Source: Roseovarius sp. THAF9 (GTDB lineage Bacteria > Pseudomonadota > Alphaproteobacteria > Rhodobacterales > Rhodobacteraceae). Taken from it: a stretch of DNA of 64,000 nt. Of the stretch, positions 1-64,000 are shown piece after piece. The stretch covers positions 3,750,001 to 3,814,000 of the forward strand of contig NZ_CP045404.1 in the NCBI RefSeq assembly GCF_009363715.1, written 5' to 3'. Numbering within the stretch: the stretch's first letter is position 1; each line of letters begins with the position of its first letter. Below the pieces are notes generated by a model. The model was given only the letters and a program-made list of their open reading frames with translations, had not been told where the DNA came from and made no database searches. Both the position numbers and the translations under genes were made by a program.

Positions 1-1
1 G

Positions 2-211
2 GCGATTCACCCCAGCCAGGTCGAGGCGTGCAACGAGATCTTCACCCCCACCGAGGAAGCGGTCACCGAGGCGCGCGAGATCCTCGAGGCAATGGAAGAA
101 GCCAAGAAAAAGGGACTGGGGGCCACCACCTACAAGGGCCGCTTGATCGACATCGCCTCGATCAAGCAAGCCGAGGTCATCGTCAAATCGGCGGAAATGA
201 TCGAAGACTGA
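2..211 (+). CDS. CoA-ester lyase, HpcH/HpaI (CitE-like) family, C-terminal end only
   Basis: The window opens inside this gene. The readable frame gives about 69 residues beginning AIHPSQVEACNEIF and ending in a TGA at 209-211. The IHP-x-Q segment followed by a helix-rich tail with GRLIDIASIKQAE is typical of the end of HpcH/HpaI aldolase/citrate-lyase-beta-like proteins, which cleave or hydrolyse CoA thioesters such as malyl-CoA or methylmalyl-CoA. The catalytic barrel is outside the window, so the exact substrate cannot be set; malyl-CoA lyase/thioesterase is one reasonable guess. A strong intrinsic terminator follows 20 bases after the stop, so this is the last gene of its transcript. Confidence 0.7.
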   Translation, partial: AIHPSQVEACNEIFTPTEEAVTEAREILEAMEEAKKKGLGATTYKGRLIDIASIKQAEVIVKSAEMIED

Positions 212-232
212 CCTGCTATCTTGCTGGACAGG

Positions 233-265
233 ACGGCCCCCGGCGTTTCGGGGGCCGTTTTTCTT
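233..265 (+). terminator. Rho-independent terminator after the CitE-like gene
   Basis: A perfect 9-bp inverted repeat (ACGGCCCCC at 233-241 with GGGGGCCGT at 250-258) encloses an 8-base loop and runs directly into a T-rich tail (TTTTCTTT). It lies between the stop at 211 and the next gene start at 380. Confidence 0.9.
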
Positions 266-379
266 TGCAGATCTCGCTTTCTGACGCATGCGTGAATACA
301 GTTTTGCAAATGTCACGGGACATCCCATTGCGACTGCGGCTAGGCTCCGGCACAGGACCAACCGCTTCAGGGACAGACG

Positions 380-2002
380 ATGACGACTCCGCCGCTTCGT
401 GCCGCCGACATTCTTGCTCAGCGACTTTACCAGGCGGGGTGTCGCCACGCGTTCGGTATGCCGGGCGGCGAAGTGCTTACCATCGTTGACGCGCTCGAAA
501 AGGCAGGCATCCGGTTCACGCTGGTCAAACACGAAAACGCCGGCGGGTTCATGGCCGAGGCCGTACACCACCGCGACGGCGCACCTGCGATCCTTGTCGC
601 CACCGTCGGGCCCGGCGCCATGAACGGCGTCAATGTCGTCGCCAATGCCGAGCAGGACCGAGTTCCGATGATCGTGCTTACCGGATGCGTCGACGCGGAC
701 GAGGCGCTGACCTACACGCATCAGGTCCTTGACCATCGCGCCGTCTTTGCCCCGATCACCAAGGCGACATTTCAACTGACGGCCGTCGGGGCCGGCATCG
801 TGGCCGACAAGGCGGTGTCGATTGCAACCGAGCCGCGATGCGGTCCGGTCCTGATCGACGTGCCAATCAGCGTGGCGGATACGCCCGTTTCGGCAGATAT
901 CCCGCGCCCCGTTCGACCCGCCGCATCGCCGGTTGCCCCCAGTGGTGCCAACGCCGCGCGTGCGCGCACGGCTCTGGCCGAGGCGGAGCAACCTGTCGCC
1001 ATTGTCGGTCTGGACGTGCTGCAAGACAGGTCACATACCGTTCTGCGCGCCTTTCTGGAACAATTCGGCATTCCCTTCATCACCACCTACAAGGCCAAAG
1101 GCGTCCTGCCGGAAGACCACCCGCTCTGTCTTGGCGCCGCAGGCCTGTCGCCATTGGCCGACACGCACCTGCTTCCGCTGGTCGCCCGGGCGGACCTTGT
1201 CTTGTGCATCGGCTACGACCCGATCGAGATGCGCACCGGCTGGCGCAACGCCGTCGACCCGACGCGGCAGACGGTGATCGACATCGCCGCTGTTCCAAAC
1301 ACTCATTACATGCATCAGGCAACGCTGAACTTCGTCGGCCATACCGGAGAAACGCTCGAGATGCTGGCCCAGAATACCGCGGTCCGCGAAACCTGGGCGG
1401 ACGGCGCGCCGGGCAAGTCGCGGGCGGCCTTGGCCGACGCCTTTCCGCATGGCGATGACTGGGGCCCAGCAGGAGTCATCGCCGAAACCCGTGCGGTCAT
1501 GCCCGATACCACGCTTGCCACCGCCGATAGCGGGGCGCATCGGATTCTCCTCAGCCAGATGTGGCGCTGCAGCGAGCCCCGCGGTTTGATCCAATCCTCG
1601 GGTCTTTGCACGATGGGGTGCGCCTTGCCGATGGCCATTGGCCTCAAGATCGCCGAGCCGGAAAGGCCCATCATCAGCTTTTCTGGCGATGCGGGTTTTC
1701 TGATGGTCGCGGGCGAGCTCGCGACCGCGTCGGAACTGGGGCTGACACCGATTTTCCTTGTCTTCGTCGATGCCAGCCTTGCGCTGATCGAACTGAAACA
1801 GCGTCAGCGACAGATGCAGAACCAAGGCGTCGATTTCGCACGGCACGACTTCGCTGCCATCGGCCGCTCTTTCGGAGGCGCCGGTCACACGGTGCGCAAC
1901 CGAGCCGAATTGCGCGCGGCGCTGCAGGAGGCACAGTCCTGCAAGACGTTCACCGTGATCGCAGCCGAGATCGAACAGGGCGGGTATGACGGCCGTATCT
2001 GA
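380..2002 (+). CDS. Thiamine-pyrophosphate enzyme, acetolactate-synthase-large-subunit-like
   Basis: This 540-residue protein has the three-domain layout of TPP-dependent decarboxylases/carboligases. The N-terminal PYR domain shows FGMPGGEV (25-32) and KHENAGG with the cofactor-activating glutamate at E52. A central domain follows, and the C-terminal PP domain carries the TPP/metal motif starting GDAGF (G436-D437). The metal-site partner, usually an N-N/N-D pair about 28 residues later, reads V-D here. Family members include acetolactate synthase, glyoxylate carboligase, sulfopyruvate/sulfoacetaldehyde enzymes and benzoylformate decarboxylase. No ilvN-type regulatory subunit is adjacent and it appears monocistronic, so a catabolic role is more likely than BCAA synthesis; the substrate is not determinable here. 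The start is supported by AGGGACAG 5-6 bases upstream. Confidence 0.85.
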   Translation: MTTPPLRAADILAQRLYQAGCRHAFGMPGGEVLTIVDALEKAGIRFTLVKHENAGGFMAEAVHHRDGAPAILVATVGPGAMNGVNVVANAEQDRVPMIVLTGCVDADEALTYTHQVLDHRAVFAPITKATFQLTAVGAGIVADKAVSIATEPRCGPVLIDVPISVADTPVSADIPRPVRPAASPVAPSGANAARARTALAEAEQPVAIVGLDVLQDRSHTVLRAFLEQFGIPFITTYKAKGVLPEDHPLCLGAAGLSPLADTHLLPLVARADLVLCIGYDPIEMRTGWRNAVDPTRQTVIDIAAVPNTHYMHQATLNFVGHTGETLEMLAQNTAVRETWADGAPGKSRAALADAFPHGDDWGPAGVIAETRAVMPDTTLATADSGAHRILLSQMWRCSEPRGLIQSSGLCTMGCALPMAIGLKIAEPERPIISFSGDAGFLMVAGELATASELGLTPIFLVFVDASLALIELKQRQRQMQNQGVDFARHDFAAIGRSFGGAGHTVRNRAELRAALQEAQSCKTFTVIAAEIEQGGYDGRI

Positions 2003-2237
2003 CCCTGAAAGCACATGATCTTGTAACATTCGCCCAAAAAACCGGCGAATTCACACCCGTATCGGGGTAATTCCGCCGAGCGGTACGATTTTTAGGCGAT
2101 TTTTCGCAGTCGCGCCCCAATCTCGATACACGAAGCTTCACCAATACGTTAGCGCGAACGATACCGTTGTGTGTCTGACTTATCTGTTTGTTAAGCAGGT
2201 TTAGCGGGGCGGTCCCGCGCGAGTTACGGAAGAGTTT

Positions 2238-3605
2238 ATGAAAACCGATGTCTTCGATCAGCCCGTCAGCCTGACGCATGAAACTGCCGTTGAGGCGTGG
2301 AACGATACGATGCTGGGCTTTCTCGCCCATGCCGCTGTCACGCCTGAGCATCTTGGCAAGGTGCTGGAGGTCGAGCCTGACTTCGCGCTCAGCCATGCGG
2401 TCAAGGGCATGTTTTACGTCCTTCTTGGCCGCCATGAACTTCTCCAAACCGCGCACGAGGCTCACGCAGCAGCGCTTGCGGCGCTGGAAAACGTCGGAGC
2501 GACGGCGCGGGAACGTAAATACGTCGACGCGCTTGGCGTTTGGCTAGATGGCCGGCCAAGCAATGCCATAGCGCTTCTGGAGGAGGTCTTGACGGCGCAG
2601 CCTCAAGATGCGCTTGCGATGAAGCTCAGTCACGCCCTGCGCTTTGTTCTTGGCGATGCCAACGGCATGCGTCGGTCCATCGAGAGGGTGCTCCCGGCCT
2701 ATGGCCCCGATCACGCCGCAAGAGGCTATCTTCTTGGATGCCATGCCTTCGCGCTCGAGGAGACCGGCGACTACGAGAAGGCGGAAATCGCGGGGCGGCA
2801 GGCGCTTTGGATGGCACCTGATGACGCGTGGGGGCTTCATGCCGTGGCGCATGTGCATGACATGACGGCAAATGCCGCGAAAGGTCTCGACTGGCTGACA
2901 GGCCGAGAAGCTGCCTGGGCGCATTGCAACAATTTCAGGTATCACGTGTGGTGGCACAAGGCGCTGATGCATCTCGATCTGGGCCAAGTGGACGCTGTTC
3001 TGAACCTCTATGACACCCAGATCCGCAGCGACCGGACCGATGACTACCGCGACATCTCGAACGCGACTTCTCTGTTGATGCGGCTGGAGCTGGAAGGCGT
3101 TAATGTCGGCAACCGGTGGGAGGAGCTGTCCGAAATTTGCGCCAACCGCACCGAGGATGGCTGTCTTATCTTTGCTGACCTGCACTACCTGATGGCATTG
3201 ACCGGCGACAAGCGGCCCGGCGCGACGTCGCGAATGCTGCAAAGGATCGCACAGGATGCCAAGTCCAACTGCGAGATGGGCAGCCGCATGAGCGACCCCG
3301 GCGTCGCCGCTGCACAAGGGCTGGAGGCGTTTGGTGATGCGCGATACGACGCTGCATTCCTCAAACTTGCTCAGGCACGAGACGGGATGCAGCGCGCCGG
3401 AGGCAGCCACGCGCAGCGCGACGTGTTCGAGCGTATGACGATCGATGCCGGAATTCGTGCCGGGTACTTGGATCAGGCCGAAGCAATCCTAGATGATCGA
3501 CAGTCCAAGCGTGCGGGGCGCGAAGACGGATATGCCGCAGCCCGCCGTGCGCTGATCGCGTCGGGTCGTGGCGGGTATGATACAACCTCATTGCCGGCCG
3601 AATAG
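2238..3605 (+). CDS. Tetratricopeptide-repeat protein of the TTC38 family
   Basis: This 455-residue, soluble, all-helical protein lacks a signal peptide. It contains degenerate TPR units (for example residues 40-75, 135-200) and the block that marks TTC38-type proteins: HAVAHVHDM followed by GLDWL and FRYHVWWHKALMHLDLG. These proteins are widespread in alphaproteobacteria and eukaryotes, and their biochemical role is unknown to me. The start has GGAAGAG a few bases upstream. It lies only 42 bases before opgC on the same strand, so cotranscription with the glucan genes is possible, but the family has no known link to glucan synthesis. A 235-base spacer separates it from the TPP enzyme upstream and probably holds its promoter. 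Confidence 0.8.
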   Translation: MKTDVFDQPVSLTHETAVEAWNDTMLGFLAHAAVTPEHLGKVLEVEPDFALSHAVKGMFYVLLGRHELLQTAHEAHAAALAALENVGATARERKYVDALGVWLDGRPSNAIALLEEVLTAQPQDALAMKLSHALRFVLGDANGMRRSIERVLPAYGPDHAARGYLLGCHAFALEETGDYEKAEIAGRQALWMAPDDAWGLHAVAHVHDMTANAAKGLDWLTGREAAWAHCNNFRYHVWWHKALMHLDLGQVDAVLNLYDTQIRSDRTDDYRDISNATSLLMRLELEGVNVGNRWEELSEICANRTEDGCLIFADLHYLMALTGDKRPGATSRMLQRIAQDAKSNCEMGSRMSDPGVAAAQGLEAFGDARYDAAFLKLAQARDGMQRAGGSHAQRDVFERMTIDAGIRAGYLDQAEAILDDRQSKRAGREDGYAAARRALIASGRGGYDTTSLPAE

Positions 3606-3647
3606 ATCACGATCAACTCCCGGTTTATAAAAAGAAAGACCAATACC

Positions 3648-4958
3648 ATGGCGACCATTTCGCCATCATCCGATTACCAAAAAACCGTCGAGTCCCCTGC
3701 CGTCAGTGCGACGCCAGTGGCTACCTTGCGCGATCCCAGACTGGATTTCTTTCGCGGCATCGCGATGTTCATCATCCTTCTGGCCCACACGCCCGGCAAC
3801 CTCTGGACCAGGTGGATTCCCGCGCGCTGGGGGTTTTCCGACGCGACCGAGATGTTCGTCTTCTGCTCTGGCATGGCGTCGGCCATCGCCTTCGGCAAAC
3901 TGTTCCAGAGCAAGGGCCTCGCCATGGGCTCTGCGCGAATCGCCTTTCGGGTCTGGCAGGTCTACTGGGCGCATATCGGCCTCTTTTTCGTCGTACTGGT
4001 CTGCATGCTCGCCCTGCCCTATCTGGGATTTACGCTGCGCGACTATGTCAGCCAGCTGAATTTGCCGCCGTTTCTCAACAATATCGAAGGCAACATGATC
4101 GGTCTCATGACGCTGACCTATGTGCCCAATTATTTCGATATCCTGCCCATGTACCTGGTGATCCTCGCGATGATCCCGCTCATGATGGCCCTTTCGCGGC
4201 TTCATCCCCTTGCGGTACTGGGCGCCAGCGTCCTCATCTGGTGTACAGCCAACGTCGAGATGCTCGAACTGGTCAGCGATACCGACGTCACGCCGCTGCA
4301 ACTGCCCGCGCAACTCTGGTTCCCCGAAGGCCAAGATGAGCGCCCATGGTTCTTTAACCCGTTCGGCTGGCAGTTGTGTTTCTTCACGGGTTTCGCGCTG
4401 ATGATCGGCTGGCTGCCCCGCCCACCTGTCAACCGGATGCTGATCGGTGCCGCCACGGCTTACGTGCTCTTTTCCTTCGTCTTTTCCTCCGTCGGCATGC
4501 GCGCCTATGACTGGCAACCGGCATGGTGGGACAGCATCCGCAGTTGGCAATGGGAGACATACCGCGACTTTGGCGCGCTGCGCAGCAAAACGGATTTCGG
4601 GCTGTTTCGCTATCTTCACATGCTGGCGCTTGGCTATCTCGGCTGGGTCGCTGTGGGCGAAGGGGGCAAATACCTCCGGGTCGGTCAGGTTTGGTCCTGG
4701 GTGGTGAACAACATCATCATGAAGGTCGGTCAGCAATCGCTCGCTGTCTTCGTGTTCTCGATGCTGCTCGCGCGGCTGTTGGGTGTCTGGCTTGACGAAA
4801 CATCGACGCTGGAAGGTGATGACCTCGTCCGTAACCCATGGACCAACGCAGTCATCAATCTGGTCGGTTTCGGTCTGCTCGTTGCCTGCGCCTACACAGC
4901 GGCTTGGTTCAAGTCGACCCCGTGGAAACCGCGCAAACCGACAAGGTCCCCAATATGA
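3648..4958 (+). CDS. opgC: OpgC-family acyltransferase, osmoregulated periplasmic glucan succinylation
   Basis: This 436-residue polytopic inner-membrane protein has about ten hydrophobic segments. The first begins after RDPRLDFFRGIAMFIILLAH, the signature of the acyltransferase-3/OpgC fold in which the R-x-D-x-x-R-G and following His are conserved. OpgC adds succinyl groups to periplasmic glucans on the outer face of the membrane, giving the polymer negative charge. The assignment is strongly supported by the two genes that follow, opgG and opgH. Its stop codon overlaps the opgG start (ATGA at 4955-4958), which indicates translational coupling. Confidence 0.9.
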   Translation: MATISPSSDYQKTVESPAVSATPVATLRDPRLDFFRGIAMFIILLAHTPGNLWTRWIPARWGFSDATEMFVFCSGMASAIAFGKLFQSKGLAMGSARIAFRVWQVYWAHIGLFFVVLVCMLALPYLGFTLRDYVSQLNLPPFLNNIEGNMIGLMTLTYVPNYFDILPMYLVILAMIPLMMALSRLHPLAVLGASVLIWCTANVEMLELVSDTDVTPLQLPAQLWFPEGQDERPWFFNPFGWQLCFFTGFALMIGWLPRPPVNRMLIGAATAYVLFSFVFSSVGMRAYDWQPAWWDSIRSWQWETYRDFGALRSKTDFGLFRYLHMLALGYLGWVAVGEGGKYLRVGQVWSWVVNNIIMKVGQQSLAVFVFSMLLARLLGVWLDETSTLEGDDLVRNPWTNAVINLVGFGLLVACAYTAAWFKSTPWKPRKPTRSPI

Positions 4959-6487
4959 ACCGCGCTTTCTCGCTTTCGCGCCGCCAACTGCTGGGTGGAG
5001 TCGCAGCTTCGGCACTTTGGCCCATTGCCGCGCGGCACGCAGCCGCCACCGACGGGCCCGAGCCTTTCAGCCGTGAGATGGTGATCGAGTTGGCGCGGCA
5101 AAGGTCGCGCCAAGAGTACACGCCACGCGACACCGTGCCCGAAGATTGGCGAGCGCTGACCTACGACCAGTATCGCGACATTCGTTTTCCTCGAGACCAT
5201 GCGCTCTGGGCCGACACGGACCGCTCCTATAATATCGATTTCTTCGCGCCGGGACTCTATTTTCCGCGCGCCATCAAGGTCTTTTCGGTCGAAGACGGCA
5301 TGGCGCGCCCTGTGACCTTCGACCTTGCGATGTTCGACAAGGGCGACCTCGTGCCGGACCTGACCAAAACCGCCGAAAGCCTCGGGTTTTCCGGGATCCG
5401 CCTACGCACCGAACTTGGTCACCCGGAGTATAAAACCGAGTTCTGCGTATTTCAGGGCGCCAGTTACTTCCGCGCCATCGGCATAGGGCAGACCTACGGC
5501 TTGTCCGGTCGGGGTCTGGCGCTGAACACCGCCGGCCCCGAGGGCGAGGAGTTTCCAGGGTTCATCCAGTTCTGGCTGGAAGCGCCCGGGCCGGATCAGG
5601 AAAGTATGGTCGTGCACGCCCTCATGGACAGTCCAAGCGTGTCCGGCGCCTATCGTTTCGACATAACACCCGGCGCCGCCAGCGTGATGGAGGTCGAGGC
5701 AACACTTTTTCCGCGTGTCGAATTGAACAATGTCGGCCTTGGGCCGTTAACGTCCATGTTTCTCTACGATCAGACCAATCGCAGCCGCTTTGACGATTTC
5801 CGCCCCGCGGTGCATGACACCGACGGGTTGCAGATGCTCAACGGCAATGGCGAGATGATCTGGCGGCCATTGGCCAACCCGAAAGAACTGCAAGTGTCCA
5901 GCTTCGTCGATACCGATCCGCGTGGGTTCGGGCTGATGCAGCGCGCCCGCAAACTGTCTGATTTTGCCGACCTTGAGGCGCTTTACCACAACCGGCCCGG
6001 CCTTTGGGTCGAACCGAAAGGCGACTGGGGCCGGGGCACGGTGACGCTGGTGGAAATTCCGACACAGGAAGAGATCTACGATAACATCGTCGCCTATTGG
6101 CGACCGGCCGAGCCCATGCCAGCGGGTCAGCAGGTGGATCTGTCCTATCGGCTGACATGGGCGGCGGAGGCACCAGTGCAGGGCGACATGCCCCGCGTGC
6201 TGAACACCGCCATGGGCAAACGGGCCTTTGGCGAGGGCCGGGTCGTCGTGATCGATTTCGAGGACAGCCCGCTCTTCGATGACGGACCGGACGAGATCGA
6301 CGTGCATATCCATTCGCCGCATGTCGAGGTCAGCGATGGCGTCCTGCAACGCAACCCGGCCACTGGCGGGCTACGGCTGGCGTTCAATTTCGACCCCGGC
6401 GAACGCGGCCATGTCGAACTGCGTGCGCAACTGCGCAAGGACGGACAGAACGCGTCCGAGGTGTGGCTCTACAGGTGGACGTCATGA
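4955..6487 (+). CDS. opgG: Glucan biosynthesis protein G (MdoG/OpgG), Tat-exported
   Basis: This 510-residue periplasmic protein is required for branching or release of osmoregulated periplasmic glucan. The N-terminus has the twin-arginine motif LSRRQLLGG followed by a hydrophobic stretch and an Ala-rich cleavage region, so export is probably by Tat. Family blocks seen include EPFSREMVIELAR, the YRDIRFP segment and ALNTAGPEGEEFPGF. I chose the start at 4955, not the longer in-frame ORF from 4838, because it forms an ATGA overlap with opgC and gives a complete Tat signal. Its own stop overlaps the opgH start, so the three proteins are made as a coupled set. Confidence 0.93.
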   Translation: MNRAFSLSRRQLLGGVAASALWPIAARHAAATDGPEPFSREMVIELARQRSRQEYTPRDTVPEDWRALTYDQYRDIRFPRDHALWADTDRSYNIDFFAPGLYFPRAIKVFSVEDGMARPVTFDLAMFDKGDLVPDLTKTAESLGFSGIRLRTELGHPEYKTEFCVFQGASYFRAIGIGQTYGLSGRGLALNTAGPEGEEFPGFIQFWLEAPGPDQESMVVHALMDSPSVSGAYRFDITPGAASVMEVEATLFPRVELNNVGLGPLTSMFLYDQTNRSRFDDFRPAVHDTDGLQMLNGNGEMIWRPLANPKELQVSSFVDTDPRGFGLMQRARKLSDFADLEALYHNRPGLWVEPKGDWGRGTVTLVEIPTQEEIYDNIVAYWRPAEPMPAGQQVDLSYRLTWAAEAPVQGDMPRVLNTAMGKRAFGEGRVVVIDFEDSPLFDDGPDEIDVHIHSPHVEVSDGVLQRNPATGGLRLAFNFDPGERGHVELRAQLRKDGQNASEVWLYRWTS

Positions 6488-8358
6488 GTATGAACGACCT
6501 TCGGGTAATGCCGCCACTGGCCCCGCTCGACATGCCCGAGCAGGATCTCGACGCTTGTTATGCAGATCCCAAGGCGCCTCCGGCCCGACCGGAAGAACAC
6601 GTCACGCTCTGGCGTTGCGTGGTCTTCATACCGGCGATTCTGGCGACCATCGGGTTCATCTGGTTCATGTGGGACTGGTTCGGTGCCGATGGCATCACGT
6701 GGGTCGAGGGCACGCTCCTGGGCCTGATGTCGTTCAACGTGTTCTGGCTCTGCCTGACGGTCACCACGGTCTTGCTGGGCATCGGTTCCTTGACGCAGGC
6801 GTTGAAGCGTCCCGGCCATCCACGACCCCTGAAGGTGGCGCTGTTGATGCCAATCTACAACGAGGTTCCGTGGTACGTGCTCGGCAACGCCCGTTCCATG
6901 CTGGAAGAACTGAGGGCGCGCGGGGGGCCGCATGAATACGCCATGTTCATCCTTAGCGATACGCGGGACGACGCTATCGCCCGTGCGGAACAGGATTCCA
7001 TCCGCTCGCTTCAGGCCACGCTGTCTCCGGGGCTTCGCATTTACTATCGCAGACGGGCCGAGAATACCGACCGCAAAGTTGGCAACATCACGGACTGGGT
7101 TCAGAACTGGGGTGCTGACTGGCCCGCCATGCTGGTGCTGGATGCCGACAGCCTAATGTCCGGCCGCGCAATTGGTCGCCTGACCGATGCGCTGGCACAG
7201 GATCCGGGAGCGGGTCTCATTCAAAGCTGTCCGCAACTCATCGGCGCCAACACCGTTTTTTCCCGGATGCAGCAGTTCGCCAACGGCGTCTATGGCACCG
7301 CTTTGGCCGAGGGGTTGGCCCGCTGGACCGGGCAGGAAGGCAACTACTGGGGTCACAACGCGATCATCCGCACCGAGGCTTTTGCGGCCAGCGCCGGCCT
7401 GCCGCACCTGCGTTCGCTGACGGGCCGCGATCAACTGATCATGAGCCACGATTTTGTCGAGGCCGGTCTATTGCGCCGGGCCGGTTGGGGCGTGCGGGTC
7501 CTTCCGCGCATCCGCGGCTCTTACGAGGAAACGCCGCCGACTCTGATCGACCACATTCAACGGGACCGCCGCTGGTGCCAGGGCAACTTGCAACACCTGC
7601 GCCTCTTGTCGACGCGCGGCCTGCGGACCGCCTCGCGTTTTCACATGTTCCACGGCGCGATGAGCTATCTCGCCTCGCCGATCTGGTTCGCGCTTCTGGT
7701 AATGTGGGCGCTTATGGGCGAGGGCGGCGACAAGTCCGTGCTGACCTATTTCCGTCCCGACAACCCTCTGATGCCGGTCTGGCCCGAGATGACCGAGGCG
7801 AAACACGTCCTGATCATCGCGCTTATGTATTCGCTGCTATTGCTGCCGAAACTACTGGGCATCCTGGTGGTCCCGCTGACACGGTCGCGCTTTGCCGAAT
7901 ATGGGGGGCCATGGCGTTTTGCGCTGTCATTCCTGTCCGAACTGGCGCTGTCGGTCGCCTATGCGCCAATCCTGATGGTGCAACAGATGATCGCGGTCTT
8001 CCGCACCGTGTTCGGCCTGCAAAGCGGCTGGAGCCCACAACAGCGTGACGGTGGCCGCTACGGCCTTGGGACCTTGCTGATCTGCCATGCGCTGGAAACG
8101 GCAAGCGGTGTCCTGTTGGTCGCCGGCATGGCGGCGGGGCTGGTGTCGCTTTGGCTGCTTCCGATCGCGGTCAGTCTTGTTCTGGCCGTTCCCCTGTCGG
8201 CCCTCAGCGGCGTGTCGCTGAAGGGCTTGGTGTCCAAGTGGATGGGAACCAAGGAACTATGGCGCGAACCCCCGATCACCCAGGCCGCGCGGCATTACCG
8301 CGCCGAACTGAAGCAGGCTCTGGAAGGCAAGCCACCCTCGCGGCAGGCTGCAGAGTAA
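6484..8358 (+). CDS. opgH: Glucans biosynthesis glucosyltransferase H (OpgH)
   Basis: This 624-residue inner-membrane GT2 glycosyltransferase polymerises glucose from UDP-glucose into the backbone of osmoregulated periplasmic glucan. Two N-terminal membrane segments precede the cytoplasmic catalytic domain, which shows MPIYNE near the start, the DAD metal/nucleotide motif at residues 220-222 and the QRDRRW processive-enzyme motif at 359-364. Several membrane segments follow in the C-terminal third. E. coli OpgH is longer (about 850 residues); the shorter form is common in alphaproteobacteria. The start at 6484 forms an ATGA overlap with the opgG stop. Confidence 0.93.
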   Translation: MSMNDLRVMPPLAPLDMPEQDLDACYADPKAPPARPEEHVTLWRCVVFIPAILATIGFIWFMWDWFGADGITWVEGTLLGLMSFNVFWLCLTVTTVLLGIGSLTQALKRPGHPRPLKVALLMPIYNEVPWYVLGNARSMLEELRARGGPHEYAMFILSDTRDDAIARAEQDSIRSLQATLSPGLRIYYRRRAENTDRKVGNITDWVQNWGADWPAMLVLDADSLMSGRAIGRLTDALAQDPGAGLIQSCPQLIGANTVFSRMQQFANGVYGTALAEGLARWTGQEGNYWGHNAIIRTEAFAASAGLPHLRSLTGRDQLIMSHDFVEAGLLRRAGWGVRVLPRIRGSYEETPPTLIDHIQRDRRWCQGNLQHLRLLSTRGLRTASRFHMFHGAMSYLASPIWFALLVMWALMGEGGDKSVLTYFRPDNPLMPVWPEMTEAKHVLIIALMYSLLLLPKLLGILVVPLTRSRFAEYGGPWRFALSFLSELALSVAYAPILMVQQMIAVFRTVFGLQSGWSPQQRDGGRYGLGTLLICHALETASGVLLVAGMAAGLVSLWLLPIAVSLVLAVPLSALSGVSLKGLVSKWMGTKELWREPPITQAARHYRAELKQALEGKPPSRQAAE

Positions 8359-8365
8359 CCAAGGC

Positions 8366-8833
8366 TCAACTGTCGTAGGCCGTTACCGGCAATCCCGTTT
8401 CGATCCAGCCCTGCCCGACGTCGGAACCCAACATGCCTTCGGGTACGTTGATGACCCGGGTATACCCTGCCTCGGTCAGGGCAATGCTCAGCCGTGCGGA
8501 ACGGACGCCACGCGCGCAGATCAGGGCGATCGGCACATCCTTGCGTGCGCCCGTCAATGCATCGAGTTCGGCAATGAACCCGGCATGCCGCATGTCGATT
8601 GGATGGGCGCCTTGGCCAATGCCTGTGCGCGCCCATTCGTCGGGCCGGCGAATATCAACCAGGATGATGTCGCCAGCTTTTGCCGCCTCGAAGGCGTCAC
8701 GGACCGAGAGCGCAGCACCGTCGAATTGCGGCCTTGACCAGACCGCCCAGCCAACACCGGCCGCCGCGGCAATACCCATGCCGGCCCCCAGCAGGGCGCG
8801 GCGAGAAAGGCGCGAGGCGGGTTTTCCTGTCAT
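8366..8833 (-). CDS. Rhodanese-like domain protein with Tat-type signal
   Basis: This 155-residue protein starts with LSRRALLGAGMG, a twin-arginine signal, and a short hydrophobic helix. It continues as a single rhodanese domain: ILVDIRRPDEW, then the active-site loop CARGVRSARLS. The cysteine of CARGVRS is where a persulfide would form. Rhodaneses shuttle sulfur to acceptors; a periplasmic location is inferred from the signal. The start at 8833 was picked over a longer reading frame because the Tat motif begins immediately after it. It is convergent with opgH (7 bases between stops) and lies downstream of the isomerase gene on the same strand. Confidence 0.8.
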   Translation of the reverse strand: MTGKPASRLSRRALLGAGMGIAAAAGVGWAVWSRPQFDGAALSVRDAFEAAKAGDIILVDIRRPDEWARTGIGQGAHPIDMRHAGFIAELDALTGARKDVPIALICARGVRSARLSIALTEAGYTRVINVPEGMLGSDVGQGWIETGLPVTAYDS

Positions 8834-8900
8834 CTTTTTCGTCCTTAAGGGTCCGCGCTCAACGTATCGCGGCCCTGTGCGCCTGTCATGGTCCAAACCC

Positions 8901-9674
8901 TCACCGCGCAGCACGTTCGCGTGCGCGGGCAAGCCAGCCAAGCGATATCTCGGTGTCACCCGAGGGCTTGTATTCCGCACCCAGGGGGCGGGTCCAACCA
9001 AGCGCGTCGATCTCGCGGAACACCATGTCATAGTCTAGGTCGCCGTGATCCGGCGCACCCCGGTCAGGCACCGCAGCGAACTGAATATGCCCGATAACAG
9101 GTAGGACCGCTTGCAGGCGCGCGACCACATCGCCCTCGACCCGCGCCACATGGTAACAATCGAACATCAGCTTCAAGTTCGGCGCGTTCACGTCTGCGAT
9201 CACCTGCTGCGCATGGTCGGTGGATTGCAGAAAATAGCCGGGCGCGTCGAACGAGTTGATCGGCTCGATCAGGATGGTCCTGTCGAATGCGATGTCACAA
9301 GCATAGGCAAGGTTGTCCCGGAAAACCGACTCGGCCTTTGTCCCCTCCGCCCGGCCTGCCATGACATGGATTGCCTCGGCGTCTGCTGCGCAAGCGTAGT
9401 CGACAGCTGCATCGATGGCGGCGCGCGCGTCCACCGCACGCCCCGGCAGGGCGGTCAGGCCGAAATCCCCGGCGGATACGTCGCCCCGAGCCGTGTTCAG
9501 GCCGAGCAGGGGCAGGCCCGTCTCCTTCAGCGCGTCGCGCAGAGCCTCGGGCGGCGTGTCGTAGGGCCAATGACATTCCACCGCATCGAAACCGGCTCGT
9601 GCGGCCGCACAAACGGCCTCCGGCAAATCCAGCCGCGACCAAAGGAAACCCAGATTGGCGGAAAACCTCGGCAT
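8901..9674 (-). CDS. hyi: Hydroxypyruvate isomerase family protein
   Basis: This 257-residue TIM-barrel enzyme belongs to the xylose-isomerase-like superfamily. Diagnostic blocks are ECHWPYDTP near the N-terminus, LIEPIN (a metal-binding glutamate), MFDCYH, GHIQFAAVPDRGAPDHGDLD and GAEYKPSG at the end, all characteristic of hydroxypyruvate isomerase (Hyi/GIP). It interconverts hydroxypyruvate and tartronate semialdehyde in glyoxylate metabolism. No glyoxylate carboligase or tartronate semialdehyde reductase is adjacent, so the in vivo substrate is inferred. It is transcribed away from the alcohol dehydrogenase gene, sharing an 85-base intergenic region. Confidence 0.82.
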   Translation of the reverse strand: MPRFSANLGFLWSRLDLPEAVCAAARAGFDAVECHWPYDTPPEALRDALKETGLPLLGLNTARGDVSAGDFGLTALPGRAVDARAAIDAAVDYACAADAEAIHVMAGRAEGTKAESVFRDNLAYACDIAFDRTILIEPINSFDAPGYFLQSTDHAQQVIADVNAPNLKLMFDCYHVARVEGDVVARLQAVLPVIGHIQFAAVPDRGAPDHGDLDYDMVFREIDALGWTRPLGAEYKPSGDTEISLGWLARARERAAR

Positions 9675-9759
9675 GAGAGTTGCTTGACCCGCTTTTGCAG
9701 ATAGGACGACCCTGCTAAATCATGAACATAGACGATGCATCGATCCAAGGGAAAACACC

Positions 9760-10800
9760 ATGAAGGCCGTGTTGTTCGATCAGTTCGGCGTCACGCCGAA
9801 GATCGCAAGTGTTCCGGACCCGACACCGGATGGCAAGGGCGTTGTCATCGAGGTCGGCGCGACGGGTGTTTGCCGCAGCGATTGGCACGGCTGGATGGGC
9901 CACGACCCCGACATCTCGCTTCCACATGTTCCCGGGCACGAGCTTGCCGGGCGGGTCGCCGCGGTCGGGCACGAAGTGCGTCGGTGGAAGGTCGGTGACA
10001 GGGTGACGGTACCATTCGTCGGCGGGTGCGGTACTTGCCAGGAATGCCATGCAGGCCACCAGCAGGTCTGCCACAACCAGTTTCAGCCCGGATTCACGCA
10101 CTGGGGGTCCTTCGCGCAATATGTCGCTATCGGACAAGCCGATCTGAACCTCGTGGGCCTTCCTGAAACGATGGCGTTCGAAACCGCCGCCAGCCTTGGC
10201 TGCCGGTTTGCCACGGCGTTTCGAGCGGTCGTCGATCAGGGCCGCGTCGGCGCCGGGGAATGGGTGGCGGTGCATGGCTGCGGCGGCGTCGGGCTGTCCG
10301 CACTGATGATCGCACGGGCAATCGGGGCAAACACAATCGCCATCGACATTTCGGATGAAAAGCTTGCCCTTGCCCAATCCTGCGGCGCCTCTGCCACGCT
10401 AAATGCTACGACGATCGCCGATGTGGTCGACGCGGTGCGCGATATAACCGGCGGCGGCGCGCATGTGTCGCTGGATGCGCTGGGGCATCCCAACACTTTT
10501 TTCAATTCCGTCTCCTGCCTGCGCAAGCGGGGGCGTCACGTTCAAGTCGGTTTGCTTCTTGCCGATCAGGCCACGCCGGCCGCGCCGATGGCCAAGGTGA
10601 TCGGCGACGAGCTTGAAATCCTCGGCAGCCACGGGATGCAGGCACATCGTTACGACGCCATGCTGACGATGATACAATCGGGCGCGCTGTCGCCCGATAA
10701 GCTGATCGGCAATCGGATCACGCTCGAGGCATCCATCGACGCGCTGACAAACATGGATAGCTTTGCCGGTATCGGCGCGACAGTGATCACCGAGTTCTAA
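9760..10800 (+). CDS. Zinc-dependent alcohol dehydrogenase (MDR family)
   Basis: This 346-residue medium-chain dehydrogenase has catalytic zinc ligands C38 ([12 protein letters not shown]) and the H60-E61 pair (VPGHELAG). A structural-zinc lobe of four cysteines, C90, C93, C96 and C104 ([16 protein letters not shown]), is complete. The nucleotide-binding loop reads [13 protein letters not shown]. Many close relatives are annotated as alcohol or threonine-like dehydrogenases; the substrate cannot be read from sequence. It is divergent from the hyi gene and followed by a 314-base spacer before a TRAP transporter, so it is probably monocistronic. Confidence 0.85.
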
Positions 10801-11114
10801 AAGGCCGGGGGTGTTTTCCGAGCAAAAGGTCTCGGACGACACCTTGATAAGAGCTCTGACGTGCACCGCAATCGAGACCCAGACATGCCATTGCTGGGCG
10901 ATGGTGGAACTGTGGGCGCTTAGTTGAAAAAATTATGCGCAACCACTTTCAGATAAACCGACTTGAAGGATTTTCTTCAAAAAAATTAAATAATTATGGT
11001 GTGCCCGCTGATCGGTTGCACTTCCACCCAAATCACGCGATGGTCTGGAGCAGATTGGTGCGCAAACGGGAAAGTGCACCGGGAATCGCTGAGTGGTCGG
11101 TGGGAGGAGACGCC
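10801..11114 (+). promoter_or_regulatory. 314-base spacer upstream of the TRAP transporter
   Basis: No convincing coding region was seen. The middle (about 10920-11000) is strikingly AT-rich for this genome, including an A-run followed by TTAAATAATTATGG, and is a plausible promoter region. An imperfect inverted repeat pairs TTGCACTTCC near 11016 with GGGAAAGTGCACC near 11080 and could bind a regulator. The frame of the downstream small permease is open through part of this region, but the ribosome-binding site argues against a longer protein. Confidence 0.4.
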
Positions 11115-11609
11115 GTGATCGTGCGTGCTATTGACGGTTTGAATGAAGTGGTCGGAAAGATCGTTTCCGTTCTGGCCATCATTTTTGCCGGCATCATCAT
11201 TTATGACGTCGTCTTGCGCTACGTGTTCAGCGAACCCACACGTTGGGCCTTTGACGTCTCCAAGCAGTTGTTCGGATTCTACTTCATCCTGCTTGGCGGC
11301 TACGCGTTGCGTCACAATGCGCATGTGCGCGTTGATATTTTGACCGAAAGGCTGGGCCGGGGTGGTCAACGGATCGCGGACCTTCTGGGTTACGTGATCT
11401 TCTTCTTTCCCTTCGCCTGGGTGTTTCTGACCCGGTCTTGGGACTTCGCCTCGACCTCCTGGGCGCAAGGCGAGGTCACCTACGGCGCCATTCAGATGCC
11501 TGTCTATCCGCTCAAGATGGCCATGTGCGTGGCTGCGGGGCTCTTGCTGCTGCAAGGGATCGCCGAGGTGCTGAAAATCATCCTCGACCGGCAGGAGATC
11601 TCGGAATGA
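11115..11609 (+). CDS. TRAP transporter small permease (DctQ family)
   Basis: This 164-residue integral membrane protein has four predicted helices and the DctQ signature around YVFSEPTRWAFDVSKQL (the conserved R/W-x-x-E-like motif between helices 1 and 2), followed by LGGYALRHNAHVRVDIL. It pairs with the large permease in a tripartite ATP-independent periplasmic transporter. A GTG start at 11115 is preferred over an upstream ATG at 10935 because GGGAGGAGA sits 5 bases before it and the helix-1 region then begins normally. The stop overlaps the DctM start (ATGA). Confidence 0.88.
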   Translation: MIVRAIDGLNEVVGKIVSVLAIIFAGIIIYDVVLRYVFSEPTRWAFDVSKQLFGFYFILLGGYALRHNAHVRVDILTERLGRGGQRIADLLGYVIFFFPFAWVFLTRSWDFASTSWAQGEVTYGAIQMPVYPLKMAMCVAAGLLLLQGIAEVLKIILDRQEISE

Positions 11610-12931
11610 ACCCGGAACTGATTGCGGTCCTGATGTTCGGCCTGCTTCTTGTGGGCCTTTTCCTGGGGCACCCGCTGGCCTTCGTCCTCGGCGGCACCGC
11701 GGTTCTGACCGCGGTCATTGCCGGAAAGCCGATGGTGCTCGGCATCGTCATCAATCGGATTTTCGGCGATGTTCTCGATAATTACACCCTGATTGCCATT
11801 CCGCTTTTCGTGCTGATGGCGCGCTTCCTGTCCGACTCGGGCGTCACGGACCGAATGTTCGAAACGCTGCGCCTCTTGCTCAGCCAGGTGCGCGGCGGGC
11901 TGGCTTTGGCGGTCGTCTTCATCTCGATCCTTCTGGCGGCGACGACCGGCATCATCGGCGCTTCGATCACCGTCATGGGGGTTATGGCGCTTCGCCCGAT
12001 GCTGCAATATGGCTACGCGCCGTCGCTGACCGCCGGCGTGATCGCGGCCTCCGGTTGCCTTGGCATCCTCATTCCGCCGTCAATCATGCTGATCCTGATG
12101 GCAAGCTATTCGCCGCTTTCGGTCGGCGAACTGTTCGCCGGTTCGATGATCCCCGGCGTGCTTCTGGGGCTCAGTTATGCGCTCTACGTCTATATCGTCT
12201 CGGTAATGCGCCCGGATCTTGCCCCGGCGGTCGAACCCGACGAGAAGGTTGAGCGCGGCACCTTGCTGCGCATGCTCGTGGTTGAAGCGCTGCCGCCGCT
12301 GGTGCTGATCTTCGGCATTCTCGGCTCGCTTCTGGCCGGCATCGCCACCGCCACCGAGGCGTCGGCCATCGGTGCCGCGCTGGCTCTGCTGATCGTGATC
12401 GCGCGCGGACGGTTTCAGCTCGGCACCTTCTACGGTGCGATGCTGGAAACGGGGCGCACCTCGGCCATGATCCTGTTCATTGTCGTGGGTGCGACAGCCT
12501 TTACCGGGGTGTTCAATATCACGGGTGGCTTGCGCGCGACGCAGGAACTGATCCGAATGCTGGACATGGAGCCATGGATGCTGATTGCCATGATGATGGC
12601 CATCGTCTTCATTCTTGGGGCTTTTCTGGATTGGACCGGGATTGTCCTGCTGTCCTTTCCGATCTTCCTGCCGATCATCGAGGAAATGCCGGATGTGAAC
12701 CTTTTGTGGTTCGTCGTCCTGATGGCTGTCGTGCTTCAAACATCGTTCCTGACGCCACCCTTCGGCTATGCGCTGTTCTATCTTCGGGCCATAGCGCCGA
12801 AAAGCCTGGCCACTGGCTCTATCATTCGCGGCGTGCTGCCTTTCATCGTGCTGATCGTCGCGATGTGCCTGCTCGTCGCCATCTTTCCGGCACTGGTCAC
12901 ATGGCTGCCGGATGTCCTCTACACCAAGTAA
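11606..12931 (+). CDS. TRAP transporter large permease (DctM family)
   Basis: This 441-residue protein has about 12 hydrophobic helices and is the Na+-coupled translocation subunit of the TRAP system. Recognisable segments are LGHPLAFVLGG, FVLMARFLSDSGV, GVIAASGCLGILIPPSIMLI and DWTGIVLLSFPIFLPI, all typical of DctM. The start forms an ATGA overlap with the small permease stop, so the two are translationally coupled. The substrate-binding protein follows 26 bases after the stop. Confidence 0.93.
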   Translation: MNPELIAVLMFGLLLVGLFLGHPLAFVLGGTAVLTAVIAGKPMVLGIVINRIFGDVLDNYTLIAIPLFVLMARFLSDSGVTDRMFETLRLLLSQVRGGLALAVVFISILLAATTGIIGASITVMGVMALRPMLQYGYAPSLTAGVIAASGCLGILIPPSIMLILMASYSPLSVGELFAGSMIPGVLLGLSYALYVYIVSVMRPDLAPAVEPDEKVERGTLLRMLVVEALPPLVLIFGILGSLLAGIATATEASAIGAALALLIVIARGRFQLGTFYGAMLETGRTSAMILFIVVGATAFTGVFNITGGLRATQELIRMLDMEPWMLIAMMMAIVFILGAFLDWTGIVLLSFPIFLPIIEEMPDVNLLWFVVLMAVVLQTSFLTPPFGYALFYLRAIAPKSLATGSIIRGVLPFIVLIVAMCLLVAIFPALVTWLPDVLYTK

Positions 12932-12957
12932 CCTCAACCATGAAAAAGGGAGAGACC

Positions 12958-14043
12958 ATGACTACCAAGGCATTCGTTTTCGCGGCCGCAGCCGCGACCG
13001 CGCTGGCCAGCCAGGCCACCGCGCAGGAAAATTGGACGATGACCACGACCTGGCCATCCTCTCTGGAACTCATCGAAACCGACAAGCACTTCGTCGATCT
13101 GGCGAACAAGCTGACGCAAGGCGAACTGACAATCGAGTTCTTCGACGGCGGGTCGCTCGTCCCGTCAGGCGAAGTCTTCGGAGCCGTCGAATCCGGAACG
13201 ATCCAGGCAGGCGCGGACTGGCCCGGGTACTGGGCGGGACGCGACGCGGCCTTCTCGCCGCTAGCGACAACACCAAGCCTCTTCAACGCGGTCGATTACG
13301 TCAACTGGATTCAACAATGGGGCGGCGCGGAACTCTATAACGAGATCTACGGCCAGTACGGCATGGTATATCTGCCCTACGGCGTCACCAACAACGAATC
13401 CGGTTTCCGCACCAACGAGCCGATCGTCACGCTGGAAGATCTTCAGGGTAAGCGCCTGCGGCTTTCCGGTCTTGAACAGGGCAAGCTGTTGGAACGCCTG
13501 GGCGGCAATCAGGTGTCCATGGCCGGCGGAGAGATCTATCAGTCTCTGGAGCGTGGCGTGATCGACGGGGCCGAGTTCTCGACGCCCAATGTCGATTGGT
13601 CCGGTGGTTTCCAGCAAGTCACCCAATACTGGGCGACACCGGGCTGGCACCAGTCGGCGTCCGTTTTCGGCGTGATGATCAACAAATCCGCGTGGGACGC
13701 GCTGAGCCCCGAAACACAGGAAAAACTTCAGATCGCGGCAGACGCCACGCTTCTTTGGTCGCTGGCCTTTACCGAGAAACGGGCGACCGAGGCCTACGCC
13801 AAGTTCGACGAGGCGGTCGAGATCAACCGCTATGATGAAGAGACGCTTTCCAAGGTCCAGGAAATGGCCAATGAAGTGATCGTCGAGACGGCTTGTGCTA
13901 ACCCCAACTCGGCCAAGGTCTATCTTAGCATGGTCGAGTATCTCGAAGACTACGCTCAATGGCGCGATGCCTCGGCACCTTTCAATCTCGGGCGCACACC
14001 CGATGGGCCCGATGCGGCGGCTCTGCGGGATTGCGCCGGTTAA
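12958..14043 (+). CDS. TRAP transporter substrate-binding protein (DctP family, TakP-like)
   Basis: This 361-residue periplasmic solute receptor starts with a Sec signal (TTKAFVFAAAAATALASQATA, cleavage after AQA/ATA-like alanines). The mature part shows the DctP fold: TTTWPSS at the ligand pocket, LEDLQGKRLRLSG and GVIDGAEFSTP, with a WSGGFQQVTQY-ATPGWHQ block seen in the branch that includes 2-oxo-acid and mannitol/chloroaromatic-type receptors. The start at 12958 is preferred over the ATG 18 bases upstream because GGGAG ends 5 bases before it. It is the last gene of the Q-M-P operon and is followed by a terminator. Confidence 0.9.
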   Translation: MTTKAFVFAAAAATALASQATAQENWTMTTTWPSSLELIETDKHFVDLANKLTQGELTIEFFDGGSLVPSGEVFGAVESGTIQAGADWPGYWAGRDAAFSPLATTPSLFNAVDYVNWIQQWGGAELYNEIYGQYGMVYLPYGVTNNESGFRTNEPIVTLEDLQGKRLRLSGLEQGKLLERLGGNQVSMAGGEIYQSLERGVIDGAEFSTPNVDWSGGFQQVTQYWATPGWHQSASVFGVMINKSAWDALSPETQEKLQIAADATLLWSLAFTEKRATEAYAKFDEAVEINRYDEETLSKVQEMANEVIVETACANPNSAKVYLSMVEYLEDYAQWRDASAPFNLGRTPDGPDAAALRDCAG

Positions 14044-14066
14044 AGCGGGGCGACTTTGACAATCAG

Positions 14067-14095
14067 ATGCCCGCCCTCGTGGCGGGCATTTTTTG
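14067..14095 (+). terminator. Rho-independent terminator of the TRAP operon
   Basis: A perfect 9-bp stem, ATGCCCGCC with GGCGGGCAT, encloses a 5-base loop and is followed by TTTTT. It is 23 bases after the DctP stop. Confidence 0.92.
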
Positions 14096-14216
14096 CGGCT
14101 CTCTGCGTTTCATATCCGCGAGTGCCAAACACTCGCAATACCGACGCAGGGCCGCCAGTATGTCGGCGTTGAGCAGACCATCGAACAAACGCGGGGTCAC
14201 TGTGTTTCAAATAAAG

Positions 14217-14240
14217 AAGGCGCCCGCGGGTGCCTTTTTT
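14217..14240 (+). terminator. Hairpin terminator flanking the tRNA-Pro remnant
   Basis: A hairpin (AAGGCGCCC with GGGTGCCTT, one G-T pair) is followed by a run of T on the plus strand and preceded by an A-rich stretch, so it can act in both directions. It lies immediately beyond the 3' end of the tRNA-Pro-like remnant at 14244. The intact tRNA has a comparable GC-rich hairpin in the same position (20221-20240). It may be the original terminator of the tRNA-Pro gene, displaced when the adjacent island inserted. Confidence 0.65.
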
Positions 14241-14243
14241 GTC

Positions 14244-14294
14244 TGGCCGGAGCAAGAGGATACAAACCTCCGGCCCCTGCCTCTCGAAGACAGT
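14244..14294 (-). repeat. Decayed direct repeat of the 3' half of tRNA-Pro(CGG) (candidate att site)
   Basis: These 51 bases match the 3' part of the intact tRNA-Pro gene at 20248-20298, in the same orientation, at 45 of 51 positions by eye. The match runs from the CCA end through the T arm and variable loop to the anticodon loop, then stops abruptly. This is the typical extent of a duplicated attachment site left by tRNA-integrating elements. The substitutions (for example in the T loop) show it is no longer under selection as a tRNA. Confidence 0.75.
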
Positions 14295-14584
14295 TCAGAA
14301 ATCAAAACTATAGAAAAGCAAGGCGTTTTGATGGCTCATACCTGCGTAGTATCCCCGAAGTCCGTCAGATATCTGGTACGGCACCAAAAACATCGGAACT
14401 CCATGCTCAGCATCTTTTTGCCGGCATCCCACGTCAGAAATTCTCGAAATTCGATCACGGAACGATACGCAATCTCTCTCTGAAAACCCAAAATCAGTAC
14501 GGGTTCAGCCCCAATCTTGACACAAGGTTCCGTAAAAAGAAACGAACCGTTTCCGCGGTTTAGGTGGCAGCTTGTGAGGGGCTA
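14295..14584 (+). other. Non-coding stretch between the tRNA remnant and the first island gene
   Basis: About 290 bases with several short open frames in two phases but none with a convincing ribosome-binding site, composition or recognisable motif. It is less GC-rich than its neighbours. It may hold the promoter of the glycosyltransferase cassette or decayed mobile-element sequence; neither can be shown from sequence alone. Confidence 0.4.
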
Positions 14585-15781
14585 ATGAAGAACGAAACAA
14601 TCTCTGTTGCATTTGTCCTGCCGTGTCTTAACGAGGTTGCGACGCTCGAGAAGTGCATTCTCAGGGCTCAGGTCGCTCTGGCGGAAATCCGGGAGAAGTT
14701 TGGCCTTTCCGGCGAAGTGATCGTTGCTGACAACGGCAGCACCGATGGCAGCCAGGACATTGCCAGACGCGCTGGCGCACGGGTCGTGGATGTGCCGGAA
14801 CGCGGCTACGGTGCGGCGCTGCTCGCCGGGTTCGGCGCGGCGAAATCGCAATATCTTGTTATGGGCGATAGCGATTGCTCCTATGACTTCGTCGAAGCTG
14901 TCCCGATGATCGAGGAGCTGTTGAACGGTGCCGACTTGTGCATGGGCAACCGGTTTCGCGGCGGTATCAAGCCCGGCGCGATGCCTTGGAAAAACCGCTA
15001 CATCGGCAATCCAGCCCTGTCGGGTCTCCTGCGGTTTCTCTTCAAGACCGATATCGGCGACGCCCATTGCGGTCTGCGGGCCCTGACTTCGCCCGCTTTA
15101 AAGCGTCTCAACCTGTCGTCCTCCGGAATGGAGTTCGCCTCCGAAATGCTCCTGAAATCCGTTTTGCTGGATTACCGGATCGCGGAAGTGCCGGTCACCC
15201 TTTCGCCCGATCAGCGCGGTCGCGATCCGCATCTGAATCCGTGGCGCGATGGGATGCGGCACCTCATCTACATGCTTTTGCTCAGCCCAAGCTGGCTCTT
15301 TATGGTTCCGGGCCTCGCGCTTGGCCTGCTCGGTCTTGTGCTAATGACCGCCCTGCTGGCCGCGGGGGGCAATGACTTGGTCCAAATCGGCGGTTTCTTC
15401 TTTGGAAGCCACTGGGCTGTCATGGCCAGTGCCGCCATGGTCATCTCCATGCAGACAATCATCATGGGGTTGTTCGCCCAAGTCTACAATTACAAGGCAC
15501 TGATCCGGCGGCCCAGCAAACGGGCCATAGCCTTTCTCACCGCGTCACGACTCGAATACTGGCTTCTGGCAGGCCTGTTGCTGATTGTCGGCGGTCTGGC
15601 ATGGATCAGCACCATCACACTCGGCTGGATCGCATCTGATTATGCGGGCCTCAGCGCGATGCGTTCGATGATCGCGGCCGGAACGATGTGCGTGATCGGT
15701 GCGCAGGTATTCTTTGCCGGTTTCCTGATGTCGGTGGTCTCCGGCAATCGGTCGCAGCATCTGTATGCAGCAAGTGTCTGA
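14585..15781 (+). CDS. GT2-family glycosyltransferase with C-terminal membrane domain (DPM1-like)
   Basis: This 398-residue protein has an N-terminal GT-A domain resembling dolichol/undecaprenyl-phosphate sugar transferases. It shows VLPCLNEVATLE, VIVADNGSTDGS (UDP/GDP-sugar site), the metal-binding region GDSDCSYDF and the acceptor-side NRFRGGIKPGAMPWKNRYIGN. A second half of about four hydrophobic helices anchors it in the membrane. Enzymes of this type charge a polyprenyl phosphate with a hexose as a donor for later membrane glycosyltransferases such as the GT39-like protein encoded downstream. The start at 14585 has GAGGGG about 5 bases upstream. It is the first gene of the putative tRNA-Pro island. 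Confidence 0.83.
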   Translation: MKNETISVAFVLPCLNEVATLEKCILRAQVALAEIREKFGLSGEVIVADNGSTDGSQDIARRAGARVVDVPERGYGAALLAGFGAAKSQYLVMGDSDCSYDFVEAVPMIEELLNGADLCMGNRFRGGIKPGAMPWKNRYIGNPALSGLLRFLFKTDIGDAHCGLRALTSPALKRLNLSSSGMEFASEMLLKSVLLDYRIAEVPVTLSPDQRGRDPHLNPWRDGMRHLIYMLLLSPSWLFMVPGLALGLLGLVLMTALLAAGGNDLVQIGGFFFGSHWAVMASAAMVISMQTIIMGLFAQVYNYKALIRRPSKRAIAFLTASRLEYWLLAGLLLIVGGLAWISTITLGWIASDYAGLSAMRSMIAAGTMCVIGAQVFFAGFLMSVVSGNRSQHLYAASV

Positions 15782-15799
15782 CCAAAGCTGGCAGATGCG

Positions 15800-16807
15800 A
15801 TGATGAAGCAGGCAAATATCATGGGCGGGGCCGAAGCAATACAAGGCCGGCTCTGGATCGCGCTGGCCATCACGGCCGGCGCGGTTCTGGGGATGGTCGC
15901 CCTCTTCATGGCCAGCAAAGCGTCCTTGGCCAGCCTTGCGGCCATGTGCGCCCGCGTTCCCCTTTGGACCTATGGCGTCATTGCCCTTGGCCAGGCCACA
16001 ATCGTATTGCTAGCTGCTGTCCGCTGGCGCGTGTTGCTGAAAGCCGTGTCGCCACGGGGCGAAACCCTCGCCCTCCGCCATGCAACCGCGGCGACGACAT
16101 CGGCCGCCATTGCCGGGCAGTTTCTGCCGATCCAGCTTTGCACCCCGGTCATTCGCGCATGGTTCGCTTCGCGTTTCGATATCCCCGTCCTGAGATCCCT
16201 CGGCACGTCGGCATTGGAGCAAACATTTCAGCTTCTCGTGCTGGTCGGCGCGGCAGGACTGAGCGTAATGTTCCTGCTGCCAACACCCGGCTGGATGTTC
16301 GATGCGAGCGCAGCGATACTGTTCATGACGGCCCTGATCGTCTTCGTCCGGCTTGCAATTCAGCTGGCGTCCAAACTGCTGGTACATGTCGCGGATCACG
16401 AAACGCCACTTCTGTCGCGCACCGCCGGCCGCCTGCGTCTGGGTTTCGAAAGAGCCGCGCAGTTGCCCGACGGCATCCTGACATCGATAACCGCGCTGAG
16501 TCTGCTTGGGTATGCTGTCCTTGCCGCGCTAAACGTCCTGCTGCTCAACGCCATCGCGGGCGTGGATATCCTGCCCCTTCTGATCGCCTATCCGTTGGTT
16601 CTGTTTCTGATGTCGCTGCCCGTTTTACCCGGTGGGCTTGGCGTGGTCGAAGCGACATGGGCGGGCATCCTCGCGCGCGAAGGCTTGCCCTTCGATCAGG
16701 CGGTCGAGGCCGCTCTGGCGTTGCGGGTGGTCTCGACCCTGGGCTTCTTCCTGATCGCACCGCTGCTCCTTGCCGACCTCCGATTAAGCAAGCGGAGCGC
16801 GCCATGA
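15800..16807 (+). CDS. Lysylphosphatidylglycerol synthase TM-region/UPF0104-type membrane protein
   Basis: This 335-residue polytopic membrane protein (about eight helices) has the UPF0104 pattern. A conserved RW-x-x-LL near helix 2 (AAVRWRVLLKAV), an internal F-x-P-x-x-x-G-like segment (GQFLPIQLCTPVIRAW) and the C-terminal LPVLPGGLGVVEATWAGIL are visible. Members next to polysaccharide genes are suspected lipid or polyprenyl-linked-sugar flippases, but function is unproven. The start is uncertain: ATGATG at 15800/15803 or ATG at 15821. The stop overlaps the next gene start (ATGA at 16804). Confidence 0.75.
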   Translation: MMKQANIMGGAEAIQGRLWIALAITAGAVLGMVALFMASKASLASLAAMCARVPLWTYGVIALGQATIVLLAAVRWRVLLKAVSPRGETLALRHATAATTSAAIAGQFLPIQLCTPVIRAWFASRFDIPVLRSLGTSALEQTFQLLVLVGAAGLSVMFLLPTPGWMFDASAAILFMTALIVFVRLAIQLASKLLVHVADHETPLLSRTAGRLRLGFERAAQLPDGILTSITALSLLGYAVLAALNVLLLNAIAGVDILPLLIAYPLVLFLMSLPVLPGGLGVVEATWAGILAREGLPFDQAVEAALALRVVSTLGFFLIAPLLLADLRLSKRSAP

Positions 16808-17748
16808 CCCGGCCCTGGCTTTCCGTGATCATGCCGATCTTCAACGGCCATGCGACGCTGGACACCGCGCTGTCATCGCTTGTAGGGCAATGCGACGGGC
16901 TCGAGATCATTGCCGTCGATCAAGGGTCAACCGATGGTAGTCGCGATCTGCTACAGGCGGCGCAAACCCGTCTTCCGATCCGGATCATCGACAACCCCGA
17001 CGGCAGCTCGTGGACCGCGAACACCAATATCGGCCTGCATGAGGCCAGTGCACCGCTTATCACCATGCTGCACCAGGACGATGTCTGGTCGCCCGGGCGC
17101 GCCGCGCTTCTCAAGGACATGGCCGGCCGGCATCAAGTGGTCGACATCTGGGTGCATGGCGCTGACCTCATTGACGAACACGAGGCAACGGTCGGTCAAA
17201 TGTGTCCACCATTCGGGGCGGCGCGCCGTGTTCTGACGTCCGAGGAGGCGATGTCGCATCTGATCGTGCAAAACACTCTGGCTCTGCCTGCTGTCATGTT
17301 CCGGCGTGACGCCGCGCTACAAAAGGGCGGTCTTGATGAGGCGCTTTGGTACACTGCGGATTGGGATCTTTGGCTGAGCCTTGCACAAAACGGTTTGGCC
17401 TGGGATCCCGGACACGCCTCGGCGTTCAGGATACACGCGAACTCCCTGACCATGACCGGTTCGCGGAACTTGCAGTCCTTCAAACGTCAGTTGGAGATAC
17501 CGCTCGATCGCCATCTTGAGCATCTGCCGGACCGGCTCAGGCGGCGGGCCCGCAGACGCGCTGAGGCAGCCAACGCGCTCAACGTCTGTTTGGCGGGCCT
17601 GCATCATCGCAGTCTTCGCGGCGTTGGTTCAGCCCTTCGAAAAGCTTTCATGCTTGGCCCTAACGAATGGCGCGAATTTTTCACGACAACACAGATCGTG
17701 AACAGGTTGGCACCTCGGGTGAAACTGGCAATGAAAAGAGGGACATGA
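16804..17748 (+). CDS. GT2-family glycosyltransferase
   Basis: This 314-residue cytoplasmic GT-A enzyme begins WLSVIMPIFNGHATLDTAL and continues with the donor-site motif VDQGSTDGSRDLL. HQDDVW is the D-x-D-like metal-binding segment, and ADWDLWLSLA sits in the acceptor half. This is the architecture of sugar transferases of surface-polysaccharide and glycolipid clusters; donor and acceptor are unknown. Its start forms an ATGA overlap with the upstream membrane protein and its stop is one base before the methyltransferase start, so it is part of a tight operon. Confidence 0.85.
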   Translation: MTRPWLSVIMPIFNGHATLDTALSSLVGQCDGLEIIAVDQGSTDGSRDLLQAAQTRLPIRIIDNPDGSSWTANTNIGLHEASAPLITMLHQDDVWSPGRAALLKDMAGRHQVVDIWVHGADLIDEHEATVGQMCPPFGAARRVLTSEEAMSHLIVQNTLALPAVMFRRDAALQKGGLDEALWYTADWDLWLSLAQNGLAWDPGHASAFRIHANSLTMTGSRNLQSFKRQLEIPLDRHLEHLPDRLRRRARRRAEAANALNVCLAGLHHRSLRGVGSALRKAFMLGPNEWREFFTTTQIVNRLAPRVKLAMKRGT

Positions 17749-17749
17749 A

Positions 17750-18376
17750 ATGGGATCTATCGGAGCAAGCGTAAGACGTGCCTTTGGCCCTTATGAGAGG
17801 CACGTTTCGGAACTTTACCGCCGTGTATTCATCGATCTGGAGAGTCTGGCGGACTGTATCCAGGATTGGGCAGACCCGACCGCCATCTGTGAAATCGGTT
17901 GCGGCGAGGGCGCATTGGCCGAACGCCTTTGCCGGGACTTTCCTGATGCGTCCTACCTGGGCATCGACATAATCCCGCAACTGGGGCGCATGTATGACGG
18001 GGAACGTGCCGAATTCCGCCAGATCGCCGCGCAGGACCTGGCCGAAGAACGCAGCGGACAGTTCGACCTGGTTGTCATCAACGATGTCATGCACCATGTG
18101 CCGGTCGCAATCCGCGCGGACATCCTGCAAGCCGCGAAAAAGCTTTTGATGCCCGGCAGTGTTCTGGTGTTCAAGGACTGGCTCAGACGCAGCACGCCCA
18201 TTCACGCGGCCTGCTACGTGGCCGATGTATACATAGGTGGCGACAAGAACGTCGCCTACATGGCCATGGAAGAGCAACGGGAGCTGATCGCTTCGGTATT
18301 CGGGTCCGAAGCGGTCGCGGCGGAGCAATCGATCAGACCCTGGTCCCAGAACCACGCCTTCAAGGTTGTCAGATAG
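17750..18376 (+). CDS. Class I SAM-dependent methyltransferase
   Basis: This 208-residue Rossmann-fold methyltransferase has motif I CEIGCGEGALAE at about residues 48-59, the acidic end of strand 2 LGIDI, and FDLVVINDVMHHV as motif IV. In this setting it probably methylates a sugar or lipid-linked precursor, but substrate cannot be read from sequence. It begins one base after the GT2 stop and overlaps or abuts the next gene, which supports a common pathway. Confidence 0.82.
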   Translation: MGSIGASVRRAFGPYERHVSELYRRVFIDLESLADCIQDWADPTAICEIGCGEGALAERLCRDFPDASYLGIDIIPQLGRMYDGERAEFRQIAAQDLAEERSGQFDLVVINDVMHHVPVAIRADILQAAKKLLMPGSVLVFKDWLRRSTPIHAACYVADVYIGGDKNVAYMAMEEQRELIASVFGSEAVAAEQSIRPWSQNHAFKVVR

Positions 18377-18386
18377 GCCATTGGGT

Positions 18387-19883
18387 ATGACGGTAACTAC
18401 GTGCATGCAGCTTCCGGGACTCAGTCAAGAACAAAGGCTCACATTTGCGATAAGGCTGTTCATCCTGGTGAAAGTCGCCGCCCTGTTTGTGCTGGCGATC
18501 AACACGCGCTTTGTGATGGATGAGTTTTGGCACTTTACCCAGCCGGTATATCTGTTCGATGGCACCTTCGACACGATATGGCCCAAGAAAGCGGTCGGCT
18601 ACGCGGTCTTTTACGAACTGTCCCACCTGATCGGCTGGGATGCGACATCCATGCTGATCACGGGCCGGTTGACCACAGCCTGCGTTGCGCTGGCGTTGAC
18701 CGTTTGCATCTACAAATGCGCCCGCGCCCTAGGCCACGAGCGTATCACTGCGTTACTGGCAGTGGCGCTCCTGCTCAGTTTCAGCAGCTATATCGAGCGC
18801 GGATTCCGACTTCGGTCCGAACCGCTCGCCACGCTATTTTCGGCCTCGGCCGTTCTGGTCGTCATCCGATATGAAACCGACCGAGCCAAGACCCTTTTTA
18901 TCGCGGGGCTACTCAGCGGGCTAGCCTTCGTGACGACGCAGAAGTCGGTTTATTTCAACTTTGCATTGGGGGCCGCCTTGGTGGTTGATGCCCTCTGCAT
19001 GCGATCTGCCTCGCGCGCGCTCTTTCGTGGAGGGCTGCTCATTTTCGGTTGGGCCGGCGCCATTCTCTTCTACGGCGCCCTGCTGGGCGGCACCGCGATG
19101 CCGCAGGTCTTGAAGGTGCTTTTCCTCGGGCCGGTCGAACTCGCCCTCCACGGTGGCAGCTACTATGAAGGGCTGGATGCCTTCGTCCGGCAGACGCTCT
19201 TGCGCAACGCTTTGCCCTACGCGCTGGTATGTCTTGGCCTTGTCCTGTCAGCTGCGCGTATTCTCAAATGCGACAGTGCAGCTCGGATATTCCTTGTCCA
19301 CGCGGTCCTGATCACCGGGCTTGTCTTCTTTCACAATCAGACATGGCCTTACGTGTTCTCAATGGCGCTGCCATTCCTGGCGGTCTTTGGGGCTGTGGCG
19401 GTGACTGTCCTGCTGCGGCAGAGGGCAAGCCGATCCGCAATGGCGCTGGTCATCCTGTCTGTGATCGCGGTACAGAGCATTGTTCGCAATGTGCAGTATC
19501 TGGGCCACGACAACCGCGCTCAGCTGGCACTCGTCCAACAGGTCGAAGCACAGCTTGCGCAGGACGAGACCTATTTCGACGGCATCGGCATGATCCCGAG
19601 TCGCCGTATGGAACCCCGCTTGTGGCTCGATGCCCAGGCCGTCCGTAAAACGAAAGAAGAAGGGCAGAATTCCACGCTCTACGGCGCATTACTCCGTGCC
19701 GAGCCGCACCTTGTCATTGCGACCTATCGCACAGACGGGTTGGGCTCCGTATTCGGAAGTGCTCTGAATACGAAATACGGCTTTCTTACATCTCATATTT
19801 TGCTGCGGTTCGAGGCTAATCCAATGCTGACACCTCCAAAGGCCGAGCGGGCTCCGCTCTTCAACGGTATATATACCGATTGA
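18387..19883 (+). CDS. Membrane glycosyltransferase, GT39/ArnT-like (GT-C fold)
   Basis: This protein of about 498 residues is mostly hydrophobic (ten or more helices). The first extracytoplasmic loop holds an acidic pair (FVMDEFWH) as expected for the catalytic D/E of GT-C enzymes that take sugar from polyprenyl phosphate. A soluble C-terminal part (from about residue 370) ends near FNGIYTD. It likely transfers the sugar charged by the DPM1-like GT2 onto a periplasmic acceptor. The start is uncertain: a TTG at 18366 overlaps the methyltransferase stop, ATG occurs at 18387 and again at 18408. It is the last intact gene before the integrase remnant. Confidence 0.7.
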   Translation: MTVTTCMQLPGLSQEQRLTFAIRLFILVKVAALFVLAINTRFVMDEFWHFTQPVYLFDGTFDTIWPKKAVGYAVFYELSHLIGWDATSMLITGRLTTACVALALTVCIYKCARALGHERITALLAVALLLSFSSYIERGFRLRSEPLATLFSASAVLVVIRYETDRAKTLFIAGLLSGLAFVTTQKSVYFNFALGAALVVDALCMRSASRALFRGGLLIFGWAGAILFYGALLGGTAMPQVLKVLFLGPVELALHGGSYYEGLDAFVRQTLLRNALPYALVCLGLVLSAARILKCDSAARIFLVHAVLITGLVFFHNQTWPYVFSMALPFLAVFGAVAVTVLLRQRASRSAMALVILSVIAVQSIVRNVQYLGHDNRAQLALVQQVEAQLAQDETYFDGIGMIPSRRMEPRLWLDAQAVRKTKEEGQNSTLYGALLRAEPHLVIATYRTDGLGSVFGSALNTKYGFLTSHILLRFEANPMLTPPKAERAPLFNGIYTD

Positions 19884-20185
19884 GTCGTGCTGGGATGCCG
19901 GAGGTCATGCCTCACACGGCGCGACACACTGCGATTATCGGAGCCATGGGGGGCTGCGCGATTGTCTGGCACGTATCAGGGCTCTTCGGCGTAGCGATGG
20001 GCACGCTCGAGAGGTATCACGCGCACTACCATCCCGACTACGTGAAAACAGCCGTCAACGTCGCCCACAAAATGGGTAACGATAAGTGTCCAACGGGCAC
20101 GTCAACGCTGTGCGTCACGCCAGCCTACCTCCGATGCCGAAGCGGCAGACGCCACCGTAAGGCGAATTCGGTGTCACATTTCTGA
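19880..20185 (+). pseudogene. Remnant of a tyrosine recombinase (phage-type integrase) C-terminus
   Basis: The open frame of 101 codons carries two blocks that resemble the end of tRNA-targeting tyrosine recombinases. The first is PHTARHTA (the H-x-x-R box of the active site, about residues 11-18). The second is TLERYHAHYHPDYVKTAVN, like the usual ERVYGHHHPDY segment that contains the second histidine region and the nucleophilic tyrosine. The N-terminal DNA-binding and first catalytic-Arg regions are absent, the spacing between blocks is slightly altered, and about 35 unrelated residues trail at the end, so it is not a working enzyme. It sits about 65 bases from the 3' end of tRNA-Pro and reads toward it, where an integrase of an island would lie. 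Confidence 0.62.
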
Positions 20186-20220
20186 AACGCGTCCCAGACA
20201 GAAAACATCCTGAAACACCT

Positions 20221-20240
20221 AAGGGCCCCGAGGGGCCCTC
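20221..20240. terminator. GC-rich hairpin just beyond the tRNA-Pro 3' end
   Basis: A self-complementary block (AGGGCCCC with GGGGCCCT and a minimal loop) lies 7 bases from the tRNA 3' end. The plus-strand side is followed by ATTTTATT; the minus-strand tail is weaker. It probably ends transcription of the tRNA and/or of the island genes. Confidence 0.6.
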
Positions 20241-20247
20241 ATTTTAT

Positions 20248-20324
20248 TGGTCGGAGTGAGAGGATTCGAACCTCCGGCCCCTGCCTCCCGAAGACAGTGC
20301 TCTACCAGGCTGAGCTACACTCCG
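20248..20324 (-). tRNA. tRNA-Pro, anticodon CGG
   Basis: A complete 77-base cloverleaf is readable on the minus strand. The acceptor stem CGGAGTG/CACTCCG has the C1-G72 pair typical of proline tRNAs. The D arm is GCTC/GAGC, the anticodon stem CTGTC/GGCAG encloses loop TTCGGGA (anticodon CGG), the T arm is GGAGG/CCTCT with TTCGAAT loop, and the discriminator A plus an encoded CCA end the molecule. Its 3' half is duplicated in decayed form at 14244-14294. Confidence 0.96.
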
Positions 20325-20390
20325 ACCGTGAGACAGCCGATTACAGAAGCCGCATTTCCTTTGCAAGGGCGGAATCGCGTGATGGGCGTC

Positions 20391-20873
20391 TCAACACCCC
20401 TGGCTTATCCGTCCGCGAAAGCGCTCGAAATCTTCCGCCATGATGCGAAAGGACTTCTTGTCGTGTTCTGGCGCGCCGATACTTGAATAGAAAGCCTGCG
20501 AAGTTGCGTTGCTGCCATCGGTTTGCCAGTCTACCCGTACGCACCCTGCTGCCTGCGCACGCGCCAGCAACCAGCATATGAGCGTCCGCCCGACGCCTTT
20601 GCCACGAGCAGACTCGCTGACGAAAATTTCTTTCATGTAAAGCGCCACTCCGGCGCCGGCAGGCACGGTCAGCGTCCAGATCGCAAAACCCAACGCCACA
20701 TCTCCCTCGAATGCCATAAGGCAGGAAACATGCCGCGCGTCATTCAAAAGGTCGACCACGCGCCGTTCTTGTTGGGGTGTCGCTGCAGAGATCCCGTAGT
20801 GCGATAGGCATTCACGGTAGAGGAGCAGGAAATCCGGCTCCAATTCCGGGCGATACTCCAGCGTTTCGATCAA
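20391..20873 (-). CDS. GNAT-family N-acetyltransferase
   Basis: This 160-residue single-domain acetyltransferase has strands leading to the acetyl-CoA pyrophosphate loop in [19 protein letters not shown] (the R/Q-x-x-G-x-G/A pattern as ARGKGVG). The late block [21 protein letters not shown] is the usual end of the fold. Close family members act on small amines or amino acids. The start is a TTG that shares bases with the leuB stop (TTGA), indicating translational coupling to leuB, although no direct metabolic link is evident. Confidence 0.82.
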
Positions 20874-21976
20874 AGGCCGTCGGACAGCGCGGCGACGATT
20901 GCATCGCCCATTTCGCTTGTCGTCACGGGCTGTACGCCTTCCTCACCTAGCAGGTCCGCCGTGCGCAGGCCATCGGCCAAAACTTTCTCGACCGCGGTTT
21001 CGAGACGTGTGGCCTCATCCCCCTGATCGAAGCTGTACCGCAGCGCCATCGCAAAGCTGAGGATACAGGCAATCGGGTTCGCCTTGCCCTGCCCTGCGAT
21101 GTCGGGTGCCGAGCCGTGCACGGGCTCATAAAGCGCTTTGGGCCGTCCATTGGCCATCGGCGCACCGAGGCTGGCCGAAGGCAGCATGCCCAGGCTGCCC
21201 GTCAGCATCGCGGCGGCATCCGACAGCATGTCGCCAAAGAGATTGTCGGTGACGATAACGTCGAACTGCTTGGGCCAGCGGCAAAGCTGCATCGCGCCGG
21301 CATCAGCATACATATGGCTCAGCTCGACATCCGGATAATCTTCGTCATGCACCTTCTGGACCACCTCGCGCCACAGGATGCCCGACTCCATGACGTTGGC
21401 CTTCTCCATCGAACAGACCTTGTTCGACCGGCGCCGCGCAAGCTCGAAGGCCGACCGCGCGACGCGGTCGATCTCGGACTCGGTGTAGCGTTGGGTGTTG
21501 ATGCCGACCCGCTCGTTGCCTTCCTGAATGATGCCGCGCGGCTCACCAAAATAGATGCCGCTTGTCAGCTCGCGCACAATGACGATATCGAGCCCTGCCA
21601 CGACGTCTTTCTTCAGGCTGGAGAAATCCGCCAAGGCGTCAAAGCACTGTGCCGGGCGCAGGTTGGAATAAAGATCCATCTCTTTGCGCAGGCGCAACAG
21701 GCCGCGCTCCGGCTTGACCGAGAAATCCAAGTTGTCGTATTTCGGTCCACCCACCGCGCCCAAAAGCACCGCATCAACGGATTGCGCCTTTTCCATCGTG
21801 TCGTCATGCAGCGGCGTGCCGTGCTTGTCGTAGGCCGCGCCGCCGACAAGATCCTCGCTTACGTCGAACGCCATGCCGCGGTTGGATCCGAACCAGTCAA
21901 TCACCTTACGGACTTCGACCATGACCTCGGGGCCGATTCCGTCGCCGGGCAGAATAAGAAGCGAGGGGGTGCTCAT
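20870..21976 (-). CDS. leuB: 3-isopropylmalate dehydrogenase
   Basis: This 368-residue enzyme performs the NAD-dependent oxidative decarboxylation of 3-isopropylmalate in leucine synthesis. It starts [19 protein letters not shown]. The substrate-binding arginines ([20 protein letters not shown]), the [14 protein letters not shown] segment, the metal-ligand region [14 protein letters not shown] and the NAD loop [18 protein letters not shown] are all present. The start at 21976 has AAAGGA 5-6 bases upstream and was chosen over an in-frame ATG 57 bases earlier. leuC and leuD lie 5 kb away, with unrelated genes between. Confidence 0.97.
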
Positions 21977-22029
21977 GCGCGATCCTTTCGAAACTCTTTT
22001 CCATCGCCTAGCCTGAGCCGCGGGGAGGG

Positions 22030-22914
22030 TCAAGAAAGGTAAGGCTTCAATCCCGTTGCAAGAGCCTGCCAGACCACGGCAATCCTTGGTGTGTGTCGCA
22101 GAGCTTGATGGGTCGCGAGCCAGACCGGAAGGCTTGGCAGGTCGATATCGAAATCGAGATCCTCGACATCATCGTGAAGTTTGCCCAGCGCCTTCATGCC
22201 AAACCCGACGCCGCATCCCGCGCGGACCAGTTCCCAACCCACTGTGTGACTGTCGCACCGAAAGGCAAACAGCTCGCGCGAGGCGGGCATGTCGCGTTCC
22301 TGCATGCCGCGAATGATCTCCTCGTTCCGGTCATAGCCGATCAGAGGATGGTCATAGAGGTCCGTGAAGGTGCGCGGTCGTCCTGCGCGTTGAAGGTAGG
22401 CGCGGGAAGCAAACAGGCTAAGCGGGAAATCTCCAAGGTGGCGCGCCACCAGTTCGAGCTGTTCCGGGCGATACATGCGCACGGCGATATCGGCCTCGCG
22501 GAACAGAAGGTTTTCGGTGCTGTCCGAAGGCATAAGGTCAATGCTGATGCCGGGATGCTCGTTCCTCAGCCGGGCCAGGATCGGCGGCAGGATATAGACC
22601 GACACCGTCTCGCTTGCAGTAATTCGCACCGCGCCGGTTGCCTGTGTCTGCTGCCCGGCGGCCGTAAGCTCGATCTCTACCATGGCGCGATGCATCGCGC
22701 GTGCGGGTTCCAGCAAGGACTGGCCGCTTTCAGTCAGTTCGAGGCCCTTTGCTTTGCGGTGAAACAGGACCTGGCTAAGTTGCTCTTCCAACTGGCGGAC
22801 TTGGCGCCCAAGTGTCGGCTGGCTGGCCCCCACAAGCCGGGCTGCGGCGGAAAGCGACCCCTTCTCCGCCACCGCAAGGAACGCGCGGACGAGCGACCAA
22901 TCCAGATCTGACAT
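22030..22914 (-). CDS. LysR-family transcriptional regulator
   Basis: This 294-residue regulator has an N-terminal winged helix-turn-helix (residues 1-60, [21 protein letters not shown] then [17 protein letters not shown]) and a periplasmic-binding-like effector domain. It is transcribed away from the NAD-binding protein gene at 23023, the classic layout for a LysR regulator and its target. The 109-base gap contains a perfect inverted repeat. The start at 22914 gives a normal HTH position; an ATG 12 bases upstream is possible. Confidence 0.9.
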
Positions 22915-22924
22915 GCGGCTTACC

Positions 22925-22938
22925 ATTCATAAATGAAT
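22925..22938. promoter_or_regulatory. Palindrome in the LysR/epimerase divergent promoter region
   Basis: ATTCAT-AA-ATGAAT is a perfect 6-bp inverted repeat 10 bases upstream of the LysR start and 85 bases upstream of the divergent gene. AT-rich dyads of this kind are common LysR recognition sites, and its position fits autoregulation plus control of the neighbour. Binding is inferred. Confidence 0.5.
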
Positions 22939-23022
22939 ACCTTATGAGCGAAATTTGGCAATTCCTATTCCCGTTCAACTATCTAACGTAGCGTCAATCA
23001 TCGTCGTGCGAGGGGTGAAGAC

Positions 23023-23955
23023 ATGCAGAAGACCGTTCTTATTTTGGGTGCCAAGGGCCGTTTCGGGCGCCATGCCACCGAGGCGTTCTGGAATGCCGGT
23101 TGGACGGTGCGGTTGTTCGACCGCGCGCAGGACGAGCTGACGACCGCGGCACGAGGCGCCGATATGATCGTGGCCGCGTGGAACCCGCCGTATCACCTTT
23201 GGAAAGATCAACTCCCCCTGCTTCACGCCAAAGTGCAGGCTGCTGCGGGGGCTTCTGGCGCTGCGGTGGTCTTGCCAGGAAATGTCTATGTCTATCCCAC
23301 TGACGCCAAGGCACTGTGGAGCGAAGGCACAAACCACGCCGCGCCCACGCCGTTGGGGCGCATCCGACAGGAAGTGGAACAGAGCTATCGTGATAGCGGC
23401 GTGCAAACGATCCTTCTGCGCGCGGGAGATTTCATTGATACCGAACCGACAGGCGGCTGGTTCGACAGGGTTCTCATGTCGCGCGTACAGCGGGGGCAGC
23501 TTCGCTACCCAGGTGATCCCAATGCGCTGCATTCCTGGGCCTACCTACCGGACCTTGCGCGAGCGGCCGAACAGCTTGCGCGCCAGAAGCTCAGCCTGGG
23601 AAGTTACGAGGAGGTCATGTTTCCCGGTTACAGCATTACGGGCAGGCAGATTGCGGATCTTCTGTCGCATATTTCATGCCGCAAGATCATGGTGCGACGG
23701 ATGTCATGGATACCGCTTCGGCTGGCGGCGCCGGTCTGGCCCATGGCAAAGGGCTTGCTTGAGATGCGCTATCTTTGGGACACGCCCCACAGCTTGCGGT
23801 CCAAGCGCCTGTCGGAGCTTTGCCCAACCTATCGCGATACCGATGTGGAAGATGCGGTTCGCCAGGCTGCCGCGCCGTGGTTGAGCCGCGTCCGAAACGC
23901 GCGCAGCGCTCAGTTCTGTCACTTCACCAGAAGGTCGACCCAAACCAACCTGTGA
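23023..23955 (+). CDS. NAD(P)-binding Rossmann protein, atypical SDR/epimerase-like
   Basis: This 310-residue protein begins with a dinucleotide-binding fold (VLILGAKGRFGRHATEAF, an altered G-x-x-G-x-x-G), followed by VLPGNVYVYPTD and a C-terminal segment with SWAYLPDLARA typical of extended or atypical SDRs. The usual catalytic YxxxK is not clear, so it may be a reductase-like sensor or act on an unusual substrate. It is probably controlled by the divergent LysR protein. Its 3' end overlaps the convergent EEP-family gene by 37 bases. Confidence 0.7.
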   Translation: MQKTVLILGAKGRFGRHATEAFWNAGWTVRLFDRAQDELTTAARGADMIVAAWNPPYHLWKDQLPLLHAKVQAAAGASGAAVVLPGNVYVYPTDAKALWSEGTNHAAPTPLGRIRQEVEQSYRDSGVQTILLRAGDFIDTEPTGGWFDRVLMSRVQRGQLRYPGDPNALHSWAYLPDLARAAEQLARQKLSLGSYEEVMFPGYSITGRQIADLLSHISCRKIMVRRMSWIPLRLAAPVWPMAKGLLEMRYLWDTPHSLRSKRLSELCPTYRDTDVEDAVRQAAAPWLSRVRNARSAQFCHFTRRSTQTNL

Positions 23956-24983
23956 CGGCTTGCCTCAGCGGTGTCCGTATCGGTGCCCCGCGCCACAATC
24001 CCGCTGTCCAGGATTTCCAGCTCGGCGGATGGAAGGACATAGCTGACCCGAAGCGATCCAGGCACAGGCGCAGGCCAGTCTACCGTGTCAAGGCGTGGGT
24101 CGCCTGTATGGGCCTCGCCCTGTTTCAAGGCGCCGCTCCGCATCGGCATCGGATCCTGTAACCGGTCATCTGAAAGAAGGCGCCGGATCGCCTCTTTCCG
24201 CCCTTCGCCGTCGACCGGGTCGAGGTTGGCGTCGCCGGCCAGCACGAAGGGCGCGCCGGGTGCCTGACCCAGCCTGCCATCGAGATAATGAAGCCAAAAG
24301 ACAATCTCGTCATGGTTCCTGCGCCCGTTTCGATCTTCCGGCCCATCGAGCACAGGCGGGCTGGCGTGAAAGGTCAGAACGCGCAGGGTGGTGTCGCCGA
24401 CCTGAATAGGGACGTCCCAATGCGCCACGGTCGACAGGCGCTGAACCGCGGCGATACCTGCCGGCAAAAGCGGTTTATCATCCTTTAACGTCAACTGCGC
24501 ATCAGGCATGTCCCGCCAAAGGCGCCCACTGAAGTCACGCACCTTGCCGGTCAGAATGGGGAATCGCGACAGCACCGCCATACCGCCCTGTCCTGCGAAC
24601 TCTCCATAGCCTTGGGCGTCCCTGGCACGGCCTAGCCGTCCGTCTCCGTCAAGGTCCAGCCCTGTCGCCATTCCTGCGTTGGGGCGCAGCGCAAAGATAT
24701 GACCCAGGTTGAGCCCGTGATGGGCAATACGGCCCCTGAGCGCCCGCAAGGCGGCCAAGTCGTGGTCATAGTCGATGTCTTGAAGCGCGATGATATCGGG
24801 CTGCGCCTGCGCGATGACCCTTGCGACAGCCTCGGCCTGCGGATCGTCCTCCGACAGGATATCGCGCAGCAAAAGTCCGGGACCATTCCGGGCAAGCTCG
24901 GTGTTGAAGGTTGCGATGCGCACCAACGTTTCCGACATCGCGGGCCAAGCGCCAAGGGTCGCGATCAGAATGGCGGCGATCAG
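23919..24983 (-). CDS. Endonuclease/exonuclease/phosphatase-family protein, exported
   Basis: The mature part shows the EEP fold: VRIATFNTEL, DIIALQDIDYDHDL (catalytic-metal aspartate/glutamate region), LTFHASPP, FVLAGDANLDPVD and a final SRHRLVWVDL with the catalytic His. A hydrophobic signal segment (RLIAAILIATLGAWPA) precedes SETLVRIA, so it is probably periplasmic. The start is unsettled: no ATG/GTG/TTG lies in a suitable place. A CTG at 24983 overlaps the upstream stop (CTGA) about 11 bases after AAGGA and includes the signal segment; the first ATG (24938) would delete it. It is coupled to the membrane-protein gene upstream. Confidence 0.75.
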   Translation of the reverse strand: MIAAILIATLGAWPAMSETLVRIATFNTELARNGPGLLLRDILSEDDPQAEAVARVIAQAQPDIIALQDIDYDHDLAALRALRGRIAHHGLNLGHIFALRPNAGMATGLDLDGDGRLGRARDAQGYGEFAGQGGMAVLSRFPILTGKVRDFSGRLWRDMPDAQLTLKDDKPLLPAGIAAVQRLSTVAHWDVPIQVGDTTLRVLTFHASPPVLDGPEDRNGRRNHDEIVFWLHYLDGRLGQAPGAPFVLAGDANLDPVDGEGRKEAIRRLLSDDRLQDPMPMRSGALKQGEAHTGDPRLDTVDWPAPVPGSLRVSYVLPSAELEILDSGIVARGTDTDTAEASRHRLVWVDLLVK

Positions 24984-25867
24984 GCGTTCTGCAATCCTTC
25001 GGCCTCGGCCTTGGCATAGACGCGCCGACGCTTTTCCTCGATCAACTCGGCCACGCGCATCAGTGCGATGCCGCGCATCAGAATGCTTGCAGGAAGAAGG
25101 GCCCATACGGTCATCATCCAGATCAATGTTTGCTCGCTCTGGAACGACACCGGCTCGATCACCAGCGATGCCGCCTTTACGATCGCTGGGATCAAGAATG
25201 GCAGCAAAGCCCCTAACACAATGTTAAGACCTGAATCGCGCCGCAGCCGGTCCACGATATCACCACCGCGCGTGGGATCGAAAAGCGGCAGGTTCACCCA
25301 GACGTTGAACGCACCGTTACGCATCGGCCATCCCAAAAGCCGCACAAGCGTAACGAAAACCAATATCATAACCAGCGACACGCTGTAGGCGACGCCTGCC
25401 GCGATCCGGACGCTATTGGCCAATTCCAGGGTTGCGTCCGCGGGTAACATCAGAACAACAAGACGCACCGGCGAGAACGGAAAATCCATGGCATTGCCGA
25501 TTGCTTGCGCAAAGTAAGTAATGATCAGCGTGATCGGGCTCGGCTCGATCTTGCCACGTGCGATCAGCGACAGCATGACAACCACAAGGGCCAGCGCCAG
25601 GAACTTCAGCCGGTTGAAGGGCGGGGCGAACCGGAATTCGACAATGCTCGGGTAACGGCCAAAGTATTCGATGAACGTCAGAAACGAGAAGAGCAGCGCG
25701 ATCACCACGACGATCTGTGCCGTGTCCGTCGCGACCGACGGCAGCACAAGTGCGGGTGTTGCCACCAGCAAAGCTACGAGTATTGCGCGCGTCAGCGCGC
25801 TGATGATCTGCGAAACCACTGCCCGGTTCCCTTCCAACTGGCCTGACACGGTTCGATGCCGCGCCAT
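24980..25867 (-). CDS. Conserved membrane protein of unknown function
   Basis: This 295-residue protein has about six hydrophobic helices (for example ILVALLVATPALVLP, IVVVIALLFSFLTFIEYFG, FLALALVVVMLSLIARG) and a charged cytoplasmic C-terminus ending EEKRRRVYAKAEAEG. I recognise no named domain; similar proteins exist in Rhodobacteraceae next to the EEP-family gene found here. The start at 25867 (MARHRTVSG) gives a sensible N-terminus; the frame stays open for another 49 codons upstream without a better signal. It is the first gene of a two-gene unit. Confidence 0.6.
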   Translation of the reverse strand: MARHRTVSGQLEGNRAVVSQIISALTRAILVALLVATPALVLPSVATDTAQIVVVIALLFSFLTFIEYFGRYPSIVEFRFAPPFNRLKFLALALVVVMLSLIARGKIEPSPITLIITYFAQAIGNAMDFPFSPVRLVVLMLPADATLELANSVRIAAGVAYSVSLVMILVFVTLVRLLGWPMRNGAFNVWVNLPLFDPTRGGDIVDRLRRDSGLNIVLGALLPFLIPAIVKAASLVIEPVSFQSEQTLIWMMTVWALLPASILMRGIALMRVAELIEEKRRRVYAKAEAEGLQNA

Positions 25868-26181
25868 TGTTCCAACTTGGGTCCGTCGATTATGACGGCT
25901 TGCCTCAATCTTGCCCAATTTTTGCCTTCTTTCACCATCCGGCTCAAGATACCAAGTCGTTAGACTTAGAATTTCCGGCGATTTGATGGTGATGGTGGTG
26001 CCAGATTGCATCAATTTGCTGCCGGATTTGCGGCGCCGTAGCGGTCGGACGCTACATGTAGGGGCTCCAGGCTAAACCCCCACAATAATTGATTAATATA
26101 AGTTGTGCTTTTGATTAATGTTTTAAGCTCATGATTACGCCGGCCACACTATGCCGCCGGCGCACTGCTGTCATTTCAGGA
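25868..26181. other. Non-coding spacer between the membrane-protein operon and leuD
   Basis: About 314 bases. The part near 26085-26135 is AT-rich (AATAATTGATTAATATAAG and TTGATTAATG), suitable for the promoter of the leftward membrane-protein unit. GCCGGC-containing inverted repeats near 26138-26162 sit close to the leuD stop and could help end leuCD transcription, but there is no T tract. No gene was seen. Confidence 0.4.
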
Positions 26182-26787
26182 TCAGACCCAGGGGCGTTCC
26201 GTCGCGGCCTTCGACTCGAACGCGTCGATTGATGCGGCCTTTTCCATCGTCAGACCGATGTCATCGAGCCCGTTCAACAGGCAGTGCTTGCGCCAGGGGT
26301 CGACCTCGAACCCGATCGTGCCACCATCCGGGCCAGTAATCTCCTGGTTTTCCAGGTCCACGGTCAGCACCGCGTTCGACCCACGCTCCGCGTCATCCAT
26401 CAGCTTGTTCACCTCTTCCTGCGGCAGAACGATGGGCAGGATGCCGTTCTTGAAGCAGTTGTTGTAGAAGATGTCGGCGAAGCTGGTGGAGATCACGCAG
26501 CGAATACCGAAATCGAGCAGCGCCCACGGCGCGTGCTCCCGGCTCGAGCCACAGCCGAAATTATCCCCGGCCACGATGATCTTGGCCTCGCGATAGGCGG
26601 GCTGGTTCAGAACAAAACCCGGGATCTCTTCGCCATTGTCGTCATAGCGCATCTCGTCAAACAAGTTCACACCCAGCCCAGACCGCTTGATCGTCTTCAG
26701 GAACTGTTTGGGGATGATCATGTCGGTGTCGATGTTGACCAGCGGCATCGGCGCCGCGACACCGGTCAGTTTCACGAATTTTTCCAT
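26182..26787 (-). CDS. leuD: 3-isopropylmalate dehydratase small subunit
   Basis: This 201-residue swivelling domain partners LeuC in the isomerisation of 2- to 3-isopropylmalate. It begins [20 protein letters not shown] and contains the [13 protein letters not shown] substrate loop and [17 protein letters not shown]. The length is the family norm. It starts with a one-base overlap with the leuC stop (TGATG), so the two subunits are translated together. Confidence 0.97.
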
Positions 26788-28190
26788 CAGTTCATCTCCC
26801 GGATGTCGGTCAGCTTGCCGGTCACCGCCGCCGCCGCGGCCATCGCGGGGCTCATCAGGTGCGTGCGCCCGCCGCGGCCCTGCCGGCCCTCGAAGTTACG
26901 GTTCGACGTCGCGGCGCACCGTTCACCGGGCTGCAACTGGTCGGGGTTCATCGCCAGGCACATGGAGCAGCCCGCAAGCCGCCATTCAAAGCCCGCGTCG
27001 GTAAAGATCTCGGCAAGACCTTCCTCCTCGGCCTGCGCCCGTACAAGGCCCGAGCCCGGCACGACCATCGCCCGCTTCACTTTGATCTTCTTGCCTTTCA
27101 GGATTTCAGCGGCGGCCCGCAGGTCTTCGATCCGACCATTGGTGCAGGAGCCGATAAAGACCGTGTCGATCTCGATATCCTTCAGTTTCTGACCGGCTGT
27201 CAGCCCCATGTATTCCAGCGCGCGCTTCGCCGCCTCGGTCTTGCCGCCGCTGAAGCTTTCGGGCGTGGGTACCTCGGCGTCGATCGGCAGAACGTCTTCG
27301 GGGCTGGTGCCCCAAGTCACGACCGGCGCGATATCCTCGCCCTTGATGGTGATCACCTTGTCCCAATGCGCGTCATCATCGGAATACAAGGTCTTCCACC
27401 ACGCCAGCGCCGCCTCCCACTGGGCGCCTTTCGGCGCGTGAGGACGGCCCTTGATGTATTCAAAGGTCTTTTCGTCCGGCGCGATAAGGCCAGCGCGGGC
27501 GCCGCCTTCGATCGCCATGTTGCAGACGGTCATGCGGCCTTCCATGGAGAGGTCTCGAATTGCTTCCCCGCAATATTCGATCACGTAGCCTGTGCCACCC
27601 GCCGTTCCGGTCAGGCCGATCACCGACAGCGTAATGTCCTTTGCGGTCACACCTGCCGGCAACTTGCCCGTGATCTCGACCTTCATGTTCTTCGACTTCG
27701 TCTGGATCAGGGTCTGGGTCGCCAGCACGTGCTCGACCTCCGATGTTCCGATCCCGTGGGCCAGCGCACCGAACGCGCCATGTGTCGCCGTGTGGCTGTC
27801 GCCGCACACCACGGTCATGCCCGGCAAGGTCCAGCCCTGTTCCGGGCCGACGATATGAACGATTCCCTGCCGCACATCGCTGACCGGGTAATAATGAATG
27901 CCGAAATCCTTGGCGTTCTGGTCGAGCGCGGCCACCTGGATGCGGCTGTCCTCCGGCATGGCCTCGGGATTGTCGCGGCCCTCGGTGGTCGGCACGTTGT
28001 GGTCCGGCACTGCGATTGTTTTGTCCGGCGCACGTACCTTGCGGTTCGCCATGCGCAGCCCTTCAAACGCCTGCGGACTGGTCACCTCGTGTACCAGGTG
28101 CCGGTCGATATAAAGCAGGCTGGTGCCATCCTCGGCCTCATGTGCCAAGTGGGCATCCCAGATCTTGTCATAGAGTGTCTTGGGGGACAT
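26787..28190 (-). CDS. leuC: 3-isopropylmalate dehydratase large subunit
   Basis: This 467-residue aconitase-family subunit carries the [4Fe-4S] cluster. The three ligands are C349 ([14 protein letters not shown]), C408 and C411 ([12 protein letters not shown]). The early substrate motifs [13 protein letters not shown] and [15 protein letters not shown] are intact. Leucine biosynthesis therefore has leuB, leuC and leuD within 7 kb, but leuA is not in the window. An upstream spacer of about 320 bases probably contains the promoter. Confidence 0.97.
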
Positions 28191-28511
28191 TGGTCCTCTC
28201 CCGTCGTGTCAGTGAAATCTCAAAATGGCAGGTATCGGCACCGCCTTATAGGCGCGCCAGAACCGTGCAGGCCGCACCGAAAAAACGCCAGGGCAGGCGT
28301 GCACGATCGTCCATGTCGAAAACCCGTATCATGAATGTCAGATACAACCCTGCTCCGAGTCTATCAAGGGCACAACGAAACAGCGGACAGAAACACCCCT
28401 TCCGCTGGCGGTAAATATCCCGAGGGTTCGGTTGAAGCTGCGCTTCAACCCTGGGGGCTGGCCCCCAATTCACCAAACCTGCGCGGCGCAGCCGCTCCTT
28501 CGGATCACGCC
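28191..28511. other. Spacer between leuC and the petR-like gene, with tandem hairpins
   Basis: No reliable gene. Two adjacent perfect hairpins lie near the petR-like stop: 28430-28450 (GGTTGAAGC, loop TGC, GCTTCAACC) and 28452-28467 (TGGGGGC, loop TG, GCCCCCA). A preceding AAATATCCCGAGGG word resembles one at 57965. They may be a REP-type element doubling as a transcription end for the leftward petP/petR transcript. Confidence 0.5.
28430..28467. repeat. Tandem perfect hairpins (REP-like)
   Basis: A 9-bp stem with a 3-base loop is followed one base later by a 7-bp GC stem with a 2-base loop. There is no T run on the minus strand directly after, so a simple intrinsic terminator is less likely than a repeated palindromic element. 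The 9-bp stem/3-base loop geometry is the same as in the hairpins at 46536-46580. Confidence 0.5.
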
Positions 28512-29213
28512 TCAGTCTGGGGCAAGCATGTATCCTTCTCCACGCACCGTCTGCAGATAGCGCGGCTGTTTTGGGTCGGTCTCGATCTTGCGCCGCAACC
28601 GGGTGATCTGAACATCCACCGCGCGTTCCTGGGCCTGCCCCTTGTCGCGTCCCAGATCCTCGACCAGCTTGGTGCGGCTGACCGGCTCGCGCAGGTTCTC
28701 GGCGAAGATGCGCATCAGTTGCACCTCGGTTGCCGTCAGCCGAACCAGGTCTTCACCGCGCATCAATTCCGACCGTTCGATATCGAAACGCACCGGGCCC
28801 ATGCTCAGCACCTTCGGCGCGGTATGTTCCGGCAGAGGTTCAGGCATCCGGCGCAAGATCGCGTTGATCCGCAACAGCAATTCCTTGGGCTCGAACGGCT
28901 TGGCAAGATAGTCGTCCGCTCCGGCCTCCAGCCCTGTGATGCGCTCTTCGGTCTCACCCTTGGCGGTCAGCAAAAGGATGGGCGTCTCTATCGTCTCGCG
29001 CAGCGCCCGCGTCAGCGTCACGCCATCTTCGCCCGGCATCATCACGTCCATGACAATCAGGTCGAACTCCAGCCCCGACAACACGCGGCGCGCATGGCTT
29101 GCGTCCCGGGCGACCGAGACCAGAAAGCCATTGCGTGCAAGGAACTTGCGTAGAAGATCGCGGATGCGCTCGTCGTCATCGACGATCAGAAGGTGCGGCG
29201 CCGGATCGTTCAT
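28512..29213 (-). CDS. petR: OmpR-family response regulator, PetR-like
   Basis: This 233-residue two-domain regulator has a receiver domain with phospho-acceptor D56 (VMDVMMPGEDG), an acidic pocket (IVDDDERIR) and the conserved Lys in LAKPFEPKEL. A winged-helix DNA-binding domain ends RRKIETDPKQPRYLQTVRGEGYML. The gene overlaps the stop of a MarR-type gene (ATGA). That pairing matches petP-petR described in Rhodobacter capsulatus, where PetR is needed for cytochrome bc1-dependent growth; orthology here is inferred from order and similarity in type. No histidine kinase gene is adjacent. Confidence 0.8.
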   Translation of the reverse strand: MNDPAPHLLIVDDDERIRDLLRKFLARNGFLVSVARDASHARRVLSGLEFDLIVMDVMMPGEDGVTLTRALRETIETPILLLTAKGETEERITGLEAGADDYLAKPFEPKELLLRINAILRRMPEPLPEHTAPKVLSMGPVRFDIERSELMRGEDLVRLTATEVQLMRIFAENLREPVSRTKLVEDLGRDKGQAQERAVDVQITRLRRKIETDPKQPRYLQTVRGEGYMLAPD

Positions 29214-29707
29214 GTATCTGCCTCCCGGATCGCATGGTACTTCCGCCGCATATCCGGGTCCATCATTGCTTCCAGTACCTGCCGGAATCCCGCCACGGCC
29301 TCGGGGCCGGCCTTGCGATAGGCCGCCCGCATCCGGGCCCTTTGCGCATCCGACAACGTCTGTTCCAATCCGCGCCCCTTGTCCGTGAGGGTCAGGTGCC
29401 GTTCCCGGCGGTCCGTCTTGCCTTGCTGGCTTTCGACAAGACCATCCTCGATCAACGTCCGCAGCACCCGGTTCAAGGATTGCTTCGTGACGCCCAGTAT
29501 CCCCAAAAGGTTGTTCACGGTCGTGCCGGGACGGCGCGCGATGAAGTGCAGCGCCCGGTGATGTGCCCGGCCATAGGCCATCGTGGCAAGAATACGGTCC
29601 GGGTCCGCGGTGAACCCGCGATAGGCAAAGAACATTGCCTCGATCCCCTGGCGCAGCTGTTCATCCGTCAGAAACAGCAGGTTTTCGCCGCTATGCATCT
29701 CGGCCAT
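29210..29707 (-). CDS. petP: MarR-family transcriptional regulator, PetP-like
   Basis: This 165-residue winged-helix regulator reads NNLLGILGVTKQSLNRVLRTLIEDGLVES (recognition helix) then DRRERHLTLTDKG (wing), the standard MarR sequence. The start at 29707 has GGAGGA 6 bases upstream and gives a length close to the about 166 residues of R. capsulatus PetP; a longer frame from 29758 lacks such support. It is translationally coupled to the response-regulator gene and divergent from ilvE, sharing a 156-base promoter region. Confidence 0.78.
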   Translation of the reverse strand: MAEMHSGENLLFLTDEQLRQGIEAMFFAYRGFTADPDRILATMAYGRAHHRALHFIARRPGTTVNNLLGILGVTKQSLNRVLRTLIEDGLVESQQGKTDRRERHLTLTDKGRGLEQTLSDAQRARMRAAYRKAGPEAVAGFRQVLEAMMDPDMRRKYHAIREADT

Positions 29708-29863
29708 GATCGTCCTCCAGTCGCCTTGGGTGCCAAGATACGTCAGCCTTGTTGACATTCCAAGATCAAACTGGTAGCGAATCGCAGTTTCTGCGCAATT
29801 TTATGTCCACTTCGGACGTTTCTGGCGCAACAAATGAAAAGAGTCTGGGCTGAGGAGGCGAAA

Positions 29864-30730
29864 ATGGCAGCGTATGACGATCGCGACGGCAAGATCTGGA
29901 TGGATGGCAAACTGGTCGAATGGCGGGACGCGAACGTGCATATCCTGACCCACGGCCTGCACTACGCCAGCTCCGTATTCGAGGGTGAGCGGTGCTACAA
30001 TGGCAAGATCTTCGAGAGCCGCAAGCACTCGGAGCGTCTGCATTATTCCGCCGGGCAACTGGATTTCGAGATCCCCTACACCGTGGACGAGATCGAGGCC
30101 GCCAAGATGGAAGTGCTGCAAGCCAACGGGTTCGAGAACGCCTATGTCCGCGCGGTCGCATGGCGCGGCGCCGGCGAGGATATGGGTGTCGCATCGGCCC
30201 GCAACCCCGTCCGCCTGGCCATCGCCGCCTGGGAATGGGGCGCCTATTACGGCGACGCCAAGATGAAGGGTGCCAAGCTCGACATCTCCAAATGGAAGCG
30301 GCCCAGCCCGGAAACCATCCCCAGCCACGCCAAGGCGGCCGGTCTGTACATGATCTGCACCCTGTCAAAGCACGCCGCCGAAGCGAAAGGCTGTTCCGAC
30401 GCCATGATGTTCGACTATCGCGGCTACGTGGCCGAGGCGACGGGCGCCAACATGTTCTTCGTCAAAGATGGTGAAGTGCACACGCCCGATCCCGACTGCT
30501 TCCTTAACGGGATCACGCGCCAGACGGTCATCGGGATGCTGAAGGACCGTCAGGTCAAGGTGCACGAGCGGCACATCATGCCCGAGGAACTGGAAGGCTT
30601 CGAGCAGTGCTGGCTGACCGGCACCGCCGCCGAGGTGACGCCCGTGGGCCAGATCGGCGACTACAATTTCGAGGTCGGCGCGCTGACCCGCGACATCGCG
30701 GAAAGCTACGAGAAGCTGGTGCGGGCGTAA
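29864..30730 (+). CDS. ilvE: Branched-chain amino acid aminotransferase
   Basis: This 288-residue fold-type IV PLP enzyme interconverts Leu, Ile and Val with their 2-oxo acids. The family blocks HGLHYASSVFEGERCY near the N-terminus, the PLP lysine K157 in IPSHAKAAGLY, the stretch DYRGYVAEATGANMFFVKDG and CWLTGTAAEVTPVG are all present. The start at 29864 has GAGGAGG 5 bases upstream, which is better than the in-frame ATG at 29834. It is near leuBCD on the chromosome and divergent from the petP/petR-like pair. Confidence 0.93.
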   Translation: MAAYDDRDGKIWMDGKLVEWRDANVHILTHGLHYASSVFEGERCYNGKIFESRKHSERLHYSAGQLDFEIPYTVDEIEAAKMEVLQANGFENAYVRAVAWRGAGEDMGVASARNPVRLAIAAWEWGAYYGDAKMKGAKLDISKWKRPSPETIPSHAKAAGLYMICTLSKHAAEAKGCSDAMMFDYRGYVAEATGANMFFVKDGEVHTPDPDCFLNGITRQTVIGMLKDRQVKVHERHIMPEELEGFEQCWLTGTAAEVTPVGQIGDYNFEVGALTRDIAESYEKLVRA

Positions 30731-30760
30731 GGCCATGGCTTTCGCCTGCCGCGCCAGCAA

Positions 30761-32149
30761 ATGAGTGTACGCACCGCGATCGAGGCTGCCGGCCTGCGGG
30801 ACGGTGCGACACTGTCGTTTCACCATCATCTTCGGAACGGCGACGATCTGATGCGCGAGGTCTTGCAGATCTGCGCCGAAGAGGGCCTGCGCAACCTGCA
30901 CATCGCGCCTTCATCCCTCTTTCCCTGCCATGCGGCCCTGATCCCTTTCGTGAAAGACGGCACCGTAACCCGGATCACCACATCCTACTTGAACGGGCCT
31001 CTCGCCGAGGCGGTGCAGCGCGGTCTTCTGCCTCATCCGGTCCGTCTGCAAACCCATGGCGGGCGGGCCGAGGCCATCGCCTCGGGCCGACTGCAGATCG
31101 ACGCGGCGTTCATCGCCACACCGGCGGTGGACACCAAACGGAACCTTGGCGGCGCTGCGGGCCCGAACGCGTGCGGCCCGCTGGGATACGCCATGGTCGA
31201 TGCCGCCCATGCCCGCTTTGTCACCGCGGTCACCGATCATTACGTCTATGACCTGCCGCGTGTCTGCATCTCGACAGAGCAGGTCGATCTCGTGGTCACC
31301 GTGGACAGCATCGGAGACGCGCAGCAGGTGGCCTCTGGTACGACCGCCCGCGCGCCATCCGCCAAGGGACAGGCCATCGCCGACCTGACCGCCCGGCTCA
31401 TCGCGTGCAGCGGCCTTCTGAAAGATGGGTTCAGCTTCCAGACCGGCGCTGGCGCGACATCTCTTGCCGTCGCCCGCAGTCTGGCGCCCGTCATGGCCGA
31501 ACGCGGCGTGGTGGGCGATTTCGCGGCGGGCGGTATCACCGGACCATTAGTGCAAATGCTGCACTCCGGTCTCTTCCGCCGCCTGCTCGACGTGCAGGCC
31601 TTCGACGGAGCCGCCGTGACCTCTTATGCCAATGATACCGCACATCACGCGATGTCCGCGTGGGACTACGCGAGCCCTGCCAATCCTGACAGCGCGGCCT
31701 CCCGGCTTGACGTGATGATCCTCGGCGCGGCAGAGGTCGACATGAATTTCAATGTCAACGTGACCTGTGCCAGCGACGGGCGGATCATCGGCGGATCGGG
31801 CGGCCATGCCGACACCGCTGCTGGCGCGACGCTGGCCATCGTGACAACCCCGCTTTGCGCCGGCGGATTTCCCAAGCTGGTCGAACGCCTGACCTGTCTC
31901 ACCACGCCGGGCGACAACATCGGCGCCGTGGTCACGGAAGAAGGCATCGCCATCTCCCCCGCCGCCCCAGAGCTGGCGCGGGCCGCCAAGAGCGCCGGGT
32001 TGCCGCTGTCGTCGCTAGACGACCTGCGCCGCAAGGCCGAAGCGCAGGCCACTCAACGTGCGACGCCGAGATTCGCTGAACGCGTGATTGCTGAATGCGA
32101 AGCGCCGGACGGTACGGCGATCGACCATGTGCGCGCGCTCGTACCTTGA
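30761..32149 (+). CDS. Citrate lyase alpha-subunit-like CoA-transferase (CitF family), orphan
   Basis: This 462-residue protein resembles the alpha subunit of citrate lyase, the acetyl-ACP:citrate ACP-transferase. It shows SFHHHLRNGDDLM near the N-terminus, GAAGPNACGPLGYA, FQTGAGATSLAV, and the C-terminal MNFNVNVTCASDG with GGSGGHADTAAGA. It is somewhat shorter than CitF (about 510). None of citC, citD, citE, citX or citG is nearby, and a free-standing alpha subunit would lack its acyl-carrier partner, so it may be a stand-alone CoA-transferase. It starts 30 bases after ilvE and ends at a strong terminator. Confidence 0.8.
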   Translation: MSVRTAIEAAGLRDGATLSFHHHLRNGDDLMREVLQICAEEGLRNLHIAPSSLFPCHAALIPFVKDGTVTRITTSYLNGPLAEAVQRGLLPHPVRLQTHGGRAEAIASGRLQIDAAFIATPAVDTKRNLGGAAGPNACGPLGYAMVDAAHARFVTAVTDHYVYDLPRVCISTEQVDLVVTVDSIGDAQQVASGTTARAPSAKGQAIADLTARLIACSGLLKDGFSFQTGAGATSLAVARSLAPVMAERGVVGDFAAGGITGPLVQMLHSGLFRRLLDVQAFDGAAVTSYANDTAHHAMSAWDYASPANPDSAASRLDVMILGAAEVDMNFNVNVTCASDGRIIGGSGGHADTAAGATLAIVTTPLCAGGFPKLVERLTCLTTPGDNIGAVVTEEGIAISPAAPELARAAKSAGLPLSSLDDLRRKAEAQATQRATPRFAERVIAECEAPDGTAIDHVRALVP

Positions 32150-32156
32150 GCAAAAG

Positions 32157-32186
32157 AAAAGCCGGGCAACCTGGCCCGGCTTTCCC
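32157..32186. terminator. Bidirectional terminator between the citF-like gene and the first ABC operon
   Basis: An A-run, then GCCGGGC, a 6-base loop, GCCCGGC and a T-run: a symmetric hairpin that can serve both the rightward citF-like gene and the leftward ABC operon ending at 32204. Confidence 0.88.
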
Positions 32187-32203
32187 TAATGCTATCGACA
32201 GGT

Positions 32204-33433
32204 TCAACCCGGACTCAGCCCGCGCAGACGCTCGGACCGGCGGCGCAACAGCTCCACCGTCGTCAGCAGCAGGATCGAGATCGTCACAAGGATCGTGGCC
32301 GCCGCAAGAATGGTGGGCGAGATTTGCTCGCGCAGGCCGGTAAACATCTGCCACGGCAGCGTCTGCTGCTGCGCCGAGCCGACGAACAGCACCACGACCA
32401 CCTCGTCAAAGGAGGTGATGAAGGCAAAGAGCCCGCCAGAGATCACGCCCGGCAAGATGAGCGGCATTTGAACCCGGAAGAACGTCGTCACCGGGTTCGC
32501 CCCCATGTTGGCCGAGGCCCGCGTCAACGAGCGGTCAAATCCCACCAGCGTTGCCGTCACCGTGATGATCACGAACGGCACGCCCAGCGCGGCGTGCGCC
32601 AGGATCACCTTCACGTAACCCACGAATGCCTGGTCGAGGCCAAGGTTCGCTTCCAGCCAATTGCCCAGAGGTGCATAGAAGAAGAACATACCGGTGGCCG
32701 AGATGATCAGCGGCACGATCATCGGCGAGATCAGGATTGCCATGATCGCCTGCCGCCCCGGAACGTGGCTTTGTGACAGGCCGATGGCCGCCAGTGTACC
32801 GAGGCTGACCGAGATGAACGTGGCGAAAGGCGCGATGATCAGCGAGTTCTTCAGCGGCGTCATCCACTCGTCCGTGCCCAGGAAATCGCGGTAGTGCTTC
32901 AGCGAATAGCCCTCGGCCTGGAAGTTCAGCATTTCAGGCGTGAAGGTAAAAAAGTTCTCGGCATTGAAGCTGAGCCACATCACCGGAATGAGCGGCGCTA
33001 TGAGGAAGAAGAATACGAAGCCGCAGATGAAGAGGAACGTGTTGTGCCAAAGCACCTGCCCTGGGGTGTAGTAAATGGGCACGTTCTTGCGGTAATCGCC
33101 GGTGTCGAGCCAGTAGGCGAACCAGCTGAGCACCGCGCCGATGATGACACCGGAGATCGCCGCGCCCAAGCCACCAGCAAAAAAGCCCGCAACGGCAAAA
33201 GCTGCGATGATGCCCCACCGGGTCTGCGTGCGCTGGCCTGACATCTGATGCGCCAGTGCCGCGATGCCGGCCCCGATCACCGCGCCGACAAGCGCACCAA
33301 GCCAGGGCTGGCCATAGACGTTGCCCGCGACAAAGCCGAACATGGCGCCCAGAACCGCCGTCAGCGGCAGCGTGAATCCGGTCAGCGGCGGGCGCGGAAT
33401 GGTGACTGTGTAGCCGTCGTCTTGATCGGTCAT
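32204..33433 (-). CDS. ABC transporter permease, PotC-like, with N-terminal membrane extension
   Basis: This 409-residue protein is much longer than PotC (about 265). The C-terminal about 270 residues form a regular spermidine/putrescine-type permease with the EAA-like loop SLTRASANMGANPVTTFFRVQMPLILPG. The N-terminal about 130 residues add several short, Gly/Ala-rich hydrophobic segments (FTLPLTAVLGAMFGFVAGNVYG and similar) not found in PotC. A soluble loop between the first and second permease helices carries FFTFTPEMLNF-QAEGYSLKHYRDF, as usual. It starts 3 bases after the stop of the PotB-like gene. Confidence 0.85.
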   Translation of the reverse strand: MTDQDDGYTVTIPRPPLTGFTLPLTAVLGAMFGFVAGNVYGQPWLGALVGAVIGAGIAALAHQMSGQRTQTRWGIIAAFAVAGFFAGGLGAAISGVIIGAVLSWFAYWLDTGDYRKNVPIYYTPGQVLWHNTFLFICGFVFFFLIAPLIPVMWLSFNAENFFTFTPEMLNFQAEGYSLKHYRDFLGTDEWMTPLKNSLIIAPFATFISVSLGTLAAIGLSQSHVPGRQAIMAILISPMIVPLIISATGMFFFYAPLGNWLEANLGLDQAFVGYVKVILAHAALGVPFVIITVTATLVGFDRSLTRASANMGANPVTTFFRVQMPLILPGVISGGLFAFITSFDEVVVVLFVGSAQQQTLPWQMFTGLREQISPTILAAATILVTISILLLTTVELLRRRSERLRGLSPG

Positions 33434-33436
33434 GAC

Positions 33437-35176
33437 CTAGCCCCCCAACTTGACGTTATCGATGCCCACGATCCTGTCGTAGCACCAGTAAAGCACCAGA
33501 ACGACGACCAGCAGGATCGTCCCCAGCGCGGCCGCCAGACCCCAGTTCAGCGAGCTGGAAATGTGATAGGCGATCCGGTTCGAGATGAAGACACCGTCGG
33601 TACCGCCCACGATCTCGGGAGTGATGTAGTACCCGATCGACAGGATGAACACGAGGATCGAGCCCGCGCCGATGCCCGGCACCGATTGCGGGAAGTAGAC
33701 CCGCCAGAAGGCCGTGACGTTGGTCGCCCCGAGCGACTTGGCGGCGCGCAGATATGACGGCGGGATCGTCTTCATCACCGAGTAGAGCGGCAGTATCATG
33801 AACGGCAAAAGGATATGCGTCATGGCGATGATCGTACCCGTCGCGTTGTTCATCAGTATCAATCGGTTCGCGTCATCCACGAAGCCCAGCCAGACAAGGA
33901 TCTCGTTGATCACCCCCTGCTGCTGCAACAGCACCTTCCACGCGGAGGTCCGCACCAGAAGCGAGGTCCAGAACGGCAGCAGCACGAGGATCATCAGCAC
34001 GTTCGCAGTGCGCAGCGGCAGGTTAGCGAGGATCCACGCCACCGGATAGCCCAGCAGGATGCAGCTGCCGGTGATGACCAACGACATGTAAAGCGTGCGC
34101 ATGAACAGCTTGATGTAAATCTGCTGGTTCTCGGGCCGCGCCTCGACCCCGTCGAAGCCCAGTTGGTAGTCCGCGGCGTTCAGGAAGTAGCCCGTTGTAT
34201 AGGGCGACTTGTAAACGTTGAGTGTTTTCCATGTCTGCGGGTTGCCCCAGCCCTCGTCGATCTCGAGGAACGATTCCTTGAAGTTCTGTTCCGGCTGATC
34301 GGCCAGCATCTCTTGCGCAGCCAAAAGCTGTTCCGCGCCGAACCCGGTGTAGGACGCCACATCGGCGCCAGCCTGCAGTTCTTCGATCAGGGCGATCTTG
34401 ACCGATTCCCACGGCTCTTCCTCGGCAACCACGTCTTCTTCGGCGGTGGCCGTAAAGACCGCGAAACTGGCGTATTCGTAGGCCGTACGCGGCAGCAGTG
34501 CGGAAATCTCCGCTCCAGGCAGGAAGCCGGTTCCGCCCGTGAACGCATCGCCTGTCAGGGCTCGCAGCCGGGTCTGGGCACGGTCCAGCACGTCCTGATC
34601 GGTGTTCTCGGCATTCTCACCGCCGCGCATCAGGTCAAACCAGAACGCCTCGTTGTCCCAGATGTCCTCGGCCAGATCCTCAAGCGCGTCGATCTGGTCT
34701 TCGCCGATCTCATCCAAGTCGCGCCCAACGGAGCGGAACTGCGAGGACAGGCCGGTCTGTTCGTAGTTCAGGCGCGTGCCAAGCTTGGTATGCTCCTTTG
34801 CCTCGGAAGCGAGGAACAGGTCATAGTACAGCGCCTCGTAGACGGGCTCGTCCGGCAGGTCACTCGCGGTCGGGTCCCATTCGGAAATTGCGCTGACCGT
34901 TTGTGGCAGGGTGTTCGGGACGATCGTGTTGTCGACCGACCGCAGCAGCATCGAGACGATGGGAACGATAAAGGTGACCAGAACGAAGATAAGCAGCGGC
35001 GCGATCAGCAACAGCGCCCGCATCTTCTGGCGGCGCAAGGTGCGCGAAAGGCTTTTCTTGAGCGGTGTGCCGTCTGCGGCCAGAACCGGGCCGCCCTCGT
35101 TGCTGTCCGCAATGCGCAGCCCATCATCGGGCGTGGGCGCCGCCTTGCCGGTCGTGGCGTCAGTCACATCGCTCAT
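33437..35176 (-). CDS. ABC transporter permease, PotB-like, with large extracytoplasmic insertion
   Basis: This 579-residue protein is twice the size of PotB. Residues 52-78 form the first helix. Residues about 83-350 are hydrophilic and acidic with no obvious helix pair, and this insertion occupies the first periplasmic loop. Residues 355-570 contain the remaining helices and the ATPase-contact loop YLRAAKSLGATNVTAFWRVY (475-494). The insertion has regions such as EIGEDQIDALEDLAEDIWD and is not a second solute receptor that I can recognise. It follows the binding-protein gene by 91 bases and is the third gene of a potA-D-B-C-ordered operon. Confidence 0.85.
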   Translation of the reverse strand: MSDVTDATTGKAAPTPDDGLRIADSNEGGPVLAADGTPLKKSLSRTLRRQKMRALLLIAPLLIFVLVTFIVPIVSMLLRSVDNTIVPNTLPQTVSAISEWDPTASDLPDEPVYEALYYDLFLASEAKEHTKLGTRLNYEQTGLSSQFRSVGRDLDEIGEDQIDALEDLAEDIWDNEAFWFDLMRGGENAENTDQDVLDRAQTRLRALTGDAFTGGTGFLPGAEISALLPRTAYEYASFAVFTATAEEDVVAEEEPWESVKIALIEELQAGADVASYTGFGAEQLLAAQEMLADQPEQNFKESFLEIDEGWGNPQTWKTLNVYKSPYTTGYFLNAADYQLGFDGVEARPENQQIYIKLFMRTLYMSLVITGSCILLGYPVAWILANLPLRTANVLMILVLLPFWTSLLVRTSAWKVLLQQQGVINEILVWLGFVDDANRLILMNNATGTIIAMTHILLPFMILPLYSVMKTIPPSYLRAAKSLGATNVTAFWRVYFPQSVPGIGAGSILVFILSIGYYITPEIVGGTDGVFISNRIAYHISSSLNWGLAAALGTILLVVVLVLYWCYDRIVGIDNVKLGG

Positions 35177-35267
35177 AAAGTCCCCGTCGGCAGTTTGTTG
35201 ATTTGATTTTTCTTATCGGTGTGGAAGGGCCGCGCACGGCCCCTCCAAATATCTTCAGGCGAAACGC

Positions 35268-36380
35268 TTATTGCGCCAGCCACGCCTGGAATTTGGCGTC
35301 GATGTCGTCGCGGTAGTCAGCCCAGAACTCGTAGTTGTAGAGGAACGTGTTCTTGGCGTTATCCGGGTCGGTCGGCATGTGCGGGGCCATGTCGATGCCC
35401 AGCTCTGCGTGCTGACCCACCAGCGGTGCCGAAGAGGCACGTGCCGGACCGTATGAAATGTACTTGGCCTGGTCGGCCAGACGCTGCGTGTCGGTCGCGA
35501 ACATGATGAAGTCCTTGGCGCGTGCCAGGCGATCTTCGGGCAGGCCCTCGGGGATGATCCAGCCGTCAAGGTCGAACACCTGCGCGTCCCACATCATGCC
35601 GATCGGCTGATCCTGTTCTTCGATCGCGGCAAACAGACGACCGTTATAGGTCGAGCCCATGAAGACCTCGCCATCGGCCAGAAGCTGCGGCGTGTCGGCA
35701 CCGGCAGACCACCAGATCACGTCGTCCTTGATGGTTGCCAGCTTGTCCAGCGCCTGTTGCTGACCTTCGTCGGTGGCCAGAACATCATAGACTTCTTCCT
35801 TCGGCACGCCGTCACACAGCAGCGCCCATTCGACGTTGTTGATCGGGCGCTTTTCCAGCGCGCGCTTGCCCGGATAGGTTTCCAGATCGAACACGTCGCA
35901 GATGTCGTTGGGCGCTTCCGCGCCTTCCGGCACCATGTCGGTGCGATAGCCGAAGGTGGTCGAATAAACGATCTGCGGGATGAAGCAGTCACCGACCAGC
36001 AACTCGCCGAAATCTTCCTCGGCCGAGGTACCGTCAGGCGCGGCTGCCAGATCTTCTTCGGGGTCGATTTCCATCGCCAGGCCTTCGTCGCACAGGCGCA
36101 GCGCGTCAGCGGCCACGACGTCGACGACGTCCCAGGTGATGTTGCCGGCCTCGTCCATCGCGCGCAGCTTGGCCACGGCCTCGTTCGAGCTTTCGTCCCA
36201 GATGACTTCCAGGCCTTCGTTCATCTCCATGTAAGGCTCGGTATACGCCTTTTGCTGGCTCGCCTGATAGGCGCCGCCCCAGGACACGACGGTCATCGAG
36301 TCGGCCATTTCCTGTGCGTGAGCCGACGCGGCAGCAACCGTCAGTGCGGTCGTCGCCATAAGTGTTTTCGTCAGTTTCAT
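35268..36380 (-). CDS. Periplasmic polyamine-type solute-binding protein (PotD/PotF family)
   Basis: This 370-residue receptor has a clear Sec signal (KLTKTLMATTALTVAAASAHAQ) and the family opening MTVVSWGGAYQ. It continues with WDVVDVVAADALRLCDEG, YSTTFGYRTDMV and the hinge-side block WWSAGADTPQLLADGEV. The acidic polyamine-clamping residues cannot be assigned without alignment. The start at 36380 has GGGAG 7 bases upstream. It lies between the ATPase and permease genes of the same operon. Confidence 0.88.
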   Translation of the reverse strand: MKLTKTLMATTALTVAAASAHAQEMADSMTVVSWGGAYQASQQKAYTEPYMEMNEGLEVIWDESSNEAVAKLRAMDEAGNITWDVVDVVAADALRLCDEGLAMEIDPEEDLAAAPDGTSAEEDFGELLVGDCFIPQIVYSTTFGYRTDMVPEGAEAPNDICDVFDLETYPGKRALEKRPINNVEWALLCDGVPKEEVYDVLATDEGQQQALDKLATIKDDVIWWSAGADTPQLLADGEVFMGSTYNGRLFAAIEEQDQPIGMMWDAQVFDLDGWIIPEGLPEDRLARAKDFIMFATDTQRLADQAKYISYGPARASSAPLVGQHAELGIDMAPHMPTDPDNAKNTFLYNYEFWADYRDDIDAKFQAWLAQ

Positions 36381-36495
36381 GTCATACTCCCAAAAGTACT
36401 CCCGTTTACCTTTCGGGCCCCATGTCACGGGAACAACATGCGGACCTCGTTCTATCCGGGCCGGCGCGGTGGCCCGCCCGAATCCCTATAAACTC

Positions 36496-37599
36496 CTAGT
36501 TCGCATCCAGCGCGCGGCAATCTTCGGGCAGCCAGCCGATCTCGATCGTCTCACCCGGGGTAAGCTTCGTCTGGTCCGGCGCGTTCCGCGATTTGATTAC
36601 GAAATTGTCGTTGCCTGCCACGCTGAGGCGCGTGCGGAAGATGTCACCCATATAGATGAATTCCAGCACTTCGGCCTTGATCGTATGAGTGCCTTCCTTG
36701 AGGCGTTTCTTGTCGAACTCTACACGTTCCGGCCGGATAGAGACGCGGGTACGCTCGCCCACTTCGCTGACATTGACGGGCTTGCAATCGATGATCCCTC
36801 CATCGTCCAGCTGCACCTGCGCGAGCCCCCCCTCGATCTCCTTTACAGTACCTTCCAGCGTGTTGTTCTCGCCGATGAACTGCGCAACGAAGCTGTTCTG
36901 CGGGCTTTCGTAAAGCTCGTCCGGCGGCGCAAGCTGCTGGATGCGGCCATCGTCGAACACCGCAACGCGGTCCGACATGGTCAGTGCCTCGGTCTGGTCG
37001 TGCGTCACGTAGACGGTGGTGATACCAAGATCATGCGCCAGCTTGGTGATCTCGAACTGCATGTGTTCGCGCAGCTGCTTGTCGAGCGCGCCCAGCGGTT
37101 CGTCCATAAGCACCAGTTCGGGCTCGAACACCAGAGCGCGGGCCAGCGCGATCCGCTGTTGCTGACCGCCCGAAAGCTGCGCCGGGCGACGGCCGCCAAA
37201 GTCACCCATCTGGACCATGTCCAGCGCCCGCTTGACCTTGGCCTCGCGGTCGGACTTGCCGATCTTGCGGACTTCCAGCGGGAAGGACAGGTTCTCGGCC
37301 ACGGTCATATGCGGAAAAAGGGCGTAGTTCTGGAACACCATGCCGATGCCACGTTTGTGCGGCGGGATATCGTTGATGGAAACGCCATCAAGCAGAATGC
37401 GGCCGTGGGTGGCGGTTTCAAACCCCGCCAGCATCATCAGGCAGGTGGTCTTGCCCGACCCGGACGGCCCCAGCATCGTCAGGAACTCGCCCTTGGGCAT
37501 GGAAAGGTTCAGATCCTTAACGACCAGCGTCTCGCCGTCGTAGCTTTTCTGAACGCGATCAAATGCGACGAACGCATCGCTCGCTTGCGCTTCGGTCAA
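36496..37599 (-). CDS. ABC transporter ATP-binding protein (PotA-like)
   Basis: This 367-residue ATPase has Walker A GPSGSGKTT, Q-loop MVFQNYALFPHM, signature LSGGQQQRIALARAL, Walker B LVLMDEPLGALD and the switch His in YVTHDQTEA. A C-terminal TOBE domain includes TRVSIRPERVEFD. I chose a TTG start at 37599 because GGGGAGA lies 5 bases before it; no ATG or GTG is well placed. It is the first gene of the leftward operon and is divergent from the M24 hydrolase gene. Confidence 0.9.
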   Translation of the reverse strand: MTEAQASDAFVAFDRVQKSYDGETLVVKDLNLSMPKGEFLTMLGPSGSGKTTCLMMLAGFETATHGRILLDGVSINDIPPHKRGIGMVFQNYALFPHMTVAENLSFPLEVRKIGKSDREAKVKRALDMVQMGDFGGRRPAQLSGGQQQRIALARALVFEPELVLMDEPLGALDKQLREHMQFEITKLAHDLGITTVYVTHDQTEALTMSDRVAVFDDGRIQQLAPPDELYESPQNSFVAQFIGENNTLEGTVKEIEGGLAQVQLDDGGIIDCKPVNVSEVGERTRVSIRPERVEFDKKRLKEGTHTIKAEVLEFIYMGDIFRTRLSVAGNDNFVIKSRNAPDQTKLTPGETIEIGWLPEDCRALDAN

Positions 37600-38029
37600 G
37601 AGTGTCTCCCCATCGTTTTTGTCCGCGGTTTCCCCGCGCTTTGCGTGGAATAAAGCTAGTTTCCGCCGCTGATGCAAGCAGACTCATCAACTCATCCGGC
37701 TCGATATACGCTTGAAGGCAAATCGCCTGCATCTGCCCAGTAAAAAGTCACTTTTCCCGTATTTCACGCTGTATCGTGCCGAACAACGCTCAAAAATTCA
37801 TCGAAATCCGCGGCTTGCCGGGGTCTGGAACGCCAGGTTTCGCAGGGGTTCGAGGCGTCATTCGGCCGATGCAAACGCCCATAGGCGCACCCGCGCGGAA
37901 GATTGCTTCGTCGGTCTGGCACAAAGCGCTCGACCGAATTTTTCGCGTGCAATCCCCTAAATTGGGATGCAGGCTCGACACGCTGCGGATGTTCCATCCG
38001 GCCCGACCAAGACGAGGAGCACCACCACG
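37600..38029. promoter_or_regulatory. 430-base divergent intergenic region
   Basis: No gene was recognised; the several short open frames have no ribosome-binding sites. It must hold the promoters of both the leftward ABC operon and the rightward M24 hydrolase. A dyad, TCCCCTAAATTGGGA, at about 37955-37969 lies 60-75 bases before the M24 start and is a candidate operator. Confidence 0.4.
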
Positions 38030-39211
38030 ATGAAAGACCTGCCCTTTACCCCTGTCGAGTACGACCGCCGACTGAAGCGGGCTCGTGCCGCGATGGAAGA
38101 GCGCGGCCTCGATGCCGTTTTCATCACCGATCCCTCGAACCAGAACTGGCTTACCGGATATGACGGATGGTCCTTCTACGTTCACCAGGGGGCGATCCTG
38201 ACGATGGACGGCCCACCCCTGTGGTGGGGCCGCCACATGGACATGCTGGGGGGGCGCAGGACCTGTTGGATGGAGCACGATTTCATCCTTGGATATGGCG
38301 ACCATTTCGTGCAGTCGACCGAGCGCCATCCAATGCAAGATCTGGCAGAAGTGCTCAAGCGTTACGGGCTTGAGACCGCGACGATCGGGGTGGAAATGGA
38401 GAACTATTACTACTCGGCCAAGGCCCATGCTGTGCTCTGCGCCGAGATGCCGAATGCCAAGATCGTCGACGCCACAACGCTGGTGAACTGGCAGCGCATC
38501 GTCAAATCGGAAGAGGAGCTGGTGTTGATCCGCAAGGCCGCCCGTATCTCGGAGAAAGTGATGCGCACCGCCATCGACATGGCTGAGCCGGGGCTGCGCA
38601 AGAACGACCTTGTGGCGAACATCCTGAAGGCCGGGATCGAGGGCGTGGATGACGACTGGGGCGATTATCCGGCGATCATGCCGCTGACGCCCTCGGGCCT
38701 TGATGCGACGGCCGCGCACCTGACGTGGAACGGCAACCCGATGCAGGCCGGCGAGGCGACTTTCTTTGAACTTTCAGGATGTTATCGGCGTTATCACGCA
38801 CCTCTTTGCCGGACGGTCTTCTTGGGGGGCGAGCCACCGCAGGACATTCGCGACGCAGAGAAAGCGCAGTTGGAAGGCATCGAGGCAGGGCTGGACGCGG
38901 CGCGGCCCGGCAACCGCACCTGCGATATAGCGCAGGCCCTGCTGGACGTGCTCGCCAAGTACGAGATCAAGCGCGAAGGGCGCATGGGTTACCCTGTCGG
39001 CGTCAGTTATCCGCCCGACTGGGGCGAGCGGACGGCGTCGATCCGGCTGGAGGACGAGACGGTGCTGGAGCCCGGCATGGTGTTCCACTTCATGCCCGCC
39101 CTCTGGATGGATACTTGGGGTCTGGAGACGACCGAGACGATCCTCATCAACGAGGACGGACCGGCGGAATGCCTGTGCAACATGCCCCGGCAGATGTTCG
39201 TCAAGGACTGA
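38030..39211 (+). CDS. M24 family metallohydrolase, DoeA (ectoine hydrolase)/Xaa-Pro peptidase-like
   Basis: This 393-residue creatinase/prolidase-fold protein contains WLTGYDGWSFYVHQ, VQSTERHPM, VEMENYYYSAKA and ATTLVNWQRIVKSEEEL. The C-terminal catalytic part includes AHLTWNG, FFELSGCYRRYHAPLCRTV and VSYPPDWGE. These blocks match, as I recall them, the ectoine hydrolase DoeA/EutD more than generic prolidases. DoeA opens the ectoine ring to N-acetyl-diaminobutyrate. However, no doeB, doeC or ectoine transporter lies here; instead polyamine-type ABC systems flank it, so a related cyclic or amide substrate is possible. GAGGAG is 8-10 bases before the start. Confidence 0.78.
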   Translation: MKDLPFTPVEYDRRLKRARAAMEERGLDAVFITDPSNQNWLTGYDGWSFYVHQGAILTMDGPPLWWGRHMDMLGGRRTCWMEHDFILGYGDHFVQSTERHPMQDLAEVLKRYGLETATIGVEMENYYYSAKAHAVLCAEMPNAKIVDATTLVNWQRIVKSEEELVLIRKAARISEKVMRTAIDMAEPGLRKNDLVANILKAGIEGVDDDWGDYPAIMPLTPSGLDATAAHLTWNGNPMQAGEATFFELSGCYRRYHAPLCRTVFLGGEPPQDIRDAEKAQLEGIEAGLDAARPGNRTCDIAQALLDVLAKYEIKREGRMGYPVGVSYPPDWGERTASIRLEDETVLEPGMVFHFMPALWMDTWGLETTETILINEDGPAECLCNMPRQMFVKD

Positions 39212-39216
39212 TGCGA

Positions 39217-39252
39217 CTCAGCCGGCGGCAACCACAGTAAACGCTGGCTGAG
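39217..39252. terminator. Possible transcription-end hairpin after the M24 gene
   Basis: CTCAGCCGGCG (39217-39227) pairs with CGCTGGCTGAG (39242-39252), allowing one G-T pair, around a 14-base loop. No T run follows, so termination is not assured. It lies between the convergent M24 and leucine-rich-repeat genes. Confidence 0.4.
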
Positions 39253-39367
39253 ACGCCGAAATGGCACGTCGGTATTGCGTCGGTATCCGGGTGGTATGGC
39301 GACGGTGTCTTTTTCGGCATCCTGGCGGGTTACCAAAACTTACGGCTCGTTGTGCTTCCGTTTACCT

Positions 39368-40555
39368 TTATTGCCGTATCGTGATCCCTTCGCGCCCCAG
39401 AAGCGGAACGATATCGGCCCGATCCGCATCCTTGAGCTCCAAGGTCCTGAGCTTGGGCAGGTCCGCAATCGGGGTCAAATCACGCACCGGCGTCGCGCTG
39501 AGATCGAGGCGGGAGAGCTCGGACAGGCCTGACACGGGCGCAAGGTCGCTCACCCGCGTTTCGCTGAGATAGAGCCTGTGTAGGGTCTTTATCCGGGCGA
39601 GAGGCGAGAGATCCGACACCGCCGTTCGATCCATGTCGAGAGTCGTAAGTCGAGTCATCGCGGCGAGCGGCGATATGTCGTTGATGGAAGTGCCGCCGAG
39701 GTAAAGCGAGCGCATCTCGGTCAGATCCGACAGCGGCGACAGGTCGGACACCGGCATGTCCCGAAGCGACAGGGTGTTCAACCGCGTCAAGCCTGCCAGC
39801 GGCGACAGGTCAGCCGCCTCCGTCTGTTCCATCACCAGTTTGACCAATGTCGACACGTCGACGAGGGGCGACAGGTCGGTCACGGCGGTCTGGGAAATGT
39901 CCAGTTCCTGCAGCGCGGGATGCCCGGCAAGCTGGGACAGGTCCGAGATGTCGGTCGCGAAGATCTGCAAGACGCGAAGGTTGGGCATATCCGCGACGAA
40001 GGAAATGTCGGAAATGTTGCTGGACCCGATGTTCAGCACGGTCAGATCGGTCAATTGCGACAGGGCGCTGGAGTCGTTCACCTGCGCGCCGAAAAGGCTC
40101 AGACGGGTCAGGTTCGGCAGGCCGGTAAGCAGGCTCAGGTCGTCGGCCTCGACCCCCATGCTCATGATCGTGCGGATGTTGGCGTTTCCCTGAAATTCTG
40201 ACAGCCAGTCAAACTGTGGCCCGCGCATCGAAACGATGCTTTCGGATTGGGACGTCACGCATTGCGATCCGAAACGGATACCGGGCAGGCCGTCCGCGTC
40301 ACACGGGATCGGGGGACCGTTCTGTTCGGCGACGGTGGTGCGGGCTTTTTCGAGGATGAACTCCGTGGTCCGTGGCAGCCGCGCCTTGACGACCGGATGC
40401 TTCGCCATCTCCTCGATCTCGGCCAGCAGCTTTTCGTCGTGGCTGGGTTCAGCGGCGGCCTTGGGGCCGGTGGCCTGCGACCATGTCACCAGGCCCGCGC
40501 CCACCATAAGGATGACCCCGACGATCAGCCCGATAAAGGCAATGTATTTAGACAC
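39368..40555 (-). CDS. Membrane-anchored leucine-rich-repeat protein (internalin/SDS22-like)
   Basis: This 395-residue protein has one N-terminal membrane helix (YIAFIGLIVGVILMVGAGL), a linker containing two cysteines (residues about 85-100), and then about a dozen repeats of roughly 22 residues from residue 125 to the end. Each repeat fits L-x-x-L-x-x-L-x-x-x-x-x-x-x-D-[IL]-S-P-L, the bacterial internalin/SDS22 subclass. The repeats should form a curved solenoid in the periplasm; LRR solenoids usually bind proteins. No partner is evident and neighbours on both sides belong to amine metabolism. Repeats are similar enough to suggest internal duplication. Confidence 0.85.
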   Translation of the reverse strand: MSKYIAFIGLIVGVILMVGAGLVTWSQATGPKAAAEPSHDEKLLAEIEEMAKHPVVKARLPRTTEFILEKARTTVAEQNGPPIPCDADGLPGIRFGSQCVTSQSESIVSMRGPQFDWLSEFQGNANIRTIMSMGVEADDLSLLTGLPNLTRLSLFGAQVNDSSALSQLTDLTVLNIGSSNISDISFVADMPNLRVLQIFATDISDLSQLAGHPALQELDISQTAVTDLSPLVDVSTLVKLVMEQTEAADLSPLAGLTRLNTLSLRDMPVSDLSPLSDLTEMRSLYLGGTSINDISPLAAMTRLTTLDMDRTAVSDLSPLARIKTLHRLYLSETRVSDLAPVSGLSELSRLDLSATPVRDLTPIADLPKLRTLELKDADRADIVPLLGREGITIRQ

Positions 40556-40660
40556 TGTTTTGCCCCTGAAATGAAACTGTCACGCGAGTGGTTCGCGCGG
40601 CAGTCTCTTTCTTCATTGGGACGAAAGATGGGCGTCCTTGGTGAAATTCGAGGGCGCGGC

Positions 40661-42058
40661 CTAGCTGGCCGCTTTCATCAGCCCTTCGTCTTTCAATTGC
40701 TTATGCGCGAGGTCGAGGGCGATGGTTGCCCGTTCGACCAGCGTGTCGATCTCGGACTTGGTGATGACCAGCGGCGGCGAGATCACCATGCGGTCGCCGA
40801 CGTGACGCATGATCAGGCCGTTGGCAAAGCAATGCTCGCGGCAGATCAGGCCCGCGGTCCCGGCATCGGCGGCGAACTTGGCGCGGTTGGCCTTGTCGGG
40901 GCTGAGCGCGATGGAGCCCATGAGGCCGCAGATCGCCGCCTCGCCCACCAGCGGGTGATCGGCCAGGGTTTGCCACTTTTCCTTCAGGTAGGGCGCGGTC
41001 TCGGCGCCGACGCGGGTGACGATGCCTTCCTCGTCGAGGATGCGCAGGTTTTCCAGCGCGACGGCGCAGGTTACCGGGTGGCCGGAATAGGTGTAGCCAT
41101 GCGCGAATTCGCAACCGTTCAGCACCTCGGCCACCTCGTCGCTGACCAGTGAGCCGCCGACGGGCGCGTAGCCCGAGCTAACGCCCTTGGCGATGGTCAT
41201 GACGTCGGGCTTGATCTCGAAGGTTTCCGAGCCGAACCAGTTGCCGGTCCGCCCGAAGCCGCAGATCACCTCGTCGGCGATCAGAAGGATGTTGTACTTG
41301 CGGCAGATGCGCTGGATCTCGGGCCAGTAGGTTTCGGGCGGAACGATCACGCCGCCCGCACCCTGCACGGGTTCGCCGATGAAGGCGGCGACCTTGTCTT
41401 CGCCCAGTTCGAGGATCTTGTGTTCGAGCTGGCGGGCGCGTTCCAGGCCGAATTCGGCTGGATCAGTGTCTTTTCCTTCGCCGTACCAATAGGGCTGGTC
41501 GATGTGATGGATGTCCGGGATCGGCATACCGCCCTGGGCGTGCATCGCGGACATCCCGCCAAGCGAGGCGCTGCCCAAGGACGAGCCGTGATAGGCGTTC
41601 TTGCGGCTGATGATCGCCTTCTTCCCGGGATGGCCCTTCTGCTCCCAATAGGTGCGCACGATGCGGATATTGGTGTCGTTCGCCTCGGACCCGGAGGAGG
41701 CGAAGAAGACGTGGTTCAGGTCGTGCGGCGTCAGCTGCGCCAGCTTGTCGGCCAGCGCGATGGCGGGCACGTGGGTCGTCTGGAAGAAAGTGTTGTAGTA
41801 GGGCAATTCCTTCATCTGGCGGGCGGCGGCCTCGGCCAGTTCCTCGCGGCCATAGCCGATGTTGACGCACCACAAGCCCGCCATGGCGTCGAGATAATCG
41901 TGCCCTTCGCTGTCGGTCAGGGTCACGCCCTTGGCGCGGGTGATAACGCGCGCGCCCTTCTTGTTGAGCGCGTCGCCATGGGTGAAGGGGTGCAGGTGAT
42001 GCGCGGCGTCCAGCGCCTGAAGCTCGGCGGTGGGCATATGATTGGTGATGGCGGTCAT
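40661..42058 (-). CDS. Class III PLP aminotransferase (putrescine/omega-amino acid type)
   Basis: This 465-residue fold-type I aminotransferase resembles the SpuC/omega-amino-acid group: GLWCVNIGYGREEL near the substrate entry, the cofactor-phosphate loop SSGSEANDTN (121-130), IADEVICGFGRTG and PLP lysine K291 in TIAKGVSSGYAPVGG. It likely removes an amino group from a polyamine or omega-amino acid to pyruvate or 2-oxoglutarate. The start at 42058 has AAAGG 7-8 bases upstream; an ATG 15 bases earlier is less well placed. It is divergent from the GntR/PotF region and preceded by a TGATCAAAT word shared with the potF promoter. Confidence 0.87.
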   Translation of the reverse strand: MTAITNHMPTAELQALDAAHHLHPFTHGDALNKKGARVITRAKGVTLTDSEGHDYLDAMAGLWCVNIGYGREELAEAAARQMKELPYYNTFFQTTHVPAIALADKLAQLTPHDLNHVFFASSGSEANDTNIRIVRTYWEQKGHPGKKAIISRKNAYHGSSLGSASLGGMSAMHAQGGMPIPDIHHIDQPYWYGEGKDTDPAEFGLERARQLEHKILELGEDKVAAFIGEPVQGAGGVIVPPETYWPEIQRICRKYNILLIADEVICGFGRTGNWFGSETFEIKPDVMTIAKGVSSGYAPVGGSLVSDEVAEVLNGCEFAHGYTYSGHPVTCAVALENLRILDEEGIVTRVGAETAPYLKEKWQTLADHPLVGEAAICGLMGSIALSPDKANRAKFAADAGTAGLICREHCFANGLIMRHVGDRMVISPPLVITKSEIDTLVERATIALDLAHKQLKDEGLMKAAS

Positions 42059-42119
42059 GGCGGTACCTTTCATGATCGGGGGACAGGACAGGGCGGGCCG
42101 GTCCGTTTGCGCCAGAATA

Positions 42120-42128
42120 TGATCAAAT
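42120..42128. promoter_or_regulatory. Candidate operator, copy 1 (TGATCAAAT)
   Basis: This nonamer lies about 62 bases upstream of the aminotransferase start in the gap between that gene and the GntR gene. The same nonamer occurs at 42937-42945 in front of the potF-like gene. Two copies flanking a GntR-family gene make it a candidate operator for that regulator; a nine-base match could be coincidence. Confidence 0.4.
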
Positions 42129-42146
42129 TATTCGGAGTCAATCGAA

Positions 42147-42842
42147 TCACGATGCACCGGCGGTCTGCTCCAGCGAAACGCGGACCTGCTCCATTCCCTG
42201 GATCACGTCCTCGCGGATGGCGCGGGCCGCGGCTTCGGCATCGCGGGCATGCATGGCGTTCAGCATGTCCTTGTGCTTGTCCGGCAGGTTCTGGGTGCCC
42301 ATCCGCCCGCAGACGACCCGCAGGGAGGGACCGAACCGCAGCCACAGCCCCTCGGCCAGGTCGGCCAGGATAGGGGCGTCCGCGATGCTGTAGATATGCG
42401 CGTGGAAGGCGTAGTTCAGTTCGAGATAGGACCGCAGGCCGCCGCCGTCGATGGCCGTATCGAGGTCACTGTCGATCGCGGTCAGGTGGTCGAGATCTGC
42501 CAGCCCCGCACGTTCGGTCGCCCTTAAAGTAAGGTGCGGATCGAGCCACTGGCGGGCAAGGATCAGCTCGGAAATGTTATCGGCGGTCAGGGTCGGGACC
42601 ACCACGCGGCGGTTGCCCTGAAACTCCAGCGCGCCTTCGGCGGTCAGGCGGCGGATGGCCTCGCGCACCGGGGTCATACCGGCGCCAAGGCGGTCCGTCA
42701 GGCCCTGGATCGTCACCGCCTGCCCCGGCGCCAGGTCGCCAAACAGCACCAGCGCGCGCAATTCGCGATAGATCAACTCATGCGCGGGAACGCGTGCTTC
42801 CGGCGCGCCGTCGGTGCCGAATTTCTGGGCGTGTCTGGTCAT
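42147..42842 (-). CDS. GntR-family regulator, FCD subfamily
   Basis: This 231-residue regulator has an N-terminal winged helix (HELIYRELRALVLFGDLAPGQAVT, then LTDRLGAGMTPVREAIRRLTAEGAL) and a C-terminal all-helical FCD ligand domain with the metal-binding pattern (YAFHAHIY, H in DKHKDML, MHARDAEAA). It sits between the aminotransferase and the potFGHI-like operon and probably controls both in response to an amine or its acid product. The start at 42842 gives the expected short N-terminal arm; a frame 11 codons longer is open. Confidence 0.86.
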   Translation of the reverse strand: MTRHAQKFGTDGAPEARVPAHELIYRELRALVLFGDLAPGQAVTIQGLTDRLGAGMTPVREAIRRLTAEGALEFQGNRRVVVPTLTADNISELILARQWLDPHLTLRATERAGLADLDHLTAIDSDLDTAIDGGGLRSYLELNYAFHAHIYSIADAPILADLAEGLWLRFGPSLRVVCGRMGTQNLPDKHKDMLNAMHARDAEAAARAIREDVIQGMEQVRVSLEQTAGAS

Positions 42843-42936
42843 TCGATCTGCTTTCCGTCGCGGCCATCCTTGCAATCGCCTTGCGAGTTTAGCGGCTGCG
42901 TGAAAGCATTACCATATTGCCATGTCCGGTTTTGTT

Positions 42937-42945
42937 TGATCAAAT
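42937..42945. promoter_or_regulatory. Candidate operator, copy 2 (TTTGATCAAAT)
   Basis: Here the shared nonamer is part of a perfect palindrome, TTTGATCAAA at 42935-42944. It is 46 bases before the potF-like start and 95 bases before the divergent GntR start, where a repressor could act on both. Confidence 0.45.
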
Positions 42946-42990
42946 CCCGGGCCAAGGTGCGACAAGCGCCGAACCAAGGGGAGATACCGA

Positions 42991-44085
42991 ATGACACAGA
43001 AGTTTCTGACCATGACCGCCGTTCTGGCGCTGGGCGCGACGAGCGCCATGGCGCAGGAAGTGCGCGTCTACAACTGGTCCGACTATATCGACGAAGACCT
43101 GCTGACCCAGTTCGAGGAAGAGACCGGGCTGGAGCTGGTCTATGACGTGTTCGACAGCAACGAAGTGCTGGAAACCAAGATGCTGGCCGGCGGTTCGGGC
43201 TATGACGTGGTGGTGCCCACGGGCAGCTTCCTGCTGCGCCAGATCCAGGCGGGCGCGTTCCAGAAGCTGGATTATGACAAGCTGCCCAACTCCGACAACC
43301 TGTGGGACGTGATCAAGGACCGTCTGAAGGGCTATGATTCCGACATTCCGATCAGCGAATACGCGATCAACTACATGTGGGGCACAACGGGCCTTGGCGT
43401 GAACACCGGCAAGGTGCAGGAAGTCCTGGGCGAGGATGCCCCGATCGACAGCCTGTCGCTGATCTTCGAGCCGGAGAACATGGAAAAGCTGGCCGAATGC
43501 GGCGTGCATTTCCTCGATGCGCCGGACGAGGTGATCCCGTCGGCGCTGACGTATCTGGGCCTCGACCCGAACAGCCATGACGAAGACGACCTTGAACAGG
43601 CCGGCGAACTGCTGATGTCCGTTCGACCGCATGTACAGAAATTCCACAGCAGCGAATACATCAACGCGCTGGCCAATGGCGATATCTGCGTGGCGATCGG
43701 CTGGTCCGGGGACGTGCTGCAGGCGCGGGACCGTGCCGCCGAGGCGGATAACGGTGTCGACATCGCCTATAACGCACCGAGCGAAGGCGCGGTGATGTGG
43801 TTCGACATGATGGCGGTCCCCGCCGACGCGCCGAACCCTGAGGGGGCGCACAAGTTCCTGAACTTCATCATGGATGCCGAGAACATGGCGGCGGCCTCGA
43901 ACTATGTCTATTACGCCAACGGCAACAAGGCGTCGCAGGAATATCTTGAGGATGACGTGATCAACGATCCGGCGATCTATCCGTCGGAGGCCGCTCTTGA
44001 GAACACCTATATCAAGAAGCCCTATCCGGCGAAGGTGCAGCGGACGGTCACCCGTCTTTGGACCAAGATCAAGTCCGGCACCTGA
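42991..44085 (+). CDS. potF: Periplasmic putrescine-type binding protein (PotF-like)
   Basis: This 364-residue receptor has signal KFLTMTAVLALGATSAMAQ and the family opening VRVYNWSDYIDEDLL. It continues with YDVVVPTGSFLLRQI, MWGTTGLGVNTGKV, ICVAIGWSGDVLQA and MWFDMMAVPADAPN, which are the blocks of PotF/SpuD putrescine and spermidine receptors. It is the first gene of the rightward potFGHI-like operon. The start is preceded by AAGGGGAGA. A stable hairpin after the gene probably raises its expression relative to the transporter subunits. Confidence 0.9.
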   Translation: MTQKFLTMTAVLALGATSAMAQEVRVYNWSDYIDEDLLTQFEEETGLELVYDVFDSNEVLETKMLAGGSGYDVVVPTGSFLLRQIQAGAFQKLDYDKLPNSDNLWDVIKDRLKGYDSDIPISEYAINYMWGTTGLGVNTGKVQEVLGEDAPIDSLSLIFEPENMEKLAECGVHFLDAPDEVIPSALTYLGLDPNSHDEDDLEQAGELLMSVRPHVQKFHSSEYINALANGDICVAIGWSGDVLQARDRAAEADNGVDIAYNAPSEGAVMWFDMMAVPADAPNPEGAHKFLNFIMDAENMAAASNYVYYANGNKASQEYLEDDVINDPAIYPSEAALENTYIKKPYPAKVQRTVTRLWTKIKSGT

Positions 44086-44099
44086 CGCAAGACATGACA

Positions 44100-44128
44100 G
44101 GACCCGCGCGGCACGCCCGTGCGGGTCC
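44100..44128 (+). other. Intercistronic hairpin between potF and potG
   Basis: GGACCCGCGCGG pairs imperfectly with CCCGTGCGGGTCC around a short loop in the 64-base gap. It is followed by ATTCCTTTC rather than a clean T run. In receptor-first ABC operons such hairpins commonly protect the receptor mRNA or cause partial termination. Confidence 0.6.
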
Positions 44129-44149
44129 ATTCCTTTCAAGGGGACGGGT

Positions 44150-45640
44150 ATGCCGGAAACCAAGTTCGAGCCCTGGAACGATCCGAATGAAAAGCCGCTG
44201 ATCCAGTTCAAGAACGTGACCAAGCGGTTCGGCACGTTCACCGCCATCGACGACCAGTCATTCGACATCTACGCGCAGGAATTCTTTGCCCTGCTGGGCC
44301 CGTCGGGCTGTGGCAAGACGACGATGATGCGGATGCTGGCGGGGTTCGAGACGCCGACCGAGGGCACGATCTTGCTGGGCGGGCGCGACATCGCGCCGAT
44401 CCCGCCGAACAAGCGCGAAGTGAACATGATGTTCCAGTCCTACGCGCTGTTTCCGCACCTGTCGGTGAGCGACAACATCGCCTTTGGCTTGAAGCGTGAC
44501 AAGCTGCCTGCCGACAAGATTGCGGCGCGAGTGGACGAGATGCTGAAGCTGACCAGGCTGGAGAAATTCGCGGGCCGCAAGCCACACCAGATTTCCGGCG
44601 GGCAGAGACAGCGCGTGGCGCTGGCCCGGAGTCTTGCCAAAGGGCCTAAACTTCTGTTGCTGGACGAACCGTTGGGGGCGCTGGATGCCAAGCTGCGGCA
44701 GGACACGCAGTTTGAGCTGATGGATATCCAGGAAAAGACCGGCACGACATTTGTCATCGTCACCCATGACCAGGAAGAGGCGATGACCGTGGCCAGCCGC
44801 GTGGCGGTGATGGATGACGGGCGGATCGTGCAGATCGCCACGCCGGACGAGATTTACGAGGCGCCGATCTCGGCCTATGTGGCGGATTTCATCGGCGACG
44901 TGACGCTGTTTTCCGGCACGGCAATGAACCGGACGCCGGGGGCGAAGCCTGTGGTGGCCGACGCATCCGAGGCCGAACCTGCACCGCAAGAGGCGGAAAC
45001 GCCTGAAACAGAGACTGTCGAGACGCCCGAGGCGGTGGCCGAGATTGGCGTACCGGCAGAGCCGGAAGCGCCCGTCGCGTCCGATGACGTCGTGCGCGGG
45101 AAGCCGAAAGCGGCAACGGAGAAACCCGCGCAAGGGCCGCAACCCAACGCCTTGGGTCTGTGGCTGCATGACAAGGTCTGGGCCAAGGTGTTCGGTCCGC
45201 GCACCGATATCGTGCGGCAACTGCCGCCGCCGAACGACGCCGAAACAGAGGCCAAGGTGCCGGAAACAGAGACTGTTCCCGCCGAAACCACCGAAATTCC
45301 CGAAGGCGGCATCACCATCGACTGGGCCGAGGGGCAGCCGCCTCTGATCGCGCTCGACGCGCCGGATCTGGAGGATGGCACGGAAGTGAAGCTGGCGCTG
45401 CGCCCCGAGAAGATCGGGATTTCCAAGACCAAGCCCGACGCGGTCAACGCGCTGAAGGGCAAGGTGATCGACATCGCCTATCTCGGCAATCTGTCGACCT
45501 ATCACGTCGAGCTGGAAAACGGCACGATGATCAAGGCGCAGCTGGCCAACACGCGCCGCATCTCGCGCCGGGATATCACCTGGGAAGACGAGGTCTGGGT
45601 CAGCTGGACCGGCACGGCGGGCGTGGTGCTGACATCATGA
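44150..45640 (+). CDS. potG: ABC transporter ATP-binding protein (PotG-like) with acidic low-complexity insert
   Basis: This 496-residue protein is about 120 residues longer than PotG (about 377). The ATPase domain is regular: Walker A GPSGCGKTT (50-58), signature SGGQRQRVALAR (149-160), Walker B LLLLDEP (168-174) and switch TH in VIVTHDQEE. The extra sequence, about residues 262-388, divides the TOBE region and is rich in Ala, Pro, Glu and Thr with repeated PETETV units. The TOBE domain resumes at VKLALRPEKIGIS. The start at 44150 replaces a longer open frame from 43997. The stop overlaps the next start (ATGA). Confidence 0.88.
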   Translation: MPETKFEPWNDPNEKPLIQFKNVTKRFGTFTAIDDQSFDIYAQEFFALLGPSGCGKTTMMRMLAGFETPTEGTILLGGRDIAPIPPNKREVNMMFQSYALFPHLSVSDNIAFGLKRDKLPADKIAARVDEMLKLTRLEKFAGRKPHQISGGQRQRVALARSLAKGPKLLLLDEPLGALDAKLRQDTQFELMDIQEKTGTTFVIVTHDQEEAMTVASRVAVMDDGRIVQIATPDEIYEAPISAYVADFIGDVTLFSGTAMNRTPGAKPVVADASEAEPAPQEAETPETETVETPEAVAEIGVPAEPEAPVASDDVVRGKPKAATEKPAQGPQPNALGLWLHDKVWAKVFGPRTDIVRQLPPPNDAETEAKVPETETVPAETTEIPEGGITIDWAEGQPPLIALDAPDLEDGTEVKLALRPEKIGISKTKPDAVNALKGKVIDIAYLGNLSTYHVELENGTMIKAQLANTRRISRRDITWEDEVWVSWTGTAGVVLTS

Positions 45641-46527
45641 GGCGCGTAGCCCTGATCATAGTGCCCTACCTGTGGCTTCTGGCGCTGTTCCTGGTGCCAT
45701 TCGCCATCGTGCTGAAGATCAGCCTTTCGGATATCGAACTGTCGATCCCGCCCTACACGCCGCAGCTGGACTTGTCCGAAGGCTGGGAGGGCGTGAAGGC
45801 GTTCTTCGCCGCGCTCGATTTCGAGAATTTCGTATTCCTGACAGAGGACGACCTTTACTGGAAATCCTACCTGTCCTCGCTGCAGATCGCGGTGATTTCG
45901 ACCATCCTGACGCTGTTGGTGGGCTACCCGATCGCCTATGCGATGGCGCGCGCGCCGAACCACTGGCGACCGACGCTGCTGATGCTGGTGATCCTACCCT
46001 TTTGGACCAGCTTTCTGATCCGAGTCTATTCGTGGATGGGCATCCTATCGACCGAGGGGTATCTGAACCAACTTCTGCTGGGTTTGGGTCTGATTTCGGA
46101 ACCGCTGATGATCCTGAACACCAATGTCGCTGTCTATATCGGGATCATCTACACCTATCTGCCGTTCATGATCCTGCCGATCTATTCGACGCTGGAGCGA
46201 ATGGACGACAGCCTGCTGGAAGCGGCGGAGGATCTGGGGTGTTCGCGACTGACGGCCTTCTGGCTGGTGACGTTGCCGCTGTCGAAGAACGGGATCATCG
46301 CGGGCTGCTTCCTTGTCTTCATCCCGGTGATGGGCGAGTTCGTGATCCCGTCGCTGCTGGGTGGGTCGCAGACGCTGATGATCGGTAAGGTTTTGTTCGA
46401 GGAGTTCTTCAACAACCGGGACTGGCCGGTGGCGAGCGCGGTGGCGGTGATCCTGCTGTTGATCCTGATCATTCCGATCGTGCTGTTCCAGCGCAACGAA
46501 CAAAAGCAGCGGGAGGCGGAAGGATGA
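45637..46527 (+). CDS. potH: ABC transporter permease (PotH-like)
   Basis: This 296-residue permease has six helices and the ATPase-contact loop LLEAAEDLGCSRLTAFWLVT. The long first periplasmic loop (ELSIPPYTPQLDLSEG and onward) is of normal PotH size, in contrast to the enlarged PotB-like protein of the other operon. It is coupled to potG by ATGA, and its stop overlaps the start of a 28-codon ORF (ATGA at 46524-46527). Confidence 0.92.
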   Translation: MRRVALIIVPYLWLLALFLVPFAIVLKISLSDIELSIPPYTPQLDLSEGWEGVKAFFAALDFENFVFLTEDDLYWKSYLSSLQIAVISTILTLLVGYPIAYAMARAPNHWRPTLLMLVILPFWTSFLIRVYSWMGILSTEGYLNQLLLGLGLISEPLMILNTNVAVYIGIIYTYLPFMILPIYSTLERMDDSLLEAAEDLGCSRLTAFWLVTLPLSKNGIIAGCFLVFIPVMGEFVIPSLLGGSQTLMIGKVLFEEFFNNRDWPVASAVAVILLLILIIPIVLFQRNEQKQREAEG

Positions 46528-46610
46528 GCGGCAGCAAAACTCTTGAGAAGAGTTTTGGCAAAAGCTTTGTCAAAGCTTTTGGCGCTCCGGCGTGGAGGGC
46601 TGTGCGATGA
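46524..46610 (+). CDS. Small 28-residue ORF bridging the two permease genes, built on tandem hairpins
   Basis: The ORF starts at an ATG overlapping the potH stop and ends at a TGA overlapping the potI start, so both junctions are ATGA. It encodes a short basic, amphipathic peptide with a repeated K-[AS]-F/KSF motif (KTLEKSFGKSFVKAF, then GAPAWRAVR). GGAAGG precedes its start and GGAGG lies inside its 3' end for potI. Its DNA contains two perfect 9-bp hairpins with 3-base loops (46536-46556 and 46560-46580). Whether the peptide is used, or the ORF only carries ribosomes through an inserted REP-like element, cannot be decided here. Confidence 0.5.
   Translation: MSGSKTLEKSFGKSFVKAFGAPAWRAVR
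46536..46580. repeat. Two tandem perfect hairpins between potH and potI
   Basis: AAAACTCTT-GAG-AAGAGTTTT (46536-46556), spacer GGC, then AAAAGCTTT-GTC-AAAGCTTTT (46560-46580). Both have 9-bp stems and 3-base loops. They are AT-rich in a GC-rich operon, suggesting an inserted palindromic repeat or an mRNA-processing/attenuation element. Confidence 0.75.
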
Positions 46611-47428
46611 GACGCCTGTCATGGTTCAACACGACGTCCCTGACGCTGGGCTTTGCGTTCCTGTACCTGCCGATGGTCATCCTTGTGGTCTACAGCTTCA
46701 ACGCGTCGCAGCTTGTGACCGTCTGGGCGGGCTTCTCGACCAGGTGGTACGGCGAGCTGTTGCAGAACGAGGCGTTCCTCGATGCGGCCTGGGTCACGTT
46801 GCAGGTGGCGGTCGTCAGCTCCACCATTGCGACGGTGCTGGGCACGATGGCGGCCTATGTGCTGGTGCGCGCCGGGCGATTCTGGGGCCGGACGCTTTTT
46901 TCGGGCATGATCTATGCGCCGCTGGTGATGCCTGAGGTGATCACCGGCCTGTCGCTCTTGCTGCTCTTTATCGGGATCGGGCTGGACCGGGGGGTGCTGA
47001 CGATCATCCTGGCGCACACGACCTTTTCGATGTGCTTCGTGTCGGTCGTGGTGTCCTCGCGGCTGATCAGTTTCGACAGGTCGCTGGAAGAGGCGGCTCT
47101 GGACCTGGGCTGTTCGCCGTTTTCCGCCTTCCGGCTGGTGACCCTGCCGATCATCGCGCCGGCGGTGATTTCCGGCTGGCTGCTGGCATTCACGCTGTCG
47201 CTGGACGATCTGGTGATCGCCAGCTTCACCGCCGGTCCGTCGGCGACGACCCTGCCGATCAAGATCTGGTCGTCGATCCGGCTTGGGGTCAGCCCAGAGA
47301 TCAACGCGCTGTCGACGATCCTGATCGCGCTCGTGGCGGTGGGTGTGATCGGCGCCTCGCTGATTTCCAAACGCCAACTGTTGCGGCAGGAAGCCGATGA
47401 AAAGGCCGCGGTGCGGGCCGAGGCGTGA
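46607..47428 (+). CDS. potI: ABC transporter permease (PotI-like)
   Basis: This 273-residue permease has six helices and the loop SLEEAALDLGCSPFSAFRLVTLPI. It is the partner of the PotH-like permease. The start at 46607 overlaps the stop of the 28-codon ORF and has GGAGG about 10 bases upstream. Its stop overlaps the GTG start of the FAD oxidase gene (GTGA), so transport and the first oxidation step are translationally linked. Confidence 0.92.
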   Translation: MRRLSWFNTTSLTLGFAFLYLPMVILVVYSFNASQLVTVWAGFSTRWYGELLQNEAFLDAAWVTLQVAVVSSTIATVLGTMAAYVLVRAGRFWGRTLFSGMIYAPLVMPEVITGLSLLLLFIGIGLDRGVLTIILAHTTFSMCFVSVVVSSRLISFDRSLEEAALDLGCSPFSAFRLVTLPIIAPAVISGWLLAFTLSLDDLVIASFTAGPSATTLPIKIWSSIRLGVSPEINALSTILIALVAVGVIGASLISKRQLLRQEADEKAAVRAEA

Positions 47429-48765
47429 GTGTGCTCAAACGGATCTGGGAGGACGGCGCTTACGGCGCCGTGCCGGTGGCCGATTGCTGGTGGGCGGATA
47501 GCGTTCCGGCGGACGACTTGCCTGCGCTGGAGGGCGACACGACGACCGAGGTCGCAGTAATCGGTGCAGGGTTTACCGGGCTGAACGCGGCGCTAGCGCT
47601 GGCCGAAGCGGGCGTGGGCGTGACTGTGCTGCAGGCGGAGCATCCGTTCTGGGGTGCATCGGGGCGCAATGGCGGGTTCTGTTGCCTGGGCGGCGCAAAG
47701 GCCAGCCATGCCACCATAAGGGCCAAGTTCGGTGAGGCAGAGGCCTGTGGTTTTGCGCAGGCGGAACTGGCGGCGGTGGCGCATGTGGGCGACCTGATCG
47801 ACGGGCTGGGGCTGGACGTCGACCGCCATTCGGAAGGCGAGACGCAGCTGGCGCACCGCCCGAGAGATTTCGACGCGATGCGCGCGGATGTCGAGGCAAC
47901 ACGAAACCTTTATGGTGTCACGCCGACCATTACCCCACCAGCGGAGCTGGCGCAGGCGGGATTCAAAGGGCCGTTTCATGGCGCGTCGACCATGCCGATC
48001 GGCTTTGCCCTCAACCCACGGAAATACGCATTCGGACTTTGCCAGGCGGCACAGGCGGCGGGGGCTGTTGTGCATGGGCACAGCGCGGTCACGCGGATCG
48101 AAACCCTGGCCGATGGGCGCTACCGGCTGCACGCGGAAAAAGGCTCTGTTACAGCCGAAAAGTTCATTGTCGCCACCAACGGCTATAGCGCGGACAACCT
48201 GCCGGACTGGATGGGCGGGCGGTACCTGCCGACACAATCGAGCGTGATCGTCACGCGGCCCATGAGCGATGACGAACTGGCCGCGCAGGGCTGGACCAGC
48301 CGGCAGATGTGCTATGACACGCGGCACCTGCTGCACTATTTCCGGCTGATGCCGGACAACCGGATGCTGATGGGGATGCGCGGCGGGCTGAAGCATTCGC
48401 CCGGCACCGAGGCGCAGATCAAGGCAATGATCCGCGCCGATTTCGATAAGATGTTTCCTGCCTGGGCGCATGTGGAGACGCCGCATTACTGGTCGGGATT
48501 CGTGTGCTTGTCGCGCGACCTGATACCCTATGCAGGGCCAATTCCCGATATGCCGGGAGGGTTCGCGGCGTTCGCCTATCACGGCAACGGCGTGTCGATG
48601 GGCAGTTACGCCGGGCGGCTTTTGGCCGATCTGGTGCGGGACAATACGCCCGAGACGCCCTATCCCGCACCGCTGCGGCATACGCCGCGCAAGTTCCCGC
48701 TGGGCCGGTTCCGTCGGATGCTGATGCGGCCGGCCTATTTGCATTACGCTTGGCTCGATCGTTAG
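47425..48765 (+). CDS. FAD-dependent oxidoreductase of the DAO family, PuuB-like
   Basis: This 446-residue flavoenzyme begins with WWADSVP, a typical N-terminal segment of gamma-glutamylputrescine oxidase and relatives, then the FAD motif VIGAGFTGLNAALALAEAG and the SGRNGGFCC loop. The C-terminal FAD-contact block is FAYHGNGVSMGSYAGRLLA. PuuB-type enzymes oxidise gamma-glutamyl-amines; no puuA glutamine-synthetase-like gene is present, so a free amine or opine may be the substrate. The GTG start is coupled to potI, and the stop overlaps that of the convergent DMT gene. Confidence 0.85.
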   Translation: MSVLKRIWEDGAYGAVPVADCWWADSVPADDLPALEGDTTTEVAVIGAGFTGLNAALALAEAGVGVTVLQAEHPFWGASGRNGGFCCLGGAKASHATIRAKFGEAEACGFAQAELAAVAHVGDLIDGLGLDVDRHSEGETQLAHRPRDFDAMRADVEATRNLYGVTPTITPPAELAQAGFKGPFHGASTMPIGFALNPRKYAFGLCQAAQAAGAVVHGHSAVTRIETLADGRYRLHAEKGSVTAEKFIVATNGYSADNLPDWMGGRYLPTQSSVIVTRPMSDDELAAQGWTSRQMCYDTRHLLHYFRLMPDNRMLMGMRGGLKHSPGTEAQIKAMIRADFDKMFPAWAHVETPHYWSGFVCLSRDLIPYAGPIPDMPGGFAAFAYHGNGVSMGSYAGRLLADLVRDNTPETPYPAPLRHTPRKFPLGRFRRMLMRPAYLHYAWLDR

Positions 48766-49685
48766 CCCTGCGGGGTTTTGGCCGCCTTGGCGCGCCCGCG
48801 TTGCAGGCCAAGCTGACGTTCGCGCAGGATGATGATGATCCCGGCCAGCACGATCAGCGCGGCACCGATCAGCATTTGCGCGGTAGGCACCTCGTCAAAG
48901 ATGACATAGCCGATGGCGATGGCGAACAGCATCGAGGCATAGTCGAAGGGCGCGATGACGCTGGCATCGGCAAAGCGGTAGGCGGAGGTCAGGAAGATCT
49001 GGGCGAGCCCGCCGAAAAGACCGGCGAGGACGAGATAAACAGTCTCTGTTCCGCCCGGAACGACCCACCCGAAGGGCAGGGTCAGCAACGAGAGCAACGT
49101 CGAAGTCAGCGAGAAGTAGAACACGATCGCGCTGGTCTGTTCGGTCTGGACCAGCTTGCGGATGTAGATCTGCGCCAGCGCGGCACAGACCGCGCCCAGA
49201 AGTACCAGCACCGCGCCCACGGCTTGAGCAGTTTCAACCGTCGGCCCGCCCAGCGTGGTCAGGCGCGGCGTCAGAACAACGAGAACGCCGACGAGACCCA
49301 GCGCCACGGCACCAAGGCGAAAGACGCCGACCTTTTCGTCAAGGAACATCGCCGCGAAGACCACCACCAGCAGCGGGGCGGCATAGCTGAGCGCCGTGAC
49401 TTCGGGCAGCGGCAAAAGTCCGAGACCGGCAAACATCAGGCCCATTGCCGTGGTGCCGACGAAGCCGCGCCAGAAATGGCCCATGCGCGACGCCACTTTC
49501 AGGCCCGTGGACATTTCCCCGCGCATGACAAGCCACCCGAGGATCACCGGGATTGCGAAGAACGAGCGAAAGAAAACCGCCTGTCCGGGTGGAACAGTGT
49601 CTGATGCGGCCTTGATCAGGGCCGACATGACGATGAACAGCGTCACCGCGACAAGCTTGAGGGCAATACCGTTGAGAGGTTTCAT
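48762..49685 (-). CDS. DMT-superfamily transporter (EamA domains)
   Basis: This 307-residue protein has ten hydrophobic helices arranged as two EamA repeats; the second ends FDYASMLFAIAIGYVIFDEVPTAQ, a canonical EamA segment, followed by a positively charged C-terminus. Such proteins export amino acids or metabolites, and no substrate can be assigned. The start at 49685 has GGAGA 7 bases upstream; a 21-codon-longer frame lacks such support. Confidence 0.87.
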   Translation of the reverse strand: MKPLNGIALKLVAVTLFIVMSALIKAASDTVPPGQAVFFRSFFAIPVILGWLVMRGEMSTGLKVASRMGHFWRGFVGTTAMGLMFAGLGLLPLPEVTALSYAAPLLVVVFAAMFLDEKVGVFRLGAVALGLVGVLVVLTPRLTTLGGPTVETAQAVGAVLVLLGAVCAALAQIYIRKLVQTEQTSAIVFYFSLTSTLLSLLTLPFGWVVPGGTETVYLVLAGLFGGLAQIFLTSAYRFADASVIAPFDYASMLFAIAIGYVIFDEVPTAQMLIGAALIVLAGIIIILRERQLGLQRGRAKAAKTPQG

Positions 49686-49817
49686 GGAGCGTCTCCGTCG
49701 CCATGACCTGACCGAAAGTGGTGGCAAAATCAATCGCCACGCGTGCAAGGCCGCTATGACCTGAATGATCCAGGCTGGGCCGCGGCGCGTAACACTCTAT
49801 GATTATGGAGTATGATG

Positions 49818-50348
49818 ATGCGCTTTTTTCTCGGCCTCGTGGCCACTGTTTTCGCCCTTCCCGCGCTTGCGCTGGATCTGCAATCCACATTCACCAATAT
49901 CGACGGCGGGACGCACCGATTGTCGGATTGGCAAGGACAGCCGGTGCTGGTGGTGAACACCGCGTCGATGTGCGGGTTCACCGGGCAATATTCGGATCTG
50001 CAGGCGCTTTATGACACATACCGCGACCGGGGGCTTGTCGTGCTGGCCGTGCCGTCGGACGATTTCAACCAGGAGCTGGCGAGCGAGGAAGAGGTCAAGG
50101 ATTTCTGCGAAGTGAACTATGACCTGACCCTGCCGATGACCGGCATTACCAAGGTGCGGGGCGAGGAGGCGCATCCGTTCTATCGCTCGGTCGCACAGGA
50201 AGCCGGGTTCACGCCGCGCTGGAACTTCAACAAGATCCTGTTGAGCCCCGAGGGCGAGGTCGTGGGCACCTATGGCTCGCCCGTCAAGCCGATGTCGTCC
50301 ACGATCACTGGCGAGATCGAGAAGATGCTTACCCGGACAGGCGGCTGA
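49818..50348 (+). CDS. Glutathione peroxidase-family protein, exported
   Basis: This thiol peroxidase of about 176 residues has signal peptide RFFLGLVATVFALPALALD, then the peroxidatic-site block NTASMCGFTGQYSDLQ (cysteine in place of selenocysteine), a segment VPSDDFNQE (catalytic-network Gln shifted within FNQ) and WNFNKIL with the catalytic Trp and Asn. It would reduce peroxides in the periplasm with thioredoxin- or glutathione-type donors. Three ATGs occur in tandem at 49812, 49815 and 49818; spacing from GGAG favours the last. The 3' end overlaps the convergent regulator by 20 bases. Confidence 0.87.
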   Translation: MRFFLGLVATVFALPALALDLQSTFTNIDGGTHRLSDWQGQPVLVVNTASMCGFTGQYSDLQALYDTYRDRGLVVLAVPSDDFNQELASEEEVKDFCEVNYDLTLPMTGITKVRGEEAHPFYRSVAQEAGFTPRWNFNKILLSPEGEVVGTYGSPVKPMSSTITGEIEKMLTRTGG

Positions 50349-51315
50349 TCGGTGTGGTCGCGTCGGCCTCCTTGCTGGGGGCGATGCTGTACAGCTTGCG
50401 ATAGGCGCGCGAGAAATGCGTGGGGCTGGTGAAACCGCAAAGCACGCTGATGTCGGTGATGCTCATCTCGGTTTGACGAAGCAGGTTTCGAGCCTTTTCC
50501 AGCCGGATTTCGAGATAATAGCGGCTGGGCGACGTATTCAGGAAAGCCATGAAGAGCCGTTCCAGCTGTCGCACGGAGACGCCAACCATCGCGGCCAGTT
50601 CACTGAGCTTCAGCGGATCCTCGATATTACCGCGCATGATCTCGATCGCCTGTGTCAGGCGGCGGTTGCCGCGCCCGACGCGGGCGGGCAGCGACAGGCG
50701 CTGAGACTGGCTGTGATCGCGGGGGGCGGTATAGACCATCTGCTCGGCCACGTATTCGACCAGTTTGGGCCCGTAATCCTCTCCGATGAGGTGCAGCATG
50801 AGGTCCATCGAGGACGCACCGCCGGCGCAGGAAAACACGCGGCCATCCACCGAATAGATCGTGTCCTGCACGGTGACCTGCGGCAACGCCTCGGTCAGGG
50901 CATCGACATATTCCCAATGGGTGCTGACCCGCCGTCCCGCGATCATCCCCGCCAGCGCAAGGGTATAGGCGCCGCTGCTGAGCGAGCCGAAACTGATGCC
51001 TTTGCGCGTCTCGCGGCGCAGCCAGGCGAGTACGTCCTTGGTGCTGCCCGCGGCAGCTTCATGGCCGGCACAGACCACCAGCGTATCGTCGCGGCGCAAC
51101 TCTTCCAGCGCGCCGTCGACGGCGACGGTGATGCCATTCCAGGCCCGCGCCGAGGCCCCATCGGCGCTGAGCAGGCGCCATTCATAGTAATCGCGGGTGC
51201 TGGATTGCCGGTTCGCGAGACTGAGGGTTTCCAGCGCGCAGGTGAAGCCCAGCATGGAAAACCCGGGGATCAGCAGGAAGACATACCGTTTCGGCGGTTG
51301 GTCGCTGTCGCGCAT
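50329..51315 (-). CDS. GlxA-family transcriptional regulator (DJ-1/PfpI domain plus AraC HTH)
   Basis: This 328-residue protein has an N-terminal DJ-1/PfpI-like domain (YVFLLIPGFSMLGFTCALETL, LVVCAGHEAA, GSLSSGAYTLALAGMIAGR with THW) and a C-terminal AraC double helix-turn-helix (LSELAAMVGVSVRQLERLF, then MSITDISVLCGFTSPTHFSRAYRK). Regulators of this group control glycine betaine, carnitine, arginine and related catabolism in pseudomonads and roseobacters. Its own target is not obvious; the polyamine-type operon or the threonine-catabolism operon nearby are candidates. Confidence 0.87.
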   Translation of the reverse strand: MRDSDQPPKRYVFLLIPGFSMLGFTCALETLSLANRQSSTRDYYEWRLLSADGASARAWNGITVAVDGALEELRRDDTLVVCAGHEAAAGSTKDVLAWLRRETRKGISFGSLSSGAYTLALAGMIAGRRVSTHWEYVDALTEALPQVTVQDTIYSVDGRVFSCAGGASSMDLMLHLIGEDYGPKLVEYVAEQMVYTAPRDHSQSQRLSLPARVGRGNRRLTQAIEIMRGNIEDPLKLSELAAMVGVSVRQLERLFMAFLNTSPSRYYLEIRLEKARNLLRQTEMSITDISVLCGFTSPTHFSRAYRKLYSIAPSKEADATTPISRLSG

Positions 51316-51484
51316 CAAAAGGTCCCTGGCTGTGGGTCACGAAAGGCTCCTTGTCGGGAGGCTTGATCGTATAGTCTTCATCCACATCGGCCCTGTGCGT
51401 CGCGCGTGATTTCGGCACGAAGATGTTCGCAGGCGACATGACTCGACCCGATCCGCCAAATTTGGCCCCGACCGGCGCACCGCC

Positions 51485-52528
51485 TCAGGACACGCCCCAG
51501 TCCATCACCACCTTGCCGGAATTGCCCGAAATCATCGCGGCAAACCCGTCCTCGAAGTCGTCGATGCCGATGCGGTGCGTGATCAGGCCGGACACGTCCA
51601 GACCCGACTGCACCAGCGCGATCATCTTGTACCAGGTCTCGTACATCTCACGGCCGTAGATGCCCTTGATGTGGAGCATCTTGAAAATGACCGTGTTCCA
51701 GTCGACCGGGAATTCGGTCGGCGCGATGCCAAGAAGGGCGACCTTGCCGCCATTGTTCATCCGCGCGATCATCTGCTGCATGGCCGCCGACGCCCCGGAC
51801 ATCTCGAGCCCGACGTCGAAGCCTTCGGTCATGCCGATCTGATCCATCACGTCGCGCAGCTGTTCGCGGCTGGTATCGACCACATGCTGCACGCCCATCT
51901 CGCGGGCAAGGTTCAGGCGATAGGGGTTGATGTCTGTGATGACGGTCTTTCGCGCGCCGACCTTCTGCGCCACCAGCGCGCCCATGATGCCGATGGGTCC
52001 CGCGCCGGTGACAAGCACGTCCTCACCCACCAGATCAAAGCTGAGCGCGGTGTGCACGGCATTGCCGAACGGGTCAAAGATGGCGGCGATCTCGTCGGGG
52101 ATGTCCTCGGGGATCGGCACGACGTTGGATTCGGGAATGCAGAGATATTCGGCAAAGGAGCCGGGGCGGTTCACGCCGACGCCCTTGGTATTGCGGCAGA
52201 GGTGCCCGCGTCCGGCACGGCAGTTGCGGCAGGCGCCACAAACGATATGCCCCTCGCCGCTGACCCGCTGGCCAATCCGGTATTTCAGCGCGGCAGGGCC
52301 CATATCGACGATCTCGCCCACGAATTCGTGGCCGACGACCATGGGCACGGGCACGGTCTTGGCGCTGAATTCGTCCCATTTCCAGATATGCACGTCTGTG
52401 CCGCAAATGGCAGATTTGCGGACCTTGATCAGCACGTCGCTCGGCCCCGGTTCGGGGACCGGGACGTGTTCCATCCACAGGCCCGGTTCGGGTTTCGCCT
52501 TCACGAGGGCTTTCATCTGGTTCTGCAT
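51485..52528 (-). CDS. tdh: L-threonine 3-dehydrogenase
   Basis: This 347-residue zinc MDR enzyme oxidises threonine to 2-amino-3-oxobutyrate with NAD. It has [24 protein letters not shown] at the start, catalytic zinc segment [21 protein letters not shown], structural-zinc cysteines in [18 protein letters not shown] loop [14 protein letters not shown] and the late block [15 protein letters not shown], diagnostic of Tdh. It works with Kbl encoded two genes upstream. It follows the cysteine-synthase-family gene with a 3-base gap. An in-frame ATG 12 bases downstream is also possible. Confidence 0.95.
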
Positions 52529-52531
52529 GGT

Positions 52532-53452
52532 CTAGTCCCACAAATCAGTACTGAGGTATTTCAGGCCGCTGTCGCACATCACGATAGCGATTGTGCCGCC
52601 CTGTTCCACGCCGCCCAACAGCTGGATCGCGCCGGCTAGGTTGGCCCCGGCGGAATAGCCGGCGAAGATGCCCTCGGTCCGGGCCAGCAGGCGAGCGGCC
52701 TCGGCGGCGTCACGACCGGAAACAGTGACTGTTCCCGCCAGATTGGCCGATTTCAAGTGCGTGAGGTCCGGCATGGAATAGCCGCCGCCCTGGATCGGAT
52801 GGTCGGGTTTGTCGGGGTCGATGCCGTAACAGCGCACGCCTTTTGGTCCCAGATAGGCCGCGACTCCGGCCAGCGTGCCGCCGGAACCGATGAAGTCGCA
52901 AAAGGCGGTGACGTCGCCGCCTGACTGCGCCCAGATTTCCGGGCCGGTGCCCATCTCGTGCGCCAGGGGGTTGCCTGCCCGCTCGAACTGGTCAGCGCGG
53001 TAGGCGCCTCTCTCCGCCGTGATGTCCTGCGCAGCGGCCTCGACCAATGCGAGATCCGCGCCCGATACCTCGCCCTTGCGGCTGCCTTGAGCCTGCGGGA
53101 CGAGGATCACCTCTGCCCCCAGGGCCCGCATCATCCGCGCGCGCTCCTCGGAATTGCCTTCGCTCATCACCGCGACGAACGGGTGACCCAGCACGCCACA
53201 GACAATGGCGAGCCCCGTGCCCATGTTCCCCGAGGTCAATTCAACCACTGTCTGACCAGGCGCGAGCTCGCCCGTGGCCCGCGCGCCTTCAATGATCGCC
53301 CGTGCTGCGCGGTCTTTCTTGGAGAAGCCGGGCATGAGGTAATCGAGCTTGGCGAGGATGCGTCCGTCGAGGTGCAATGCGTCTCTGATACGGCTCAATT
53401 CGACCAAGGGCGTCTCTCCCATGGCCTCGATGACGGACGGCAGAATTGTCAC
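52532..53452 (-). CDS. Cysteine-synthase-family PLP enzyme, in the kbl-tdh operon
   Basis: This 306-residue fold-type II PLP enzyme has TPLVELSRI, the Schiff-base motif S-K-K-D-R (K46, in [10 protein letters not shown]), substrate loop [30 protein letters not shown] for the cofactor phosphate and the terminal [15 protein letters not shown]. These are cysteine synthase/cystathionine-beta-synthase-type features. The GTG start overlaps the kbl stop (GTGA) and tdh follows after 3 bases, so it is made together with the threonine-to-glycine enzymes. A beta-replacement or threonine/serine dehydratase-like activity is possible; the exact reaction is unknown. Confidence 0.83.
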
Positions 53453-54648
53453 GAGATGACCTCCAAATCGCGGCCAACAACCTCGAACGCGTCGATTGCG
53501 CGGTCCAGCATGTCACGGGTCAGGGCGGCGCTCATCTGGGTGCGGATGCGGTCCTGGTCCTTCGGGACGACCGGAAAGCTGAAGGCGGTGACATAGACGC
53601 CGCGGTCGTTCAGCCGTTTGGCCATCTCCTGCGCCAGCTTGGGATCGCGCAGCATGACGGGGATGATCGCGTGCTGCCCGGGCAGAAGTTCGAAGCCCAG
53701 CGTGCCCATCCGCTCGCGGAAATAGGCCGCGTTGTCCCAAAGCTGACCGCGCAGAGCGTCGCCACGTTCCTCCAACAGGTCGAAGACGCGAAGCGATGCC
53801 GCCGCAATGACAGGGGCCAGCGTGTTGGAAAACAGGTAAGGCCGCGAGCGTTGCCGCAACCAGTCCACCACCGGCGCGCTGGCCGCGGTATAGCCGCCAG
53901 AGGCGCCGCCCATCGCCTTGCCCAGCGTGCCGGTCAGGATGTCGACGCGGCCCATGACGCCGCAATGTTCGTGGCTGCCCCGCCCGGTGTCGCCAAGGAA
54001 CCCGGTCGCGTGGCAGTCGTCGACCATGACCATCGCGTCATAGCGCTCGGCCAGATCGCAGATCTGGTCCAGCTTGGCGATATAGCCATCCATGCTGAAC
54101 ACCCCGTCGGTGGCGATCAGGCGGTGACGCGCGCCCTCCGCCTCTTTCAGGCAGCGTTTCAGGTCGGCCATGTCGCTGTTGGAATAGCGATAGCGCTGCG
54201 CCTTACAGAGGCGCACGCCGTCGATGATGCTCGCATGGTTCAGCGCGTCGGAAATGATGGCGTCCTCGGGGCCCAGAATCGTCTCAAACAAACCCGCATT
54301 CGCGTCAAACGCGGCGGCGTACAGGATGCTGTCCTCGGTCCCAAGGAACCCCGCGATCCGCGCTTCCAGCGCCTTGTGCTCTTCCTGCGTGCCGCAGATA
54401 AAGCGCACGCTGGCCATGCCGAACCCGTAACGGTCGAGCGCGTCATGGGCGGCGGCAATCACCTCCGGATCGTCAGCAAGGCCGAGATAGTTGTTGGCAC
54501 AAAGGTTCACCACCGCGTGCCCGCCTTCCAGCATGACCTCGCCGGCCTGCATCGAGGTGATGACCCGCTCGGTCTTGTAAAGCCCATCGTCGCGCAACCC
54601 GTCGAGGCGCCCGGCGATATCCGCGTCAAATTTTTTGGCCGCTCGCAT
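53449..54648 (-). CDS. kbl: Glycine C-acetyltransferase (2-amino-3-ketobutyrate CoA ligase)
   Basis: This 399-residue alpha-oxoamine synthase cleaves 2-amino-3-oxobutyrate with CoA to glycine and acetyl-CoA, the second step after Tdh. Seen: [60 protein letters not shown] (PLP-binding Asp and His) and the lysine in [15 protein letters not shown]. The start at 54648 is supported by AGGGGGAG; the frame is open 11 codons further. It heads a three-gene operon with the cysteine-synthase-family gene and tdh. Confidence 0.96.
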
Positions 54649-54741
54649 GATGCGCTCCCCCTCGCTTTCATCGTTCTTCAAATACTCAATGTAACAGCCA
54701 CCAATAACAAGCGCAGCCGTCAGTTCACCCGGGTGATCGGG

Positions 54742-56742
54742 TCACGAGGCGATACGCGGCCGACCGCTGACCTCCACCATGATGGTGGCCTCGAGGAACA
54801 CCTCGCGCGCTTCGGCCTGCGCGGTCCTGATATCGCGGGTAATGCCGGTCTGAAGGTCTTCGGCACCTGCGGCGAGGGCTGTCTGGCGCGCTTCCGCCTT
54901 CAAGACGTCTTCGAGCCTTTCCATGGCTTTGTCGGGGTCGACGAAATCCTCCGGCCCGGTTTCCAGGTGCACGCGACAGCGGCCCTCGGCGGGGCTGGTG
55001 ATCGTACCCTGTCGCCGGATCGTAACGCGCCCGACCACCGCGCCGATGGCGTTGGCGACCCCGGCGTGCTCCGGCAGGATCATGTCGCAGCCAAGGCGCG
55101 CGCCCACCGCCGGATAATAGCTGCTTGCCGAGGCGCCCAGCCCGATCACCGGCACGTTCAGCCCGGTATCGAGCCGCACCAATCCGCGGTGCCGGTCCAG
55201 ACCTTTCTGCATCAAGGCATGCCGCGCCAGCTGTGCGGCAGGCAGGCCGAAGTCGTGGTCGTCCTCGGCAAAAGCAGTTTCTAATAGGGCCAAACTTGTC
55301 TGTTTTGTCACCTGTTCGATGATCATCTGCGCCATCGCCTCTGGATCAGAACTCAGCCGATTGCCGTTGCCGGTGCGCTTGCGTCCGATCAGTTGCACGG
55401 CCTTGTGCGCGGCCCCCGCATCCCAGGCATCCAGCAGCCCCAGCACATGGCTGGCATCCGACGGCGTGACGCCCGCAACCTGCACCAGACCCCGCGCCAC
55501 CAACCGCCGCAACGCCGCGCCGTCCATCCGGTTGCGCAGCACCGCGCCAAGCGGCTGAACGCCAGTGCCGATCCGGTCCAGCAGCGCAGTGTCTTTCGGA
55601 CCCAATCCGCCCGCGTCGACGCCTGACACGATGCGCACAAACCGGCCGTCATGCTCGCCCGGCGTGTCATTTCGCAACTGGTCGTCCAGCACGGCGTGCA
55701 GGGCGGCCGGGTCTTCCAACGCGATCAGGCTGACCGGGACCACCCGGCGCGGGCCGAGCGTGACGCCACCGACCAGCCCTTCGTCGATCACATGCACCTC
55801 GCTGTCGCCGCCAAGACCGGTGGTGCGCATGGCAACGGCCTCGACCATGGTGCGCCACGGCCCGACCTGCGCGCCCGCCGGGTCGATCATCGGGCGGCCC
55901 TCGCGCAGAACGGCGACATCCGTGGTGGTGCCGCCGATGTCGGAGACCAGCGCGTGATCGGCGCCGGTCATCCAGCGCGCCCCGACGATGCTGGCGGCCG
56001 GGCCGCTGAGAATGGTCTCGATGGGCCGCTCTCGCGCCTGTGCGCTGGAAATGAGGGCACCGTCACCGCGCACCACCATCAGCGGCGCATCGATACCGAA
56101 GCGGATGAGTGTCGCTTCGGCCTTTTCGATCAGCCGCGCGATCATGCCGATCAGCCGCGCGTTCAAGAGTGCGGTCAGCGCCCGCTTCGGACCGTTCAGC
56201 TTGGCTGACAGGTGATGCGAGCAGCTGACCGGCTTGCCCGTGGCGGCGCGGATCATCTCGGCCACGCGCAGTTCGTGGCTGGGGTTCCGGGTGGCGAAGT
56301 GGCTGGCGACGGCAAAGGCAGAGGCGCCCAATTCAGTGTCTAACCATGCCGAAAGCGCGTTTTCATCTAGTGCGGCCGCCTCGCTGCCCGCGTGATTGTG
56401 CCCACCACTGAGCACAAGCGCCGGGTCCCCAGCCAGCGCTTCGGTCAGGCCGTGCGTGTCAAGGTCACGCTCACGAAACCCGATATAGACCAGCGCCACA
56501 CGCCCGCCCTGTCCCTCGACCAACGCATTCGTGGCCAGCGTGGTGGAGAGCGAGGCAAGCCCGATCTGATCGGGCGTGACGCCGCTTTGGGTCAGCACCG
56601 CCTCGATGGCGTCGCCGATGCCGATCGACAGGTCCTGCCGCGTGGTCAGCGCCTTGGCGCTGGCGATCACCTCGCGCTCGTCGCGCACCAGAACCGCGTC
56701 GGTATAGGTGCCGCCCGTGTCCACGCCCAGAAGTATCGCCAT
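54742..56742 (-). CDS. Hydantoinase/oxoprolinase family protein (HyuA-type subunit)
   Basis: This 666-residue protein has the ASKHA-type N-terminal segment GVDTGGTYTDAVL, a second phosphate-binding motif SDIGGTTTDVAVL, and the C-terminal GLGASASSYYPAVGARL. HyuA-type subunits hydrolyse cyclic amides (N-methylhydantoin, 5-oxoproline), usually with ATP and a HyuB partner. No HyuB gene is adjacent in the window, so it may act alone or with a distant partner. Genes on both sides (kbl operon downstream, queG upstream) are unrelated in pathway. Confidence 0.87.
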   Translation of the reverse strand: MAILLGVDTGGTYTDAVLVRDEREVIASAKALTTRQDLSIGIGDAIEAVLTQSGVTPDQIGLASLSTTLATNALVEGQGGRVALVYIGFRERDLDTHGLTEALAGDPALVLSGGHNHAGSEAAALDENALSAWLDTELGASAFAVASHFATRNPSHELRVAEMIRAATGKPVSCSHHLSAKLNGPKRALTALLNARLIGMIARLIEKAEATLIRFGIDAPLMVVRGDGALISSAQARERPIETILSGPAASIVGARWMTGADHALVSDIGGTTTDVAVLREGRPMIDPAGAQVGPWRTMVEAVAMRTTGLGGDSEVHVIDEGLVGGVTLGPRRVVPVSLIALEDPAALHAVLDDQLRNDTPGEHDGRFVRIVSGVDAGGLGPKDTALLDRIGTGVQPLGAVLRNRMDGAALRRLVARGLVQVAGVTPSDASHVLGLLDAWDAGAAHKAVQLIGRKRTGNGNRLSSDPEAMAQMIIEQVTKQTSLALLETAFAEDDHDFGLPAAQLARHALMQKGLDRHRGLVRLDTGLNVPVIGLGASASSYYPAVGARLGCDMILPEHAGVANAIGAVVGRVTIRRQGTITSPAEGRCRVHLETGPEDFVDPDKAMERLEDVLKAEARQTALAAGAEDLQTGITRDIRTAQAEAREVFLEATIMVEVSGRPRIAS

Positions 56743-56786
56743 GATGGTCCCTCTCGTCCGGGGTTCGGTTTACGCCAAACTGCGGA

Positions 56787-57836
56787 CTAATCGCGTCCGT
56801 TTGCGGCATCGGAAAGACGCTTTACCGCCCATCGCGCCGCATCGGCGACGGTGGCGTCCGGGTCGTCGCACAGATCCTGCGCCACCGGCCGAAGGGTGGG
56901 GCGGCCCGAATTGCCGATGGCGTACAGCACGTTCCGCACAAAGCGGTTGCGCCCGATGCGCTTGATCGGACTGCCGGAAAACCGCTCGCGGAACCCGGCA
57001 TCGTCCAGTTGGGCCAGCTCTGCCAGCGGCGGCGCGACAAGATCGTCGCGCGCGTGATAGCGCAGTTCGGTCGCCTCGACCGCAAACTTGTTCCACGGAC
57101 AAACCGCAAGGCAATCGTCGCAGCCATAGATCCGGTTGCCCATCTTTTCGCGCAACTCCTCGTCCACCGGGCCCTTGTGCTCGATCGTCAGGTAGGAGAT
57201 GCAGCGCCGCGCATCCAGCTGGTAGGGTGCGGGGAAGGCATCGGTCGGGCACACGTCAAGACAGGCACGGCAAGAGCCACAATGGTCAACTTCTGTTGGA
57301 TCAGTGTCTATTTCCAGCGTGGTGAACACGGACCCGATAAAGAACCAACTACCCATGTCGCGGCTGACCAGATTGGTGTGCTTGCCCTGCCAGCCCAGCC
57401 CCGCCGCCTCGCCCAGCGGTTTCTCGGGCACTGGCGCGGTGTCGACGAACACCTTCACCTCGCCACCCGCTTCCGCGATCAGCCAGCGCGCGAGCCGCTT
57501 CAGCCGCTTCTTCACGATGTCATGGTAATCCCGGTTGCGGGCATAGACCGAAACCGTGCCAACCTCTGGATCGTCCAGCGTCGCCATCGGGTCACTCTGG
57601 GGCGTATAGCTTTCGCCCAGCATGATCACCGACCGCGCCTCGGGCCACAGCACATCAGGCGCGCCGCGCCAATGCGCCCGGTCGGCCAGCCACTCCATCT
57701 GCCCGTGATAACCCCTTTCCAGAAAGGCCGCCAACCGCTCGGGCACTTGCGGCACGTCACCCGGACGGCACACGCGGCAAAGGTCGAATCCCTCTTCAAG
57801 GGCCTGCGCCACCAGTCTCTGTTTCAGCCCATCCAT
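56787..57836 (-). CDS. queG: Epoxyqueuosine reductase
   Basis: This 349-residue cobalamin- and iron-sulfur-dependent reductase performs the last step of queuosine synthesis on tRNA. The catalytic Asp is D133 in [11 protein letters not shown]. Two [4Fe-4S] clusters are bound by C186, C189, C192, C196 ([16 protein letters not shown]) together with C239, C242, C246 ([13 protein letters not shown]), with C212 nearby as in the family. A HEAT-like C-terminal part ([18 protein letters not shown]) binds tRNA. It has the normal length. It lies 44 bases upstream of the HyuA gene on the same strand. Confidence 0.95.
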
Positions 57837-57964
57837 GGCTCTTCTTCTGAAGCGTTTCGCGAAAGACCTGAACCACAGATTTTCACGAAACGCAGTGCTC
57901 CGCTCAATCGTTGCACGCGTTCCGCCTTTCGCTGATGCCTCAGGTCAAAGGCGGAACGCTTTGG

Positions 57965-58014
57965 CCAAAAATATCCTGGGGTGAGGCCGTAGGCCGAGGG
58001 GCAAAGCCTCTTAA
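57965..58014. repeat. Intergenic repeat-like element (AAATATCC... with GAGGCC hairpin)
   Basis: The word AAAATATCCTGGGGTGAGG is followed by a short inverted repeat (GAGGCCGTAGGCC, then GAGGGGCAAAGCCTC). A similar AAATATCCCGAGGG stretch precedes the hairpins at 28430. Such blocks are frequent after genes in Rhodobacteraceae as I remember them; copy number cannot be measured here. Confidence 0.4.
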
Positions 58015-58022
58015 GATATGTC

Positions 58023-58069
58023 GCGTGTCCGGGGAGCGCAAAACCGGTTCCCACTTTTGCGCGACACGC
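58023..58069. repeat. Nested palindrome, REP-like, between queG and the GST gene
   Basis: An outer 7-bp stem (GCGTGTC at 58023-58029 with GACACGC at 58063-58069) encloses an inner 8-bp stem (GCGCAAAA at 58036-58043 with TTTTGCGC at 58055-58062). The loop holds CCGGTTCCCAC. The AAACCGGTTCCCACTTTT core is a common intergenic palindrome in alphaproteobacteria. It ends one base before the GST stop and could also end GST transcription. Confidence 0.6.
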
Positions 58070-58070
58070 T

Positions 58071-58736
58071 TTAAAAATCAAGATCGGCATAATGCGCCGG
58101 CGGCGGGAAACCCGGCACCTGATCGGCCAGGATGCTGCGGAAGGCCGGGCGCGACTTGATCTTGGCGTACCAGTCCTTGACCACCTCCGACCGGTTCCAG
58201 TCCACGTCCGAGATATAGTCGAGGCTGGACAGGTGCGCGGCGGCGGCGAAATCGGCCAGTGTCATCACGTCGCCGGCCAGCCAGCGGCGGCGGTCCAGCA
58301 GCCAGGCCATGTAGTCAAGGTGGAACTTGATCGCCTTTGCGCCCGCCTTGACGTTGCTGCTGTCGGGAAAGCCCTGGCCCATGACCTTCTTGTTCACCCT
58401 TTCATACAGCAGCTTGGACGATACCTCGTTGTGAAACTTGTCATCGAACCAACCCACCAGGCGCCGCACCTCGTAGCGACCCTCGTGCGCCTTGGGCAGC
58501 AGGGCGGGCTCGGGGTACTTGTCTTCGAGGTATTCGCAGATCGGCGTGCTTTCCGACAAGGTCATGCCATCCAGCCGCAGCACCGGCACCTTGCCCGCCG
58601 GATTGCGCCGCAGGAAATCGGGATCGGCTTCCCAGTAACGCTCCTCGACCAGCTCGCATTCGATCCGCTTTTCCGCGAGGCAGAGCCGCACCTTCCGGCA
58701 GAAGGGGGAGAGGGGAACGTGGTATAGCTTGGCCAT
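58071..58736 (-). CDS. Glutathione S-transferase family protein
   Basis: This 221-residue GST has a thioredoxin-like N-terminal domain (KLYHVPLSPFCRKVRLCLAEK, with the SPFCRK active-site region, KVPVLRLDG cis-proline loop and LSESTPICEYLE glutathione-binding ES pair) and a helical C-terminal domain including LADFAAAAHLSSLDYI with the N-capping Asp. A stress or metabolic conjugation role is likely; the substrate is unknown. Confidence 0.9.
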   Translation of the reverse strand: MAKLYHVPLSPFCRKVRLCLAEKRIECELVEERYWEADPDFLRRNPAGKVPVLRLDGMTLSESTPICEYLEDKYPEPALLPKAHEGRYEVRRLVGWFDDKFHNEVSSKLLYERVNKKVMGQGFPDSSNVKAGAKAIKFHLDYMAWLLDRRRWLAGDVMTLADFAAAAHLSSLDYISDVDWNRSEVVKDWYAKIKSRPAFRSILADQVPGFPPPAHYADLDF

Positions 58737-58794
58737 GTCTACTCCGGGCGGCTGGCGAAAATCTGTTCTTCAATGCCCTCAAACCGCGCTCATT

Positions 58795-59523
58795 TCAATC
58801 CTCGAAACACGCCGCGCGCCCATCACGGCGAATCGTGGCCGCCCCGTCCATAATACCGGCGGCACGCTTGCGGGTGGCGCCGCTGGGCTGAGACGCGGAG
58901 CGGCCCTTGGGGTTGGGCAGGATGGCCGCCAGCCGGGCGGCCTGCACGTCGCTCAGCGCATCCGGGGCCACGTCGAAATAGTGACGCGCGGCGGCGTCGA
59001 TGCCGAAGATTCCCTCGTCGAACTCGGCCACGTTGAGGTAGACCTCGATGATCCGCCGCTTTGACCAGAAGAGCTCGACCACCGGGGTCAGCGCGGCTTC
59101 GAGCGCCTTGCGGGTCCAGCTGCGCCCGTGCCAGAGATAGACATTCTTGACCACCTGCTGGCTGAGGGTCGAGGCGCCCCGCCCGCTGCCGTCTTCCAGA
59201 GCGTCGCGGATGGCGTTCATGTCAAAGCCCCAGTGCAGGCAGAAATTGGCGTCCTCGGCCGCCACCAAAGACCGCGCCATCACGGGAGCGACGTCGTTCA
59301 GCGGCACCCACTGGTGCCGGATCTCGCTAAGGCGAAAGGCCTCCTGCTTCATGTAGAGCGTGTCGGGTGGAGCAAACCAGCGATGCGCCAGGACCGTGCC
59401 GCAGACGATGACCACGACAATCAGGAACACGCGCACGATCCAGACCCGCGCCCACAGGACGGGTGCGGCGATCCGATCCATCACCGAGGGCTTGGATTTT
59501 CTGCTGCTCTGTTTCTTGGCCAT
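58795..59523 (-). CDS. mtgA: Monofunctional biosynthetic peptidoglycan transglycosylase
   Basis: This 242-residue GT51 enzyme polymerises lipid II into glycan strands at the outer face of the inner membrane. One N-terminal helix (VWIVRVFLIVVVIVCGTVLA) anchors it. Catalytic Glu E90 lies in VAAEDANFCLHWGFD; GASTLSQQVVKNVYL and ELFWSKRRIIEVYLNVAEFDEGIFGI are the other GT51 motifs. The start at 59523 gives a basic cytoplasmic tail (AKKQSSRKSKPS) before the helix; a frame 30 codons longer is open but unlikely. Confidence 0.95.
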   Translation of the reverse strand: MAKKQSSRKSKPSVMDRIAAPVLWARVWIVRVFLIVVVIVCGTVLAHRWFAPPDTLYMKQEAFRLSEIRHQWVPLNDVAPVMARSLVAAEDANFCLHWGFDMNAIRDALEDGSGRGASTLSQQVVKNVYLWHGRSWTRKALEAALTPVVELFWSKRRIIEVYLNVAEFDEGIFGIDAAARHYFDVAPDALSDVQAARLAAILPNPKGRSASQPSGATRKRAAGIMDGAATIRRDGRAACFED

Positions 59524-59640
59524 CGCTGTCCGCAATAGTGCAAACCGGGGTCCGATGGTCAATCGACAGTTTCTTCCGGTCCAAGGTATCCCGGCCGGGG
59601 GCATGGCTTGCATCCCCCCAGCCGACGTATGTTTCAGACC

Positions 59641-62600
59641 CTATTCCGCCGGAACGGCGTTGTCCTCGATGCCGATGGGGTGTTCCAGCTTGCCCAGCAT
59701 TTCCTTGGGGCAGACCTGCACGAACTTGTCCTTTTCGGCCTCCCAGTATTGCAGGATCTCGGCGGCGCGGCGGCTGCCGGTTTCCTCGCCATGACGCTCG
59801 ATCAGGGTCTTGAGCTGGGTCAGCCAGTGCAGTTCTGTTACCGGGCAGGTGACGACCGACTCGCGGTTGATCAGCTTGTCGGTGTCGCCTTCGGGATCAT
59901 AGAGGAAAGCCATGCCGCCGGTCATGCCGGCGGCGAAGTTCGCACCAACGGAGCCAAGGATCACGGCCATGCCGCCGGTCATGTATTCGCAGCCGTTGCT
60001 GCCGCAGCCTTCTATCACAACCTTGGCGCCGGAGTTGCGAACGGCAAATCGTTCGCCCGCGCGGCCCGCGGCAAAGAGGTACCCTTCGGTCGCGCCGTAA
60101 AGGACAGTGTTGCCGATGATGGTATTATCGGCGGCCTCAAGCGGGCTGACCATCGGGGGGCGCACCACGATAGTGCCGCCCGACAGACCCTTGCCGACAT
60201 AGTCATTGGCGTCGCCCGACACCTCGATCTTCAGCCCCGGTGCCGCGAAGGCGCCCAGGGACTGTCCCGCGCTGCCGGTCAGCTTGACGGTCAGGTGATC
60301 GGGCTGCAACGCGTTGCGCATGCCGAAGTTGCGGACGATATGGCTGCTGACGCGGGTGCCCACGGTGCGGTGCGTGTTCTGCACGGCATAGTGAAGCTGC
60401 ATCTTCTCGCCATCGTTGAGGAACCGCGCGGCATCCCGCACGATCTCGGCGTCCAGCGTATCGGGCACCTCGTTGCGCGGCTTGTTGCGGTCATAGGTGA
60501 TGTGCTGTGCCCCATCAACGGTGATCAGCATCGGGTTGAGGTCCAGATCATCCAGATGCGCCGAGCCGCGGCTGACCTGGGTCAGCAGATCGGCACGTCC
60601 GATCACGTCATCGAGGCTGCGCGCGCCGATACTGGCCAGCACCTCGCGCACTTCCTGCGCGTAGAAGGTGATCAGGTTCACCACCTTGTCGGCATTGCCG
60701 GTGAACTTTTCGCGCAGCGACTCGTCCTGGGTACACACGCCCACGGGGCAGGTGTTGGACTGGCACTGGCGCACCATGATGCAGCCCATGGCGATCAGGG
60801 CGGCGGTGCCGATACCGTATTCCTCGGCCCCCATCATCGCGGCCATGACGATGTCGCGCCCGGTGCGCAGCCCGCCGTCGGTCCGCAGGGTGATGCGGCT
60901 GCGCAGGTTGTTCATCGACAGAACTTGGTGCGCCTCGGTCAGGCCCATTTCCCATGGCAGGCCGGCATATTTGATCGACGTGGCGGGGGACGCGCCCGTG
61001 CCGCCATTGTGCCCCGAAATCAGGATCACGTCGGCCTTGGCCTTGGCGACACCGGCGGCGATGGTGCCGACGCCGGATTGCGACACCAGCTTGACGCAGA
61101 CCTTCACGGTCGGGTTGATCTGTTTCAGGTCATAGATCAACTGCGCCAGATCCTCGATCGAGTAGATGTCGTGGTGCGGCGGCGGCGAAATCAGGGTCAC
61201 ACCCTCGGTCGAGTGGCGCAGACGCGCGATCAGTTTGGTCACCTTCATGCCCGGAAGCTGCCCGCCCTCACCGGGCTTGGCGCCCTGGGCGACCTTGATT
61301 TCCAGCTCTTCGCATTGGTTGAGGTATTCCGCCGTTACACCGAACCGGCCCGAGGCGACCTGCTTGATTTTGGCCGACGGGTTGTCGCCGTTGGGTTCGG
61401 GCACGAAATGCGCCGGATCCTCGCCGCCTTCGCCCGAGTCGGACCGTGCGCCGATGCGGTTCATGGCGACGTTCAGGGTCTTGTGCGCCTCGGGGGAAAG
61501 CGCCCCCAGCGACATGCCCGGCGTGACGAAGCGTTTGCGGATCGCGGTGACGCTTTCCACCTCTTCCAGCGGCACGGTCTCGCCCATGGGCTTGATCGCC
61601 ATCAGGTCGCGCAGGTGAATGGGCGGGTTGGCCTGCATCGCCTGGCTGTAGCGTTTCCACAACTCGAAGCTGGCCTTGTTGCAGGCCATCTGCATCATGT
61701 GCATCGTCTGCGCGCCCCAGGCGTGGGTTTCGCCCGATTTGCGCGACTTGTAGAAGCCGCCGATGGGCAGCACGTGCTTGCCACCGCGGAAGGCTGTCGC
61801 GTGGATTTCCTCCAGCTTGGCCTGGATGCCGCTGACGCCGATGCCGGAAATCCGGCTGACAAGGCCCGGGAAATACTCGGCGCACATGGCGCGGGAAAGG
61901 CCCACAGCCTCGAAATTCAGACCGCCGCGATAGGACGAGATGACACTGATGCCCATCTTCGACATGATCTTCAGCAGGCCCTGGTCGATGGCGAGGCGAT
62001 AGCGCGCCACGGCCTCGGTCAAGGAACAATCCAACAGACCGCGTTCGATCCGGTCAGCCAGGCTGTCCTCGGCGAGGTAGGCGTTGACCACGGTCGCGCC
62101 CGCGCCGATCAGAACGGCAAAGTAATGCGGGTCGATGCATTCGGCGGACCGCACCATGAGGCTGGTGAAGGTGCGCAGGCCCTTGCGCGTCAGGTGGCTG
62201 TGTACGGCGCTGGTGGCCAGGATCATCGGCATGGCGATGCGCGTCTCGCTCACGCCCTGATCGGTCAGCACGATATGCCCCGCGCCGGAGCGCACGGCAT
62301 CCTCGGCCTCGGCGCGGATACGCTCCAGCCCGTTGCGTAGCGCTCCGGTGCCGGCCTCGAAGGTGCAGTCGATCTCGCAGACATCGGCGTTCAGGCAACC
62401 CAGCATGGTCTGCCATTGCGCGTTACCGACAAAGGGGCTTTCCAGCACCATGATCTCGGTCTGGCTGCTGGACTCGTCCAGCACGTTCTTGAGGTTGCCG
62501 AACCGGGTCTTCAGGCTCATCACGCGGAATTCGCGCAGGCTGTCGATCGGCGGGTTGGTCACCTGGCTGAAGTTCTGGCGGAAATAGTGACTGAGCGGGC

Positions 62601-64000
62601 GGTATTTCTTGGACAGCACCGCGCTTGGCGTATCGTCGCCCATGCTGGCCACGGCCTCCTTGCCGTCCTCGGCCATCGGCGCCAGCACCTGTTCCAGTTC
62701 CTCGACGGAATAGCCCGCGGCGATCTGGCGGCGGCGCAGCTCAGTGCCTTCGCAGGTCGCCGTCTCGGTCACCCCGGCAAGGCGCTCATCGAGGTCGGTG
62801 ATCTTGCCCACCCATTCATCAAAGGGCAGGGCGCGGGCCATTTTGTCCTTGATCTCGGTGTCGTGGTAGAGAACGCCCTTCTGGGTGTCGACGGCCAGCA
62901 TCTGGCCCGGGCCCAGCGCGCCTTTTTCGCGCACCGTGGCCTCGTCGATCGGGACCATCCCGGCCTCGGAGCCGGCGATCACGAGGCCATCGCCCGTCAC
63001 CACGTAGCGCATCGGACGCAATCCGTTCCGGTCGAGCCCGGCACAAACCCAGCGGCCATCTGTCATGGCCAGCGCGGCGGGGCCATCCCACGGCTCCATC
63101 ACCGAGTTGCAGTAGGAATACATGTCGCGCCACGCCTGCGGCAGTTCCTCGGCCTGCTTGGACCAGCTTTCGGGGACCAGCATGGTTTTGGCCATGGGGG
63201 CAGAGCGACCGGCGCGCACCAAAACCTCGAAAACAGAGTCTAACGCGGCGGAATCCGACGATCCTTGGGCGATGATCGGCTTGATGTCATCGGCCAATTC
63301 GCCAAAGGACTGCGAGGCCATGCGAATCTCGTGGCTTTTCATCCAGTTGGTGTTGCCCTTCAGCGTGTTGATCTCGCCGTTATGGGCCAGCATGCGGAAG
63401 GGCTGCGCCAGCCACCATTGCGGGAAGGTGTTGGTGGAATAACGCTGGTGATAGATGGCGAAGTTCGACTTGAACCGCTCGTCCTTGAGGTCGGGATAGA
63501 ATTCCGCGACCTGCTCGGCCAGCATCATGCCCTTGTAGATGATGCTGCGGCAGGACAGTGACGCGATATAAAGCTGCCCGACACCGGCGGCGGCGGCGGC
63601 TTTCTCGATCCGGCGGCGGATGACGTATAGCTCGCGCTCGAAGTCTTCCTCGTCGATGCTCTTGGCGTTGGAGATCAGGATCTGCTCGATCTCGGGGCGG
63701 GTCGCGTTGGCCTTTTCACCCAGCACGCTGATATCTACGGGCACGTGCCGCCAGCCGTAGATATAGTGGCCCATGCGCAGCACTTCGGTTTCCACGATGG
63801 TCCGGCAGGTTTCCTGCGCCCCGAAATCGGTCCGCGGCAGAAAGACCTGGCCCACGGCGAGAAGTTGATCTTCGCGCGGTTCGTGGCCGGTGCGGCGCAC
63901 CTGGTCATAGAAAAACGGTGCGGGGATCTGGATATGGATGCCGGCCCCGTCGCCGGTCTTGCCATCGGCATCGACAGCGCCGCGGTGCCAGATGGCTTTG
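59641..64000 (-). CDS. gltB: Glutamate synthase (NADPH) large subunit, N-terminus beyond the window
   Basis: About 1,453 residues of GltB are readable; the first part of the gene, including the N-terminal nucleophilic Cys, lies beyond base 64000. The class II glutamine amidotransferase domain is recognised by GDGAGIHIQIP and SNFAIYHQRYSTNTFP. The central domain follows, then the FMN-binding synthase domain (SGHNGGTGASPATSIKYAG, MGCIMVRQCQSNTCPVGVCTQ with three cysteines for the [3Fe-4S] cluster) and the C-terminal GXGXG beta-helix (EGCGSNGCEYMTGG). With GltD it makes two glutamates from glutamine and 2-oxoglutarate. gltD is not seen downstream in the window. Confidence 0.97.
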   Translation of the reverse strand, partial: KAIWHRGAVDADGKTGDGAGIHIQIPAPFFYDQVRRTGHEPREDQLLAVGQVFLPRTDFGAQETCRTIVETEVLRMGHYIYGWRHVPVDISVLGEKANATRPEIEQILISNAKSIDEEDFERELYVIRRRIEKAAAAAGVGQLYIASLSCRSIIYKGMMLAEQVAEFYPDLKDERFKSNFAIYHQRYSTNTFPQWWLAQPFRMLAHNGEINTLKGNTNWMKSHEIRMASQSFGELADDIKPIIAQGSSDSAALDSVFEVLVRAGRSAPMAKTMLVPESWSKQAEELPQAWRDMYSYCNSVMEPWDGPAALAMTDGRWVCAGLDRNGLRPMRYVVTGDGLVIAGSEAGMVPIDEATVREKGALGPGQMLAVDTQKGVLYHDTEIKDKMARALPFDEWVGKITDLDERLAGVTETATCEGTELRRRQIAAGYSVEELEQVLAPMAEDGKEAVASMGDDTPSAVLSKKYRPLSHYFRQNFSQVTNPPIDSLREFRVMSLKTRFGNLKNVLDESSSQTEIMVLESPFVGNAQWQTMLGCLNADVCEIDCTFEAGTGALRNGLERIRAEAEDAVRSGAGHIVLTDQGVSETRIAMPMILATSAVHSHLTRKGLRTFTSLMVRSAECIDPHYFAVLIGAGATVVNAYLAEDSLADRIERGLLDCSLTEAVARYRLAIDQGLLKIMSKMGISVISSYRGGLNFEAVGLSRAMCAEYFPGLVSRISGIGVSGIQAKLEEIHATAFRGGKHVLPIGGFYKSRKSGETHAWGAQTMHMMQMACNKASFELWKRYSQAMQANPPIHLRDLMAIKPMGETVPLEEVESVTAIRKRFVTPGMSLGALSPEAHKTLNVAMNRIGARSDSGEGGEDPAHFVPEPNGDNPSAKIKQVASGRFGVTAEYLNQCEELEIKVAQGAKPGEGGQLPGMKVTKLIARLRHSTEGVTLISPPPHHDIYSIEDLAQLIYDLKQINPTVKVCVKLVSQSGVGTIAAGVAKAKADVILISGHNGGTGASPATSIKYAGLPWEMGLTEAHQVLSMNNLRSRITLRTDGGLRTGRDIVMAAMMGAEEYGIGTAALIAMGCIMVRQCQSNTCPVGVCTQDESLREKFTGNADKVVNLITFYAQEVREVLASIGARSLDDVIGRADLLTQVSRGSAHLDDLDLNPMLITVDGAQHITYDRNKPRNEVPDTLDAEIVRDAARFLNDGEKMQLHYAVQNTHRTVGTRVSSHIVRNFGMRNALQPDHLTVKLTGSAGQSLGAFAAPGLKIEVSGDANDYVGKGLSGGTIVVRPPMVSPLEAADNTIIGNTVLYGATEGYLFAAGRAGERFAVRNSGAKVVIEGCGSNGCEYMTGGMAVILGSVGANFAAGMTGGMAFLYDPEGDTDKLINRESVVTCPVTELHWLTQLKTLIERHGEETGSRRAAEILQYWEAEKDKFVQVCPKEMLGKLEHPIGIEDNAVPAE

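Follow-up and report, generated by a model that had tools for sequence, protein, structure and literature searches.

Very probably, an integrative element with a tyrosine recombinase once entered the 3' part of the tRNA-Pro(CGG) gene in the window (the whole 64-kb stretch of Roseovarius DNA analysed here), has since lost its recombinase, and has left a five-gene cassette, probably for surface glycosylation, that was kept. The history of the island was reconstructed by genome comparison. The preliminary description had already read the locus as an old island, with the tRNA 3' end facing it and a repeat at its distal end, and the same-genus genomes support both this reading and its geometry. To this we add that relatives hold either the same or different cargo, that the site is a hotspot, that an older layer may be present, and that the cassette is spread sporadically. 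In this marine genus the locus shows a hotspot of integration at which several stages can be compared (a repeat still perfect, one decayed, and an empty site), and the small intact gene set offers a handle on how a roseobacter modifies its surface and on whether phage sensitivity is affected. Among the titles listed in literature searches, none named the tRNA-Pro site or the cassette. Our comparison set consists of same-genus genomes, in which G000 is the window's own genome and G089 is Roseovarius confluentis SAG6; the features of the window are collected in Table 1.

Table 1. Features of the island and its surroundings (positions in the window).
Feature	Position	Strand	Basis or remark
Similarity to a second integrase (3' tail and downstream arm) that lies beside tRNA-Pro in G052, G051, and G053	14140..14205	+	Pairwise alignment; suggestive
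Hairpin/terminator adjoining the repeat	14217..14242	.	Similar hairpins abut intact tRNA-Pro in G021, G102, G052, G056, G098, and G100
Distal attachment-site copy, 51 bases repeating the 3' part of tRNA-Pro, decayed	14244..14294	-	45/51
Arm of the distal attachment copy on the island side, non-coding	14295..14503	.	80% identity with G089 along 347 bases from the repeat onward
GT2a, DPM/AglJ-like candidate polyprenyl-phosphate-sugar synthase, 398 aa	14585..15781	+	Pfam GT2, C-terminal membrane helices
UPF0104/LPG_synthase_TM membrane protein, candidate flippase, 335 aa	15800..16807	+	PF03706
GT2b, no predicted membrane helices, 314 aa	16804..17748	+	Best solved relative is a PglI-type glucosyltransferase
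SAM-dependent methyltransferase, 208 aa	17750..18376	+	Pfam
GT-C-type membrane glycosyltransferase, 498 aa	18387..19883	+	PMT_2 and DUF7056
Tyrosine recombinase C-terminal remnant	19889..20185	+	Similarity to G006 and G037 ORFs
Element-derived tRNA-proximal arm with its own hairpin	20213..20247	.	Common to G089 and G006
Intact tRNA-Pro(CGG), integration target	20248..20324	-	ARAGORN; 3' end towards the island

The integration site and the recombinase remnant

The tRNA-Pro(CGG) gene is the sole tRNA gene that ARAGORN found in the window. The partial repeat of it that had been claimed at the far end of the island was borne out, matching at 45 of 51 bases as against 28/51 for the runner-up ungapped 51-base site for the tRNA-Pro 3' part on either strand of the window, and the copy is perfect (51/51) in G089 and G006. 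When the own genome was searched with positions 14236-14300, tRNA-Pro(CGG) was returned at E 3.5e-12 and all other matches had E >= 0.48, so that no different tRNA aligns better with the repeat in this genome. The DNA from about position 14504 onward is common to the cassettes of Aliiroseovarius and Litoreibacter arenae. Base composition, a comparison suggested in the preliminary description, does not mark the island out (58.9% GC versus 60.9 and 60.3% in the flanks), which counts against the island reading; GC and GC3 were rejected as island marks since they gave no useful contrast.

A site-specific recombinase gene adjoins the tRNA solely as a C-terminal remnant. Although the ORF at 19880-20185 alone had no Pfam match at E 0.1, its earlier identification as a tyrosine-recombinase remnant is upheld by a 225-aa ORF of G006 (72% over 61 aa) and by an open 359-aa integrase of G037 (49% over 61 aa; PF00589, E 4.2e-12). 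The recombinase copies of G089 and G006 are likewise broken into several frames: a 242-aa frame of G089 showed a weak match to PF00589 (E 0.0066, below the cut-off), while neither the 225-aa ORF nor two recombinase pieces of G006 matched any Pfam family. Approximately 0.9 kb that separates the last cassette gene from the recombinase tail in G089 is absent from the window. The island's own recombinase, reduced to this tail, could not move it now, and deletion of the rest of the gene has most likely left the island fixed.

Two relatives carry the history. At the same tRNA, G089 has the five genes (97, 87, 94, 94, and 93% amino-acid identity) as well as the repeat. The island DNA of G000 and G089 is 91.4% identical over 5.6 kb, compared with 93.8% in the leuB flank and 88.3% in the adh flank, and therefore the insertion would most simply be older than the split of these two genomes. 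G006 aligns with positions 8001-14300 of the window at 87.6%, covering the TRAP operon, the hairpin, and the repeat; between these and the tRNA it has ~19 kb of other genes, which include none of the five of the cassette. Pfam matches for seven proteins of this cargo include META/NlpE, amidohydrolase, Abhydrolase_9, and DUF3604, and a CBASS set lies in the G006 island at L050:14626-18882 (phospholipase effector, E 7.6e-111; oligonucleotide cyclase, E 1.2e-157; capP, E 5.4e-36). Because the tRNA-side arm and the recombinase tail are common to the window, G089, and G006 at 82-87% identity while the genes of G006 are others, we regard the integration end as of the same kind and the cargo as different, as had been expected for this tRNA and as was also found in further genomes.

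We propose that the element entered the tRNA-Pro(CGG) gene, in its 3' part, in a common ancestor of this genome and R. confluentis. It would have supplied a new 3' part, and the tRNA therefore stayed whole, while the original 3' part, displaced by 6 kb, would have decayed at its new position; all of the recombinase but its C-terminal end would have been deleted later.

The five cassette genes

The five cassette frames are all open, close together, and on the same strand. Their families are those given in the preliminary description, with Pfam assigning GT2, LPG_synthase_TM (UPF0104), GT2, methyltransferase, and PMT_2 with DUF7056, and no phage or conjugation gene was found among the five by Pfam. 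The dN/dS values between G000 and G089 (GT2a, 0.05; UPF0104, 0.28; GT2b, 0.13; methyltransferase, 0.16; GT-C, 0.13) indicate that the genes have been kept by selection and that the cassette is still under it.

GT2a is related to the dolichol monophosphate mannose synthase 5mlz (E 1.4e-13) and has hydrophobic segments at its C-terminus according to hydropathy; its best NCBIfam model, AglJ, scored 134 bits, far below the cut-off of 325. The UPF0104 protein, which matches PF03706, did not match the GtrA model at E 0.1. The GT-C protein scored above the cut-off for PMT_2 and shows eight hydropathy peaks, and its D44-E45 and R142-S143-E144-P145, which we take to be motifs of the GT-C active-site type, are kept in 7/7 aligned sequences. 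Searches by sequence with the UPF0104 and GT-C profiles found no solved relative, and no mention of DUF7056 was found in the literature searched.

Judging from family membership, GT2a would charge polyprenyl phosphate with a sugar at the cytoplasmic face, the UPF0104 protein and/or the membrane helices of GT2a would bring the lipid-linked sugar across the membrane, and the GT-C enzyme would pass it to a periplasmic acceptor bound for the cell surface, with GT2b and the methyltransferase extending or capping the glycan. The most likely role of the cassette would be to make, flip, and transfer a polyprenyl-linked sugar to a surface acceptor, and its likely product a sugar, perhaps methylated, carried by a glycan, lipid, or protein of the cell surface. 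That it affects contact with phages or a host is a guess.

Beyond Roseovarius, the five genes occur in order at three more loci, one of them beside tRNA-Ser. The locus of L. arenae at tRNA-Ser, a candidate island, has 15 bases identical to the 3' end of the tRNA 8.3 kb away from it, and its left-flank gene gave short weak matches in 7/20 congeners and no others. At the locus of a Ruegeria MAG next to tRNA-Gln, no repeat was found within the 19.5-kb locus. The GT-C gene was found in no phage, either in IMG/VR (two peptide patterns) or in phage records, and on one plasmid, of 787 kb, from Ruegeria conchae. Two Ruegeria loci (L124:3266-7319 and L121:11636-14359) have genes for DUF2142 membrane proteins and UPF0104 genes beside a GT2b and GT-C pair, with an additional GT2 and methyltransferase near the pair in L124.

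Occupation of tRNA-Pro(CGG) across the genus

An extra partial tRNA-Pro copy is present in at least 12 of 84 same-genus genomes, the own included (G000, G006, G013, G037, G044, G051, G053, G054, G056, G089, G092, and G098); this count, from two genus searches (60 and 84 genomes), is a rough lower bound because some copies are degenerate (83-90%, in G044, G054, G056, and G098). The copy lies on the same contig and less than 30 kb from the intact gene in nine of them, that is, in all but G051, G092, and G098, and on contigs other than that of the intact gene in G092 and G098. Exact copies of 46-51 bases, ending within the same part of the tRNA, occur in five relatives, and other DNA lies between copy and tRNA wherever they were followed. 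The left flanks of G054, which has a partial copy and an island of ~29 kb, and of G008, in which the flank joins the intact tRNA directly, are 97.8% identical over 2,700 bases, with an indel of ~1.2 kb to the right of the tRNA; judging from this alignment, the two are an empty/occupied pair at tRNA-Pro for a different island. In 56 loci around tRNA-Pro or its partial copies, the five genes were found in G089 alone, together with the repeat and the recombinase remnant; none of these loci was that of an island-free relative with the five genes and the partial repeat in place. Presence at the tRNA-Pro site is sporadic in the relatives, and the content differs.

Some further copies were noted. In G051 the distance between a 98% partial copy (C1:1416006-1416056) and the intact gene is 415 kb, suggestive of rearrangement or of an insert of very large size. 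A second decayed copy in G089 (L110:2023-2074, contig C19; 94% over 52 bases) has an element-like arm and is on a contig other than that of the intact tRNA-Pro. To its left, the G037 copy (L046:10143-11370) has a flank similar to arms that lie on the tRNA side in other genomes (L064 and L055), and an open-frame integrase points at the copy, which looks like tandem elements.

The preliminary description had predicted an empty site in which tRNA-Pro joins the hairpin at 14217 and the TRAP operon directly. In G052 a similar hairpin does join the intact tRNA-Pro, but the TRAP operon is separated from it by what we read as IS-like ORFs and by another integrase tail, and an arrangement of TRAP operon, hairpin, and tRNA-Pro was not found among the same-genus genomes compared. 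G052, with its other inserts, is the sole candidate, and no empty site for the window's own island was found, which counts against our best explanation, as does the near lack of similarity, beyond the repeat, between the distal arms of the window and G006. A further point against it is that the TRAP operon is not a stable neighbor of tRNA-Pro in the genus: strong dctP matches come from 38 genomes, and those of G000, G006, and G052 alone are no more than 20 kb from a listed tRNA-Pro match; several of the other genomes have no tRNA-Pro match listed, and many are drafts. It is absent from the tRNA-Pro site of G089, where adh ends 8 bases before the repeat. The G089 gap, from which both TRAP operon and hairpin are lost, stops almost exactly at the tRNA repeat (L098:9001-9040).

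These distributions bear on an account to which we give an even chance, namely that integration was serial and in tandem: an older element, equipped with a second integrase, would have left its recombinase-proximal end as the left flank of the repeat, and the TRAP operon may be its cargo; the glycosylation island would have been inserted later between that end and the tRNA. The limited occurrence of dctP near tRNA-Pro and the absence of the operon in G089 are consistent with this, as is a distinct integrase tail in G052, G051, and G053, with a conserved motif starting 239 bases from the tRNA, that in G052 matches the G006 recombinase at just 28% over 133 aa. In pairwise alignments against 300 composition shuffles each, the window's left flank without the hairpin beat all shuffles with G052, G051, and G053. 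However, the match is short and the shuffles preserved base composition alone; the window's flank did more poorly against G058 (3/300), G021 (11/300), and G056 (143/300), and G006's own flank aligned weakly (G052, 2/300; G053, 99/300; G051, 169/300). Left of the TRAP operon, a tRNA-Pro trace that would mark it as the older element's cargo was sought, and nothing rose above background. Because the left flank resembles the tail of the second integrase, more than one insertion may have occurred at the site. The hairpin at 14217, given this alignment and the similar hairpins at intact tRNA-Pro in six genomes, may be the original tRNA terminator or may have been supplied by the older element.

We place somewhat below even the chance that, instead of separate insertions of related elements, a single integration module stayed in place in the ancestor of G000, G089, and G006, with ordinary recombination exchanging its cargo. 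The identities of the tRNA-side arm and recombinase tail in all three genomes are near those of the flanks (88-94% for G000-G089 and 87.6% for G000-G006), and the distal arm is common to G089 and G006 (94% over 79 bases, repeat included) and to the window and G089 (Table 1). Against this, the distal arms of the window and G006 align over the repeat and 6 bases only, and independent insertions of related elements would leave the same ends.

A broader proposal strikes us as rather unlikely: the Roseovarius tRNA-Pro(CGG) gene would be a swap site at which related recombinase modules trade phage-relevant cargo (CBASS in one lineage, and in a related one a mobile glycan-modification cassette changing the phage receptor), and the cassette would itself be a new Rhodobacteraceae system for polyprenyl-linked glycosylation, modular and tRNA-hopping. 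That the repeat is a chance match or a gene-duplication remnant of tRNA-Pro beside five ordinary chromosomal genes accords with the unremarkable base composition, but is extremely improbable in view of the exact copies in five relatives, the recombinase tail adjoining the tRNA, and the sporadic cassette, and is contradicted by the G089 and G006 loci.

Relation to known systems

Gtr proteins comprise a polyprenyl-phosphate GT2, a membrane translocator (GtrA), and a membrane transferase. The cassette resembles them as a horizontally acquired set of the same three kinds of protein: a polyprenyl-phosphate GT2 with a membrane anchor is present as judged by homology and hydropathy, and a membrane GT-C transferase is present as judged by its PMT_2 score and hydropathy peaks. 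Unlike the Gtr operons (gtrA/gtrB/gtrC), which are described as modifying the O-antigen in Salmonella (PMC3688519), it has a PF03706 (UPF0104) translocator instead of GtrA, and an extra GT2 and a methyltransferase. The gpgSDF genes of Pseudomonas aeruginosa likewise combine a glycosyltransferase with a UPF0104 candidate flippase, for a glycolipid, but as outlined in that source they include a GT4 and a deacetylase and no GT-C (PMC12713373). UPF0104 proteins have been proposed to be flippases and co-occur in archaea with a PMT/STT3-related enzyme and an AglD-like glycosyltransferase (PMC5898192); the same three protein kinds stand side by side in the window, whereas its cassette is bacterial, lies on an island, and includes a methyltransferase and a second GT2.

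Rhodobacteraceae prophages are described as integrating in tRNA genes, and tRNA-Pro does not appear in the passage that names these tRNAs (PMC8224337). The island differs from such prophages, and from tRNA-integrated islands with tyrosine recombinases, in its broken recombinase and in the lack of phage and conjugation genes among its five. With tRNA-integrated islands and prophages that use tyrosine recombinases it shares the whole tRNA 3' end, the displaced 3' part at the far end, the recombinase beside the tRNA, and the variable cargo.
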